A program made the translations under genes and the position numbers. Below are positions 1-64,000 of a stretch of DNA of 64,000 bases, in pieces. A model generated the notes under the pieces. That model saw only the letters and a program-made list of their open reading frames with translations. It was not told where the DNA came from and made no database searches. Source of the stretch: Pseudomonadales bacterium (GTDB taxonomy: Bacteria > Pseudomonadota > Gammaproteobacteria > Pseudomonadales > Pseudohongiellaceae); the NCBI GenBank assembly GCA_022827425.1, contig JAJDSZ010000108.1, positions 1 through 64,000 on the forward strand. Reading direction: 5' to 3'. Each line of letters opens with the position of its first letter. Position 1 is the first letter of the stretch.

Positions 1-1232
1 AGGCTGCCCAGCGCGTAGATCGTTCGCGACAGGGGCTCGGAATAGCCCTTGAGGAACAGGAAGTTTTCGGCGCGGGCGCCGGTGCGGGTGAGGAAGCCTT
101 CGATTTCCGCGTCGCCGCTGCCGAGCATGACGAATACATGACCCCCGGGCAGTTCGGCGAGCAGGTTTTCCAGGCAGCTATTGCCGTTTTCCATCGTGAC
201 CTGGAACAGCGCAGTCTTTTGCGGCGTCAGCCGCGAAATCGAAGTCACCCAATGCGCCGGAGGCCGTTCGCGCCAGTGCGCGAGCCGTTCCAGGGCGATG
301 AAATGGCTGCTGTCCACATGGGGCTCATCGCCAATCCAGCGAAAAACCTGCCGCCTGGCGGCCTCGATGAATTCTTCCGGCGGCGGCGGGGCGAGGTCGG
401 GCTCGCCGTATTCGCAGCCGTTGAGGATTCCGCTCAACCTGCCCGCCCGATACGCGCGTTGCAAGTCGCGTTCCAGTCCTTCGCCGCCATGAAAACCGAT
501 TTCAGGCTTGTCGCTTTTTCGGATTTCCCTGGCGTACATCGGCGAGACGGCATGCACCTTGTCGCAAAGATTGATCGCCGCGCGCAGCGGATTGAAACAG
601 TCCGGATATCGCGGATCGACTATGGTCTTCCTCTTGAACTTCAACTCGGGAAACCAGGCTTCCAGCGAAGAGTCGTCATTGGCGAAGGGCCGGATGCCTT
701 GCATGGCCAGATTGTGAATCGTGGCTACCAGCCGGACATCGCCGAGGAGCGAGTAATGCGGGTCGAAGCGGACCAGCAAGGCGGCGAATGCAGCGTGCCA
801 GTCGTGCAGATGAATGACATCGACCTGTCCCGGCCGACGCTCGGCCAGCAATTGGCAGGCGGCGGCGCCGAACAGCGCGAACCTGGAGGCGTCGGTGGCG
901 AAGGGCCGATCCGGCGGATCGTCGCAATATATCCGGCCTGCGCCGCTTGGGGCGAGATACGAATGATCGAGGAGCCAACAGCGAACTCCGCCGGTCAGAT
1001 TCAGGCGGCTGACTTCCACCCGAAGCGTTTCCCGGCGGAAGCGAACTTCGAGCGGCAGTTGTGGTTCGGCGCCGGTCGCGTCGGCAAAGTGCCGATAGCC
1101 CGGCATGACGACATCGACTTCATGCCCAAGGCCGGCAAGAGCTCGGGGAATGTCGCGGACCACATCGCCGAGGCCACCGATTTTCGCGCCGGGAATCGCG
1201 CCGTTTTCGGCGGCAAGCATGCAGATTCTCAC
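1..1232 (-). CDS. glgA: Glycogen synthase (GT5), 3' end truncated by window edge
   Basis: Open minus-strand frame running off the window edge (absent from ORF track); GTG start gives VRICMLAAENGAIPGAKIGGLGDVVRDIPRALAGLGHEVDVVMPGYRHFA; later LHDWHAA motif. Confidence 0.9.
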   Translation of the reverse strand, partial: MRICMLAAENGAIPGAKIGGLGDVVRDIPRALAGLGHEVDVVMPGYRHFADATGAEPQLPLEVRFRRETLRVEVSRLNLTGGVRCWLLDHSYLAPSGAGRIYCDDPPDRPFATDASRFALFGAAACQLLAERRPGQVDVIHLHDWHAAFAALLVRFDPHYSLLGDVRLVATIHNLAMQGIRPFANDDSSLEAWFPELKFKRKTIVDPRYPDCFNPLRAAINLCDKVHAVSPMYAREIRKSDKPEIGFHGGEGLERDLQRAYRAGRLSGILNGCEYGEPDLAPPPPEEFIEAARRQVFRWIGDEPHVDSSHFIALERLAHWRERPPAHWVTSISRLTPQKTALFQVTMENGNSCLENLLAELPGGHVFVMLGSGDAEIEGFLTRTGARAENFLFLKGYSEPLSRTIYALGS

Positions 1233-1249
1233 TGTACCGCCTCCGATAA

Positions 1250-4181
<2,932 letters not shown>

Positions 4182-4210
4182 TGGTCCCGCCTCCACCGCC
4201 GCTTTGCGAT

Positions 4211-6700
4211 TTACTTGCCTTGATACCAGATGCCGTCGCGGTAGTCCCTGATGGTGCGGTCGCTGGAAAAGCGGCCGCTGGCGGCGATATTGGCAATGCT
4301 CATGGGCGTCCAGCGCGCCGGGTCGGCGAAAGCCGCCGCCGCGCGCTGCTGGGCGTCGACATAGCCGCGAAAGTCCGCCGCGGTCATCCATGGTTCGTGG
4401 GGGTGGCGAATGGCGCCGATGATATCCCGAAAAACGCCCTCGCCGGCGCGATCGAAGTGGCCGGATTCCAGCAGTTGCATCACCCGGGCGAGGTCGCTGT
4501 CGCCGGCGATGATGGCATCGGGCTGATAACTCGCCCGCCGCTCGCGGACCTGTTCGGCGGTAAGCCCGAACAGAAAGAAGTTGTCTTCGCCCACGGCGTC
4601 GAGAATTTCGATATTGGCGCCATCCAGGGTGCCGATGGTGACCGCGCCGTTCATCATGAATTTCATGTTGCCGGTGCCGGATGCCTCGTTGCCCGCGGTG
4701 GAAATCTGCTGTGACAGGTCCGTGCCGGGGCAGATGACTTCCATGGAGGTGACCCGGTAGTCCGGCAGGAAGGCCACCCGCAGCAAGTCCCGGCACACGG
4801 GTTCTCCATTGACCGTCTCGGCGACGTGGTTGACAAGCTGGAGGATGCGCTTGGCCATGACATAGCCCGGCGCCGCCTTGCCGCCGATAAGGACGCAGCG
4901 CGGCTGCATTTGCCTGACATCGCCCCGGAGGATGCGGTCATGGAGATGGATGATGTGCAGCACATTGAGCAGTTGCCGCTTGTATTCGTGGAAGCGCTTG
5001 ACCTGCACGTCAAACAGCCATTCGGGATGAAAATCCACGCCGCATTCGCGCTGGACGAGATGCGACAGCCGCTGCTTGTTGTCCCGCCGCACCGCCAGGA
5101 AGCGACCGGTGAACGCCGGGTCCTCGGCATGGGCACTGAGGCCTTCGAGCGCATTCAGGTCCCGCGTCCAACCGTCGCCGATGGTATCGGTGACAAGCCC
5201 GCCCAGGCCCCGGTTGCAATGGGCCAGCCAGCGCCGGGGGGTGACGCCATTGGTCTTGCTGTTGAACTTTTCCGGCCACAGTTCGAAAAAATCGCGAAAC
5301 AGGGTTCGCGTGAGCAGCTTGCTGTGCAATTCGGATACCCCGTTCACCGAAAAACTGCCGACGATGCCGAGATAGGCCATCCGCACCATGGAATGGTCGC
5401 CGCCGCTGATGATCGACATGCGCTCGCGCCGGTCCTGATCTCCGGGCCAACGCGCTTCCACCCGGGCCAGAAAGCGTGTGTTGATCTCGGAGATGATGTC
5501 GAGCAGGCGCGGCAGCAATTGTCCGAACAGGCTGACCCGCCAGGATTCCAGCGCTTCCGGCAGCAGGGTGTGGTTGGTATAGGCCATCGTTTCTGTGGTG
5601 ATGGCCCAGGCCTCTTCCCAGGGCAGGCCGTGATCGTCGATGAGCAGCCGCATCATTTCGGCGATGGCCACCGTGGGATGGGTGTCGTTCAACTGGAATA
5701 CGTTTTTCCCGGCGAAGTCGCTGAAATCGTCGCCATGGTCCCGGGTCCAGCGCCAGATCACATCCTGCAGGCTCGCCGAAGCGAGGAAGTACTGCTGGCG
5801 CAGGCGCAGTTCCTTGCCGGCCTCGCTGGCGTCATTGGGATACAGCACCATGGTGATCTGCTCGGCGAGATTCTTCGCCGCCACGGCGTCGGTATAGCCG
5901 CCGGCGTTGAATTCCGCCAGGTTGAATCTGTCGGTGGCTTCCGATTTCCACAGTCGCAGGGTGTTCACGGTCTGGTTGCGGTAGCCCGGAATCGGCAGGT
6001 CCCAGGGCACGGCGAGCACGTCGGTGGTATCGACCCAGCGCACCTGCAGCCCGCCGGTTTCGTCCTGGTACTTGTGGAGGCGGCCGAAGAACTTGACCCG
6101 GCGGCTGGCGTCGGGGCTTTCGATTTCCCAGGGATTGCCATGGCGCAGCCAGGGGTCCGGCTGCTCGACCTGAACGCCGCCTTCGATGGTCTGGCGGAAC
6201 ATGCCGTATTCGTAGCGGATGCCGTAGCCGGTCACCGGAATCTCCAGGGTCGCGCAACTGTCGAGAAAGCAGGCGGCGAGACGGCCAAGGCCGCCATTGC
6301 CGAGCCCGGCGTCGGCTTCCTCTTCTTCCAGTTGTTCCAGGGCGCAAGACCAGGCCTTGAGGGCTTCGCGCACTTCCTCCTCGATATCGAGATTGAGCAG
6401 GGCGTTGCCCAGGGTCCGTCCCATCAGGTATTCCATGGACAGATAGCTGACCCGCTTGACCCGGTCGCGGCGGTAGCGCTCCCGGGTGGCTCGCCAGCGG
6501 CCCACCATGCGGTCGCGAATCGTGATGGCCAGGGCGGTGTAGAGATAATGGCGGGACTCGCCAAGCTCGTCGCGGCCCAGGGTGTATTCGAAATGGCGAT
6601 GCAGGTCGCGGCCGATGTCGGCGGCGGAATCTTCCGGGGCATGGGCCTCGCGCCGGCTTTCAGCGGCCGGCGAGTTCGGCAGCGGCGCCCGGCTGTTCAT
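4211..6700 (-). CDS. glgP: Glycogen/starch/alpha-glucan phosphorylase
   Basis: 829 aa; [31 protein letters not shown]-region motif. Confidence 0.96.
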
Positions 6701-8796
6701 CTTTCCTCCCCAACAGCAGGCGGATTCAGCAGCAGGCGCACGGATTGCCCGGCCGCCGTGATGGTCTGGCCCGGAGCGAAAATCCCGTTATCGATTGGCT
6801 TGTTCAATGCGGTGGTGTCCAGTATCAGTTCCCAGTTCCCCGCCGGCGCCCCGGGCAGGCGAAATTCGGTGTCTTCATCCGAAGCATTGAAGATCGCCAG
6901 CAGGCTTGCGCCGGCCTCCCGCAGCAGGTAGCCGAGCAGGCGCCGGCTGGGCTCGTGCCAGCGCGCATCGCACATGGAACTGCCGTCTTCCGCCAGCCAT
7001 TCGGTGCCGCCGTGGCGGTGTTCCCTTGCCTGCAATGCCGGGAAGCGCCGCCGCAAGGCGAACAGCCTGGCGACGAATTCCCGCAGTTCCCGGCCGGCGG
7101 GGACAATGGAATCCCAGCCGATCCAGTTCAGTTCGTTGTCCTGGCACCAGGCGTTGTTGTTGCCGCGCTGGCTGCGACCGAATTCGTCTCCCGCCGTGAT
7201 CATCGGTACGCCCTGGGAAAGCGCCAGGGTGGCCAGCAGATTGGCCTGCCGTCGCCAGCGATTGCTGTCCACGGCCGGGTCGGCGGCTGGCCCCTCGAAG
7301 CCGAAATTGTCGCTGAAGTTTCCCTTGTGACCGTCCCGGTTTTCTTCTCCGTTGGCTTCGTTGTGACGCTGCCCGTAACTCACCAGGTCACGCAGGGTGA
7401 AACCGTCGTGGCAGGCGACATGGTTGATGCTCGCCCAGGGTTTGCGCTCGCCGGCTTCGAACAGGTCGCTGGAACCGTGCAACCTGCGCCCCAGTTCGGG
7501 CAACTGCTCCGGGTCGCCGCGCCAGAAGCGGCGCATGGTATCACGATAGCGGTCGTTCCATTCCGCCCAGGGCGGCGGGAAAGCGCCCAGTTGGTAGCCG
7601 CCCGGGCCGAGGTCCCAGGGCTCGGCGATAAGCTTGACTCCGGCGAGGTCCGGATCCTTGGTCAACGCCTGGAACAAGGGCGCTCCGGGGTCGAATCCCC
7701 GCTCCCGGCGACCAAGCATCGTTGCCAGATCGAACCGGAAGCCATCGACGCCCATCTCCCGAACCCAATGGCGCAGGCTGTCCAGGATCAGACGCAGCAC
7801 CTGGGGATGCGCGATGTTGATGCTGTTGCCGCAGCCGCTGTCGTTGATATAGCAGCGCCGGTCGCCGGGGAGCAACTGGTAGTAGCTGCGATTGTCGATA
7901 CCCCGGTAACTGAGGGTGGGGCCGAGTTGGTCGCCTTCGCAGGTATGGTTGAAAACCACATCGAGAATGACTTCGAGGCCCGCATCGTGGAAGGCGTCCA
8001 CCATGACGCGAAACTCGCCCGCGGCGTCCCGCCGGCCGTAGGCGGGGTGCGGGCAGAAGAAATTGAGGCTGTTGTAGCCCCAGTAATTCGCCAGCCCCTT
8101 TTGGGCGATGCCGTATTCGCTGATGAAGGCGTGTACCGGCATCAGTTCCACCGTGGTGACACCCAGGGATTTCAGGTAGCCGATGATTTCCGGCCGGGCC
8201 AGACCGGCGTAGCTGCCCCGCAGTGATTCTGGCAGCGCCGGGTGCAGGTTTGTGAATCCCTTCACATGGCATTCGTAGATGATGGTCTGGGGCCAGGGAA
8301 TCCGGGGGCCGGGTGACTTTGCCGCGGATGGGTCCGCGGCGGCGGAGCCGATGGATGTCCTGCTGGGGATGGGTGTCCCCTTGGGCATGAAGGCGGCGTT
8401 ATCGCGGCTGTCAGGCGCGAGGTCGAGTTCGGGATGATCCCGCTCGTAGCCGAAGTGTGATTCGTCCCAGCGGAATTCTCCCGCCATCCCCCGGGCAAAA
8501 GGGTCGAGCAAGAGCTTGGCGGGATTGAAGCGGTGTCCGGCGTGTGGCGCATAGGGGCCATGCACGCGGTAGCCGTAACTGACCCCGGCCGGCAGTCGCG
8601 GGACAAAACCGTGCCATACGTCCCGGGTCTGCTCCGGCAGGAACAGGCTTTCGATCAGATGCCGGCCGTCTTGGTCAAACAGACAAAGTTCCACCGCCTC
8701 GGCATGGGCCGAGTACAGGGAAAACCAGCCGCCTTCCCGGTCCCGCCGCGCGCCCTGAAAGTCCGGGTCGCCAGCCTCGATTCCCTTGCTCGCCAT
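6697..8796 (-). CDS. glgX: Glycogen debranching enzyme
   Basis: 699 aa GH13 with N-terminal CBM48-like region; DGFRFDLATMLGR; 4-bp overlap with glgP start. Confidence 0.94.
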   Translation of the reverse strand: MASKGIEAGDPDFQGARRDREGGWFSLYSAHAEAVELCLFDQDGRHLIESLFLPEQTRDVWHGFVPRLPAGVSYGYRVHGPYAPHAGHRFNPAKLLLDPFARGMAGEFRWDESHFGYERDHPELDLAPDSRDNAAFMPKGTPIPSRTSIGSAAADPSAAKSPGPRIPWPQTIIYECHVKGFTNLHPALPESLRGSYAGLARPEIIGYLKSLGVTTVELMPVHAFISEYGIAQKGLANYWGYNSLNFFCPHPAYGRRDAAGEFRVMVDAFHDAGLEVILDVVFNHTCEGDQLGPTLSYRGIDNRSYYQLLPGDRRCYINDSGCGNSINIAHPQVLRLILDSLRHWVREMGVDGFRFDLATMLGRRERGFDPGAPLFQALTKDPDLAGVKLIAEPWDLGPGGYQLGAFPPPWAEWNDRYRDTMRRFWRGDPEQLPELGRRLHGSSDLFEAGERKPWASINHVACHDGFTLRDLVSYGQRHNEANGEENRDGHKGNFSDNFGFEGPAADPAVDSNRWRRQANLLATLALSQGVPMITAGDEFGRSQRGNNNAWCQDNELNWIGWDSIVPAGRELREFVARLFALRRRFPALQAREHRHGGTEWLAEDGSSMCDARWHEPSRRLLGYLLREAGASLLAIFNASDEDTEFRLPGAPAGNWELILDTTALNKPIDNGIFAPGQTITAAGQSVRLLLNPPAVGEER

Positions 8797-8804
8797 TTTT
8801 GCTG

Positions 8805-10712
8805 TCAGTTACCGTGATGGAGCAGGTACACAGTGGCCAGCGGGGGCAGGCAAAGCAGCACGGAATGTGGTTGACCGTCCCAGGGAATGTCCTGGCTCTG
8901 CAGGCCGCCGCCATTGCCCTGGCCGCCGCCTCTGTATTCTTTCGCGTCGGAATTGAGACATTCGCGATACCCGCCCGGCAATGGGACACCCACTCGATAG
9001 TACGGGTGGCATTCCGGGGTCAGATTGGAAATCGAGAGCAATACGCTGTCCTCGCCGAATCTGAGCCAGGCGTAGACCGAAAGCTGGCTGTTGTCCGCCT
9101 GCAGCCACCGGAACCCCGCGGGGTCCGCGTCGCCTTCGTGCAGCGCCGATGTTTGCCGATAGAGGAAATTCAGGTCCCGCAGCAGTCGCAGCATGCCCCG
9201 GTGATACGGGTCTTCCAGCAGGTGCCAGTCCAGGCCGCGGTCATGGTCCCACTCGCGCCGCTGGCCGAATTCGCCGCCCATGAAAAGCAGCTTCTTGCCG
9301 GGATGCGACCACATGAAGCCATACAGCGCCCGCAGGTTGGCGAACTTGCGCCAGTCATCGCCGGGCATTTTCTCCAGCAGGGAAGACTTGCCGTGGACGA
9401 CTTCGTCGTGGCTCAGCGGCAGCACGAAATTCTCGCTCCAGGCGTAGTGGGTGCTGAAGGTCATTTCATTGTGGTGGTACTTGCGGTGGATCGGGTCCCG
9501 CCGCATGTAGCCGAGGCAGTCGTTCATCCAGCCCATGTTCCACTTGTAGCCAAAACCGAGTCCGCCCTCGTGAACCGGATGGCTGACGCCGGGCCAGGCG
9601 GTGGATTCCTCGGCGATCAGCATGACACCGGGATGATTGCGGTACACGCTGGCATTGACCTTGCGCAGCAATTCCACGGCTTCGAGATTTTCCCGGCCGC
9701 CCCGGGCATTGGGCAGCCATTCCCCCGGCTTGCGGCTGTAGTCCAGGTACAGCATGGAAGCCACGGCATCCACCCGCAATCCGTCAAAATGGAATTCATC
9801 AATCCAGTAATTGGCGTTGCTGAGCAGGTAGCTCGCCACTTCCCTGCGGCCAAAATTGTAGACCAGGGTCTGCCAGTCCGGATGAAAGCCCCGGCGCGGG
9901 TCCTCGTGTTCGTACAGGCAGGTGCCGTCAAAGCGGCCAAGGCCGTGCGGGTCGCTGGGAAAATGTCCGGGGGCCCAGTCGAGCAGCACACCGATTCCCT
10001 GGCGGTGGCATTCGTTGATGAAGTGTTTCAATTCATTGGGGGTGCCAAAACGGATGCTAGGCGCATACAGGCCGATGGGCTGGTAGCCCCAGGAACCGCC
10101 GAAGGGGTATTCGCTCAGGGGCATGAACTCGATATGGGTAAAACCCGTTTCCAGCACATGGGGGATCAGTTCCCGGGCGAGTTCGCGGTAGCTGAGATAG
10201 CGGTTGTCCTCAGCGGTCTTGCGCCGCCAGGAGCCCGCGTGGACTTCGTAGATCGACACCGGTTTGCGCAGCAACCCGCCGCTGTCCCGCTGTTCGATCC
10301 AGGCCTGGTCGCTCCAGGGGAATTCTTCCTCGAACAGCAATCGGGAAGCATCCCCGGGTGGATGCTGCATCGAACGGGCGAATGGATCGGCTTTCAGGGG
10401 CAGCAACTCGCCCCCGGCATTGTGGATTTCGTACTTGTACAAGTGCTGGTTGCGGGCCTCGGCGACAAAGACTTCCCATACCCCCGAGGACCGCACCGGC
10501 TTCATGGGATGGCGATTGCCGTCCCAGCCATTGAAATCACCCACCACGGCCACCCGGCTGGCATTGGGCGCCCAGACGGCAAAGCGCACGCCGGTCTTTC
10601 CGTTTTCGCTGTGCAGATGCGGACCGAGCCAGCGCCAGGCATTTTCGGCGCTGCCCTCGTTGAACAGGTAGATGTCCTGCCGCTGCGGGTGGCTGTCCTT
10701 TGGCTGCGGCAT
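8805..10712 (-). CDS. glgB: 1,4-alpha-glucan branching enzyme
   Basis: GH13 motifs DGLRVDAVASMLYLDYSR, EESTAWPGVS, LSHDEVVHGK; start taken as MPQPKDSHPQRQDIYLFNEG just after pgi stop. Confidence 0.95.
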   Translation of the reverse strand: MPQPKDSHPQRQDIYLFNEGSAENAWRWLGPHLHSENGKTGVRFAVWAPNASRVAVVGDFNGWDGNRHPMKPVRSSGVWEVFVAEARNQHLYKYEIHNAGGELLPLKADPFARSMQHPPGDASRLLFEEEFPWSDQAWIEQRDSGGLLRKPVSIYEVHAGSWRRKTAEDNRYLSYRELARELIPHVLETGFTHIEFMPLSEYPFGGSWGYQPIGLYAPSIRFGTPNELKHFINECHRQGIGVLLDWAPGHFPSDPHGLGRFDGTCLYEHEDPRRGFHPDWQTLVYNFGRREVASYLLSNANYWIDEFHFDGLRVDAVASMLYLDYSRKPGEWLPNARGGRENLEAVELLRKVNASVYRNHPGVMLIAEESTAWPGVSHPVHEGGLGFGYKWNMGWMNDCLGYMRRDPIHRKYHHNEMTFSTHYAWSENFVLPLSHDEVVHGKSSLLEKMPGDDWRKFANLRALYGFMWSHPGKKLLFMGGEFGQRREWDHDRGLDWHLLEDPYHRGMLRLLRDLNFLYRQTSALHEGDADPAGFRWLQADNSQLSVYAWLRFGEDSVLLSISNLTPECHPYYRVGVPLPGGYRECLNSDAKEYRGGGQGNGGGLQSQDIPWDGQPHSVLLCLPPLATVYLLHHGN

Positions 10713-10716
10713 GGAA

Positions 10717-12294
10717 CTACCAGCCGAGCCGTTTGAGCAGGTGGACCGAGCCGGCGTCCAGCGCTTCGAGTTCGGGTTCGGCGGCGAGCAGGGCAGCGGC
10801 GAGTTGCTTGCCAAGCTCGACTCCCCACTGGTCGAAGGAGTTGATCCGCCACAGGCTGCCCTGCACGAATACCTTGTGTTCGTACAGGGCGATCAGGGCG
10901 CCGAAGGACTCGGGGGTCAGGCTTTCCAGCAGCAGCACATTGGACGGGCGATTGCCGGCATGCCTGCGCCAGGCGGGAAGCTCGGCGGTTTGCCTGCCCA
11001 TCATCAGCGCGGCGGACTGGGCGACCAGGTTGGCGAGCAGGGCACGGTGGTGCTTTGGCGCGCTGAGCCGGTCCCCGGCGACGCCGATGAAATCCACCGG
11101 AACCCGATGCGTTCCCTGGTGCAGCAACTGGAAGAAGCTGTGCTGGCCATTGGTGCCGGTCTGGCCCCAGACGATGGGCCCGGTGGCGCCTGCCACGGCT
11201 TTGCCGGCGAGGGTCACGGACTTGCCATTGCTCTCCATGTCGAGCTGCTGCAGATAGGATGGCAACTGCCCCAGCCGCTCGCAGTAGGGAATGACGGCCT
11301 GGCTTCCGGCCTTGAGAAAACTGGCGTACCAGACGCCGAGCAGGGCCATGATGACCGGCATGTTCTGCGCTGCGGGCGCGGTGCGGAAATGCCGGTCCAT
11401 GTTTCGCGCGCCGGCGAGCATCGCGCTGAAATGCTCGAAACCGATACGGATGGCGATGCTGAGCCCGATGGATGACCACAGGGAATAGCGCCCGCCGACC
11501 CATTCGCCGAATTCCAGCAACTGGTCCCGGGGAATCCCCATCCGCATCGCCTTTTCCGGCGCCGCGGTGACGCCGATGAAATGCGGCGAGGCGAAGGGGT
11601 TTTCCAGACCAAGCCGCTCCCGGAACCAGGCGACCGCGGTGCGCGCGTTGAGCAGGGTCTCCGAGGTGTTGAAGGATTTGCTGGAAACAATGACCAGGGT
11701 GGTTTCCGGGTCGAGGCTCGCCAGGGTCGAGCGGATCGGCTCGCCATCCACATTGCTGAGAAAATGGCAGCGAACTTCCTTGTGGGCGTACTCCTTCAAT
11801 GCTTCGCAGGCCAGTTTCGGCCCGAGGTCCGAGCCGCCGATACCGAGATTGACCACATCGCGAATCGGTTTGCCCGTGACACCTTGCCATTGGCCGGTGC
11901 GGATTCTCGCGCTGACCGCCTTGATTCGCCCGAGTTGCGATTCGATTTCCCCCGCCAATTCACCCAGCCCGTCGGCCTCCAGATCCTCGGCGGCGGCGCG
12001 CAGGGCGGTGTGCAGCACGGGCCGCTGTTCGCTGGCATTGATCGCCCCGCCGCGGAACATGCTTTCCCGGTGTTCCGCCAGGGGCGAATTTTCCGCAAGC
12101 GCGAGCAGGCCAGCCAGTATCTCGTCGTTCACCAGATTGCGGGAATAGTCGAGATACAAACCCGCGGCGGAAAGCTGATAGCGGCTGGCGCGGTCGGGCC
12201 CGAGCAGCGGGCGAAAGTCCCCCTGCCCCTGGCTTTCGGCGAGTTCGGTCAGTCGCCGCCACTGACGGTTTTCGGTGATGCGGGATGTATCCAT
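10717..12294 (-). CDS. pgi: Glucose-6-phosphate isomerase
   Basis: VVNLGIGGSDLGPKLACEAL, VGGRYSLWSSIGLSIAI; start MDTSRITENRQW. Confidence 0.96.
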   Translation of the reverse strand: MDTSRITENRQWRRLTELAESQGQGDFRPLLGPDRASRYQLSAAGLYLDYSRNLVNDEILAGLLALAENSPLAEHRESMFRGGAINASEQRPVLHTALRAAAEDLEADGLGELAGEIESQLGRIKAVSARIRTGQWQGVTGKPIRDVVNLGIGGSDLGPKLACEALKEYAHKEVRCHFLSNVDGEPIRSTLASLDPETTLVIVSSKSFNTSETLLNARTAVAWFRERLGLENPFASPHFIGVTAAPEKAMRMGIPRDQLLEFGEWVGGRYSLWSSIGLSIAIRIGFEHFSAMLAGARNMDRHFRTAPAAQNMPVIMALLGVWYASFLKAGSQAVIPYCERLGQLPSYLQQLDMESNGKSVTLAGKAVAGATGPIVWGQTGTNGQHSFFQLLHQGTHRVPVDFIGVAGDRLSAPKHHRALLANLVAQSAALMMGRQTAELPAWRRHAGNRPSNVLLLESLTPESFGALIALYEHKVFVQGSLWRINSFDQWGVELGKQLAAALLAAEPELEALDAGSVHLLKRLGW

Positions 12295-12335
12295 GGGGAG
12301 GTCTTGCCTGGCGTGCTGTCCCATGGGGCGGCACA

Positions 12336-13088
12336 CTAGGGCAAATTCCAGTTGAAGCGGTGGGTGACGCCTTCCACGGCTACCGTCTCATTATCCACGA
12401 CACGGGGCTGGTAGCGCAGGCGGGATGCGGCGCGCAGGGCGGCCTGGTCGAAAATCGCCGGCGGATTGGCTTCGATCACCACAAGATCGCGCACGCCGCC
12501 GTTTTCGGTAATGGTGAATTCCACCACCACATGGCCTTCAAGTCCCTGCTCCCGGGCGAATTCGGGATATTGCGGCGTGACGAAACTCGCCGAAAGATAT
12601 TCCCGGAAATTCGGCTCCTGCGGCGGCGCGTCCACGAGCAATTCTTCGCGATTGTCCAACTCGAACTGGAAAACATAGCGCACGTCGCGCACCATGCGGT
12701 TGAGAATATTGTCGAAATTCATCCGCCGGGCGGCATTGATCGCGGCCCGTTCAAAATACCCGGTGGGCTGCTGATTGATGACGTCGATGGTGTCGGGAAT
12801 CACCGTGCCGCTTTCATCCACGGTGAAGGCGAGCATGACCCAGCCCTCTATGCCCAGGGTGCGGGCCTGGAGCGGATACACCGGTTGCGGCGCATTGAGC
12901 ACCACTAACCCCCGGGTGGAATTGGGAGGCGCGTTGGCCGTGGAAGGCGAAGTGGTGAATCCGTCGAGACTGACGCCGCCGCATCCGCCAAGCACGGCAA
13001 GGCCGGAGGCCAGACAAGCGCCTCGCAATCGCCTGCGCCCGGTTCTCGTGGTGAATCCGCCGGGCTTTGGTTGGGCCGCCTGGAACAT
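12336..13088 (-). CDS. Lipoprotein-like protein with two tandem TonB C-terminal-type domains
   Basis: Two similar segments (PVYPLQARTLGIEGWVMLAFTVDESG… and PQYPEFAREQGLEGHVVVEFTITENGG…); lipobox-like LAVLGGC. Confidence 0.8.
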   Translation of the reverse strand: MFQAAQPKPGGFTTRTGRRRLRGACLASGLAVLGGCGGVSLDGFTTSPSTANAPPNSTRGLVVLNAPQPVYPLQARTLGIEGWVMLAFTVDESGTVIPDTIDVINQQPTGYFERAAINAARRMNFDNILNRMVRDVRYVFQFELDNREELLVDAPPQEPNFREYLSASFVTPQYPEFAREQGLEGHVVVEFTITENGGVRDLVVIEANPPAIFDQAALRAASRLRYQPRVVDNETVAVEGVTHRFNWNLP

Positions 13089-13124
13089 GGCCAGTCTTCG
13101 CGTCCGGAAACTCTGCGCAATGGA

Positions 13125-15281
13125 TCAGAAGGTGGCGCTTACCCGAAACGCCAGCTCCATGCCGCTGCCGTTGCAATAGTGTTCGATCTCCTCGACGATG
13201 CCGTCCGCTGTCGCGCCGAGGAAGCGGGTCCGCTTGCGGCAGTATTCGCCTTCGGTAATATTGCGCGATTCGAGCCGAAAGGTGAAGTTTTCAAAGGCTT
13301 TCTTTTCCACGAAGGCGGTCAGGAACGGGTCTTCGATCCGCTCTTCAATGTCGATGATGTCGATTTCGGTGCGTCCGCTGCCGCCATTGGAAGAGTGCGA
13401 ATAGAACATGCCATAGGTCAGGCCCTGCTCGACCATGTCATTGCGGAAGCCCACATTGGTTGACCAGCGCTCGCTCCCGGGCTGGCGTCGCCTCTGGCCG
13501 AGAAAGGGGTCGATGAACTCCGAATCCCGTAGGCGGATGCCGGTGGTGAGCAGGGCGTTGGGCATGCCGAGCATGGGCAGCCGGGTGCTCAGGTCGAGAT
13601 TGAGGCCGTAGCGCTTGCCGTCGCCCGCATTGCCCCGGGCGGAGCGCAGCATATCCGGGCCCGGCGAAACGTCCACCCTTTCGATCAGATCCCGCAGATC
13701 GCGATACCAGAACTGGGAGTTGACCACGCCGAGATTGTTGGGCAGGCGCATTTCCAGGTTCAGCTCGTAACGCCAGGATTGCTCCTGGCGAATTTCGGGA
13801 TTGCCCGCCTGGGTATTCTGGTCGTCGTCGCTGTAGTCGGTGGACGCGCTGAAATCGGAAAAACTCAACTGCTGGATGTCCTTCTCGACCCGGGCCCGCA
13901 ATTGCAGGCTTGGCGTGATGTCGAAGCGGTAATCCACCTTGGGCCGGAAGAACTGGAAATCCCGGGAATTGAACACGTCTCCGGTCTGGGAAATGGTCGA
14001 GGATTCCAGCACCACCGAGCTTTCCAGCGACATGCGCTGGTTCAGTTGCCAGTTGTGCACCGCGAAGCTTTCATAGCGCATTTCCTCGACCTGGGAGTCG
14101 CTGTTGTCGATGGTCACCGGCACCAGATTGGCATACTCCGGCGAACGCTGGCCGGGGATGTCGAGCCCCATGCGCAGGCCGTTGTCGCGAATCGTCTGGG
14201 CGCCTTCGATGCCGACTTCAAGGCCCTGCTGCCGGGCCATATTGAAAGTGTAGGAAGTGCGGGCGATGCGTTCCCGGTCGCGGCCGAGATCGTCCAGAAA
14301 CAGGTTGGGTTCCCGTTCGCCGTCGATCAGGTCCGAGCGGGTGCGGCTGAAACGGAATTCCCGGTCATTGACGATAAACAGGAAGCGGTAGGTGCCGGCG
14401 CCGGTGAAATCGCGCTCGTAGTCGCCGCCGATCTCCCAGGAATAGCGCCGGCTGGTATTGTCTTCGCGCTGCAGGCGAATCCGGTCGTTGACCAGGTCGT
14501 GAATGCTGCGGTCGCGCCAGGAGGGGGAATCGCCCCGGGTTTCGTAGAGCCCGTTCAGTTGCAGCACCTGATTGTCGAAGCGGTAGCCGAAATTGCCGCT
14601 CACCTGGTATTCAAGTTCGTCGCGGACGCTGTCCTCGTGGCGGATTTCCCGCAATTCGTGGTCCGGGTCGTAGCTGAATTCGCGGGCTTTGGAACGGTTG
14701 TAACGGGGATTGGCCTCGAAATGCAGCAGATAGTTGAGATCGCCGCTCTGGCCGCTGTAGGAAAGCTGGCCGCCGGTATCGATCTTGCCGTCGTTGGAGC
14801 GGTCGGTCTGCACTTCCACCGTGGTGCTCGAAGTCGACATCACATCGAGCAGGACCACATTGACGATCTGGGCGCCGCCGCGAATCTCGATATCCCCGGA
14901 AGTGCCGCGGATGATTTCGATGTAATCCACCTGGTCCGCGGCAATGCGCTGGAGCTGGTCGCGCCCGCCGGAACTCTTGCCGGTGATGCGCTGACCGTTG
15001 ATCAGCACTTCGCCTTCGCCGGAGCCGAGGCCGCGCCGGCCGCGGTTGCCGCGTCCCGAGTTCCCGCCACGACCCATGGCGAGGTTGATGCCGGGAATCC
15101 GGTTGAGCATGTCGTTCACCGAAACCGGCAGGAACTCGGCGAAATACGAGGCCGGATAGACGATGGTGGAGTTATCGGTGGAGTCTTCCGGTCCGGGAAT
15201 CTGCTGGGCCTGCAGCGGCAGGCAGAATATCGACAGCAGTGCTGCGACGGCGATGAATGTGCGGATTGACTTGAACTTCAT
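13125..15281 (-). CDS. TonB-dependent outer-membrane receptor
   Basis: Signal peptide, plug domain (VNDMLNRIPGINLAMGRGGNSGRGNRGRRGLGSGEGEVLINGQRITGKSS), beta-barrel, terminal aromatic F (VSATF). Confidence 0.9.
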   Translation of the reverse strand: MKFKSIRTFIAVAALLSIFCLPLQAQQIPGPEDSTDNSTIVYPASYFAEFLPVSVNDMLNRIPGINLAMGRGGNSGRGNRGRRGLGSGEGEVLINGQRITGKSSGGRDQLQRIAADQVDYIEIIRGTSGDIEIRGGAQIVNVVLLDVMSTSSTTVEVQTDRSNDGKIDTGGQLSYSGQSGDLNYLLHFEANPRYNRSKAREFSYDPDHELREIRHEDSVRDELEYQVSGNFGYRFDNQVLQLNGLYETRGDSPSWRDRSIHDLVNDRIRLQREDNTSRRYSWEIGGDYERDFTGAGTYRFLFIVNDREFRFSRTRSDLIDGEREPNLFLDDLGRDRERIARTSYTFNMARQQGLEVGIEGAQTIRDNGLRMGLDIPGQRSPEYANLVPVTIDNSDSQVEEMRYESFAVHNWQLNQRMSLESSVVLESSTISQTGDVFNSRDFQFFRPKVDYRFDITPSLQLRARVEKDIQQLSFSDFSASTDYSDDDQNTQAGNPEIRQEQSWRYELNLEMRLPNNLGVVNSQFWYRDLRDLIERVDVSPGPDMLRSARGNAGDGKRYGLNLDLSTRLPMLGMPNALLTTGIRLRDSEFIDPFLGQRRRQPGSERWSTNVGFRNDMVEQGLTYGMFYSHSSNGGSGRTEIDIIDIEERIEDPFLTAFVEKKAFENFTFRLESRNITEGEYCRKRTRFLGATADGIVEEIEHYCNGSGMELAFRVSATF

Positions 15282-15545
15282 GATACTTCCATCAGGCCGG
15301 GTGGGCGCACGCTCCGTCAGCTATCCCTCTACAAACGCGGGGCAGTATACCCGGCAAAGCAGGCTGTTTCTGTGACATTTTGTGGAACAACGGCGATTCC
15401 CCGGGAAAGCCGCATACTCCCACAGTATCGGCAGACCCGCGCCATGATTTTGTCCCGTTTTGTGTTTACCGGAGTTCAAGAGCGTAGATTCGGCTCTCCC
15501 TGGAGCCAAACAGCCATTGACGGAAGGGAAGAAATTCGTCCCGCT

Positions 15546-15866
15546 TCAGAACTGGAATTCAGGCGTGGTGACCACCAGTCCGTCGAGTTCCTCGCTGAGG
15601 TTGATCTGGCACGAGAGGCGGGAATTGTCCCGGCGGCCGTCGGTCATGTCTAGCATGTCGTCCTCATCCTCTTCCATGGGCGGCAGACGGTCGAGCCAGT
15701 CCTCATTGACAAAAACGTGGCAGGTGGCGCAGGAACAGCAGCCGCCGCAGTCGGCGTCGATGCCGGGCAGCTTGCTGGAAACCGCCGTCAGCATCAGCGA
15801 ATTGCCCGCGACGCCCTCCACGGTGCGCTCGGTTCCGTCGTGTTCGATGAATGTAATCCTGATCAT
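15546..15866 (-). CDS. 2Fe-2S ferredoxin (adrenodoxin type)
   Basis: 106 aa; DADCGGCCSCATCHVFV cluster and RLSCQI. Confidence 0.92.
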   Translation of the reverse strand: MIRITFIEHDGTERTVEGVAGNSLMLTAVSSKLPGIDADCGGCCSCATCHVFVNEDWLDRLPPMEEDEDDMLDMTDGRRDNSRLSCQINLSEELDGLVVTTPEFQF

Positions 15867-15935
15867 TTACTGTGGCCCCCGAAACAACGGCGCAAACATA
15901 CCAGCAAGTCGCACGGAACGAAAGTGCGGGAGCCT

Positions 15936-17258
15936 TCAGAGGCTTCGGGGGACCGGGATGTTGAACTGCCGCAGGGTGCCTTCGACGGAAGGTTTGGCGA
16001 GACGGATTCGCTCGGCGTCCAGCAGGAAGGAGAAAATGAGACCGAGCCCGAGGATGAGCATGCCGATCAAGAAGCAATAGATCACCGCCCGGTCCGGGTA
16101 CACATCCTTGTAATAGCCCACATAGAGCGGGCCGACGATGCCCGCCGCCGCCCAGGCGGTGAGCATGGCGCCGTAGATGGCGGACATGTTCCTGCTGCCG
16201 AATACGTCGATGATGAAGGAAGGCATGGTGGCGAATCCGCCGCCGAAACACAGCAGGATGTAGCAGACCAGCACCGAGAAGACCCAGGGGTCGCGCTCGG
16301 TCATGAGAATCGCGAAAACCACCATCTGGGTCGCGAGCAGCAGGCGGAACACCGTAACCCGGCCGATGAGATCGGACAGCAGCCCCCAGAGCAACCTGCC
16401 CAGGCCGTTGAAGAGCGAACTCACGGCGATGAGCATGGCGCCGTATTCGGCGAGCACCTGGGGGTCGATCCCTGGTTCGGCAATCCCCCAGACATCCTGC
16501 AGCAGCGACGACTGGAAGCTGATGACGGAAATGCCCGCCGAGATATTGAAGAAGAAGATCAGCCAGATGATGATGAATTCCCGGGACCTGAGGCAGCGGC
16601 GCACAAAGCGGGGGTGATCGGCACCCACCGGCTCCTGCGCCGCCGGGGAGCCGGCGCCCGCGCTCGCCGGCGCATGGTTTTCCGGTGGATTGCGGATGAA
16701 CAGGCTGACAGGGATCAGGACGGCGGCGAAAATGATTCCCAGCCACATGAAAATCTCGGGCAGGTCTTCGGCGGTCTGCACCACCAGAAAAGGCGCCAGC
16801 AGGCGGCTGAACAGAAAGGCGCCGACGCCGAAACCCATCACCACGATGCCCGTGGCAAGTCCTTTCCGGTCGGGATACCACTTGGCCACGGTAGCGACGG
16901 GCGTAACATAGCCCAGGCCGATGCCGGCGCCGCCGACGACGCCATAGCCGAAGTAGAACAGCGGCAGATTGTTGTATTCCAGCGCCGGCGCGGCGATGAG
17001 ATAGCCCAGGGAAAACAGGATGCTGCCGCCGAGGGCAAGCTTGCGCGGGCCAAGCCGCGGCAATGCCATTCCCGCCCAGGCCGCGGCGATGCCCAGCGAG
17101 AAAATCGTGATGCCGAAGGCGATTGCCGTGTCGGTATTGCTCCAGCCAAGCTGGTTCACCAGCATGGTCTGGAAAAAACTCCAGGCGTAAACGGTTCCCA
17201 GGCAGAGTTGCAGCCCCGCGCAAAGCAGGACGATAACGAATCGCGGAAGGGCGATCAT
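15936..17258 (-). CDS. MFS transporter, OFA (oxalate/formate antiporter-like) family
   Basis: 12-TM profile; GTVYAWSFFQTMLVNQLGWS, YGVVGGAGIGLGYVTPVATVAKWYPDRKGLATG; start MIALPRF. Confidence 0.87.
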   Translation of the reverse strand: MIALPRFVIVLLCAGLQLCLGTVYAWSFFQTMLVNQLGWSNTDTAIAFGITIFSLGIAAAWAGMALPRLGPRKLALGGSILFSLGYLIAAPALEYNNLPLFYFGYGVVGGAGIGLGYVTPVATVAKWYPDRKGLATGIVVMGFGVGAFLFSRLLAPFLVVQTAEDLPEIFMWLGIIFAAVLIPVSLFIRNPPENHAPASAGAGSPAAQEPVGADHPRFVRRCLRSREFIIIWLIFFFNISAGISVISFQSSLLQDVWGIAEPGIDPQVLAEYGAMLIAVSSLFNGLGRLLWGLLSDLIGRVTVFRLLLATQMVVFAILMTERDPWVFSVLVCYILLCFGGGFATMPSFIIDVFGSRNMSAIYGAMLTAWAAAGIVGPLYVGYYKDVYPDRAVIYCFLIGMLILGLGLIFSFLLDAERIRLAKPSVEGTLRQFNIPVPRSL

Positions 17259-17274
17259 CTTGCCGCGGCGCGGT

Positions 17275-18030
17275 TCAGGATGCTTCCGGCCGGGCGAGCG
17301 CGCCGGCTTTTTCCGGATCGGCCACCCTGGAGAAGTACAGCAACAGGCGGGCAAGCTGGCCGGCTTCGTCGTCGCGTTCGAGCAAGGCGCCGGGGACCGG
17401 CTCCCCCTCCTGTTCGGCCCTGGCAAGTTGCACGGCGTAGGTGAGCAGATGCTCCACGGGCCGGGCCGCGAGATTCATGAGCATGATGGCGGCGATGATA
17501 CCCACCAGAAAGATCGACGAAATGAGATACATCTGCCGGCCCACGGCCTGCTGGATCTTGAGGGTGATAACCGACTTGTCCATGCCGATATGCACCGACC
17601 CGGCAACGCCGGCAAGTATCGGGCTGCCCACTTCCACATAGCTGTCGGCGCCGGAGAGCACGCGCTCCACGGTGCCGGTATCGGCCGGGTCCGAGGCGAG
17701 AATTTCTCCGGGAATCCCGGGAACGAAGGTATGGGCGAGAAACTCGCCGTCTTCGTTGACGATGTAGATGTAACTGATGCCCTGAATTTCCAGAAACTGA
17801 TCGATCAGGGACTGGAGGGCGGACAGGTCGCGGTTGAGAATGATGTCCACGCTGGCGTCGGCGATGGTCTGGGCGATGCCCCGGCTGTTGGTTTCGTATT
17901 CTTCGGAAAGCTGGGAATCCACCGTGGCGATACACACCCAGGAAGTGGAGACCGCGATGATGCCGAAGAGCAGGAATATCCCGAACAGCGGCCTGCGAAA
18001 CAGTTTTTGCACGTTCATGTTCAATTTCAT
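17275..18030 (-). CDS. Membrane sensor with periplasmic sensing domain and HAMP-like tail, no output domain
   Basis: MKLNMNVQKLFRRPLFGIFLLFG TM1, periplasmic domain (…GISYIYIVNEDGEFLAHTF…), TM2 ISSIFLVGIIAAIMLMNLAARPVEHL, ends soon after; ATG 1 bp after upstream stop. Confidence 0.7.
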   Translation of the reverse strand: MKLNMNVQKLFRRPLFGIFLLFGIIAVSTSWVCIATVDSQLSEEYETNSRGIAQTIADASVDIILNRDLSALQSLIDQFLEIQGISYIYIVNEDGEFLAHTFVPGIPGEILASDPADTGTVERVLSGADSYVEVGSPILAGVAGSVHIGMDKSVITLKIQQAVGRQMYLISSIFLVGIIAAIMLMNLAARPVEHLLTYAVQLARAEQEGEPVPGALLERDDEAGQLARLLLYFSRVADPEKAGALARPEAS

Positions 18031-18031
18031 C

Positions 18032-19330
18032 TTATCCAAACCTCGCCTGCCAATCGTCGAGTGGCACGAACCGGCCCTGATCCACCACGGTGTAGTACAG
18101 CCGCTGCATCCCCTGCCGCCGCTGCTCGGAAAACGAAACCATCTCCCCAATGCCGAGATCGTAGTCCCGCACGGTGAAAACCGCCTGTTCCAGCCGGTCG
18201 CGGCTGGGGGAGTCGCCCATGCGGCTGAGGATCTCCACGAGCATCTTCGCATTCACGAAGCCTTCGAGGCTGACGAAGCTGCGGTCAAAGGGCACGTAAT
18301 CCGGCTGGCGCAGGAGTTCCGGGACTTCCGGCCGGTACCGGTCCATCAGTTCGGCGTATTCCCTGACCACGGGGATGCTCTCGTCTTCGTAGCTCGGCAC
18401 CACCTGGGAGTTCACCAGGTAGCGGGTGTAGCGTTCGCTGTCGTCAACGCTGTCGGCGATGAGCTGCAGCAGGTTTTCGCTGCCGACGAAGGACAGGTTG
18501 GCGACGGGGACTTCAAGCCCGAGGTCGATGGCGTCGCGGAGAAATGCCGCGCAGGCGCCGTAGGCGCCAATGCAGATCACCGCGTCGGGGCCGGCGTTGC
18601 GCAGTATCTCCACCTGTTCGCCCATGCTGCGGCCATAAGCGGCGCCGCGGGTATAGGTCGCCTCGCCGACGATCTGCCCGCCCCGGGCGCCCAAGGCCTC
18701 GCGGACTCCCGCCCAGCCGCTGCGCCCATAGGCGTCGGCCTGGTAGAAGACGGCGATGCGGCGGCGGCCGATGCGGAGGAAATTCTCCACCAGGCCCGCG
18801 GTTTCCTCGCGGTAGGACGCGCGCAGGTTGAATGCGAACTCTCCGTAGGGCGGCTCCCGCTGGGGCTGGGCGCCGGTGAACGGAAAGAACATGTACACAT
18901 TTTCTTCCTGGAACTTCTTGAGAATCGGCAGCACCCGGGTAACCGTGGGCGTGCCCACATAGCCGAACAGGGCGAACACCTGATCCCGAAGCAGCAGCTC
19001 CATGGTGTTCTGCACCGAGGGAACGGGCTGATAGCCATCGTCATAAAGCCGCAGCGCTATGCGGCGGCCGCCGATGCCGCCCTGCTCATTGACCCGGGTA
19101 AAGCAGGCCTGGGCGCCGCGGTACAACTCGATGCCAAGGCCGCGGGAGGGTCCGGAAAAGGCGGCGGAAGTGCCGAGCAGGATTTCGTCGTCGGATACGC
19201 CTTCGTGGAAACCCGTCGCGGAACCGGCGGTTTCATCCTGGGCAAAAGCCGCGCCCGGGCCAAGCCAGGGCGCGGCCAGGCTGCCCAGGATGCTGGTCCG
19301 CAGAAACTTGCGCCGGGTCAATGCTCTCAT
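18032..19330 (-). CDS. ABC-type substrate-binding protein (branched-chain amino-acid/urea type, Peripla_BP_6), Tat-exported
   Basis: TRRKFLRTSILGSLAAPWLGPGAAFA Tat signal; DDEILLGTSAAFSGPSRGLGIELYRGAQACFTRVNEQGGIGGRRI. Confidence 0.87.
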   Translation of the reverse strand: MRALTRRKFLRTSILGSLAAPWLGPGAAFAQDETAGSATGFHEGVSDDEILLGTSAAFSGPSRGLGIELYRGAQACFTRVNEQGGIGGRRIALRLYDDGYQPVPSVQNTMELLLRDQVFALFGYVGTPTVTRVLPILKKFQEENVYMFFPFTGAQPQREPPYGEFAFNLRASYREETAGLVENFLRIGRRRIAVFYQADAYGRSGWAGVREALGARGGQIVGEATYTRGAAYGRSMGEQVEILRNAGPDAVICIGAYGACAAFLRDAIDLGLEVPVANLSFVGSENLLQLIADSVDDSERYTRYLVNSQVVPSYEDESIPVVREYAELMDRYRPEVPELLRQPDYVPFDRSFVSLEGFVNAKMLVEILSRMGDSPSRDRLEQAVFTVRDYDLGIGEMVSFSEQRRQGMQRLYYTVVDQGRFVPLDDWQARFG

Positions 19331-19487
19331 GGAACCGAATTGTGCATGGATTTCGAGTGGCGGAAAAGCCGCCAGCGTACCGAAAGTCCGCTGCGTTGTC
19401 GATTGTCACATGGAGCCTGGTCCGGAAGCGTGTTGCCGAATTGCAGCTACCCTGCGTACCCGAATGTCTCACCGCGCTTCGTTTCGC

Positions 19488-19515
19488 GGAGATTCTGCGA
19501 CTTCGCTTCGCGGGC
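19488..19515. repeat. Interspersed repeat family B
   Basis: GGAGATTCTGCGACTTCGCTTCGCGGGC. Confidence 0.55.
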
Positions 19516-19608
19516 GACTCAAGCAGGTTGGTTGGCGAAGCAACAGCATCTGCCTCCAGTCCGTCGTATCATTGCCGGCCACGATGCGTAACCTGTGAGA
19601 GTTTCCCG

Positions 19609-21378
19609 ATGTCATACAGATCCCTTGCCGCTTGCTGTCTGGTCTGGGCTTGCTGTCTTGCCCCGGCGCAGGCGGCCGAATCCGAATCCCTTTCCGCCGA
19701 GCTTGCGTCCATCGTCGAGGCGTACTTCGAAGCCTCCCTGGAACTCAATCCGCTGAGCGCCACCTTTCTCGGCGACAGCCGCTACAACGACCGGCTCGCC
19801 AACTATCTCGGCGCCGAACACCGCGGCGCATCGGCGGCGCTGGACCGGGACTATCTGGCGCGCATCGGGACCATCGACCCGGACCAGCTCGACCGCCAGG
19901 ACCGGCTGACCTATGAGATTTTCCGGCTCGATCTCGAAAACAACCTGGAAATCAGCGAGTTCCCCGGGCACCTCCTCGCCATCAACCAGTTTTACTCTTT
20001 CGCCAACCAGTTCGCCCAGCTTGGCAGCGGCTCAAGCGCGCATCCCTTCGTCAGCGAAAAGGACTATCGGGACTTTCTTTCGCGCATGGCGGATTTCGTC
20101 GTGCTGAGCGATCAGGCGATCGCCAACATGCGCGTGGGAATGGACCGGGGCGTGGTGCAGCCGAGAGTTCTCATGGAGCGGGTGCTGGGGCAGCTTGCAT
20201 CGCTGGACCGGGATTTCCCCGACAGCGTCTTTTACGGGCCCATCGGGAATCTTCCCGAAGACCTGTCGCCGGAACTGCGCCAAAGCCTTGCCGGGGACTA
20301 CGCCCGGGCCTGGGAGGAACAATTGCGCCCGGCCTACCGGAAGCTGCGCGACTTCATTCGCGACGACTATTTGCCCAGGGCGAGGGACAGCGTGGGGATG
20401 TCCGATCTTCCCGGAGGCGCGGATTGGTACGCCATCCTGGTCAGGCATACCACCACCACCGATCTGACGCCGGAGGAAATCCACCGGATTGGCCTTGACG
20501 AGGTGGCTTCCATACAGGAAGAAATGCGCCAGGTGATGGCGGAAGTTGGCTTTGCCGGCGAGTTGCCCGAGTTTTTCGAATACCTCAAAACCGAGCCGAG
20601 CTTCTACTACGACGAACCCGAACAATTGATAGAAGGCTACCGCGCCATGTCGGATCATGTGCAAAGCCTCGTGCCGGCGCTGTTCGAGAGTTTTCCCCGG
20701 TCGCAATTCGAGGTGCGCGCCGTGGAGGCCTACCGGGAGCAGTCCGCGGCGGCCGGTTCCTATCGCTCCGGCACGCCCGACGGCGCCAGACCCGGCATAT
20801 TCTTCGCCAATACCTATGACCTGGCTTCGCGGCCCGGGTGGGAAATGGAGTCGCTGTTCCTCCACGAAGCGATTCCCGGCCACCACTACCAGATTTCCCT
20901 GCAGCAGGAACTCGAAGACCTGCCTCGCTTCCGCCGTTTCGGCGGCAATACCGCATTCGTCGAAGGCTGGGCCCTGTACACCGAATCCATCGGCAGGGAG
21001 CTGGGCCTGTACACCGACCCGTACCAGTATTTCGGCATGCTCAACGCCGAACTCTGGCGCGCCGTCCGCCTCGTGGTGGACACGGGACTTCACGCAAAGG
21101 GCTGGACCCGGGAAGACGTGCTTGCCTACATGTTCGAAAACTCCGCATCCGGCGAGGCCAACGCCATCAGCGAAGCCGAACGCTATATCGCCATTCCCTC
21201 CCAGGCCCTGGCCTACAAGATCGGCGAACTCAAGATCAGGGAGCTGCGCGACCGCGCCGAAGCCGCCCTGGGGGACGACTTCGACGTGCGCGAGTTCCAT
21301 ACTCAGGTACTCATGGACGGCGCGCTGCCCCTGCGCCTGCTCGAAGCCAAGATCGACGCCTGGATTGCATCGAAATGA
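19609..21378 (+). CDS. DUF885 family secreted protein (putative metallopeptidase)
   Basis: Signal peptide MSYRSLAACCLVWACCLAPAQA; LHEAIPGHHYQ (HExxxHH-type) motif; FVEGWALYTE. Confidence 0.9.
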   Translation: MSYRSLAACCLVWACCLAPAQAAESESLSAELASIVEAYFEASLELNPLSATFLGDSRYNDRLANYLGAEHRGASAALDRDYLARIGTIDPDQLDRQDRLTYEIFRLDLENNLEISEFPGHLLAINQFYSFANQFAQLGSGSSAHPFVSEKDYRDFLSRMADFVVLSDQAIANMRVGMDRGVVQPRVLMERVLGQLASLDRDFPDSVFYGPIGNLPEDLSPELRQSLAGDYARAWEEQLRPAYRKLRDFIRDDYLPRARDSVGMSDLPGGADWYAILVRHTTTTDLTPEEIHRIGLDEVASIQEEMRQVMAEVGFAGELPEFFEYLKTEPSFYYDEPEQLIEGYRAMSDHVQSLVPALFESFPRSQFEVRAVEAYREQSAAAGSYRSGTPDGARPGIFFANTYDLASRPGWEMESLFLHEAIPGHHYQISLQQELEDLPRFRRFGGNTAFVEGWALYTESIGRELGLYTDPYQYFGMLNAELWRAVRLVVDTGLHAKGWTREDVLAYMFENSASGEANAISEAERYIAIPSQALAYKIGELKIRELRDRAEAALGDDFDVREFHTQVLMDGALPLRLLEAKIDAWIASK

Positions 21379-22838
21379 GGCGGAAACTGTTGCGCCCTGT
21401 CCCGCCCCTGCTGGCGCTGCTGGCCGCGGGTTCCGCCGCCGCCCAGCCGGTTGCGCTCGAGGATTGCCGCATCAGTGCCGGCTCCGGCATGCCGAGCATG
21501 GAGGCGCGCTGCGCGACCCTTTCCCGGCCGCTCGACCCGACCGGTGAAGTGGAAGGGGAAATCGAACTGCGGGTGGCCGTGGTGCCGGCCCTCGATCTCG
21601 AACCCGGGCCCGACCCGCTGGTTCCCATCGCCGGCGGCCCCGGCCAGGGCAGCGTGCAGTTCTTCCTGTCCCATGCCGGCGCATTCGAGCGGGTGCGCCG
21701 CAGCCGCGACATTCTGCTCGTGGACCAGCGCGGCACCGGCGAGTCCGCCACCATGGACTGCGAATTCGATGACGACATCGTCGATGGGCAGTATTCCATC
21801 GAGTTGACCATCGAATACACCGAATCCTGCCTCGCGCAATTGCCATACGACCCGCGCTTCTTCACCACCAGCGTCGCCGTGGAGGACCTGGAAGCCGTTC
21901 GCCAGGCCCTGGGTTACGGCCCGCTCAATCTGTACGGCGTTTCCTACGGCTCCCGGGTGGCCCAGCATTTCGCCCGGCGCTACCCGGAAGCCACCCGCAC
22001 GATGATCGTGGATGGCGTGGTTCCGCCGCAAAAGGCCATCGGCCCGGAAATCGCCACGGAAAGCCAGAAAGCCGTGGAGGACATTCTCGCGCGCTGCATC
22101 GAGGACGCGAACTGCGGGGAACGGTTTCCCGATATCGACCAGACTTTCCGCCGCGTCCTCCAGACCCTGAGCAACTCGCCCGCGCAAATCGAAGTCCCCC
22201 ATCCGAATACGGGGCGACCCGAACCCCTCACCTTCGGCCGCAATGAATTCGCGGCGGCGATCCGGCTGCTGGCCTACAGCCCGCTTTCCATCTCCCTGAT
22301 TCCGCTGCTGGTGCGGGAAGCGGGGGAGCAGCGTTACCAGGGGCTGGCGGCGCAGTATCTGATGACGACGATCTCCCTCATGGACTCCCTCTCGCTGGGC
22401 ATGCACAACAGCGTTCTCTGCACCGAGGATGCGCCGTTCTACGGCGGCGAGCCGGTGGATGCCGACTTGCTGGAGGCGAGCTACATGGGGCCGCTGCAGC
22501 TCCAGGCGCTGGAGGCGATCTGCTCGGTCTGGCCCCGGGGCCCCATGGATGAGGGTTTCAAGACGCCATTGGCGACGGATGTCCCGGTACTGCTGCTCTC
22601 GGGAACCGCCGACCCGATCACGCCGCCGGCCTGGGCCGAACTGGCCATGGCGGAAATGGACAATGCCCTGCACCTGATCGGCGAGCGCCAGGGCCACGGG
22701 CAGATCAATGTGGGCTGCGTACCCGGAATCGTTGCCGACTTCATCGACTCCGCCGACCCCGCGTCACTCGATACGCAATGTCTCGAGCGCAGTTTCGTCA
22801 TGCCCTTCTTTCTCGACTTCTCCGGGCCGGCGCAATGA
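21375..22838 (+). CDS. Secreted alpha/beta hydrolase (proline iminopeptidase/TAP-like)
   Basis: DILLVDQRGTGES, LYGVSYGSRVAQHFARRYP nucleophile elbow; ATGA overlap with preceding stop. Confidence 0.88.
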   Translation: MRRKLLRPVPPLLALLAAGSAAAQPVALEDCRISAGSGMPSMEARCATLSRPLDPTGEVEGEIELRVAVVPALDLEPGPDPLVPIAGGPGQGSVQFFLSHAGAFERVRRSRDILLVDQRGTGESATMDCEFDDDIVDGQYSIELTIEYTESCLAQLPYDPRFFTTSVAVEDLEAVRQALGYGPLNLYGVSYGSRVAQHFARRYPEATRTMIVDGVVPPQKAIGPEIATESQKAVEDILARCIEDANCGERFPDIDQTFRRVLQTLSNSPAQIEVPHPNTGRPEPLTFGRNEFAAAIRLLAYSPLSISLIPLLVREAGEQRYQGLAAQYLMTTISLMDSLSLGMHNSVLCTEDAPFYGGEPVDADLLEASYMGPLQLQALEAICSVWPRGPMDEGFKTPLATDVPVLLLSGTADPITPPAWAELAMAEMDNALHLIGERQGHGQINVGCVPGIVADFIDSADPASLDTQCLERSFVMPFFLDFSGPAQ

Positions 22839-23563
22839 TCCGGGTCGAGGGCATCCACAAATCCTTCGGCAAGGTGCATGCGGTTCGCGGCCTGAGCTTT
22901 GACGCCCTGGACGGCAGGATCACCGGATTGCTCGGCCCCAACGGCGCCGGCAAGTCAACGACCCTGCGGATACTTTGCACCCTGCTCAGGCCCGATGAGG
23001 GCACGGCGAGCATTGACGGCGCCGATGTGGTTGCGGACAGCCACGGGGCGCGGCGCAGGATTGGTTCGCTGCCCCATGATTCCGGCCTCTATCCGCGACT
23101 TACGGCGCGGGAAAACATCGCCTATTACGCCCGGCTCTGCGGCCTCGACAAGGGTCTCATCGAAGACAGGGTGGACGGCATCGTCAAGACGCTGGAAATC
23201 GGCGATTTCGCGGATCGCCGCGCCAAGGGCTTTTCCCATGGCCAGCGCACCAAGGTGGCGCTCGGGCGGGCGCTGGTACACGATCCAGGGAACCTGCTCC
23301 TCGACGAGCCCACCGCCGGGCTCGATGTGATAGCCACCCGCAGCCTGCGCGAACTGATTCTGAAACTGAAAGACGAGGGGCGCTGTGTGCTGTTCTCAAG
23401 CCATGTCATGCAGGAAGTCGCCGCATTGTGCGATGACATCTGCATCATGGCCGCCGGCAGGATCGCGATTCACGACTCGGTGGACGGCATTCGCCAGCGC
23501 ACCGGGTGCGACGATCTCGAAGAAGCCTTTCTCGCGGCGCTCGCCCTGGTGGAGGACGATTGA
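22835..23563 (+). CDS. ABC transporter ATP-binding protein (NatA-like)
   Basis: Walker A GPNGAGKST, signature SHGQRTKVALGRALVHDPGNLLLDEPTAGLD; ATGA overlap with hydrolase stop. Confidence 0.92.
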   Translation: MIRVEGIHKSFGKVHAVRGLSFDALDGRITGLLGPNGAGKSTTLRILCTLLRPDEGTASIDGADVVADSHGARRRIGSLPHDSGLYPRLTARENIAYYARLCGLDKGLIEDRVDGIVKTLEIGDFADRRAKGFSHGQRTKVALGRALVHDPGNLLLDEPTAGLDVIATRSLRELILKLKDEGRCVLFSSHVMQEVAALCDDICIMAAGRIAIHDSVDGIRQRTGCDDLEEAFLAALALVEDD

Positions 23564-24738
23564 TGGGCGCCTTTTTCCATGTCTTTCGCAAGGAAGTCGT
23601 CGACAACTTCCGGGACCGCCGTTCGCTGCTGACGGCGGTGGCCATGGTAGCCATGTTTCCCCTGCTGATGGCCTCGCTGATCGGCTTTCAGATTGACCGC
23701 TCCTTCGACACCGAAACCGATCTGGTCTCCCTGCCGGTAATCGGCGCCGGGCACGCGCCCAATCTGATGCGCTATCTGGAAAGCCGCCATATCGATATCG
23801 TGGCGGGACCGGGGGATACCGATGCTGCCATGGCGGCTGTGGAGGCGGGCGATCTCGATGTGGTGCTGCGGGTCCCCGAGAATTTCGGCGAACAACTCGC
23901 CGACATGATCCCCGCCAAGGTGGAGCTCTATCTGGACCAGGCGAACACCGCGGGGGACGCCGATGTGGGCCGGGTTCTCGATGCGCTGTATGCCTACAAC
24001 CAGACCTTGGCCAACATCAGGATATCGGCCCGGGGGGTCAATCCAAACCTGTTGCGACCGCTCAATATCGACACCATCGATGTTTCGACTCCCAGCGGTC
24101 GCGCCGCCATCCTGCTGGGCATGATGAGCTATTTCCTGCTCTTCTCTCTTTTGATGGGCGGCATGTATCTCGCGATTGACGCCACCGCCGGCGAGCGCGA
24201 GCGGGGCTCCCTCGAACCCCTGTTGTCGCTGCCGGTGACACGCAGCCATCTGATTCTCGGCAAGATCGCCGCCTGCGGCGTATTCATGGCGGTTTCCCTG
24301 TTGTTGAGCCTGTTGTCGTGGTTCGTGGCGCTGCGTTTCATACCACTGGCGCAAATCGGCATGACCCCGAATTTCAGTTTGCCGGTGGTTTTCGCCGCGT
24401 TCCTCCTGCTCTGCCCGATGCTCTTCATCGGCGCTTCATTGATGACGTTGGTCTCCTCCTTTACCAAGACCTACAAGGAAGCCCAGACCTGGCTGAGCTT
24501 TGTGATTCTGGCGCCCACGATGCCGATTCTGATCGTCAGCTTCCTGAATCTGCGGCCCAGGCTGGAGTTCATGTTCATCCCCTCCCTGAGCCAGCACCTG
24601 ATCCTGGTCGACATGATCAGCAACGAACCGGTAAATCTCCTCCACGCGGCCATATCGGCGGCGAGCACCCTGGCCCTGGGCGCCATCCTCGCCTGGGCCT
24701 GCGTCCGCATATACCGCCGCGAAGCCCTGCTCGGCTGA
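23563..24738 (+). CDS. ABC transporter permease (NatB/ABC-2 type)
   Basis: MGAFFHVFRKEVVDNFRDRRSLLTAVAMVAMFPLLM and multiple TM segments; overlaps ATPase stop. Confidence 0.9.
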   Translation: MGAFFHVFRKEVVDNFRDRRSLLTAVAMVAMFPLLMASLIGFQIDRSFDTETDLVSLPVIGAGHAPNLMRYLESRHIDIVAGPGDTDAAMAAVEAGDLDVVLRVPENFGEQLADMIPAKVELYLDQANTAGDADVGRVLDALYAYNQTLANIRISARGVNPNLLRPLNIDTIDVSTPSGRAAILLGMMSYFLLFSLLMGGMYLAIDATAGERERGSLEPLLSLPVTRSHLILGKIAACGVFMAVSLLLSLLSWFVALRFIPLAQIGMTPNFSLPVVFAAFLLLCPMLFIGASLMTLVSSFTKTYKEAQTWLSFVILAPTMPILIVSFLNLRPRLEFMFIPSLSQHLILVDMISNEPVNLLHAAISAASTLALGAILAWACVRIYRREALLG

Positions 24739-24744
24739 GTGGGG

Positions 24745-24764
24745 GCCAGGAGCCTGCGCCGCAG
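24745..24764. repeat. Interspersed palindromic repeat family A
   Basis: CCAGGAGCCTGCGCCGCAGG; core CCTGCG-C-CGCAGG. Confidence 0.7.
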
Positions 24765-24768
24765 GAGA

Positions 24769-27669
24769 CTATTCGTCCTCGGGCTTGAAGGGTGGGCAGG
24801 CGCAGAAGAGGTTGCGGTCGCCGTAGACGTTGTCGATGCGGTTGACGCAGGGCCAGAATTTGTCGATGGCTTCGGCGGCGCCCGGGAACGCGGCCTGGCG
24901 CTTGCCGTAGGGCCGCTGCCAGTTTTCGTCGAGCAGGTCTTCCTGGGTGTGGGGGGCGTTCTTGAGGGGATTGTTGTCGCGGTCCGCCTCGCCGGCTTCG
25001 ATGGCGGCGATTTCGCCGCGGATTTGGATCATGGCGTCGATGAAACGGTCGAGTTCGGCGCGGTTTTCGCTTTCGGTGGGTTCGATCATCAGGGTTCCCG
25101 GCACCGGGAAGGACATGGTGGGGGCGTGGTAGCCGAAATCCATCAGGCGCTTGGCGATGTCTTCATCGGTGATTCCGGTGCTCTGCTTCAGCGGGCGCAG
25201 GTCGATGATGCATTCGTGGGCCACCATGCCGTTCTGGCCGGTGTAGAGCACCGGGAAATGCCCGCCCAGGCGCCGGGCCACGTAGTTGGCGTTGAGAATC
25301 GCCACCCCGGTCGCCTTGCGCAGCCCCGCGGCGCCCATCATGGTGATGTACATCCAGGAAATCGGCAGAATGCCGGCGCTGCCCCAGGGCGCGGCGGACA
25401 CCGCGGTATTGCCGGGGTTTGGCCCGTTAAGGGCGACCTGGCTGTGATTCGCCACATGGGGCGCAAGATGCGACTTGACCCCGATGGGACCCATGCCCGG
25501 GCCGCCGCCGCCGTGCGGGATGCAGAATGTCTTGTGCAGATTGACGTGGGCGACATCGGCGCCAATCAGGCCGGGGCTGGTCAGGCCGATTTGGGCATTG
25601 AGATTGGCGCCGTCCATGTATACCTGGCCGCCGGCGTCATGGACGATTCCGCAAATCTCCCGCACCGCTTGCTCGAACACGCCGTGGGTGGAGGGATAGG
25701 TAATCATCAGCGCCGCCACCCGGCCGCTGTGCTTCTCGACTTTCGCCCGCAGGTCGGCCACGTCGATATTGCCCGAATCGTCGCAGCGCACCAGCGCCAC
25801 CTTCATGCCGATCATGATGGCGCTGGCGGGATTGGTGCCGTGGGCGGAAGCGGGAATCAGGCAGACATCGCGGTGGCCCTCGCCCCTGGCGGCAAGATAC
25901 TTGCGGATGGCGAGCAGGCCGGCGTATTCGCCCTGGGCGCCGGAATTGGGCTGCATGCTGACCGCGTCAAAACCGGTGATTTCCGCGAGCATGGCCTCAA
26001 GCTCGCCGATCATTCGCAGATAGCCCTTCATCTGCGCTTTCGGCGCGAAAGGATGGGGGGCGGAGAATTCGGGCCAGGAAACCGGCATCAACTCCGCGGC
26101 GGCATTGAGCTTCATGGTGCAGGAGCCCAGGGGAATCATGGCGTGGGTGAGGGAGACATCCCGATTCTCCAGGCGCTTGAGATAGCGCATCATCCCGGTT
26201 TCCGAGTGATAGCGGTTGAAGTTGGGATGCCTGAGAAATTTCGTCTTGCGCGCGAGTTGCGCCGGAATGCCCGGGGCGCCGGGAGCGAGCTGCGCGTCGA
26301 TGCCGGCAAGCGACAATACCGCCGCGCCATCGTCGCCGAGCAGGACCTGCCAAAGCGATTCCACATCGGCGGGCGTGGTGCATTCATCCAGGCTCAGGCC
26401 CACTTCGCCGGTGCTCCCATCGAGCCGCAGGTTGATGTTGCGCGCTGCCGAGCGCTCGGCGATGCCGGCGAAGCTGGCTGGGTCGACTTGCAGGCTCAAG
26501 GTATCGAAGAAGCCGCTTGCCGGCGCGTCGATGCCGCCCTGGCGCAGCCCGGCGGCAAGAATCCCGGTGAGCCGATTGACCCGGCCGGCAATGCGCGCGA
26601 GGCCTTCGGGGCCATGGTACATGGCGTACAGCGCGGCGATATTGGCGAGCAGCACCTGGGCGGTGCAGATATTGCTGTTGGCCTTCTCCCGGCGGATATG
26701 CTGCTCCCGGGTTTGCAGCGCCATGCGCAGGGCCGGGCGGCCCCGGACATCTTTGGATACGCCGATGATGCGCCCGGGCACGGCGCGGCGGAATTCTTCC
26801 CGGGTGGCGAAGTACGCCGCGTGTGGGCCGCCGTAGCCCATGGGCACGCCAAAGCGCTGGGAGGACCCGGTCACCACATCGGCGCCCATGGCACCGGGGG
26901 ATTCGAGCAGGCACAGGCTGAGCAAGTCCGCCGCCACCGCGGCGATGGCGCCCTGCCGATGAAGATGTTCGATGGCCGGGCGCAAGTCACGCACCGCGCC
27001 GGACAGACCCGGATACTGCAGCACCGCGCCGAACAGGCCTTCATCGGGCATCTGCGCCGGGTCGCCGATGACAAGTCCGAAGCCGAAGCACTCGGCCCGG
27101 GTGCGAAGCACGTCGATTGTCTGGGGAAAACAGTCCCGGTCGACGAAAAAATCGCCCGCGCCGCGCTGGCGGCAGACCCGTTTCGCCAGCGCCATGGCTT
27201 CGGCCACCGCGGTGGCCTCATCGAGCAGGGAGGCGTTCGCCAGGGGCATGCCGGTGAGGTCCATGCTCAGGTGCTGGAAAGCGAGCAGGCATTCGAGCCG
27301 GCCCTGGGATATCTCCGCCTGATACGGTGTGTACGCGGTGTACCAGCCGGGATTTTCCAGCACATTGCGCTGGATCACCGCGGGTAGGTGGGTGTCGTGG
27401 TAACCCATGCCGATAAAGGAGCGGGCGGGAAGGTTTTCCGCGGCGATGGCCTTCAGCCTGGCGAGCGCTTCAGGTTCTGGAACCGGGTCCCCAAGCGCGA
27501 GCGGCCTGCCGTCGAGGATGCTTGCGGGCAGCGTTCTCGCGGTGAGATCGTCAAGGGATCCGAGGCCAAGGGCCTCAAGCATGTTCCGGATTTCTTCGTC
27601 GTCCGGCCCGATATGCCGGTCGACGAATTCATTGCGGTACAGCAGGGATTCGAGGCGTGCGCTACTCAT
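24769..27669 (-). CDS. gcvP: Glycine dehydrogenase (aminomethyl-transferring), P protein
   Basis: 966 aa; [44 protein letters not shown]-lysine region. Confidence 0.97.
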
Positions 27670-28051
27670 CCGCGCAATGGTCCGCGTAGGCCCCCGCGCC
27701 GAGCAGTTCGTTGAGGTCCTTTTCGTCGGTGATGGTCATCCGGTAAATCCAGCCGCCGTCGTAAGGCGCCGAGTTCACGAGTTGCGGGTTTTCGATGAGC
27801 GCTTCATTGACTTCGGTGATTTCGCCGCTGGCGGGGCTGTACAGGTCGGAAGCCGCCTTGACCGACTCCACCACGGCCACTTCGGCCCGGGCCTCGATTT
27901 CCGCCCCCGGCTCTGGCAATTCAACAAATACGATATCGCCCAGCGCTTCCTGGGCGTGATCGCTGATGCCCACGGTGGCGATACCGTTCCCATCCACCTT
28001 GACCCACTCGTGGGTGGCGGCGTAATGCAAATCTTCTGGAATGTTTGACAC
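27662..28051 (-). CDS. gcvH: Glycine cleavage system H protein
   Basis: [38 protein letters not shown], lipoyl site [13 protein letters not shown]. Confidence 0.97.
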
Positions 28052-28104
28052 CCGCGTCCCCTCGGTTCGTTCGTGTTGCCCTGCAGCCTGTTGTCGCGGT
28101 GGAA

Positions 28105-29193
28105 CTACTCGAAAACGCGCTTGCCGAAGCGGACGAATCCGGGTTTGACGATCTTCAGCGGAGTCATTGCGCCGCGCAGTTCCACCTGGCAGCTCTGGCT
28201 GCCCCCCGGGATTCTAGCCAATGCGATGGATTGCTTCAATGTGGGTGAAAAACTGCCGCTGGTGATGACTCCCGCACCCTTGTCGGTCCGCACCTGCTGG
28301 CCATTGCGGAGCACTCCCCGGGCTTCGAGCACAAGGCCCGCAAGCACTGGCCCCCCATCCTGTTCGCGGCTTTCCCGCTGGCGCCGCAAGGCTTCCCGAC
28401 CGATGAATTCCCTGCCTTCATCGCGCCAACTCACAGTCCAGCCGAGATTGGCGGCAAGCGGCGAGGTGTTTTCGTCCATGTCCTGGCCGTACAGGTTCAT
28501 GCCCGCTTCGAGACGAAGGGTGTCCCTGGCGCCGAGGCCGACGGGTTTGACTCCCGCGGCGAGCAGCTTGCCCCACAATTCGCCGGCGGACTCTCCCGGC
28601 AGCATGACTTCAATGCCGAGTTCGCCGGTGTAACCCGTCCGCGCCACCAGCCGGCCTTCGTGTTCCAGCGCGCCGAAGTTGCCCAGCCGCCGCACTTTCC
28701 CGGCGCAGTCCCCTGGCAGCGCGCCACAGGCGAGTTCAATCGAATTCGGTCCGTGGATGGCAAGCATCGCGACATGGGGCCGCTCTTCGACCTGGACGTT
28801 GTAGCCGGGGCTGTTCCGCGCCAGCCAGACCAGCGCCTTGCGGCGCGTGGCGCAGTTGGTCACCAGACGGTAGCCCGCCGCCAGGCGATAGACAATCAGG
28901 TCATCGACCACGCCGCCTTCGTGATTCAGCAGCAGGCTGTACTGCGCCCTGCCGGGCGCTTCCAGCCGCGCCACGTCGTTGGCCAGCAGATAACGCAGCC
29001 AGTTACCGGCGTCGCCGCCTCCCACATCGATCACCGTCATGTGGGAAACATCGAACACGCCGGCGTCCCGGCGAACCTGGTGATGCTCCCCGATCTGGGA
29101 GCCGTAATGCAGCGGCATGTCCCAGCCGGCGAAATCAACCATCTTCGCCCCCGCGGCCACATGCCGGTCATGTAAAGAGGTGCGTTGCCCCAT
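28105..29193 (-). CDS. gcvT: Aminomethyltransferase (T protein)
   Basis: MVDFAGWDMPLHYGSQIGEHHQVRRDAGVFDVSHM; YTGELGIEVMLP. Confidence 0.96.
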   Translation of the reverse strand: MGQRTSLHDRHVAAGAKMVDFAGWDMPLHYGSQIGEHHQVRRDAGVFDVSHMTVIDVGGGDAGNWLRYLLANDVARLEAPGRAQYSLLLNHEGGVVDDLIVYRLAAGYRLVTNCATRRKALVWLARNSPGYNVQVEERPHVAMLAIHGPNSIELACGALPGDCAGKVRRLGNFGALEHEGRLVARTGYTGELGIEVMLPGESAGELWGKLLAAGVKPVGLGARDTLRLEAGMNLYGQDMDENTSPLAANLGWTVSWRDEGREFIGREALRRQRESREQDGGPVLAGLVLEARGVLRNGQQVRTDKGAGVITSGSFSPTLKQSIALARIPGGSQSCQVELRGAMTPLKIVKPGFVRFGKRVFE

Positions 29194-29327
29194 GCTCCCG
29201 ACTCCCCCGGGTCAACCCCTTGCGCGCGGTATGCTAGCACAGGTCCTGATTCAGGACTTGGGGGCGATGGGTGTCCCCTCTCGGTTCCTTCAAGAGCCAT
29301 GAAGCGGCAATTAACTCTGCCCAAGGA

Positions 29328-29355
29328 TTGACGAAATACGGGAATTCAGTATAGT
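29328..29355 (+). promoter_or_regulatory. Sigma70-type promoter for the BrnT-HTH fusion gene
   Basis: TTGACG-N16-TATAGT; -10 ends 6 bp before the GTG start. Confidence 0.55.
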
Positions 29356-29361
29356 TGGCCG

Positions 29362-29880
29362 GTGGACAGCAGTTTCGACCCTCAGAAAGATTTGATCAAC
29401 CGCCGGAGGCACAAGTTGTCGCTGGCGTTTGGAGAGAGGGTCGTCAAAGACGATGACCATTTGATTGTTCCTTCAATTCGTCCTCAGGACGGCGAGGAGC
29501 GGTACAAGGTGATCGGTATAGTAGAGGGGAAACTGTATACCGGTGTGTATACGTGGCGGGATGGGCTGCGTCGATTCATTTGGTCAGACGGAGCAACACA
29601 GGTGAAGAAAGAGCATATCGTACTGCCGGCTGATCCTTCGGACCCGGAAGATTTTGATGTTACGCGGGAGGCGATGGAGCGAGGACAGCGAGCCCGGCTG
29701 ATCAGGCAAACGAGAACCGGACTTGGACTCTCGCAGCAGGAGTTCGCGAGCCGTTTTCATGTTCCCGTGGGAACGCTGCGCGATTGGGAGCAGGCGCGAG
29801 CGCGGGCGCCCGACTTCGCCATCGCTTACGTGCGCGTCATCGGCAGACATCCCGATATAGTTTTGCAAGCTGTCGGCTGA
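29362..29880 (+). CDS. BrnT-like toxin domain fused to XRE/HTH antitoxin-type domain
   Basis: N-term FDPQKDLINRRRHKLSLAFG…DGEERYKVIGIVEGKLYTGVYTWRDGLRRF resembles BrnT; C-term LGLSQQEFASRFHVPVGTLRDWEQARARAPDFAIAYVRVI resembles the HTH partner commonly next to BrnT. Confidence 0.75.
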   Translation: MDSSFDPQKDLINRRRHKLSLAFGERVVKDDDHLIVPSIRPQDGEERYKVIGIVEGKLYTGVYTWRDGLRRFIWSDGATQVKKEHIVLPADPSDPEDFDVTREAMERGQRARLIRQTRTGLGLSQQEFASRFHVPVGTLRDWEQARARAPDFAIAYVRVIGRHPDIVLQAVG

Positions 29881-29912
29881 TGCGGGTTTCTTGCATGTAT
29901 GAAGAAGGCGAG

Positions 29913-29940
29913 CCAGGAGCCTGCGCCACAGGAATTCGCG
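29913..29940. repeat. Interspersed palindromic repeat family A
   Basis: CCAGGAGCCTGCGCCACAGGAATTCGCG. Confidence 0.75.
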
Positions 29941-30109
29941 AAAGCGAAAATTCGCTATCGCCGCGCCCCCGGCCGGTCGATCGAGGCGAATATTGGTGGA
30001 TATGCAACGAAATCGAGCGGTCGGGGGCTATGTGCTGAACCCGCACAGCCCGGCGATAATCCGGGGGACCTGTGGTACACTGAACGGGTTTTCGAACGAT
30101 GGCCCCGAA

Positions 30110-31375
30110 GTGGACAAGCAATCGCTGCTCAATGAATTGAAGATCGACCGGGATGACTCGGCGGACGGGGGCTTCCGGCCCCTGCGCTGGTTCGTGCTGA
30201 TCGCCTTCATCGCCGGCGCGGGCTTCGTGTTCTGGAATTTCCGACCCGTGCAACAGGCCCGGGCGCTTGCGGTGGATACCAGCATCGCCGTGGCGCCGCG
30301 CCAGCGGCTTGCGGAGAATTCCGAAAGCGTGCTTGACGCCACCGGCTACGTCATCGCCCGGCGCATGGCCACGGTGAGTTCCAAGGTGACCGGCAAGGTC
30401 ATGGAAGTGCTGGTGGAAGAAGGCATGCGGGTCGAGGAAGGCCAGGTGCTTGCCCGGCTCGATGACAGCGTCAACCGCGCCCAGCTTGAAATGGAGGAAG
30501 CCCAGGTGGCTTCGGCCCGGGCTTCGCTGGAAGAGCTCGAGGTGCAGATTCGCCAGGCGGAACTGAATGTTGGCCGCACCCGGGACCTGGCCGCCAACCG
30601 GCTCGCCAGCCAGGCTGACCTCGACCGGGACGAACTGAGCCTTGCGGCCCTGCGGGCGCGGCTGGAAAAGACCGAACGCGATATCGAAGTCGCCGAGCGG
30701 GCGCTGCAGATCCAGCGGCAATTGCTAGCGGACATGCAAATCCGCGCGCCCTTTTCCGGCGTGGTCATCGCCAAGGCGGCGCAGCCCGGCGAGATGATCT
30801 CGCCCGTCGCCGCGGGCGGCGGCTTCACCGCCACCGGCATCTGCACCATCGTCGACATGGAATCCCTGGAAGTCGAAGTGGATGTCAACGAGGCCTATAT
30901 CAACCGCGTCCATGCCGGACAGGAAGCAAGCATCACCCTCAATGCCTGGCCCGATGATCCCTACCGGGCCGAGGTCATCGCGATCATTCCCGCCGCCAAC
31001 CGCAACCAGGCCACGGTGCGGGTGCGAATCGGCTTCAGCAACCGCGACGAGCGGGTCATGCCCGAAATGGGCGTGAAAGTCGCCTTCATGGAAGACTCCG
31101 GCGCCGCCGTCATCATGGCGCCCGCCAGCGAAGAACCCCTCGCCGGCGTCCTCGTTCCGGGCTCGGCCATCGTGCGCCAGGACGGTCGGGACCACGTCTG
31201 GGTCGTCGCCGATGGCCGCCTCAGCCGCCGAACCGTGGAGCGCGGCTCCGCGAATGGCGCCAGTACCCTGGTGCTGGCGGGCCTGGACGAAGGCGAACGG
31301 GTGGTGAGCGTGCTGGATTCGTCTCTGCGCGAGCAGTTGCGGGATGGGCTATCCGTGGAGCTTGCGGCGTATTGA
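30110..31375 (+). CDS. Efflux periplasmic adaptor subunit (HlyD/MacA family)
   Basis: GTG start VDKQSLLNELKIDRD; single N-terminal TM; GYVIARRMATVSSKVTGKVMEVLVEEGMRVEEGQVLARLDD; coiled coil. Confidence 0.9.
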   Translation: MDKQSLLNELKIDRDDSADGGFRPLRWFVLIAFIAGAGFVFWNFRPVQQARALAVDTSIAVAPRQRLAENSESVLDATGYVIARRMATVSSKVTGKVMEVLVEEGMRVEEGQVLARLDDSVNRAQLEMEEAQVASARASLEELEVQIRQAELNVGRTRDLAANRLASQADLDRDELSLAALRARLEKTERDIEVAERALQIQRQLLADMQIRAPFSGVVIAKAAQPGEMISPVAAGGGFTATGICTIVDMESLEVEVDVNEAYINRVHAGQEASITLNAWPDDPYRAEVIAIIPAANRNQATVRVRIGFSNRDERVMPEMGVKVAFMEDSGAAVIMAPASEEPLAGVLVPGSAIVRQDGRDHVWVVADGRLSRRTVERGSANGASTLVLAGLDEGERVVSVLDSSLREQLRDGLSVELAAY

Positions 31376-31434
31376 AAATCGAAAGGGGGCTGGCGGGGAT
31401 TCGGGGCGATACCTGGAAAATTGCGATGTTCGGG

Positions 31435-31505
31435 GGATTCTGCGACTGCGCTTCGCTCCGCGCGGAATGACGGGAAAGGGGAAATTCACTCCGCGCGGAA
31501 TGACG
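31435..31505. repeat. Interspersed repeat family B, one full and one partial copy
   Basis: GATTCTGCGACTGCGCTTCGCTCCGCGCGGAATGAC, then ACTCCGCGCGGAATGACGT. Confidence 0.65.
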
Positions 31506-31557
31506 TGAAAAGCGGCCCAACGGCGGCGGGTACAATCCAGACAGAGGCGAACACCAA

Positions 31558-32238
31558 GTGAGCATCATCCAACTGAATCAGGTTTCCCGGCATTTCACCA
31601 AGGGCCGGCAGAAGGTCGAGGTCCTCAGCGACCTTGATCTGGAAATCGAAGAAGGCGATTTTCTCGCCCTGATGGGGCCATCCGGCAGCGGCAAGACCAC
31701 TCTGCTCAATCTCATCGGCGGGCTCGACCAGCCCACCGCCGGCAGCGTCGAAGTGGCCGGGCGGCAACTCGTGGGATTGTCCAGCCGCAAGCTCGCCCAG
31801 TGGCGCTCGCGCAATATCGGCTTCATCTTCCAGTTCTACAACCTGCTGCCGATTCTCAGCGCCCGGCGCAACGTGGAACTGCCGCTGCTGCTCACCAGGC
31901 TAGGCGGGCGCCAGCGGCGGCGCAACGCCGATGTGGCGCTGGCCATTGTCGGCCTTGCGGACCGGGCCGGACACAAACCCGGCGAGTTGTCCGGCGGCCA
32001 GCAGCAGCGGGTCGCCATCGCCCGGGCCATCGTCGCCGACCCGCGCATTCTCGTCTGCGACGAACCCACCGGCGACCTCGACCGGGAAACCGCCGACGAA
32101 ATCCTCGACCTGCTCGAATTGCTCAACCGCGAGCACGGCAAGACCATCATCATGGTGACCCACGACCCCAAGGCGGCGACCCACGCCCGGCGCACGCTCC
32201 ATCTCGACAAGGGCAGCCTTGTGCGGGAGGCGGCATGA
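31558..32238 (+). CDS. ABC transporter ATP-binding protein (MacB/LolD type)
   Basis: GPSGSGKTTLLNLIGGLD; LSGGQQQRVAIARAIVADPRILVCDEPTGDLD; GTG start. Confidence 0.94.
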   Translation: MSIIQLNQVSRHFTKGRQKVEVLSDLDLEIEEGDFLALMGPSGSGKTTLLNLIGGLDQPTAGSVEVAGRQLVGLSSRKLAQWRSRNIGFIFQFYNLLPILSARRNVELPLLLTRLGGRQRRRNADVALAIVGLADRAGHKPGELSGGQQQRVAIARAIVADPRILVCDEPTGDLDRETADEILDLLELLNREHGKTIIMVTHDPKAATHARRTLHLDKGSLVREAA

Positions 32239-33392
32239 ACAGTTTTTCCCTGATCTGGAGCAATCTGTTCCGCCGCCGGGTGCGGACTTTCCTGACGTTG
32301 TTTTCCATTATCGCCGCCTTCCTGCTGTTCGGCCTGCTGCGTTCGGTGGCGGACGCCTTCGACAGCGGCGTGGAAGTCGCCGGCGTGGACCGGCTGACGG
32401 TGTCGCCAAAGTACTCCATCATCGACGGCCTGCCCGTGAGCCACATGTCGCAAATCCTGGCCACGCCGGGAGTGGCCGGCGTCACCCACAGCACCTGGTT
32501 CGGCGGCATCTACCAGAGCACGGCCAATTTCTTCCCCAAGTTTCCCGTGGAGCCCCGGGCGTACTTCGAGATGTTCGACGAATACATCATCGACCCGGCC
32601 CAGCTCGATGAATTCGAGCGCATCCGCACCGCCGCCGTGGCCCCGGCGGACCTCGCCGAAGAATACGGCTGGCAGGTCGGCGACCGGATTCCCATCGAGG
32701 GCGACATCTGGCTGCGCGAGGACGGCAGCCGCCGCTGGGAATTCGAACTCGTGGGCACCTACCGCATCCGCGACGACGAGAACATGTTCGCCGGCTTCCT
32801 GTTCAACTACGACTACTTCGACGAAGCGCGCATCCCGGAAACCGAGGGCATCATCAGCAACTTTTCGGTGCGGGTGGCCGACCCGGAAGAAGCCGCCGAA
32901 GTGTCGGCCCGGATCGACGCTCGGTTCGAGAATTCCATCAACCCCACCCGCACCGCCACCGAAGCCGAGGCCAACCGCCAGTTCGCCGCCCAGGTGGGCG
33001 ATATCGGCCTGATCATGAACAGCATCCTCAGCGCGGTGTTCTTCACGATTCTGCTGCTCACGGGCAACACCATGACCCAGGCTTTGCGGGAACGCGTTCC
33101 GGAGCTCGCGGTGCTGAAAACCCTGGGCTTTACCGATCGCCGCGTGGCCTTGCTCGTGCTGCTCGAATCGGTGCTGCTCTGCGGCATCGGCGGCGCCCTG
33201 GGCATCGCGCTTGCGACGCTGACCCTCGGCGCCATCGCGCCGGATCTGGCGGCTTTTCTCGGCCAGGTGGAAATGTCCGCAACGACCACTTTTGGCGGCC
33301 TTGGCATCGCGGTATTGCTCGGCATCGTGGTGGGGCTCAACCCGGCCCTGGGCGCGAGACGCCTGCAGGTGGTTGAGGCGCTGCGGCGCTAG
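32235..33392 (+). CDS. ABC transporter permease (FtsX/MacB_PCD)
   Basis: MNSFSLIWSNLFRRRVRTFLTLFSIIAAFLLFGLLR; ATGA overlap with ATPase. Confidence 0.9.
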   Translation: MNSFSLIWSNLFRRRVRTFLTLFSIIAAFLLFGLLRSVADAFDSGVEVAGVDRLTVSPKYSIIDGLPVSHMSQILATPGVAGVTHSTWFGGIYQSTANFFPKFPVEPRAYFEMFDEYIIDPAQLDEFERIRTAAVAPADLAEEYGWQVGDRIPIEGDIWLREDGSRRWEFELVGTYRIRDDENMFAGFLFNYDYFDEARIPETEGIISNFSVRVADPEEAAEVSARIDARFENSINPTRTATEAEANRQFAAQVGDIGLIMNSILSAVFFTILLLTGNTMTQALRERVPELAVLKTLGFTDRRVALLVLLESVLLCGIGGALGIALATLTLGAIAPDLAAFLGQVEMSATTTFGGLGIAVLLGIVVGLNPALGARRLQVVEALRR

Positions 33393-33415
33393 GAGCCTGC
33401 GCCACAGGAATTCGC
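33391..33415. repeat. Interspersed palindromic repeat family A
   Basis: AGGAGCCTGCGCCACAGGAATTCGC, identical over 25 bp to the copy at 29915. Confidence 0.75.
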
Positions 33416-33418
33416 ATC

Positions 33419-34585
33419 ATGTTGGGGCAAATATTCCAGATCACCCTGCTCAACCTGCGCAACCTGCCTTCCCGGCTTGGCAGTTCCTCGGTCATCGTGG
33501 TGGGCATTGGCGGCGTCGTTACGGTGCTGGTGGCGATTCTCGCCATGGCGGCGGGGTTTTCCGCCACGCTGAATCGCGCCGGCGCGCCGGACCGCGCCAT
33601 TGTGTTGCGGGGCGGCAGTTCCTCCGCCGAATTGAGCAGCACCATCGACCTCCAGCGCAGCCAGTACGTCGCCACGCTCGACGGCGTGCGGCTGGCAAGC
33701 GGCGAGTTGTACACCGTGACGGACATCCCCAAGCGCGCCACCCTGCTGCCATCCAATGTGGTCATCCGCGGGGTGGAGCAATCCGCCTTCGAGGTGCGGC
33801 CCGAACTGCGCATTGTCGAGGGTCGCAATTTCACCACCGGGCGCAATGAACTGATCGCCGGCCGCGGCGCCAGCGCCCAGTTCCTCGGCATCGACCTTGG
33901 CGCAACCGTGGAACTGCGGCAGTCCGAGTGGACCGTGGTGGGCATTTTCGAATCCGGCGGCTCGGCCTACGAATCCGAGCTGTGGGCCGACCTCGCCACG
34001 GCGCAATCGGCATTCAGGCGTTTCAGCCTGATCAGCTCCATGCGGGTGCTGCTCGAAGGGCCCGGCGCCATCGAATCGGTGCGCGGCGAGTTCGAGAACA
34101 ATCCGGCGGTGGATCTGTCGATTACTTCCGAGGAGGAATTTTTCCGCAACCAGTCCGAATTCCTCACCACGCTGATCACCGGCTTCGGCTATGGCGTGGC
34201 GCTGATCATGGCGGTGGGCGCCATGTTCGCCGCGCTCAATACCATGTACGCCGCGGTGTCCATCCGCACCGTGGAAATCGCCACCCTGCGCGCGCTCGGC
34301 TTTGGTTCGGCGCCGGTGGTGATTTCCGTGCTCGTGGAATCGGTGGCGCTCGCCCTTATTGGCGGCTTGCTCGGCGCCGCCGTGGCCTGGTTCGGCTTCA
34401 ACGGCTACACCGTGTCCACCCTGAACCAGGGCTCGTTCTCCCAGGTGGCTTTTGACTTCGCCGTGAGTCCGGACATCCTCATCACCGGCATCATCTGGGC
34501 CCTGACCCTCGGCCTTGCGGGAGGATTGTTCCCCGCGCTGCAGGCCGCCCGCATGCCAATCACCCGCGCCTTGCGCGGAGACTGA
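33419..34585 (+). CDS. ABC transporter permease (FtsX/MacB_PCD)
   Basis: MLGQIFQITLLNLRNLPSRLGSSSVIVVGIGGVVTVLVAIL; C-terminal FtsX module VSIRTVEIATLRALGF. Confidence 0.9.
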   Translation: MLGQIFQITLLNLRNLPSRLGSSSVIVVGIGGVVTVLVAILAMAAGFSATLNRAGAPDRAIVLRGGSSSAELSSTIDLQRSQYVATLDGVRLASGELYTVTDIPKRATLLPSNVVIRGVEQSAFEVRPELRIVEGRNFTTGRNELIAGRGASAQFLGIDLGATVELRQSEWTVVGIFESGGSAYESELWADLATAQSAFRRFSLISSMRVLLEGPGAIESVRGEFENNPAVDLSITSEEEFFRNQSEFLTTLITGFGYGVALIMAVGAMFAALNTMYAAVSIRTVEIATLRALGFGSAPVVISVLVESVALALIGGLLGAAVAWFGFNGYTVSTLNQGSFSQVAFDFAVSPDILITGIIWALTLGLAGGLFPALQAARMPITRALRGD

Positions 34586-34602
34586 GTGGTTTTCGACGGC
34601 CC

Positions 34603-35172
34603 CTACAGATTGGCCGCCGCTTCCAGCACGAAGTCGAAATCCGGGCGGTCCCGATAGTCTTCCTCGGCGAATTTCGCCTGGATCACGCCATCCGTATCGA
34701 TCAGGAAAATGCCCGGATAAGGAACGCCGTAAGCGCGCGAATCCGGTTCATAATCGGTATTCAGAATGCCCAGCGCATTGACGTGGGTTGTGGCCTCGTC
34801 ATGCAGCAAGGTGAATTCGATGCCCTGGTCTTCTTCGACACCCTTCAGCGTTTCGACCGAATCGTAGGTCATCGCCACCACGGACAGACCCATTTCCTCG
34901 AACTGTTCCGCAATCTCTGTCAGCTGCACGAGCTGAGAAATGCAATAGGGTCACCAGTCGAATGAGCGGCTGAGCATGAACAACATGCCGTTGGCGCCCA
35001 CCAGGCCGGCAAAGTCGCGCACGTCGCCATTCTGGTCCTCGGCGGAAATCGGCGGCAATTCGGCCCCCGCGGGAAAGTCCGGCGCCCAGTCGAAATCCTG
35101 GGCCGAAGCAAAACCGGAAACCAGCAGGGCCAGAAACAGGCCGCTAACTGCGATACGAATTCTGGAAATCAT
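34603..35172 (-). CDS. Secreted AhpC/TSA-type redoxin; putative selenoprotein read through in-frame TGA (Sec74) at 34951..34953
   Basis: ORFs 34951..35172 and 34603..34929 are in the same frame, separated by one TGA and no other stop: …MLFMLSRSFDW-U-PYCISQLVQLTEIAEQFEEMGLSVVAMTYD…GVPYPGIFLIDTDGVIQAKF…; the TGA occupies the peroxidatic/redox Cys position of the W-C-P-x-C motif. Confidence 0.85.
34910..34943 (-). promoter_or_regulatory. Candidate bacterial SECIS hairpin
   Basis: Sense RNA GCAUUUCUCAGCU-CGUGC-AGCUG(AC)AGAGAU(U)GC: 13 bp (one G-U) with 2-nt and 1-nt bulges; 5-nt loop containing GU starts 21 nt after UGA. Confidence 0.68.
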
Positions 35173-35301
35173 TCAGGTAGTCTCCCCTCGCGTTGCGAAA
35201 ATCAATCTTCTTGCTGTCTTCGCTGTCCCGACCAGTGGCAATCCGTTACATCGGCAGCGTCTCGCCTTGGCCCGGCCAATCAACAAACGGCTATATTGTG
35301 T

Positions 35302-35415
35302 TCAAAATCTGCCGCTTCCGGTTTTCTTGTCCCGTCTCTCCTGCCAAGAGGCAACGGCCAGCATCAGCAACATGCCAGCGGTCAGTAGCAAACCTGCCAT
35401 TAGTGCTGCGTCCAT
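35302..35415 (-). CDS. Candidate 37-aa single-TM small protein
   Basis: MDAALMAGLLLTAGMLLMLAVASWQERRDKKTGSGRF: one hydrophobic helix with a positive tail; GGAG about 10 nt upstream; between lepB and the redoxin. Confidence 0.4.
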   Translation of the reverse strand: MDAALMAGLLLTAGMLLMLAVASWQERRDKKTGSGRF

Positions 35416-35469
35416 GGTATCAGGGCTCCAGGTTCCCAATTCCCCAAGCCAGTATAGCACTGCTCCCGC

Positions 35470-36162
35470 TTATTCCAATCCGGCGAGGAAGCGGCTGCCG
35501 CGGGGCAGGAAGTAGTTATCGCTGTCCAGGGAAAATACCACCGAACGCGAGCGGCCGATGAGTTCGTCCCTGGGGATGAAGCTGTACACCCGGCTGTCTG
35601 CGCTGCTGTTGCGGTTGTCGCCGAGCACGAAGTAGCGATCTTCAGGCACGACCACGGGCCCGTAACTGCGGCTGGAACTGAGGTATTGCGTCAACCGCAC
35701 CTGATGATTGCGCCCGGGCAGGGCCTCCTCGATGATCATGGCGCCGCCGTCCCGCGACAGCACTTCGTAGTCGACTGGAACGCCATTGATGATCAGCGCG
35801 TTATTCTGAATCTCGACCTGATCGCCGGGCACGCCGACGATGCGCTTCACGAGCCGCTTGCGGGCCTGAGCGCTGTCGATGATGACGATATCGCCGCGCG
35901 TCGGATCAGACAGTTTGGCCAGGGTGACGTCGGTAAACGGAACCTTGACGTCGTAGGCCAGCTTGTTGACCCAAACCTTGTCGCCGTCCACGAGGGTCGG
36001 CAACATCGACGCGCCGGAAATCGAACTCAGATCGGCAATCGCGCTCTTGAAAAACACGATGGCGCAAAGCAACAACAGGAAGTTGCGATTCTCCCGCCAG
36101 ACATTGCCCAGCCAGCCGGAAAATCGCCCGGAAAAGCCGGCCGGCGGCGCCGGTTCATTCAT
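35470..36162 (-). CDS. lepB: Signal peptidase I
   Basis: GASMLPTLVDGDKVWVNKLAYDVKVPF; KRIVGVPGDQVEI; VLGDNRNSSADSR. Confidence 0.95.
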   Translation of the reverse strand: MNEPAPPAGFSGRFSGWLGNVWRENRNFLLLLCAIVFFKSAIADLSSISGASMLPTLVDGDKVWVNKLAYDVKVPFTDVTLAKLSDPTRGDIVIIDSAQARKRLVKRIVGVPGDQVEIQNNALIINGVPVDYEVLSRDGGAMIIEEALPGRNHQVRLTQYLSSSRSYGPVVVPEDRYFVLGDNRNSSADSRVYSFIPRDELIGRSRSVVFSLDSDNYFLPRGSRFLAGLE

Positions 36163-36240
36163 CGCTCACATCCTTACCGTTCAGTTCCGTTCAACGCGCA
36201 AAGGTTGCCGACCGGCCGCCCGCTTGTCAACCGACAAGAA

Positions 36241-36375
36241 TCATTCGAGATTGATCGGCCGGCCCGGAGAGTTATCGCGTCGAACAAAATCCGCCAACTC
36301 ATCGTCCGTCAACTTGACACGACGACCGATAGCGGTCAGCAGCGAGCCCAAACCGTCCCGACCTTCCGGCAACAC
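36241..36375 (-). pseudogene. Short ORF resembling the C-terminal end of a VapB/FitA-type antitoxin (possible remnant)
   Basis: GTG start gives VLPEGRDGLGSLLTAIGRRVKLTDDELADFVRRDNSPGRPINLE*; the stop overlaps an ATG opening MILVG*, resembling the start of a PIN toxin. Confidence 0.3.
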
Positions 36376-36402
36376 TGTCTCCTCAATCCCGTAAGTCACC
36401 CG

Positions 36403-36738
36403 TCAACTCGCCGAAGCGCCGCGTTCTTCTGCCATGCCTGCGTTGAGCGCTGCCTCGGCGCGCAGTTTCAGGCCAAGAGCGTGAACAACCTTGAGTACGG
36501 TTTCCAATGTTGGATTCCGCTCCCCGGAAAGAGCCTTGTACAAACTCTCGCGGGATAGACCGGCGTCGCTCGCTACTTGCGACATGCCTTTGGCGCGGGC
36601 AATGTTGCCAAGCGCCATCGCGACAATCGTCGCATCGCCATTGGCTTCCTCAATGGAGGCTTCCAGATATGCGGCCATGTCCTCCGGAGTTCGGAGGTAC
36701 TTGGCCGTATCATAAGGTGTGGTCTGGGTTTTGATCAT
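36403..36738 (-). CDS. HigA-like addiction module antidote (HTH)
   Basis: MIKTQTTPYDTAKYLRTPEDMAAYLEASIEEANGDATIVAMALGNIARAKGMSQVASDAGLSRESLYKALSGERNPTLETVLKVVHALGLKL. Confidence 0.88.
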   Translation of the reverse strand: MIKTQTTPYDTAKYLRTPEDMAAYLEASIEEANGDATIVAMALGNIARAKGMSQVASDAGLSRESLYKALSGERNPTLETVLKVVHALGLKLRAEAALNAGMAEERGASAS

Positions 36739-36747
36739 AATTGCCAC

Positions 36748-37038
36748 CTACAAGTTGCGCGCGAGGTTCAGCGCCGTTCTTATGTCCTGGCTCTGCGTCC
36801 GCTTATCCCCGCCCGCCAGCAAAATCACGAGAGTATCGCCCAGCTTCTTGAAATAGACCCTGTAACCTGGTCCGTAGTCGATCCGCATTTCGGATACGCC
36901 CTCTCCAACTGGTCGGACATCTCCCGGATTTCCACACTGCAAGCGGTCCATTCGAGTGAGAACGCGACCCCGAGCCCGGACATCCCTCAATCCTTCCAAC
37001 CATTTGGCGTACTCCGCTGTCTTACGAACTTCGAGCAT
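36748..37038 (-). CDS. RelE/ParE-superfamily toxin (HigB-like addiction module killer)
   Basis: MLEVRKTAEYAKWLEGLRDVRARGRVLTRMDRLQCGNPGDVRPVGEGVSEMRIDYGPGYRVYFKKLGDTLVILLAGGDKRTQ; directly upstream of antitoxin. Confidence 0.88.
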   Translation of the reverse strand: MLEVRKTAEYAKWLEGLRDVRARGRVLTRMDRLQCGNPGDVRPVGEGVSEMRIDYGPGYRVYFKKLGDTLVILLAGGDKRTQSQDIRTALNLARNL

Positions 37039-37145
37039 GGCCACACTGTAGCCCATAGACTACAATCCGTCAACAAGATACCGTCACAAGGCAAGTGGCC
37101 CCGACCAATAATCAAAAGTCATGGGTGTCCCCGAGTCGCCAGTGA

Positions 37146-37442
37146 CTATAGTCTATGTGCCGATGCGCCTTGCTTTTCTGTCGCATCTGATTGGAACACA
37201 GCTTCGGCACGTAGCTTCAGGCCAAGAGCGCGAACAACTTCGAGTACTGTTTCCAAGGTCGGGTTAAGATTTCCTGAAAGAGCGTCACAAATGCTTTCAC
37301 GTGATAAACCCGCATCGGACGTTACTTGCGACATGCCTTCGGCGCGAGCGATATCGCAAAGCACATTCGCAATAAACGCTTCATCACCATTGGCTTCCTC
37401 TATGGAAGCTTCCTGTATGGAAGCTTCCTGATATGCGGCCAC
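37146..37442 (-). pseudogene. 5'-truncated paralogue of the HigA-like antitoxin, without a toxin partner
   Basis: EASIEEANGDEAFIANVLCDIARAEGMSQVTSDAGLSRESICDALSGNLNPTLETVLEVVRALGLKLRAEA closely matches 36403..36738; homology continues upstream (TVAEHLRIPEEVAAY) into an in-frame stop. Confidence 0.65.
37401..37430. repeat. 15-bp perfect tandem duplication TATGGAAGCTTCCTG x2
   Basis: Read directly; encodes the EASIQEASI duplication in the antitoxin paralogue. Confidence 0.95.
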
Positions 37443-37706
37443 CTCCTCCGGAATCCGGAGGTGTTCGGCTACAGTTCGTCAAATCTTGATTCGGTAGGGG
37501 TAATTCGTGGAACACCAACGTCGCCTTCTGACGCAAATTTTCCGCGGGGAGAGCGTACGCACTGACTTTTTATTGCTCGCGCGCGCCCCGCGAGCCGGCG
37601 CAGGCCCATCCAGCGCTCTCCGGCCCTGGCGACGCCGGCGGTCTGGGTTGCAAAACTGGCCGGCGTTCTCTACTTTGAATTTTCCGAATTCATCACGAGT
37701 TGTTCG

Positions 37707-40700
37707 ATGTCGCTTGAGGGATTTCATTCGGCTTGCCGGCGCTGGTTCGAGGCGCAGTTCACGGCGCCGACTCCTGCGCAGGCCGATGCCTGGGCGGCGA
37801 TTCGGCGGGGCAGTCATACGCTGATTGCCGCGCCCACCGGCAGCGGCAAGACGCTTGCGGCGTTCTATGCGGGTCTTGATCGTCTTGTAAGCCAGGGCGA
37901 CGCGCTATCGTCGGGCGTGCAGATTCTGTACGTTTCTCCGCTGAAAGCGCTGAACAACGACATACACCGGAACCTGCAGATTCCGCTCGCCGGCATCGCC
38001 GAGTTGCGCGGGGATGCCGCGCCCGAAATCCGGATCGCGGTTCGCACCGGCGATACCCCCGCCGCCGAACGCCGCAAGATGGCCGCGCATCCGCCGCATA
38101 TCCTGGTCACGACCCCCGAATCGCTCTATCTGCTGCTGACCAGCGCCAGCGGCCGCGCCATGCTCGCCTCGGTATCGACACTGATCGTCGACGAAATTCA
38201 CGCCATGCTCGGCGACAAGCGCGGCTCGCATCTGGCGCTTTCCATCGAGCGGCTGGAAGACCTTGCGGGCCAGGCCGGCGGGCCGCCTCTGCAGCGCATC
38301 GGCCTGTCGGCGACACAGAAGCCGGTGGAAACAGTCGCGCAGTTTCTGACGGGCGCGAACGCAAGCGCGGGTGATGGCGCGCAGACCGACAATTCCACGG
38401 TCCGGAAATTCGACTGCGAGATCATCGATGCCGGTTTCCGGCGCAACATGGAAATTTCGGTCGAAGTGCCCGGTTCCCCGCTGTCCGCCGTGATGAGCGC
38501 CGAGGTCTGGGAGGAGTTGTATCAGCGCCTGGTCGAACTCATTCTCGCGCATAACACCACCCTGGTCTTCGTCAACACCCGCCGCCTGTCGGAACGTCTG
38601 GCTCTCGCGCTCGGCGAACGTCTCGGCGAAGGCGTGGTCAGCGCGCACCATGGCAGCATGAGCCGCGACCATCGCTTCACGGCCGAACAGCAACTGAAAT
38701 CCGGGCAGTTGAAAGTGCTTGTCGCCACCGCATCGATGGAGTTGGGCATCGATATCGGCCATGTCGATCTTGTCGTGCAATTTTCCTCGCCCAAGAGCAT
38801 CGCCGCATTTCTGCAACGCGTGGGCCGCAGCGGCCATTCCATCGACGGCACGCCGAAAGGCATTCTGTTTCCCCTGAGCCGGGACGACCTGGCGGAAGCG
38901 GTAGCCTTGCTGGCCGCGATTCGGGACGGACAACTCGACCGCATTCACGTACCGGACAAACCGTTGGATATTCTCGCCCAGCAGATAATCGCCGAAACCG
39001 CCATGCGCGATGAAGGATGGGAACTCGATGAGTTGTTCGCCCTGCTGCGGCGCGCCTGGCCGTACCGGAATCTCGAACGCGCCGAATTCGACGATGTGAT
39101 AACCATGCTCGCGGAAGGTTATACGACCCGGCGCGGCAGACGCGGCGCACTGTTGCATCTCGACGCCATCAACGGCCGCATCCGGGCGCGGCGCGGCGCC
39201 AACCTGACAGCGCTGACCAATGGCGGGGCGATTCCCGACATGTTCGACTACCAGGTCGTGCTCGATCCCCAGGACGTGGTCGTCGGGACCCTGAACGAGG
39301 ATTTCGCACTCGAATCCCTGCCCGGCGACGTGTTCACCCTCGGCAGCCATAGCTGGCAGATGATCCGCATCGACGGACTCAAGGTGCGCGTACGCGACGC
39401 CCATGGCGCGCGGCCGACGATTCCTTTCTGGTTCGGCGAAGGCCCGGGCCGCAGTCGCGAATTGTCCGAGGCGGTGTCGGGATTGCGAGAACGCCTGGCG
39501 GCATTGCTGACCGAAGGAGGCGCCACGGCGGCCAATGCCTGGCTGACCGGCGAACTCGGCATGGCCCCCGCGGCCGCGGCGCAACTCGTCGACTACCTGC
39601 ATGCCGGCATGCGCAGCCTGGGCGTGATGCCCACGCGCGATACCATCGTCATGGAGCGGTTTTTCGACGAGGTGGGCGACATGCACCTCGTCATTCACGC
39701 GCCGTTCGGCAGCCGCCTCAACCGGGCCTGGGGACTGGCCTTGCGCAAGCGCTTCTGCCGCACTTTTAATTTCGAGCTTCAGGCGGCGGCCAACGAGGAC
39801 AATATCGTGCTGTCGCTGGGCTCGGTGCACAGTTTTCCGCTGGACGAAGTGTTCCGCTATCTCAACAGCAAGACCGTGCGCGAAGTGGTGATCCAGGCCA
39901 TGCTCGACGCGCCCATGTTCGAAGTGCGCTGGCGCTGGAACGCGACCCGCTCGCTGGCGATCCAGCGCAACCGCAACGGCAGGCGGGTGCCGCCGCAATG
40001 GCAGCGCATGGACGCCGAAGATCTGGTGGCCCACGTTTTCCCCGACCAGATCGCCTGTCAGGAGAACATCACCGGCCAGCGCGAGATCCCCGATCACCCG
40101 TTGGTGAAGCAGACCATCCACGATTGCCTCACCGAAGCCATGGATGTGGCTGAACTCATCGCCCTGCTCAAGGACATGGAACAGGGCCGGCTCGAACTCG
40201 TCAGCCGCGACCTGCGGGAGCCGTCTCCCTTCGCCCAGGAAATCATCAATGCCCGGCCTTACGCCTTCCTTGACGACGCGCCCTTCGAGGAACGCCGCAC
40301 CAATGCCATTCGCAACCGCTCCTGGCTCGACCCGGGGGAAGTGGAAGACTTCAGCCTGCTCGACCGGGAAGCCATCGAGCGGGTCAAGGCCGAGGCCTGG
40401 CCTTCGGTGAACAATGCCGAGGAACTGCACGATGCTCTGCTCACCCTGGGTTTCATGACTGAAGGGGAATTCAGCGAGCTGGAAGTCCATGGTGGCCAAC
40501 TGCTTGAGCAAGGCAGAATCCGCCAGTGCGGATCGCTTTGGCTGGCGACGGAAATGCTGCCCCGGCTTGCCGCGCTGGTTGCGGACGCCGGAACCGGTTT
40601 CGAGCTTCCCGATTTCCTGCGCGGGGAACAATGGACCCCGGAAGACGCCCTGCGGGATCTGATCCGGAGGCGTCTGAGCGGCCTTGGCCCGGTAACGGCA

Positions 40701-42173
40701 GCGGAGCTGGCGAATGACCTTCCGGACCCGGTTGCCGAAAACGCGGTGGAAGCCGCCCTGCTCGCCTTGCAGGACGAAGGCTTTGCCATGCAGGGGCATT
40801 TCCTCCCCGGTTCCCGCGGCGGCGCCAGCCCGGGTCCGGTACTATGGTGCGAACGGCGATTGCTGCAGCGCATCCATCGTTACACCATCGACCAGCACCG
40901 CAGGAATATCAAACCGGTATCGCTGGCCACCTACACCGAATTCCTGTTTGAACGCCATGGCCTGCGCGCCTGTGAAGCCGATTCATCTTCCCTGGCGCTG
41001 GACGGCCAGACCCGGCTGCAGAACTGTGTTCGGCTGCTCGATGGCGCCAGCGCACCGGCGGCGGCCTGGGAAGGGAGCATCTATCCCGCCCGCATCGGCA
41101 GTTACGATCCGCAATGGCTCGATCTGCTCAGCATCAGCGGGCGGCTCGCCTGGGGCCGCTACAGTTTGCCGGCGAACCGCCTGCGGGGCGGCAGCCCGAT
41201 CAAGACGACCCCCATCACCATGGCCATACGCCCCAATCTCGACATCTGGCAAGCCCTGGCCAGGGCCGCCGCCGAAGAGCGGGAAACTGCGGAACCGGGC
41301 GCCACGGCGCTGCGGGTTGAACAGGACCTGGAATCCCACGGCGCAAGCTTCTTCGATGAAATCCGCTCCCGCACCGGAATGCTCCGCACCCAACTGGAAC
41401 AAGGGCTGGCGGAACTCGTCAGCCTGGGCCGGGTATGCAGCGACAGCTTTACCGGATTGCGCGCCCTGCTATTGCCCGAGCACAGGAAATCCGGCGGCAG
41501 GCGCAAGCGGCTGCCCACATTCGGAGTGGAAGACGCCGGCCGCTGGAGTCTGCTGGATAACTTCCGCCCCGCAGACGAATCGGCAGGGATTGCGACTTCC
41601 CGGTCCCAGCGGGGGCCCGCGCCCTGGCGCGCGCTGGACGAAGACCAACTCAAGCGACTGGTGGAGATCTATCTGGATCGCTGGGGCGTGATCTGCCGTT
41701 CGCTGCTGGCAAGGGAATCCCTGGCGCCGCCCTGGCGGGTGCTGCTTGCGGTGCTGCGCAAGGAAGAACTGCGCGGCAGGCTGCGCGGCGGGAGGTTCGT
41801 GGCGGGATTGCGGGGCGAGCAGTTCGCCCGCGCGGAAACTGTGGATGAGTTGCGCAAGTTCAGCCGCGAACAGCGCCCGGAGCGCCATTTCGTGCTGTCG
41901 GCCGCCGACCCGCTCAACCTGCTGCACTTGCTGCTCCCGGAACGCTCGCTGCCGAGGCTGACGCGAAACCGCGCGCTGTATCGCGCCGGCGTTCCGCTGG
42001 CGGTGCTGACCTCCGGCGAAATCAGCTTTCTTGGGGAAGTCGCCGCCGGGGAGCAATGGCGCCTGCGGCAGATGATAGTCAGCGCTTCGGCGCCGCCTGC
42101 CGGTCTTCCTGAATCAAGCGCCAGTCCGCGTCGGGGCCGGTACCCGCAATCTCGCAAACTGCCTTCTGCCTGA
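37707..42173 (+). CDS. lhr: Lhr-like ATP-dependent DEAD/DEAH helicase
   Basis: 1488 aa; IAAPTGSGKTLAAFYAGL, VDEIHAMLGDKRGSHL, LSATQKPVETVAQFL, QRVGRSGHSIDGTPKGILFPLSRDDLAE. Confidence 0.93.
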   Translation: MSLEGFHSACRRWFEAQFTAPTPAQADAWAAIRRGSHTLIAAPTGSGKTLAAFYAGLDRLVSQGDALSSGVQILYVSPLKALNNDIHRNLQIPLAGIAELRGDAAPEIRIAVRTGDTPAAERRKMAAHPPHILVTTPESLYLLLTSASGRAMLASVSTLIVDEIHAMLGDKRGSHLALSIERLEDLAGQAGGPPLQRIGLSATQKPVETVAQFLTGANASAGDGAQTDNSTVRKFDCEIIDAGFRRNMEISVEVPGSPLSAVMSAEVWEELYQRLVELILAHNTTLVFVNTRRLSERLALALGERLGEGVVSAHHGSMSRDHRFTAEQQLKSGQLKVLVATASMELGIDIGHVDLVVQFSSPKSIAAFLQRVGRSGHSIDGTPKGILFPLSRDDLAEAVALLAAIRDGQLDRIHVPDKPLDILAQQIIAETAMRDEGWELDELFALLRRAWPYRNLERAEFDDVITMLAEGYTTRRGRRGALLHLDAINGRIRARRGANLTALTNGGAIPDMFDYQVVLDPQDVVVGTLNEDFALESLPGDVFTLGSHSWQMIRIDGLKVRVRDAHGARPTIPFWFGEGPGRSRELSEAVSGLRERLAALLTEGGATAANAWLTGELGMAPAAAAQLVDYLHAGMRSLGVMPTRDTIVMERFFDEVGDMHLVIHAPFGSRLNRAWGLALRKRFCRTFNFELQAAANEDNIVLSLGSVHSFPLDEVFRYLNSKTVREVVIQAMLDAPMFEVRWRWNATRSLAIQRNRNGRRVPPQWQRMDAEDLVAHVFPDQIACQENITGQREIPDHPLVKQTIHDCLTEAMDVAELIALLKDMEQGRLELVSRDLREPSPFAQEIINARPYAFLDDAPFEERRTNAIRNRSWLDPGEVEDFSLLDREAIERVKAEAWPSVNNAEELHDALLTLGFMTEGEFSELEVHGGQLLEQGRIRQCGSLWLATEMLPRLAALVADAGTGFELPDFLRGEQWTPEDALRDLIRRRLSGLGPVTAAELANDLPDPVAENAVEAALLALQDEGFAMQGHFLPGSRGGASPGPVLWCERRLLQRIHRYTIDQHRRNIKPVSLATYTEFLFERHGLRACEADSSSLALDGQTRLQNCVRLLDGASAPAAAWEGSIYPARIGSYDPQWLDLLSISGRLAWGRYSLPANRLRGGSPIKTTPITMAIRPNLDIWQALARAAAEERETAEPGATALRVEQDLESHGASFFDEIRSRTGMLRTQLEQGLAELVSLGRVCSDSFTGLRALLLPEHRKSGGRRKRLPTFGVEDAGRWSLLDNFRPADESAGIATSRSQRGPAPWRALDEDQLKRLVEIYLDRWGVICRSLLARESLAPPWRVLLAVLRKEELRGRLRGGRFVAGLRGEQFARAETVDELRKFSREQRPERHFVLSAADPLNLLHLLLPERSLPRLTRNRALYRAGVPLAVLTSGEISFLGEVAAGEQWRLRQMIVSASAPPAGLPESSASPRRGRYPQSRKLPSA

Positions 42174-42200
42174 GATTCTGCGCACAGTCGCAGAATCTCA
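42171..42200. terminator. Perfect 12-bp inverted repeat between convergent genes, possible bidirectional terminator
   Basis: TGAGATTCTGCG-CACAGT-CGCAGAATCTCA; includes the lhr stop codon; no clear T-tract. Confidence 0.5.
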
Positions 42201-42226
42201 TGGGATGGCCATACAAACGAGTACTT

Positions 42227-42592
42227 TCAGGAAAAGCTGAAGAAGAAACGCAGGGAAAAGTACAACACCAGGGCGGCCATGGCGAGGCTGCCGAGGAAGC
42301 GCGCGGGGTTTTCCCGGAAAAAGTCGAACATGGTCCTGGCTTCGCCGCGTTCCCGGGCAAGCCGATACTCGCTGCGAACCCGTTCGCGACGCTCCATCTG
42401 ATATTCGTCGAGCAGCCGCCGCGCGACCTCGAACTGCTCGTCCCGGTTTACCCAGATGGCGGGTAATGAAATGCCGAACAGGCCCGCCGAAGTTTCAAAA
42501 CACTCGATCTGGTGCGCTTCGAGCAGGTCGCGCACTTCCCGGGCTTCGTCCTCGGGCACATGGCGCAGGCGGAACAGCAGTTTCGACATCAA
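42227..42592 (-). CDS. DUF6164-like small membrane protein
   Basis: MSKLLFRLRHVPEDEAREVRDLLEAHQIECFETSAGLFGISLPAIWV…, C-terminal TM. Confidence 0.6.
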   Translation of the reverse strand: MMSKLLFRLRHVPEDEAREVRDLLEAHQIECFETSAGLFGISLPAIWVNRDEQFEVARRLLDEYQMERRERVRSEYRLARERGEARTMFDFFRENPARFLGSLAMAALVLYFSLRFFFSFS

Positions 42593-42668
42593 GGCTCTCC
42601 AGACCCGAACAATGCAGCCCGGCCCATAGGAGCCGAATCCCGGATTGGCGCAATGGAGCCAGGCTGAT

Positions 42669-42848
42669 TCAGGAACTGGATTTGTGACTCAGAACGATCT
42701 GGCGCGGGCCGCTGGTGGTGGTCTGGCCACTCACTCCGGTGGGGATTTGCTGTACTTTTCCGCCCGCTTTCAGGAAAGCCGCAACATGCTTCGCCAAGTC
42801 TTCCCGGCTGGTCTCCGCGGCCACTTTCTTCTTCGATTTGGATGACAT
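42669..42848 (-). CDS. 59-aa protein with SutA-like C-terminal motif
   Basis: MSSKSKKKVAAETSREDLAKHVAAFLKAGGKVQQIPTGVSGQ; the hAxxVxxFLxxGGKVQxI pattern resembles the SutA C-terminal region. Confidence 0.5.
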   Translation of the reverse strand: MSSKSKKKVAAETSREDLAKHVAAFLKAGGKVQQIPTGVSGQTTTSGPRQIVLSHKSSS

Positions 42849-42994
42849 CAGTTCCTCGCCGATTCTAGTCAAAGCGGCGGAGTATACACCGCACTCCCGT
42901 TGCGGCCAAATCAGGAAGCCATTACGAACCCGCCCCACCCGACGGCAGGCGGAACGTTCGCGAGAATTTCAGGCGGCAGCAGGCGACCCGGCTG

Positions 42995-43333
42995 CTACTT
43001 CTTCTTTCTGCCCCGTGAGCCGATGCGCTTGCGTGGCCTGGAAAAATATTCCGAATCGGCCTTCTTCGGCAGATCCCCGATCAGGTCATCCACCGAAGCG
43101 CCATAGATCACCTTGATCTTGGCCAGCAACTCGAGCTCGACGTGGCAACCATAGTTGCGCCCTGTCTCGATATCCTCAAGCTGCTTGCGAGAGATATTGA
43201 GAAGCCTGGCGCCCTCATTCATGGAATAGCCGGCGTCGAGGCGCAATTTCCGGATGTTCTTCTTGACATCTACGGTTACCGGAGAAAATTTGGCATTTGT
43301 TCTGCTACTCATCTTCTTGTCGACTTTTTGCAT
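42995..43333 (-). CDS. XRE-family HTH regulator
   Basis: VKKNIRKLRLDAGYSMNEGARLLNISRKQLEDIETGRNYGCHVELELLAKIKVIYGASVDDLI. Confidence 0.78.
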   Translation of the reverse strand: MQKVDKKMSSRTNAKFSPVTVDVKKNIRKLRLDAGYSMNEGARLLNISRKQLEDIETGRNYGCHVELELLAKIKVIYGASVDDLIGDLPKKADSEYFSRPRKRIGSRGRKKK

Positions 43334-43591
43334 GGTTCTTGTTGTCGAACCACTGCAAGCAATGGTCCACGTATGCGGTTCTCTGGCGTACTGTCCCGAG
43401 CCGCATGGGAACGGAAACTAACACAAAGCGGGGCAAAGCGTAATGCCCACCTTGCCAAGTCGGCGGGAAACCGCCGAAAATGCGGATAAATCCTGTTTCT
43501 GCGGGGTGATTTCCGGTTCAGGCCGGCTCAGTACAAACCGGAAACGATATGATATGGTCTGCTTTCGAACCTCCCCAATCGAGAACGCCAT

Positions 43592-44755
43592 ATGAACCCA
43601 CACGACATTCAGGACGACAGCAGGCGGCAAATGCTCAAGGGCGCCGGCGTATTCGCCGCGGGCGCGGCGACGCTGCCGGGCTGGGTGCTGCCAGCCCTGG
43701 CCCAGGGCGAAACCCTCGTTCCTTTCACCGATGTCCCCGAAGCTTTCCAGGTCCGGGAAAAACGGCCCGGGGCAACCCATTACCAGGACACCCGGCAAAT
43801 CACCTCGCACATCACGTCCAACGACGATTTCTACGTGGTTCAGCACTACGGCCAGCCGGAAGTCGACAATGACAGCTACCGCCTGCGGGTAACAGGCATG
43901 GTGGACCGGGAGCTCGATCTTTCCCTGGCGGAACTGATGCGGCGCGATGCGGTGGACCTGCAGGCGGGCTTCGAATGCGGCGGCAACAGCTCGGGCCTGT
44001 TCAACGGCCTCATCGGCAACGCCAACTGGCGCGGCTGCGCGCTGAGCCAGTTGCTGAACGAAGCCGGCGTCCGGGACGGCGCCAAGGAAGTCGTGTTCTT
44101 CGGCGCCGACGTGGGCATGGAAGAAATCCGCGAGCGGGAAGTAGAGAAGGCTTTCGCCCGCAGCATGTCCATCGCCGACGCCATGCGCCCGGCCAACCTG
44201 CTCGCCTGGGAAATGAACGGCGAGCCATTGCCGGTGTACCACGGCAAGCCATTGCGGCTGCTGGTGCCGGGCTGGTATGGCGTGGCCAATGTCAAGTGGC
44301 TGACCCAGATTCATGTGCAGGACACCCGCTACATGGGCCGCTTCATGGGCCGCGACTATGTCACCCTGAAGCGGGTCATGGTGGGTGGCGAGGAGCGCTG
44401 GGTGGAGAACTCGGTGACGGCGATCCAGTTGAAGTCGGCGATTGTCCGGGTCACGGAACGCGGCGGTGAATACAATGTGCTCGGTTTCGTGCTCAATGAC
44501 GGCACACCATTGCAAGGCGTCGAGGTAAGCGTCGATGGCGGTCCCTGGCAGCCCGCGCAACTGAGCGGGGAAAACACCCGCTATTCCTGGAAGCTGTTCA
44601 ACTTCAACTGGGAAAATCCGGCGCCCGGCGAACATGCGATCGTTTCCCGGGCGACTGACGTGAACGGCAATGTGCAGCCCACCGCGGATGAATTCCCGGA
44701 GAAAGTGAGCCGCTGGGAGAACTACGCCCAGTTCCAGCGCACGCTGACGATCTGA
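43592..44755 (+). CDS. Molybdopterin-dependent oxidoreductase, sulfite oxidase-like, Tat-exported
   Basis: DSRRQMLKGAGVFAAGAATLPGW; FECGGNSSGLFNGLIGNANWRGCALSQLLNEAGV Mo-co Cys motif; C-terminal dimerisation domain. Confidence 0.87.
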   Translation: MNPHDIQDDSRRQMLKGAGVFAAGAATLPGWVLPALAQGETLVPFTDVPEAFQVREKRPGATHYQDTRQITSHITSNDDFYVVQHYGQPEVDNDSYRLRVTGMVDRELDLSLAELMRRDAVDLQAGFECGGNSSGLFNGLIGNANWRGCALSQLLNEAGVRDGAKEVVFFGADVGMEEIREREVEKAFARSMSIADAMRPANLLAWEMNGEPLPVYHGKPLRLLVPGWYGVANVKWLTQIHVQDTRYMGRFMGRDYVTLKRVMVGGEERWVENSVTAIQLKSAIVRVTERGGEYNVLGFVLNDGTPLQGVEVSVDGGPWQPAQLSGENTRYSWKLFNFNWENPAPGEHAIVSRATDVNGNVQPTADEFPEKVSRWENYAQFQRTLTI

Positions 44756-44766
44756 AACGGGTTTGA

Positions 44767-45456
44767 TCAGGCCTGCCCCGCCGCCCGCGGCGGGCGCAGG
44801 CTGATGATTTTCCAGCCGCGCTCCCGGGCAACTTGCCGAAGGCCGGCGTCCGGGTCCACCGCCACTGCTTCGCCGGCAAGTTCCAGCAGGGGCAGGTCGT
44901 TCATCGAATCGGAATAGAACACGCTGTTGGCGACGCTCGCGTCGGCGCCGCTTTGGGCGAGCCAGTCGCGCAGCCTGCTCACCTTGCCTTCGCGGAAACA
45001 GGGCGTGCCGCGGATGCGTCCGGTAATCCCGCCATCCACGAGTTCGGCTTCTGTGGCCAGTAGTTCATCAACGCCGAACAGCGCCGCGATCGGGCGGGTG
45101 ATCAGATCATTGGTGGCGGTAATGATCAGGCACAAGTCTCCCGCCCGCCGGTGCCGCGCCACCAGTTCCCGCCCGGCTGGCAGCACCATGGGCCTCACCC
45201 GCTCGTGGATGAATTCCGCAAGCAGGGAGTCGCGCTCGGCGATGCTGAATCCACGCACCGGCTCCAGGGTGAAAGCGAGCCAGGCGTGGATATCGAGCCG
45301 GCCAGCCAGATAATCGGCATAAAACCTGTCATTGACCCTGCGGTGTTCTCTTTCATCGACAAGGCCGCGGGAAATCAGGAATTCTCCCCAGGCATGGTCG
45401 CTGTCGCCGGCGAGCAGGGTATTGTCGAGGTCGAAAAGCGCCAGCCGCCGATTCAT
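44767..45456 (-). CDS. HAD-IB family hydrolase (phosphoserine phosphatase-like)
   Basis: LALFDLDNTLLAGDSDHAWGEFL; ITATNDLITRPIAALFGVD; VFYSDSMNDLPLLELAGEAVAVDPD. Confidence 0.9.
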   Translation of the reverse strand: MNRRLALFDLDNTLLAGDSDHAWGEFLISRGLVDEREHRRVNDRFYADYLAGRLDIHAWLAFTLEPVRGFSIAERDSLLAEFIHERVRPMVLPAGRELVARHRRAGDLCLIITATNDLITRPIAALFGVDELLATEAELVDGGITGRIRGTPCFREGKVSRLRDWLAQSGADASVANSVFYSDSMNDLPLLELAGEAVAVDPDAGLRQVARERGWKIISLRPPRAAGQA

Positions 45457-45587
45457 GGCCTCTACCACAGCTTTGTTTAACATACTGAAAATTATAAATT
45501 TTATCCGGGCGCGGGGCCAACCGGAAGTTTGCCTGACCGCCGGGGAGTGTGAAACAATGCCCGCTTTGCGGACAGGAACTCGGGAAA

Positions 45588-46079
45588 GTGCTCGACGCGG
45601 ACGGATTCAGGTCCAACGTAGGCATTATTATCTGCAATCGCTCCGGGAAGCTGCTCTGGACCAAGAGAATCGGCCAGGACGCCTGGCAGTTCCCCCAGGG
45701 CGGAATGCGGCCCGGCGAGTCATTCGAGCAGGCCCTGTACCGGGAATTGCACGAGGAAGTCGGGCTGTCGGAGGATGATGTCAGCGTTCTCGATCGCACC
45801 CGGGGTTGGCTGCGGTATCGCCTGCCGGAGCGGCTGATCCGGCGCGGCCCGGGGCCGCTTTGCATCGGCCAGAAGCAGAAGTGGTTTCTGCTCAGCCTCG
45901 ATTCGGACGAGAGCCGGATTCAGCTTGTCCACTCCGCCCAGCCCGAGTTCGACGACTGGCGCTGGATCAACTACTGGGAACCGGCAAGAAAAGTGATCGC
46001 ATTCAAGCGCGATGTGTACCGGAAGGCGCTGCGGCAGTTCCGCGGCGCGCGGGACAAGTACGTCAACGGCCGCGGATAA
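45588..46079 (+). CDS. rppH: RNA pyrophosphohydrolase (Nudix)
   Basis: [60 protein letters not shown] Nudix box; GTG start inferred from family N-terminus. Confidence 0.92.
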
Positions 46080-46082
46080 GCC

Positions 46083-48356
46083 ATGCTCGACCGACTCCGC
46101 AGCATTGTCCAGGAAGTCAGCACGGCGAAGGATCTGCAATCGGCGCTGGACATCATCGTCAACCGGGTGCGGGACGCCCTGCACACCCAGGTCTGCTCGA
46201 TCTATCTGCTCGACCAGGAATTCCACTGCCACGTGTTGATGGCCTCCGAGGGCCTCAACAAGGACGCGGTGGGAAGGGTCAGCCTCGAACTCGGCGAAGG
46301 CCTGGTGGGACTTGTGGCAAAACACGCCGAGCCCGTCAACCTGCGCGATGCGCCGCTGCATCCCAATTTCCAGTATCTGGCGGATACCGGCGAGGAAGAT
46401 TTTCACGCATTCCTCGGCGTGCCCATCATTCACCATCGCTCGGTGCTCGGGGTGCTCATCGTGCAGCATCGCGAGCGGCGCCGTTTCGACGAGGGCGAAG
46501 AGGCCTTTCTGGTGACCCTGTCGGCCCAGCTTGCGGGAGTCATCGCCCACGCCGAGGCCACCGGGGCCATCGAAGGCATCAGCCCGTCCGGGCACCGCAT
46601 CTTCGATACCGCATTCAGCGGCGTGTCCGGCTGCGCCGGGGTCGCCATCGGCACCTCGGCGGTGGTCTACCCGCACGCCGACCTGAGCCACATCCCGGAA
46701 CGCCTGATTGACGATGTCGAGGCCGAAGTGGACTACTTCAAAGCCTGCCTCAATGCCGTGCGCGAGGAAATGCGCGAACTCAACGAACAGGTGGGCGGGC
46801 GGCTCGCTGAAGAGGAAAGGCTGCTGTTCGACGCCTATGTGCGAATTCTCGACGACGACGCCCTGGGCAACGAGGTGGTGGAGCGAATCCGCATGGGCCA
46901 CTGGGCCCAGGGGGCGCTGGGCCATGTGGCCAACGAACACCTGCGCGCCTTCGAATCCATGGAAGACGAGTACATGCGCGAGCGCGCCGTTGATATCCGC
47001 GACCTCTGCGCCCGGGTGCTGTCCCATCTGCAACAGGAGAAACCCGACAAGCCCGAATATCCCGATGACACCATCCTGGTTGGCGAAGAACTCACTGCGT
47101 CCATGCTCGTGGAAGTGCCCAAGAACAAGCTCAAGGGGCTGATTTCGGTGAGGGGCTCGGGCAATTCCCATGTGGCGATTCTGGCGCGAACCATGGGCAC
47201 GCCCACGGTCATGGGCGCTGTCGATCTGCCCTTCCATCAACTCGACGGCAAGCCGCTGATCGTCGACGGCTACAAGGGCGAAGTGGTTACCAATCCTTCG
47301 GAACATCTGCTGGAGCAGTTCCGCGCCACGATTCGCGAAGAGGAAGAGTTGAACCGGGATCTCGCCGGCCTCAGGGACCTGCCCTGCGAAACCGCAGACC
47401 ATCACCGGGTTTCGCTATGGGTGAATACGGGGCTGATGTCCGATGTGCTGCGCTCGCTCGACCAGGGAGCCGAGGGAATCGGCCTGTTCCGCACCGAAGT
47501 GCCTTTCCTGCTCGCCGAACGATTCCCCAGCGAGCAGGAGCAGACCGACATCTATCGTGAACAACTCGACACTTGCGCGCCCAAGCCGGTAACCATGCGC
47601 ACGCTGGATATCGGGGGAGACAAGGCGCTGTCGTACTTCCCCATTGAAGAGGCCAACCCCTTCCTCGGCTGGCGCGGCATTCGCGTTACCCTGGACCATC
47701 CGGAAATCTTCACCGCCCAGGTCCGCGCCATGATGCGGGCGAGCATCGGCCTCGACAATCTCCAGATCATGCTGCCCATGGTGAGCAATGTGCGCGAGGT
47801 GGAAACCGCCGTCAGCCTGATTCGCAAGTCCTACCATGAACTGTTGCAGGAAGGCGCCGAACTGCCTTTTCCGCCCATCGGCGTGATGATCGAACTGCCC
47901 GCCGCGGTGTACCAGACCCGGGCGCTCGCCCGCATGGTGGACTTCGTTTCCATCGGCAGCAACGACCTGACCCAGTACCTGCTCGCCGTGGACCGCAACA
48001 ATCCCCGGGTCGCCAATCTGTTTTCCTCGTATCACCCCGCGGTGCTCAATGCCCTGCAGCATGTGGTCGACCAGGCCCACGCCGAGAACAAGCCGGTGAG
48101 CATCTGCGGCGAGATGGCGGGCAACCCCGGCGCCGCGGTGCTGCTCGTGGCCATGGGCTTCGATATCCTGTCGATGAACGCCGCCGCTCTGCTGCGGGTG
48201 AAATCGGTGATTCGCAGCATGACCCTGGAAGCCGGCCGGAAGTTGCTCGGCAAGGTCATGCGGATGGAAGACGAGCAATTGATCCGCAACGCCGTGGATA
48301 TGGCGCTCTACGAAGCCGGCGTGGACCGGCTGCTGCGGTCGCAGCGGGTGAATTGA
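46083..48356 (+). CDS. ptsP: Phosphoenolpyruvate-protein phosphotransferase with GAF domain (PTS-Ntr)
   Basis: N-terminal GAF; GSGNSHVAILARTMGTPTVMG His site; FVSIGSNDLTQYLLAVDRNN. Confidence 0.95.
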   Translation: MLDRLRSIVQEVSTAKDLQSALDIIVNRVRDALHTQVCSIYLLDQEFHCHVLMASEGLNKDAVGRVSLELGEGLVGLVAKHAEPVNLRDAPLHPNFQYLADTGEEDFHAFLGVPIIHHRSVLGVLIVQHRERRRFDEGEEAFLVTLSAQLAGVIAHAEATGAIEGISPSGHRIFDTAFSGVSGCAGVAIGTSAVVYPHADLSHIPERLIDDVEAEVDYFKACLNAVREEMRELNEQVGGRLAEEERLLFDAYVRILDDDALGNEVVERIRMGHWAQGALGHVANEHLRAFESMEDEYMRERAVDIRDLCARVLSHLQQEKPDKPEYPDDTILVGEELTASMLVEVPKNKLKGLISVRGSGNSHVAILARTMGTPTVMGAVDLPFHQLDGKPLIVDGYKGEVVTNPSEHLLEQFRATIREEEELNRDLAGLRDLPCETADHHRVSLWVNTGLMSDVLRSLDQGAEGIGLFRTEVPFLLAERFPSEQEQTDIYREQLDTCAPKPVTMRTLDIGGDKALSYFPIEEANPFLGWRGIRVTLDHPEIFTAQVRAMMRASIGLDNLQIMLPMVSNVREVETAVSLIRKSYHELLQEGAELPFPPIGVMIELPAAVYQTRALARMVDFVSIGSNDLTQYLLAVDRNNPRVANLFSSYHPAVLNALQHVVDQAHAENKPVSICGEMAGNPGAAVLLVAMGFDILSMNAAALLRVKSVIRSMTLEAGRKLLGKVMRMEDEQLIRNAVDMALYEAGVDRLLRSQRVN

Positions 48357-49141
48357 ATCATTTGCGGGGGCTGGGGCAAAGAAAATGCAAAGTCATGCCT
48401 CCCGATGCACTCGCCATTGGCGGCGAAGTTCCGCTCGGTAAACTCGCAGGCGCCATCACCACGGCGGATGAATACACTGATGCAGCGGGTGCCGTAGTTT
48501 CCTTCGCCCGCGGGAATGAACATGGAGGACAGCCGCTTTTCCTGCACGTCCGGAATTCCGGTATCCGGCAATTCTGCCTCTCCCGCCTGCTGTTCGTCGC
48601 GCATCCGTGCGATAAGCGCATCGGCGTCAATCGCAGCATCGCCGGAGAAAACTTCCGCCATCTTGCCTTTACCGCGCACCACCTTGGGCCAGTTCGAATC
48701 GGACGCGCCATTGGAAAGGCCGTAAATCCCCCGGCCGAGTTCGCGAATCCCCGGCCAGCGGTTGCTTGCATGGCAAACCGATTCCGCATCGCCCACCAGC
48801 AGATTGAATCCGGCGTAGTCACCGAAGGCAGCCGAACGCCCCGCGAGATATTCCCCGGGCGCCTCGTCGCCAAGAAGAAATCCAAGCGGCAACTCGCCCC
48901 GGGAACGCCTGCCCGCCCCATTGCCGCCGGATTCGCGGATATTGGTCACCGCGGCGAAACGCCCTCCCCGGCCAACCCCGAGCCAGGTTCCCCCGGCGCG
49001 CAAGTCCCTGCCGGCGATTATCGCCGCGTCAGGCCATTCATGGGCCTGCCTCGTGGGCCGGGAAAAGAACTCGTCGCGATTTGCCGCCAGCACGAGCGGG
49101 TGGTCCGGCGACATGCGATGGGCAATAATGATCAGGCACAT
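48308..49141 (-). CDS. NRDE family protein (TANGO2-like)
   Basis: MCLIIIAHRMSPDHPLVLAANRDEFFSRPT; GTWLGVGRGGRFAAVTN; 3' end overlaps ptsP convergently. Confidence 0.9.
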   Translation of the reverse strand: MCLIIIAHRMSPDHPLVLAANRDEFFSRPTRQAHEWPDAAIIAGRDLRAGGTWLGVGRGGRFAAVTNIRESGGNGAGRRSRGELPLGFLLGDEAPGEYLAGRSAAFGDYAGFNLLVGDAESVCHASNRWPGIRELGRGIYGLSNGASDSNWPKVVRGKGKMAEVFSGDAAIDADALIARMRDEQQAGEAELPDTGIPDVQEKRLSSMFIPAGEGNYGTRCISVFIRRGDGACEFTERNFAANGECIGRHDFAFSLPQPPQMIQFTRCDRSSRSTPAS

Positions 49142-49200
49142 GGCTGGCAATACTAACGGATTCCCATGTCCACAATGATCACAAATACAGGAAATGCAAC

Positions 49201-49812
49201 ATGAAATTCCATGACGAACACTACCAGGTCGGCGAGCAGGCAAAGATGGCGCCGTCCCCCGAACAATTCGAGCCGGGGCCGTTCCGCAAATCCCGGCCGC
49301 CGGAGCCGCTCCATTTCGAGGTGAACCTCGTGGCCCAGGCTCATGGCAAGCAGCAGAAGACGGGCACTGTCCAGGTCAATATCCCCGGCTTCAGCCCGGT
49401 TACGCTCCACTGCGACGAACAACCGCCTGTCGGCGACGACCGCGCCCCGCCGCCGCTCGCCTTTTTCGCCGCCGGAATCGGCTTCTGCCTGATGACCCAC
49501 ATGACCGACATTCTCAACACGCGCGGAATCGAAGTGGCCTCCATGCGCCTCGAACAGCGAATTCGCTTCATGACCAATCTCGGCACGATGCGCGAACTCG
49601 GCCACCGCACCAGGGGCGCCTGCGAAACGGTCGAAACCCACGTCATCATCGAAAGCCCCGAGCCCAGCGCAAAAATCCATGCCCTCCTCGAAGAAGCCGA
49701 AGGCGCCTGCATGGCCCACCACGCCCTCCGCAAACCCATTCCCTGGTCCACCCGCCTGATTCACAACGGGGAGGAAATCGATTCGCGAAACTCGGATGAC
49801 CCTGCCCGGTGA
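49201..49812 (+). CDS. OsmC-like family protein
   Basis: DDRAPPPLAFFAAGIGFCLMTHMTDILNTRGI and C-terminal EGACMAHHALRKPIP. Confidence 0.82.
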   Translation: MKFHDEHYQVGEQAKMAPSPEQFEPGPFRKSRPPEPLHFEVNLVAQAHGKQQKTGTVQVNIPGFSPVTLHCDEQPPVGDDRAPPPLAFFAAGIGFCLMTHMTDILNTRGIEVASMRLEQRIRFMTNLGTMRELGHRTRGACETVETHVIIESPEPSAKIHALLEEAEGACMAHHALRKPIPWSTRLIHNGEEIDSRNSDDPAR

Positions 49813-49919
49813 ACGGGCATTGCCCTCAATGGCGGCGGCCGACGGCCGGGTGTTACCATCGCTACGGGATTTGTGACCGCTTTCGAGAGCTTTTTTGAGA
49901 CCTTGGGGACAGCTTGCCG

Positions 49920-50714
49920 ATGCTGACTTTTCCGCAGATTGATCCTGTCGCCCTGTCCATCGGGCCGATCAGTATTCACTGGTATGGGCTGATGTATATC
50001 GTCGGGTTCGGCGCCGCGTGGTTTCTTGGCAACCGGCGGGCCGGGCGCGAGGGCTGGAGCGCGGAGCAGGTTTCCGATCTGGTGTTCTGGTGCGCGCTCG
50101 GGGCGGTGCTCGGCGGGCGGGCGGGATCGGTGCTGTTCTACAATTTCGACCGCTTCGCGGTCGACCCGCTCTGGCTTTTCCGGGTTTGGGAAGGCGGCAT
50201 GTCCTTTCACGGCGGGCTGCTCGGCGTGTTGCTGGCAAGCTGGCTGTATGGCCGCAGGATCGACCGGGATTTTTTCACGGTGACCGATTTCGTCGCCCCG
50301 GCGGTGCCGCTGGGGCTTGCCGCGGGCAGGCTGGGCAATTTCATTGGCGGCGAGCTCTGGGGGCGACCCACGGACTGGCCCTGGGGCATGGTGTTCCCGC
50401 ATGTGGACGGGCTCGCCCGGCATCCTTCCCAGCTTTACCAGATGGCGCTGGAAGGGCTTGCGCTGTTTGCTTTGCTGTGGTGGTTCTCGTCGCGGCCGCG
50501 ACCGAAGTACGCCGTATCCGGCATGTTCCTGCTGGGCTATGGCGGCTTCCGCTTTGCGGTGGAATTCGCCCGGGAACCCGACGCCCATATCGGCTTTATC
50601 GCCTTCGACTGGCTCACCATGGGCCAGGTGCTGTGCATTCCCATGCTCGCGTTCGGTCTGTTGCTGCTGTGGCTGGCGCGGTCCCGGCCGACGCGGGAAG
50701 CGGTAAGCGGCTGA
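49920..50714 (+). CDS. lgt: Prolipoprotein diacylglyceryl transferase
   Basis: [54 protein letters not shown]. Confidence 0.95.
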
Positions 50715-51565
50715 TGCGGCAGTATCTCGACCTTTGCCGCCGGATCATCGATGAAGGTGAATGGGTCACCAATGCCCGCACGGGCAAACGCTGCCTGACC
50801 CTGATCAACGCCGATCTGGAATACGATGTGGCGGCGAATGAATTCCCGCTGATCACCACCCGCAAGAGCTACTGGAAAGCCGCCATCGCCGAATTGCTCG
50901 GCTATTTGCGCGGCTACGACAACGCGGCGGATTTCCGGGCGCTGGGGACGAAAACCTGGGACGCCAACGCCAATCAGAATCGCGACTGGCTGGAAAATCC
51001 CGCGCGCAGGGGCGAGGACGACATGGGCCGGGTCTATGGCGTCCAGGGGCGGAGCTGGCGGCGGCCCGACGGCGAAAGCGTGGACCAGTTGCGCCGCATC
51101 GTCGAGCATCTTGCCGCCGGCATCGACGACCGGGGCGAGATTCTCACCTTCTACAACCCCGGCGAACTGCATCTCGGCTGTCTGCGCCCGTGCATGTATT
51201 CACACACCTTTTCCCTGCTTGGCGATGAACTGTATCTGACGAGTTACCAGCGCTCCTGCGATGTGCCTCTCGGGCTCAATTTCAATCAGGTGCAGGTGTT
51301 CGCCCTGCTCGCCCTGATGGCGCGAATCACCGGCAAGCGCCCCGCCCGGGCCTGGCACAAGATCGTCAATGCCCATATCTACGAAGACCAGCTCGAGTTG
51401 CTGCGGGATGTGCAGCTTGCCCGGGAGCCGTATCCCCCGCCGAGCTTGCATATCCATCCCGACATCCGCACGCTGGAAGACTTGGAAAGCCGGGCAAGCC
51501 TGGACGATTTCAGCGTGGAAGGCTACCGGCATCACCCGCCGATTGCCTATCCTTTCTCGGTGTAG
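50714..51565 (+). CDS. thyA: Thymidylate synthase
   Basis: [47 protein letters not shown]-type overlap with lgt. Confidence 0.95.
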
Positions 51566-51569
51566 GCGA

Positions 51570-52112
51570 ATGCAGCTTGCCCTGATCTGCGCCATGGCGC
51601 GCAATGGCGTCATCGGCGACAACAACGCCCTGCCCTGGCGCCTGCCGGAGGATCTGCGCCACTTCCGCCGCACCACCATGGGGCACAGCATCATCATGGG
51701 CCGCAAGACTTTCGAGTCCATCGGCAGGCCCTTGCCGGGGCGCGGCAATATCGTTGTCAGCCGGCGGGCGGACTACAAAGCCGAAGGCGTGCGGGTGCGG
51801 GACTCCCTGGAAGCCGCCCTGCGCCTTGCGGAGAGCATCGCCGCCATTGACGGAGCCGACCAGACTTTCGTCATCGGCGGCGCCGAGTTGTACCGCCTGG
51901 CCCTGCCCCGGGCGGACCGGTTCCACCTCACCAGGATCCACGCCGACATCGCCGGCGACACCCGGCTCGAAGGGTTCATCGAGACAGAATGGGAAGAGAT
52001 TTCCCGGCGGGACTTCGCCCGCGACGCCGGGAATCCCTACGATTACAGTATCTGTTGCCTGGCCCGCCGGAAACAAAATGCCCGGGTATTTCCCTCCAGC
52101 TGCAGAGCATAG
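51570..52112 (+). CDS. folA: Dihydrofolate reductase
   Basis: MQLALICAMARNGVIGDNNALPWRLPEDLRHFRRTTMGHSIIMGRKTFESIGRPLPGR. Confidence 0.95.
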   Translation: MQLALICAMARNGVIGDNNALPWRLPEDLRHFRRTTMGHSIIMGRKTFESIGRPLPGRGNIVVSRRADYKAEGVRVRDSLEAALRLAESIAAIDGADQTFVIGGAELYRLALPRADRFHLTRIHADIAGDTRLEGFIETEWEEISRRDFARDAGNPYDYSICCLARRKQNARVFPSSCRA

Positions 52113-52213
52113 CCCTGCGCCGTTCCGGCTGCGCACGAAGCTGCGCTTCGTAAACGCTTGTCTCCACCCCTGAAATTTTTATTGTCGCAAGCTCTGGCAT
52201 AATCAGAGTTTGC

Positions 52214-52233
52214 CCAAGAGCCTGCGCCGCAGG
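52214..52233. repeat. Interspersed palindromic repeat family A
   Basis: CCAAGAGCCTGCGCCGCAGG. Confidence 0.65.
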
Positions 52234-52367
52234 TTACAGGCAACATTCGCGCCATTTCTGGTGGCGATAAGAATCAAACCAATCACAAGAACCCCTCATG
52301 GTTTGGAGGCATTTTTGCGCTTCCCGCTTTGAGGCAATTCACAGGTCAAAATTCTGACAATCAGGTA

Positions 52368-52416
52368 TTGACCGATATTTCAGTCATATGTATCTTTATG
52401 ACTTTTATTTCGGTCA
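52368..52416 (+). promoter_or_regulatory. hipBA promoter with two operator half-repeats
   Basis: -35 TTGACC (52368) N17 -10 TATCTT (52391); TGAC-N10-GTCA at 52369..52386 and 52399..52416, exactly 30 bp apart. Confidence 0.65.
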
Positions 52417-52420
52417 TTAA

Positions 52421-52762
52421 ATGATTATGAAAACCACATTGCGCACCTATTCTCGCCTGACTCGGGAAGCGCTGCTTCTGCTGGGAAAGCAGATCAGGCT
52501 TGCCCGAAAACGGCGGCGTATGTCCGAACACGATCTCGCTGCCCGGGTCGGTATAGCCCGGAGCACGTTGCAACTCATCGAAAAGGGAAATCCATCGGTG
52601 GCGATCGGTCTGGTGCTGGAAACCGCCACACTTGCGGGTGTCAGCCTGTTCGCTCCGGAAGCGACATCCCTGGCGCCGCAGTTGGTGCTGATCGATGACA
52701 AACTCACCCTGATGCCCGGTTCAATTCGGAAACCACGACACGAGGTTAACGATGACTTCTAA
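52421..52762 (+). CDS. hipB: HipB-like HTH antitoxin
   Basis: LGKQIRLARKRRRMSEHDLAARVGIARSTLQLIEKGNPSVAIGLVLETATLAGV; 11-bp overlap with hipA. Confidence 0.82.
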   Translation: MIMKTTLRTYSRLTREALLLLGKQIRLARKRRRMSEHDLAARVGIARSTLQLIEKGNPSVAIGLVLETATLAGVSLFAPEATSLAPQLVLIDDKLTLMPGSIRKPRHEVNDDF

Positions 52763-54059
52763 CTCAACTCACCCTGGCGAAGCTTACGTCTGGATTTGGC
52801 TACCTGAACAAACCGAACCGGTGGTTGCGGGCCGTATCCGTGCAGAAAGCGATCACTTCGAGTTCACCTATGGCCGTTCTTACCTGGCCCGTAAGGACGC
52901 AATCCCTATTTATGCGCCCGAACTTCCCCTGGGCCGTGGCTCCTTCGCACCCGAACCACCTCTTGACATCGCCAATTCTCTGCGAGACGCCTCACCGGAT
53001 GCCTGGGGTCGCCGGGTGATCGCCCACCGACTTGGAGGCGACCGCACCGGCGCGGACATAATCGACGACCTTGATGAGCTTACCTTTATGCTCAAGTCTG
53101 GCTCGGATCGAATTGGAGCGCTTGACTTCCAGAAATCTTCACAGGAATACGTTCCCCGCGCTGCCGAAAACGAAACACTCGACCGATTGCTTGAATCAGC
53201 CGACCGCGTCGACCGGGGGCTCCCGCTGTCGCTTGACCTGGCCGAGGCCCTGCAGCATGGAACGGCAGTCGGAGGGGCAAGGCCCAAGGCGTTGATTCAG
53301 GACGGCGAATACAAGTACGTCGCGAAATTCTCCTCCTCGTCCGATACCTACAGCGTGCTGAAAGCCGAGTATATCGCCATGCGTCTAGCGAGTCTGGCGG
53401 GGCTCAGCGTGGCGCCGGTCAAGCTTTGCAAGGCAATGGGGAAAGATGTACTACTCATTCAGCGCTTTGACCGCAAACTGACGGACGCTGGCTGGACCCG
53501 CCGCGCAATGGTCTCCGCACTCACACTTTTCGGCTTTAACGCGATGTTCGCCGCCTACGCTTCCTATGAAGAACTTGCGGACATTATCCGGAGGCGCTTC
53601 ACCGAGCCAACCGAAACGCTGAGGGAACTGTTTTCGCGGATGACGTTCAATATACTCGTGGGCAATACCGATGATCACGCTCGGAATCACGCGGCATTCT
53701 GGAATGGCGACAGCCTCACAATGACGCCGGCTTATGACATTTGTCCGCAATCAAGAACCGGACGCGAAGCTTCCCAGGCAATGCTGGTCCACAATCGGGA
53801 ACGGCGCAGCCAACTGCTGCTCTGCCTCGCAGCGGCAAGCAAGTTCCTGATCTCCCAAGAAAAAGCCCTGTCGATCATGCGAAACCAGGTAACAGTCATC
53901 GCCGAAATGTGGCATGCGGCCTGCGATGAAGCGCAGCTTGGCGATGCGGACCGGAGACTGTTATGGCGTCGACAATTTCTGAATGATCTGGCCTTTGAAG
54001 GATTGGAGAAACAATTCCCGGAAGAGTTGAACTCGCTACGCCCACAGTTCGACGGCTGA
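52752..54059 (+). CDS. hipA: HipA-family Ser/Thr kinase toxin
   Basis: YVWIWLPEQTEPVVAGRI; TAVGGARPKALIQ; NILVGNTDDHARNHAAFW catalytic motif. Confidence 0.9.
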   Translation: MTSNSTHPGEAYVWIWLPEQTEPVVAGRIRAESDHFEFTYGRSYLARKDAIPIYAPELPLGRGSFAPEPPLDIANSLRDASPDAWGRRVIAHRLGGDRTGADIIDDLDELTFMLKSGSDRIGALDFQKSSQEYVPRAAENETLDRLLESADRVDRGLPLSLDLAEALQHGTAVGGARPKALIQDGEYKYVAKFSSSSDTYSVLKAEYIAMRLASLAGLSVAPVKLCKAMGKDVLLIQRFDRKLTDAGWTRRAMVSALTLFGFNAMFAAYASYEELADIIRRRFTEPTETLRELFSRMTFNILVGNTDDHARNHAAFWNGDSLTMTPAYDICPQSRTGREASQAMLVHNRERRSQLLLCLAAASKFLISQEKALSIMRNQVTVIAEMWHAACDEAQLGDADRRLLWRRQFLNDLAFEGLEKQFPEELNSLRPQFDG

Positions 54060-54071
54060 GCGGCCCCAGCT

Positions 54072-55373
54072 TCACAAAGCCTTCCGTAGCACCTTGGAAT
54101 TGCGCTGGAAATTGTAGAACTCGCGGCGGTTGGCGGGCAGGTCTTCCACCCGGCTTTCCTCGAATCCGTGGCGCTGGAACCAGTGCTCGGCGCGGGTGGT
54201 CAGGGCCAGCAGGGTATCCATGCCATTGCCGCGGGCTTCGGCTTCGAGGCTGGCGAGCAGGCGTTCGCCGAGGCCATTGTTGCGGTGCGCAGAATCGATG
54301 GCGATGCAGGCGATCTCGCCGTGGCGGTCGTCGACCGGATACAGCGCGGCGCAGGCCACGAGGGTATCTTCCCATTCGATGATGCTGAAATTGCCGATTT
54401 CATTTTCGAGCAATTCCCGGGAACGGCGCACCAGGGAGCCGTCGGCTTCGAGTGGCGCGATGAGTTGCAGGATTCCGGGCACATCGGATAATTGCGCCGG
54501 GCGCAGCAGATGCGGTTCGTCGCGGCTGAGCAGGCTGCCGCTGCCCTCCCGGGTGAACAGTTCCCGCAACAGCGCGCCGTTCCGGCGGCAACTGATCAGA
54601 TGGCAGCGGTGGACTCCCCCCCGGCAGGCCCGCAGGGCCGCCTGCAGGGCAAGTCCGGCGCAGCGGGAATCGGCGTCGCCGCGGGCCAGCATCCGGTCCC
54701 TGCAGGCTTCGCCCTCGGCAAGGCTCAGGTTGGGCAGCACGGCGCCATCGGCATTGCTTGCGCCATCGCCGGGGATGAACAGGATGAGCTTGTCGGCTTC
54801 CAGGGCGGCGGCGGTTTCCGTGGCCAACTCGCCCGGCGCCAGGGCGAAGACTTCTCCGGTGATCGAATAGCCGAGGCTCGGCAGCAGCACGATCTTGCCC
54901 CGGGCCATCTCTTCGCGGATGGCCGCCGCATCGACTTTCCTGACTTTACCCGCGTATTGCAGATCGACCCCCCCCACCACGCCGGCGGGTCTTGCGGCGA
55001 CAAAATTGCCCCGGCGCACCGGGATATCGGCGCCATGCAGGGGGGATTTGCTCGTACCCTGGGAAAACATCGCCTCTATCGCCACGCCGAGGCCGCCGGC
55101 CTGTTGCCGAATCCGCCCCATCGCCGCCTCGTCAAGCGCTCGGGCCTGTTCTCCGGACGCAGGTTCCGCGTCGCCGGCCTCCAGACCATGCACCACGGCC
55201 ATGCGCACCCCAAGGCTGTGCAGCAGGCTCAGGTCGAAGACGATATTGGGCAGATTGTCCCCCCCGGCCAATGCCTCGCCGTGGAGCAAGATGACGAAAG
55301 TGCCGCCGCGGTGGGCATTGATATAAGCCGCCGCGGAACGGAACAGTTCGATCATTTCCCCTGCCTGGTTCAT
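54072..55373 (-). CDS. argA: Amino-acid N-acetyltransferase (N-acetylglutamate synthase)
   Basis: Kinase-like N-domain (FVILLHGEAL…) plus GNAT C-domain (IACIAIDSAHRNNGLGERLLASLE). Confidence 0.93.
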   Translation of the reverse strand: MNQAGEMIELFRSAAAYINAHRGGTFVILLHGEALAGGDNLPNIVFDLSLLHSLGVRMAVVHGLEAGDAEPASGEQARALDEAAMGRIRQQAGGLGVAIEAMFSQGTSKSPLHGADIPVRRGNFVAARPAGVVGGVDLQYAGKVRKVDAAAIREEMARGKIVLLPSLGYSITGEVFALAPGELATETAAALEADKLILFIPGDGASNADGAVLPNLSLAEGEACRDRMLARGDADSRCAGLALQAALRACRGGVHRCHLISCRRNGALLRELFTREGSGSLLSRDEPHLLRPAQLSDVPGILQLIAPLEADGSLVRRSRELLENEIGNFSIIEWEDTLVACAALYPVDDRHGEIACIAIDSAHRNNGLGERLLASLEAEARGNGMDTLLALTTRAEHWFQRHGFEESRVEDLPANRREFYNFQRNSKVLRKAL

Positions 55374-55383
55374 GGCTTCAAAC

Positions 55384-56547
55384 TTACAGGCAATGCTGCG
55401 CCACGAGTTCCCGCAGGGTTCGGATGCAGGGATCAATCATGTCCAGGGACAGGTATTCATCCGGCTGATGCGCTTGATCGATATGGCCCGGGCCGAGCAC
55501 GATGGTGTCCATGCCGAGTTGCTGCAGGAATGGCGCTTCGGTGCCGAAAGCCACGCTTTCGCCCTGGTGGCCGGTGATTTTCTCCGCGGCGCGCAACAGG
55601 GCGCTTTGTTCCCGGGCGAAAAACGCCGGCGTGCCGGGAAACAACGGGATGAGTTCGGCCTCGACCCGCAAGGGCCCGGTTACCGCGGCAAGGCGCCGGC
55701 GAATCTCGTGCCGGATACTTTCCACCTCCATTCCCGGCATCAGGCGAATGTCGAATTGCAACTCGCAATGGCCGCAAATGCGGTTCGGATTGTCGCCGCC
55801 GTGAATTACGCCGAGGTTCAGGGTGGGGTGGGGAATCTCGAAAAAATCGCCGCGGTAGCGTTCGCGCAACTGCTTGCGGAACTCGATCAGGTCGGCGATC
55901 ACGGCGTGCATGGCATCGAGTGCGTTGCGGCCGAGTGATGGGTCGGAGGAATGGCCGCTGCTGCCGCGCAGGCGCACCGATTCCATCATGATGCCCTTGT
56001 GGCTGCGGATGGGCCGCATTCCCGTGGGCTCGCCGATGATTGCCGAGCGCGCCCGGGGTCGGCCCATTTCCGCAAGACTGCGGGCGCCCTGCATCGAGGT
56101 TTCTTCATCGGCGGTGGCGAGAATGATCAGCGGCTGGCGAAACTCCTGATCAAGCAGGGGCCGCATGGCTTCGATGGCGATGGGGAAAAAGCCTTTCATG
56201 TCGGTGGCACCGAGACCGTAGAGGCGGCCGTCGCGCTCGGTCATTCGCAATGGGTCACTGGTCCACAGGTGTTCATCGAAGGGAACCGTGTCGGTATGGC
56301 CCGCGAGCACCATGCCGCCGGGGCCGCTGCCATATGTCGCTATCAGATTGCATTTCTCATTGCCGGTGGTGGAAGGCGACTGCACCACTTCGCAGGCGAA
56401 ACCGAGCGAATCGAGCTTCTCCGCCAGAAAATCGACCACCAGCCGGTTGCTCATGTCGATGCCGGGGTCGGTGGAGCTGACGCTGGCAAGGCCAATCATC
56501 CTGTCCATTGTGGTCAGCAGTTCGCGGGATTCCACAGACATGTTCAA
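55384..56547 (-). CDS. argE: Acetylornithine deacetylase
   Basis: GMVLAGHTDTVPFDEHLWTSDPLRMTERDGRLYGLGATDMKGFFP; ATADEETSMQGARSL; overlap with phhB stop. Confidence 0.94.
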   Translation of the reverse strand: MNMSVESRELLTTMDRMIGLASVSSTDPGIDMSNRLVVDFLAEKLDSLGFACEVVQSPSTTGNEKCNLIATYGSGPGGMVLAGHTDTVPFDEHLWTSDPLRMTERDGRLYGLGATDMKGFFPIAIEAMRPLLDQEFRQPLIILATADEETSMQGARSLAEMGRPRARSAIIGEPTGMRPIRSHKGIMMESVRLRGSSGHSSDPSLGRNALDAMHAVIADLIEFRKQLRERYRGDFFEIPHPTLNLGVIHGGDNPNRICGHCELQFDIRLMPGMEVESIRHEIRRRLAAVTGPLRVEAELIPLFPGTPAFFAREQSALLRAAEKITGHQGESVAFGTEAPFLQQLGMDTIVLGPGHIDQAHQPDEYLSLDMIDPCIRTLRELVAQHCL

Positions 56548-56906
56548 TCCCCCGCCGGGATCGATTCCCGGGCGATTTCGCTGCTTTTCGCCGCCATGAT
56601 GAAGTCATTCCGATGCAGTCCGCCGATCTTGTGAGTCCACCAGTGCAGGGTGACCTTGCCCCATTCGACGATCATGGCCGGGTGATGGTCCTGCTCTCCG
56701 GCCAATTCGGAAATCCGGTTCGCATAGCGCATCGCCGCGTCCCAGTCGGGGAAGCGAAACTCGCCCACCAGCTTGTTGACGCCGTCATCCGCCGTCAGGC
56801 TCCACTGGGGCAAGTCGGCTAACCATTCTGCCGCCTGGGTTTCCGTCACGGTCTCGCCGCCGACGCGGCAAGGCTCGCAGGACAGGGTATCGAGTGATTG
56901 TTTCAC
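56544..56906 (-). CDS. phhB: 4a-hydroxytetrahydrobiopterin dehydratase
   Basis: FRFPDWDAAMRYANRISELAGEQDHHPAMIVEWGKVTLHWWTHKIGGLHRNDF; GTGA overlap with hemW stop. Confidence 0.92.
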   Translation of the reverse strand: MKQSLDTLSCEPCRVGGETVTETQAAEWLADLPQWSLTADDGVNKLVGEFRFPDWDAAMRYANRISELAGEQDHHPAMIVEWGKVTLHWWTHKIGGLHRNDFIMAAKSSEIARESIPAGD

Positions 56907-58036
56907 GTGAATTCTCCTAGGATGCTGTCCAGCAGGCGGTAACCCCTGCTGCTCGCGCGCACCGAAACATCGTCGTGTTCCAGCAAACCCTGGCGAGCGA
57001 GGCATTCTAGCCTGTCCTCGATGACGCGCAAAGCAAGCCCGGTGCGGCTGGCGAAATCGGCGGGGGAAAATCCCTCCACGAGGCGCAGGGCGTTCATCAG
57101 GAATTCCAGCGGCCGCTCGGCCAAGCTTACTTCCACCGCAATCGTCTGACTGCCCGCTTCAAGGTAATGTTCCGGCCGGCGCGTCTTGCGGCTGCGCAGG
57201 ATGCGGTTCCGGCCCGGAAAACTCAGTTTGCCATGGGCGCCGGCGCCGATGCCCAGATAATCGCCAAAGCGCCAGTAATTCAAATTGTGCCGGCACTGCT
57301 TCCCCGGCCTGGCGAAAGCAGAAATCTCGTAGCGCGCATAGCCGGCGTTTTCCAGCATGGCGAGGCCGGCTTCCTGCATGGCTTCCACCGCGCTGCCTTC
57401 CGGCAGGAGAGGCGGGCGGCACCAGAAAACCGTGTTGGGTTCGAGAGTGAGCTGGTACCATGAAACATGTTCTGGCTGCAATTCGATGGCGCTGGCGAGA
57501 TCCCGCAGGGCCTCGTCATGGCGCTGTCCGGGCAGGCCGAACATCACGTCGAGGTTGATATTGTCGAAGCCCGCCTCGCGCGCCATGGCCAATGCTCCCC
57601 GGGCCTCGGCGCCATTGTGGATTCTGCCGAGCCGGCCCAGGGCGCCGTCGTCGAAGCTTTGCGCGCCGATGGAAAGCCGGTTGATTCCAGCTTCGCGGTA
57701 TCCCGCGAAACGTTCCGCCTCGGCGGTTCCCGGATTGGCTTCCAGGCTGATCTCGGCGTCCGGGGCGAGGCCGCCGCTTTCCCGCAGCGCATCGAGCAGG
57801 CGGGCGAAGGATCCGGCCTGAAACAGGCTCGGCGTGCCGCCGCCGAAAAAGACCGTTTCCACCGGCCTGGCGTCCCCTTGCCGGCTTTCGGTCAAATCGG
57901 CGCGGAGCGCTTCCACATATGCCGGCTCGGGAATTCCGGCGCCCGGCTTTTCATGGGAATTGAAGTCGCAATAAGGGCATTTGCGAACGCACCAGGGGAT
58001 GTGGGCATACAACCCTAGGGGGGGTAGTTCCAGCAT
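56903..58036 (-). CDS. hemW: Radical SAM heme chaperone
   Basis: LYAHIPWCVRKCPYCDFNSHEK; VFFGGGTPSLFQA; NINLDVMFGLPGQ. Confidence 0.95.
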   Translation of the reverse strand: MLELPPLGLYAHIPWCVRKCPYCDFNSHEKPGAGIPEPAYVEALRADLTESRQGDARPVETVFFGGGTPSLFQAGSFARLLDALRESGGLAPDAEISLEANPGTAEAERFAGYREAGINRLSIGAQSFDDGALGRLGRIHNGAEARGALAMAREAGFDNINLDVMFGLPGQRHDEALRDLASAIELQPEHVSWYQLTLEPNTVFWCRPPLLPEGSAVEAMQEAGLAMLENAGYARYEISAFARPGKQCRHNLNYWRFGDYLGIGAGAHGKLSFPGRNRILRSRKTRRPEHYLEAGSQTIAVEVSLAERPLEFLMNALRLVEGFSPADFASRTGLALRVIEDRLECLARQGLLEHDDVSVRASSRGYRLLDSILGEFT

Positions 58037-58617
58037 GACATCAGCTTGCCGATGGCCTGGGCACGGTGGCTGAGGATGTTCTTGCGCTCCGACGGCAGTT
58101 CCGCCGAAGTGCGATTTTCCCCGGGCAAAAAGAACAGTGGGTCATAACCAAAGCCGTTTCCCCCCCGGGGCTCGAACAGGATTTGTCCTTCCCAGCTTGC
58201 CTGGCATACCAGGGGCATGGGGTCTTCAGCATGACGCAGGAACACGATGGCGCAGTGAAAGCGGGCCCCGCGCCCGGCGGCGGGGATTTGGCGAAGTTCC
58301 GCGAGCAGCTTGCGATTGTTGGCTTCATCGGCCCCGGCGCCATCGGCCCCTGCGTAGCGGGCGGAGAAGATGCCCGGCCTGCCCTGGAGCGCGTCCACCG
58401 CAAGCCCGGAATCATCGGCGATGGCGGGCAGCCCGCTCTCGCGGCAGGCATGCCTCGCCTTGAGCAGGGCGTTCTCGACAAAACTCAGCCCGTTCTCTTC
58501 GACCGGCGCAATATCTAATTCAGCCTGGGAAAGCAATTCCACCCGCTTTGCCGCGAGCAGGGCGCGCAACTCGGCAAGCTTGCCGGCATTGCCGCTGGCG
58601 AGCACGATGCGACGCAT
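58015..58617 (-). CDS. rdgB: XTP/dITP diphosphatase
   Basis: [51 protein letters not shown]. Confidence 0.95.
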   Translation of the reverse strand: MRRIVLASGNAGKLAELRALLAAKRVELLSQAELDIAPVEENGLSFVENALLKARHACRESGLPAIADDSGLAVDALQGRPGIFSARYAGADGAGADEANNRKLLAELRQIPAAGRGARFHCAIVFLRHAEDPMPLVCQASWEGQILFEPRGGNGFGYDPLFFLPGENRTSAELPSERKNILSHRAQAIGKLMSCWNYPP

Positions 58618-59210
58618 CAGTTTCGGCTCAGGTGGTAGATGGCGATTTCGCCGAGAAAATTGGGCCAGGCGCGCATGGCCCAACTGCCTTCATGGCGGGA
58701 ATTGACCACGGTGCGGGCGAGTACGCGGATATCACCTTCGCGGCACAGGGCGTCGAAATCCCCCACTGTGCAGAAATGGATATTGGGGGTGTCGTACCAC
58801 TGGTGCGGCATGAAGTCCGACACCGGCATGCGCCCCCGCAGCAGCAGGTCGAGCCGGCTTTTCCAGTTGCCGAAATTGGGAAAGGTAACGATGCCCTTCC
58901 TGCCGATGCGCAGCATTTCACGAACCAGTTCCGCGGGATTGTCCAGCGCCTGCAGGGTCTGGGCGAGCAGCACGGTATCGAAGCTGTCGGATTCGAAATT
59001 GGACAGGCCCTGATTCAGGTTCTGCTCGATTACCGCCACTCCCGAAGCCAGACATTGCTCGATATTGGCCGGATCGATCTCAAGACCCACCGCATGCACA
59101 TCCTGTTCGCGCTGCAGCCAGGCGAGCAGGGCGCCGTCTCCGCAGCCGAGGTCGAGCACCCGGCTGCCGGGTTCGATCCAGCGGCGGATGATTTCCTGGT
59201 CAGGACGCAT
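58617..59210 (-). CDS. metW: Methionine biosynthesis protein MetW
   Basis: [37 protein letters not shown]-type overlap with rdgB. Confidence 0.94.
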
Positions 59211-60399
59211 GGCCGCAGATCTCCCGGTGGGCATTGCCGAGATAGGCGGACAGCGCATTGACATAGCGCGGAATCGGCAGCAGAAAGGCGTCGTGGCCCT
59301 GATCCGCCTCGATTTCCAGATAGCTCACCCGCTTGCCGGCCCGCAGCAACCGGTTGGCGACTTCCCGGGAACGGTCAGGCGGAAAGCGCCAGTCGGTGCT
59401 GAATGACATCAGCAGGAATTTACAGTTCGAGTCGGCGAAAGCCAGGGACAGGTCGCCTTCGTAGTCCACCGACGGGTCGAAATAATCCAGCGCCTTGGTC
59501 ATCAGCAAATAGGTATTGGCGTCGAACTTCTCGGAAAACTGCTCGCCCTGGTAACGCAGATAGCTTTCCACTTCAAAATCCACATTGAAACCAAAACTCA
59601 GGGAGCCGCTGCGCAAATCCCGGCCGAAATTGTCCTGCCTGGCTTCCAGCCCCGCCAGGGCCTTGCCGAATTTGGCGCGCATGGAAGAATCGGACAAATA
59701 CGTGATATGCCCCACCATGCGCGCAAGCATCAGGCCCTGCTTGGGATATACGCCGTGTTCGAGGTAGCGCCCGTCGTGGAAATCCGGGTCCTTGGTGATG
59801 GACTGCCGGGCGACTTCATTGAAGGCGATGTTCTGGGCCGAGAGTTTGGGCGCGGCGGCGATGGCGATGGCGTGATGCAGGCGCTCGGGATAACTGATCG
59901 CCCAGCGCAGCACCTGCATGCCGCCAAGGCTGCCGCCGATCACCGCGGCCCACTTGCCGATGCCGAGCCGGTCCATCAGCCGCAGTTGGCTGTTGACCCA
60001 GTCGCGCACGGTGATGATGGGGAAATCGGGGCCATAATGCCTGCCGGTTTCCGGATTGATGGAAACCGGCCCGGTGCTGCCGCCGCAGCCGCCGAGGTTG
60101 TTCAGGCAGACCACGTAAAACCGGTTGGTGTCGATGGCCTTGCCCGGGCCGATGCAGTTGTCCCACCAGCCGGGCTTGCGGTCGTCTTCGCTGTGATAGC
60201 CGGCGGCGTGGTGATCGCCGCTGAGGGCGTGGCAGATCAGTATGGCATTGGAGCGGCCGGGGTTGAGTTCGCCGTAGGTTTCCACCATCAATTCATAGGC
60301 TGGCAGCGACTTGCCGCTGCGCAGGATCAGCGGCTCGTCGAATGCGAGGCGTTGCGGGCTCACCAGTCCAACGCTGTCTGACTTGTCGATCTTGCTCAT
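59200..60399 (-). CDS. metX: Homoserine O-acyltransferase
   Basis: [54 protein letters not shown]. Confidence 0.95.
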
Positions 60400-60418
60400 G
60401 GCTTGGAGGATTCTGGGG

Positions 60419-61006
60419 TCAGATGCCTATCACGATCAGCGAAACCTGCTGCGAACCGAATGTGGTGTTGAGGAAATCCAGAATAAAGCGAATCAGGATA
60501 AAAACGAAAATGGGCGAAAAATCCAGCCCGCCCATGGGCGGCAGCACCTTGCGGAAAGGCGCCATGACCGGGTCGGTCAACTGCCAGACGAGCATCAGCA
60601 GGGGGTGCGGATTCGTGTTGCCGGAAAACATCATCACGAAGGACATGATGATGGACGCGATTATGGCGTACCAGTAGATGTTGATGATGAAGTAGACCAC
60701 GCCGAGCACCGACCAGCTAATCACGAAAGCGGCGCCGGGTATGCTGACGTTGTAAATCATCAGCAGTACGCAGATGGCGATGCCTTCCACCACGAAGGCC
60801 AGCACCAGGGTGGCGAAATCGATATTCCGGTAACCGGGAATGAAGTTGCGGAAAACCCGCACCATGGGGTCGGTCACCCGCACCACGGCCTGGGATACGG
60901 GATTGTAGAAATCGGCCCGGGCGACTTGCAGCAGGAAGCGCAGCAGTATCGCCAGCAGATAGAGCCCGCCCAGGGCATTGAAAATCGCGGCCGTTGCTTC
61001 ATTCAT
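60419..61006 (-). CDS. YggT family membrane protein
   Basis: Two YggT repeats (…[20 protein letters not shown]…, …[23 protein letters not shown]…). Confidence 0.93.
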
Positions 61007-61830
61007 GGCGCTTGTCCGCTGGCCCGGGCGAGTTCGCCGGCGCGCTCGGCGGCGGCGGCGATGGCGGTTTCCACGAGTTGGCGCAGGCCATTTTCCTCGA
61101 ATTGTCTGACCGCCGCCTCGGTGGTTCCTCCGGGCGAGGTGACCCGGGCGCGCAGGGTTTCAAGCTCCAGTTCGCTGCTGTCCACAAGCCTGGCGGCGCC
61201 AAGCGCGGTCTGGCAGGTCAGTTGTCTGGCAAGCCCCGTATCGAGCCCCAGCTTCTGCGCCGCGTTTTGCATGGCTTCCATGAACAGGAAGAAGTACGCG
61301 GGGCCCGAGCCGGACAACGCGGTAACGATATCGAGATCGGACTCCCTTTCGCACCAGACACAGATACCCACAGCGCGCATCAATTCCTCCACGCTTTGCC
61401 GGTGGCCGGGACCGGCGAGGGCATTGGCGAACAGACCGGATGCGCCGCAGCCGATCAGGGCCGGGGTATTGGGCATGCAGCGCGCGATGGGCAGGCGGTC
61501 GCCGAGAAGTTCGGCGAGCCGCGCCAGGGTCACCCCGGCGGCCACCGACATGACCAGCGGCCTGCGACTGCCGAGAGCGGGGCGCAATGCCGCGCAGGCA
61601 TCCATCATGGACTGGGGTTTGACCGCAAGCACGATCAGGTCGCAGTTCCCGCCAATCTGTTCGCTGCTGACTGCATTGACACCGTGTTCGCGCTCAAGCC
61701 GCGACACTTTGCCGAAGTCTATGTCGGCCATAGAAATCCGCGAAGCTTGCCAGCCCTTGCCGAGCAGACCGAGTACGATGCTGCCGGCCATGTTGCCGCT
61801 GCCGATGAAGCCGATGTGTCGCGCCGACAT
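61003..61830 (-). CDS. proC: Pyrroline-5-carboxylate reductase
   Basis: MSARHIGFIGSGNMAGSIVLGLL; LSGSGPAYFFLFMEAM; overlap with yggT. Confidence 0.95.
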   Translation of the reverse strand: MSARHIGFIGSGNMAGSIVLGLLGKGWQASRISMADIDFGKVSRLEREHGVNAVSSEQIGGNCDLIVLAVKPQSMMDACAALRPALGSRRPLVMSVAAGVTLARLAELLGDRLPIARCMPNTPALIGCGASGLFANALAGPGHRQSVEELMRAVGICVWCERESDLDIVTALSGSGPAYFFLFMEAMQNAAQKLGLDTGLARQLTCQTALGAARLVDSSELELETLRARVTSPGGTTEAAVRQFEENGLRQLVETAIAAAAERAGELARASGQAP

Positions 61831-61934
61831 GGAGCCGCTCCAGGCGGATTCCGGGAAAGCGGCCATTCTATCCCATAAGCCGGCAAGCTGCGCCGATGAA
61901 ATTCAGCAATTCTCATTATGGCGCTCCAACCTTC

Positions 61935-61974
61935 ATGTCATTCCGCGCGAAGCGAAGCGTAGTCGCAGAACCTC
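61935..61974. repeat. Interspersed repeat family B (inverted)
   Basis: ATGTCATTCCGCGCGAAGCGAAGCGTAGTCGCAGAACCTC, reverse complement of the 31435 copy. Confidence 0.65.
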
Positions 61975-61998
61975 AGGCAGTGGCCTCCCGGGGAGGTT

Positions 61999-62739
61999 TC
62001 ATCCTGTTCTGGCGCCGAACAGCGCCGTGCCGAGGCGGACCATGGTGGCGCCTTCGACTATGGCTGCTTCAAAGTCGCGGCTCATCCCCATGGACAAGGT
62101 ATCCATTTCGGGAAATTCGCGTCGCAATCGCTGAAACTCCATGGCCAGTGTGCGGAATGCAAGGCGCTGGGCATCCTCCCCCGCGACCCGGGCCGGTATC
62201 GTCATGAGACCGCGCAGACGCAACCGGGGCAGCCGGCTGACTTCCCGGCACAACATTTCGGCATCGGCCAGCGCCACGCCGGACTTGCTCTCTTCTCCCG
62301 ACAGCTTGACCTGCACACAGACATTCAACGGCAGCAGTCTCGCCGGGCGCTGGTCATTGAGCCGCCGGGCGACCTTCGACCGCGCCACGCTCTGCACCCA
62401 GTGAAAGTTTTCCGCGACGCCGCGGGTCTTGTTTGATTGCAGGGGACCAATGAAATGCCACTGGCAATCCGGCGCCTGGCTCATCTTGTCCAGGGCTTCC
62501 CGCAGGTAACTTTCGCCGAACCCGGTGACGCCGAGTCGCCTGGCTTCGGCGATTCTTGCCGCCGGCTGCCCCTTGCTCACCGGCAGCAGGCGCACCGAGC
62601 CGGGCGGGCGGCCGTGGCGATCCTCGCATGCGCGGATGCGGGCCCGGATTTGTTCCAGCCTGGGGGCAATACCGGTCACGATGTCGGATTGAGGAAAGAT
62701 GCGGCGGTTCCCGGTGGGTCGGCGGTGAAAGTCTACCAT
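61999..62739 (-). CDS. YggS family PLP homeostasis protein
   Basis: RLLPVSKGQPAARIAEARRLGVTGFGESYLREALDK; WHFIGPLQSNKTRGV; LSMGMSRDFEAAIVEGATMVRLGTALFG; start uncertain (62739 ATG or 62678 GTG). Confidence 0.93.
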   Translation of the reverse strand: MVDFHRRPTGNRRIFPQSDIVTGIAPRLEQIRARIRACEDRHGRPPGSVRLLPVSKGQPAARIAEARRLGVTGFGESYLREALDKMSQAPDCQWHFIGPLQSNKTRGVAENFHWVQSVARSKVARRLNDQRPARLLPLNVCVQVKLSGEESKSGVALADAEMLCREVSRLPRLRLRGLMTIPARVAGEDAQRLAFRTLAMEFQRLRREFPEMDTLSMGMSRDFEAAIVEGATMVRLGTALFGARTG

Positions 62740-62791
62740 CGGTAGCTGCCTGAATCTTGCCAGAGGAAAAAAGCGGCAAAGAGGACTCTCC

Positions 62792-63859
62792 ATGGAACTT
62801 CGAAAATTGCTGGCCCTGTGCAAGGAACAGGGAGCATCCGATCTGCATCTTGCCCCCGGGCTGCCGCCCTGGCTGCGGGTCGATGGTGAATTGCGCCCGG
62901 CTGCGCTGGAGGCGCTGGATGAAAGCCAGGTGCAAGCCTGTATCGATTCCTGCCTGGATGGCAACCAGCGGCAAGTCTTCCTGGCCGGAGAGGAAATCGA
63001 TCTTGCCATCGAGGCGCCCAATGCGGTTCGCTTCCGGCTCAACGCCTTTCTGCAGCGCAATGGCCCGGCAGCGGTATTCCGGGCGATTCCCGCGGCGGTG
63101 CTGAGCCTGGAACAGCTCGGCATGGGCGGAGATATTGCGCGAATCGCCGAATTGCCCAGCGGTCTTGTGGTGGTCACCGGGCCCACGGGTTCAGGCAAGT
63201 CAACCACCTTGGCGGCCATGGTCGATCACATCAACCGCAATCTCCATGGCCACATCCTCACCATCGAAGACCCCATCGAATTCATCCATGCCAGCCGCCG
63301 CTGCCTGGTGACCCAGCGCGAGGCCAATCGGCACACCCGCGGCTTTGCGGCGGCCTTGCGGGCGGCCCTGCGGGAAGACCCGGATGTAATCCTGCTTGGC
63401 GAGTTGCGTGACCCGGAAACGATTCGCCTGGCATTGACCGCGGCCGAGACCGGCCATCTGGTGCTCGCCACCCTGCACACCGCCTCGGCGGTGAAAACCA
63501 TCAATCGCATTATCGATGTCTTTCCCGCGGCGGAAAAAGCCATCGTTCGAACCCAGCTTGCCGAATCCCTGCAGGCGGTGATCGCCCAGACCCTGCTGCG
63601 CAAACCCGGCGGCGGGCGCGTGGCCGCCCGGGAGATTCTGCTGGCAAGCACCGCCGTGCGCAATCTGGTGCGGGAAGACCGGATTGCCCAGATCTACTCC
63701 TGCATGCAATCCGGCGCGTCCCAGGGAATGATCACCCTGGACCAGAGCCTGGCCGGATTGCTCGCCGCGGGGCAGGTCAGCCGGGAGGAGGCGCTGCTTC
63801 AGGCCAGGGACCCGGCGGCGCTGGGACGGCGGGGAGGGGACGGAAATCCCGGGTATTGA
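62792..63859 (+). CDS. pilT: Type IV pilus twitching ATPase PilT
   Basis: Walker A GPTGSGKSTTLAAMVDHIN; AALREDPDVILLGELRDPETIRLALTAAETGHLVLATLHT. Confidence 0.93.
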   Translation: MELRKLLALCKEQGASDLHLAPGLPPWLRVDGELRPAALEALDESQVQACIDSCLDGNQRQVFLAGEEIDLAIEAPNAVRFRLNAFLQRNGPAAVFRAIPAAVLSLEQLGMGGDIARIAELPSGLVVVTGPTGSGKSTTLAAMVDHINRNLHGHILTIEDPIEFIHASRRCLVTQREANRHTRGFAAALRAALREDPDVILLGELRDPETIRLALTAAETGHLVLATLHTASAVKTINRIIDVFPAAEKAIVRTQLAESLQAVIAQTLLRKPGGGRVAAREILLASTAVRNLVREDRIAQIYSCMQSGASQGMITLDQSLAGLLAAGQVSREEALLQARDPAALGRRGGDGNPGY

Positions 63860-63860
63860 G

Positions 63861-64000
63861 CTACTGCCCGGAATCCGGCGCCTTGACGCGGATTTCGTTG
63901 AACCAGTTCTCCAATATGATCTGGGCGGCGATATGGTCGATGGCGGTTTTCTTGACCATCAGCGTGGCATTGGCTTCCACCAGCCGCTCGATGGCTTCCC
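63861..64000 (-). CDS. ruvX: Holliday junction resolvase-like RuvX/YqgF, C-terminal part only
   Basis: Reverse-strand EAIERLVEANATLMVKKTAIDHIAAQIILENWFNEIRVKAPDSGQ*; position next to pilT. Confidence 0.75.
   Translation of the reverse strand, partial: EAIERLVEANATLMVKKTAIDHIAAQIILENWFNEIRVKAPDSGQ

Follow-up and report, generated by a model that had tools for sequence, protein, structure and literature searches.

An apparent BrnT-HTH fusion in a Pseudomonadales bacterium: a toxin-antitoxin operon probably disarmed by the loss of a single base

The locus and its signals

The window analyzed here, i.e. the whole stretch of 64,000 nucleotides from a Pseudomonadales genome, contains a continuous ORF of 172 aa with a GTG start, which a sequence-only reading had described as a BrnT-type toxin fused to its HTH antitoxin. 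The continuity of the ORF and the nature of its two halves were borne out by our analyses (Table 1). The Pfam BrnT_toxin profile matches the ORF with E = 1.4e-13 (2.6e-14 for residues 1-80 only), and residues 5-73 match PF04365 with 51.4 bits, above the Pfam cut-off of 34.5 bits. However, this match fills only positions 1-68 of the 77 positions of the profile; thus the toxin domain is incomplete and lacks its C-terminal strand and helix, which are present in the intact toxins of the relatives G096, L046 and L051 (profile positions 1-77). The C-terminal part of the ORF matches the HTH_3, HTH_31 and MqsA-type HTH families at about 1e-5 to 1e-6; in the profile search the antitoxin matched these families and not BrnA (PF14384), which comprises RHH proteins.

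Table 1. Features of the brnT-HTH locus, in coordinates of the window
Feature	Position	Strand	Remarks
Sigma-70-like promoter TTGACG-N16-TATAGT	29328..29355	+	10/12 consensus matches; 1 found versus 0.5 expected in shuffles
Near-palindrome TACGGGAATTCAGTA	29337..29351	+	Overlaps the -10 element; similar TACGG-N5-6-CGTA-like motif before brnT in most relatives
Apparent fused ORF, 172 aa	29362..29880	+	Putative product of the deletion; absent from relatives with intact brnT
brnT codons 1-73, GTG start, toxin frame kept	29362..29580	+	PF04365 positions 1-68; 97% identity to the intact G096 toxin, residues 3-73
1-nt deletion site	29581..29582	+	Toxin codon 74 has two bases; one base more in all aligned relatives
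Stranded brnT 3' end VRRSNTGEERAYRTAG, third frame	29583..29633	+	Stop TGA 29631-29633; 16/16 residues identical to residues 75-90 of the G096 toxin
Shine-Dalgarno GGAG of the antitoxin	29590..29593	+	8 nt before GTG 29602; GGAGCAA invariant in eight aligned loci
HTH antitoxin gene, 92 aa, complete	29602..29880	+	Own GTG start; HTH_31/HTH_3/MqsA-type matches

It had also been supposed that the ORF needs no second start signal, but the antitoxin has both a Shine-Dalgarno sequence and a GTG codon of its own, and the GGAGCAA block together with a GTG or ATG start is conserved among the aligned relatives. In particular, the antitoxins of four of them (G096, G097, G134 and G135) are 91-98% identical to that of the window and begin with the same GTG. 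The predicted promoter ends 6 nt upstream of the toxin start codon, and therefore the toxin message is probably leaderless. The near-palindrome that overlaps the -10 element is likely the operator to which the antitoxin would bind. Its only exact match in the window genome is the site at the operon, and in a search of six same-genus genomes exact matches were found only at the operon itself (in the window genome and in G096); sites with one mismatch in the same six genomes exceeded the reversed control in number, but these sites are weak, and we claim no regulon.

Directly behind the antitoxin gene, at 29910-30028, there begins a dispersed repeat with 57 further matches in the window genome, many of them 90-97% identical and often accompanied by a second, inverted copy. 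It is also present in G096, folds strongly as RNA (z -3.2) and looks like an element of the REP/BIME type. An Rfam match to snoR9 beside the locus scored far below the gathering score and was taken as chance. The only other BrnT of the window genome (L113; contig C60, 21628-21858) is complete and overlaps a gene for a BrnA-like RHH antitoxin.

The missing base and the toxin it leaves

Among the relatives whose operon occupies this gcvT-flanked chromosomal site, the nearest is G096 (locus L040), a genome of the same genus whose DNA is 93-96% identical to that of the window over about 9.5 kb. Its brnT is intact (90 aa, ending with RRFISVRRSNTGEERAYRTAG and a stop codon), and its antitoxin gene starts inside the 3' end of brnT in a different frame. 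According to the DNA alignment with the relatives, the base missing from the window falls between ATTT and GG. The unusual segment IWSDGATQVKKEH, previously taken for a changed BrnT motif, is simply the antitoxin reading frame extended back to the deletion, while the normal toxin tail and its stop codon lie in the third frame. Apart from the one missing base, the layout of the window, with the toxin first and an overlapping HTH antitoxin in another frame, is that of 15 intact HTH-type relatives. Since the same toxin tail persists in the third frame and the base is present in the relatives, the missing base reflects a genuine frameshift or else one error in the assembly, and neither of these gives a fusion module. 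The interpretation of the ORF as a fused module is thus abandoned: a frameshift separating two genes had been named beforehand as the observation that would overturn it, and such a frameshift emerges here from comparison with relatives, not from reads. We are highly confident that the locus consists of two genes that overlap and that a base has been lost from it, be it by mutation or by an error in the assembly.

An assembly or sequencing error, with the organism in fact possessing an intact overlapping operon, appears unlikely. It is true that just one base is at issue, in one assembly made up of 130 contigs, and that G096 is intact at the same site. Nonetheless, the indel in codon 74 is the only one that breaks a coding frame relative to G096 in the syntenic DNA, where the sole other gap inside a gene comprises 3 nt in gcvP; moreover, the deletion is not located in a homopolymer longer than three, and comparable single-base breaks of the toxin occur in other genomes and plasmids.

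The consequences of a true deletion for the toxin can be mapped on the model of the intact G096 protein (AlphaFold2, mean pLDDT 90), in which the last strand spans residues 69-77 and the last helix residues 80-89. The shift after residue 73 cuts this strand and removes the helix, and with them 7 of the 23 toxin residues that are invariant across 13 relatives (S74, V75, R76, S78, N79, E82 and Y86). In the related toxin Aave_1720, mutagenesis showed a conserved glutamate near the C-terminus, E86, to be important for activity (PMC10714953), and E82 would be its counterpart here. Judging from the missing invariant residues, the window toxin is probably inactive; hence the suspicion that it is attenuated was probably right. 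A phmmer search of PDB sequences with the intact G096 toxin returned nothing significant, and a Foldseek search with its model returned one toxin-antitoxin structure (7vd7_A, E 3e-6, TM 0.77).

Intact and decayed relatives

In 17 of the loci read (L040, L046, L048-L057, L059, L071 and L109-L111) the toxin is intact and the antitoxin gene occupies a different frame; in two of these, L055 and L057, the antitoxin is of the RHH (BrnA) type. Single-base deletions in the toxin, all with a net change of -1, were found in six loci: the window, L043 (Amaricoccus solimangrovi), L070 (G878), L103 (Sinorhizobium sp. K101), L105 (Cereibacter azotoformans) and L112 (Acetobacter pasteurianus 386B). Larger internal deletions affect the toxin in L044, L104, L107 and L108, and L039, L041, L042, L047 and L106 retain just the 3' end of the toxin as a remnant. 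The antitoxin frame is open in every locus with a decayed toxin. It must be noted that the query included the antitoxin, so that the reverse case (antitoxin lost, toxin kept) would be invisible and the counts should not be read as a rate. A search of 906 genomes at the levels of family, class and phylum, together with genome contigs and plasmids, found no complete BrnT joined in frame to this antitoxin; where a relative possesses both genes, they occupy two frames or the locus has separate frame breaks of its own. The viral contigs searched contained no relative.

The decayed loci allow for consideration of programmed ribosomal frameshifting, in which a -1 shift near codon 74 would yield a full-length toxin besides the fusion. 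Several relatives with -1 breaks indeed retain a legible toxin frame downstream, and the 1-nt deletions in L043 (about 1593) and L070 (about 1600) lie mid-brnT, about two codons apart at most, in different genomes. However, the -1 breaks are mostly scattered over different codons (about 7-15, 32, 66 and 74), the window site shows no slippery heptamer of the X-XXY-YYZ type, and in 17 relatives the toxin is read without any shift, which makes this mechanism exceedingly improbable.

In most same-genus pairs the antitoxin has a dN/dS of 0.03-0.14, which suggests its retention by selection, but the value reaches 0.36 in the close pair G134/G135, and the window and G096 antitoxins, with three non-synonymous and no synonymous differences, offer no synonymous change that could show it. 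In the same-genus genomes G097, G134 and G135 only the last 24-26 codons of the toxin are left, and the antitoxins are 90-95% identical to that of G096. At these loci (L039, L042 and L041, respectively; about 1470-1800) the antitoxin and the toxin stub lack the promoter of the operon, and the antitoxin directly follows a gene that, by reading of its sequence, resembles VOC/glyoxalase proteins.

The canonical brnTA operon of Brucella abortus (PMC11980606, PMC10714953) resembles the window in that a BrnT-family toxin is encoded before the antitoxin, but BrnA of Brucella abortus has an RHH domain, whereas the antitoxin of the window has an HTH domain. Closer counterparts are the bicistronic BrnT and HTH operons of Cereibacter sphaeroides MBTLJ-13 (plasmid a) and Komagataeibacter saccharivorans CV1 (plasmid unnamed3), annotated as 'BrnT family toxin' and 'helix-turn-helix domain-containing protein'. 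They share with the window the gene order, an overlap of about 30 nt, the +1 frame of the antitoxin, its Shine-Dalgarno sequence and start inside the toxin end, and an operator-like motif before the toxin; the window differs by the base missing from codon 74 of its toxin, whose end is read in the antitoxin frame. The decayed members from Sinorhizobium sp. K101 (pK101a), Cereibacter azotoformans ORIO (pORIO3), Acetobacter pasteurianus 386B and Amaricoccus solimangrovi share with it a single-base -1 deletion in brnT and a preserved antitoxin, but all four have a stop between the toxin start and the antitoxin, and hence no fused ORF. A stop-free ORF is found in only two of the six net -1 cases, the window and G878. 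Our literature search on orphan antitoxins with frameshifted toxins yielded nothing directly on the BrnT/HTH family.

The antitoxins themselves may be modular. The N-terminal motif PADPxDPEDFDV of the window antitoxin recurs in the Sphingomonas RHH antitoxins of L055 (which matches BrnA) and L057. In a longer form, IAIPADPxDPEDFDVT, it is common to the antitoxins of L055 and L057 (about 1739-1990) and L056 (1724-2011), and the domain behind it is either RHH (BrnA) or HTH, as if a toxin-binding segment were combined with interchangeable DNA-binding domains.

Origin of the apparent fusion

A survey from 2025 listed 33 one-gene fusions of BrnT with an antitoxin (PMC11980606), in which the antitoxin part is stated to carry an RHH domain in 31 cases and an HTH domain in two; frameshifts do not come up in its main text. 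Like these, the window combines a BrnT part and a DNA-binding part in one ORF, and an automated scan would take it for a fusion of this type. It differs in that its ORF is traceable to a demonstrable 1-nt frameshift with loss of the toxin C-terminus. One could argue from these precedents, and from the open ORF with its plausible promoter and operator, that the whole ORF encodes a functional protein, either a self-neutralised BrnT-HTH module or a domesticated autorepressor. However, the C-terminus of the toxin is intact in another frame, the toxin domain is truncated within its last strand, and no relative found shares this state. We therefore regard a functional fusion as very improbable; the self-neutralisation or domestication proposed by the sequence-only reading gained no positive evidence, and no relative found in the search has a complete BrnT in frame with this antitoxin.

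Instead, we propose with fairly high confidence that the locus is a two-gene BrnT/HTH operon of type II that has been disarmed: brnT would have been broken by a single-base deletion, while the self-starting antitoxin was retained. Such an operon consists of a brnT gene followed by an HTH antitoxin gene overlapping its end in the +1 frame. Given this offset of +1 between the two frames, every change of net -1 within the toxin brings the toxin start into phase with the antitoxin, and a deletion in codon 74 would thus both disarm brnT and join the two genes. Whether the resulting ORF is stop-free depends on a stop in the antitoxin frame, often the TGA in GTGAGAAGG; in about half of the intact relatives with a listed antitoxin frame, this frame stays free of stops over at least 26 codons before the start. 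In the window there is, by chance, no intervening stop, and consequently both genes are read as one ORF. The antitoxin's own Shine-Dalgarno sequence and GTG could still allow the intact protein to be produced, presumably with continued expression and autoregulation. The product of the upstream start, a BrnT core devoid of the last helix, part of the last strand and the invariant residues, should be non-toxic. The apparent fusion is best described as the product of a frameshift, i.e. as ordinary gene decay, as far as can be judged from sequence comparison.

It is tempting to extend this scenario and to suppose that overlap in the +1 frame offers these operons a safe path of decay, as -1 deletions in brnT leave ribosomes that start at the toxin in phase with the antitoxin; some of the fused proteins would then be produced and kept on as autoregulators or antidotes, and some of the reported one-gene BrnT-HTH fusions might be explained in this way. 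We think this quite improbable. In any case, the locus calls for caution, as one lost base in an overlapping toxin-antitoxin operon can create a convincing fusion ORF, and the catalogued fusions deserve to be screened for toxin tails left behind in a different frame. The locus is also one more instance of a clear pattern in the BrnT/HTH family, in which the toxin decays repeatedly and the antitoxin stays intact.
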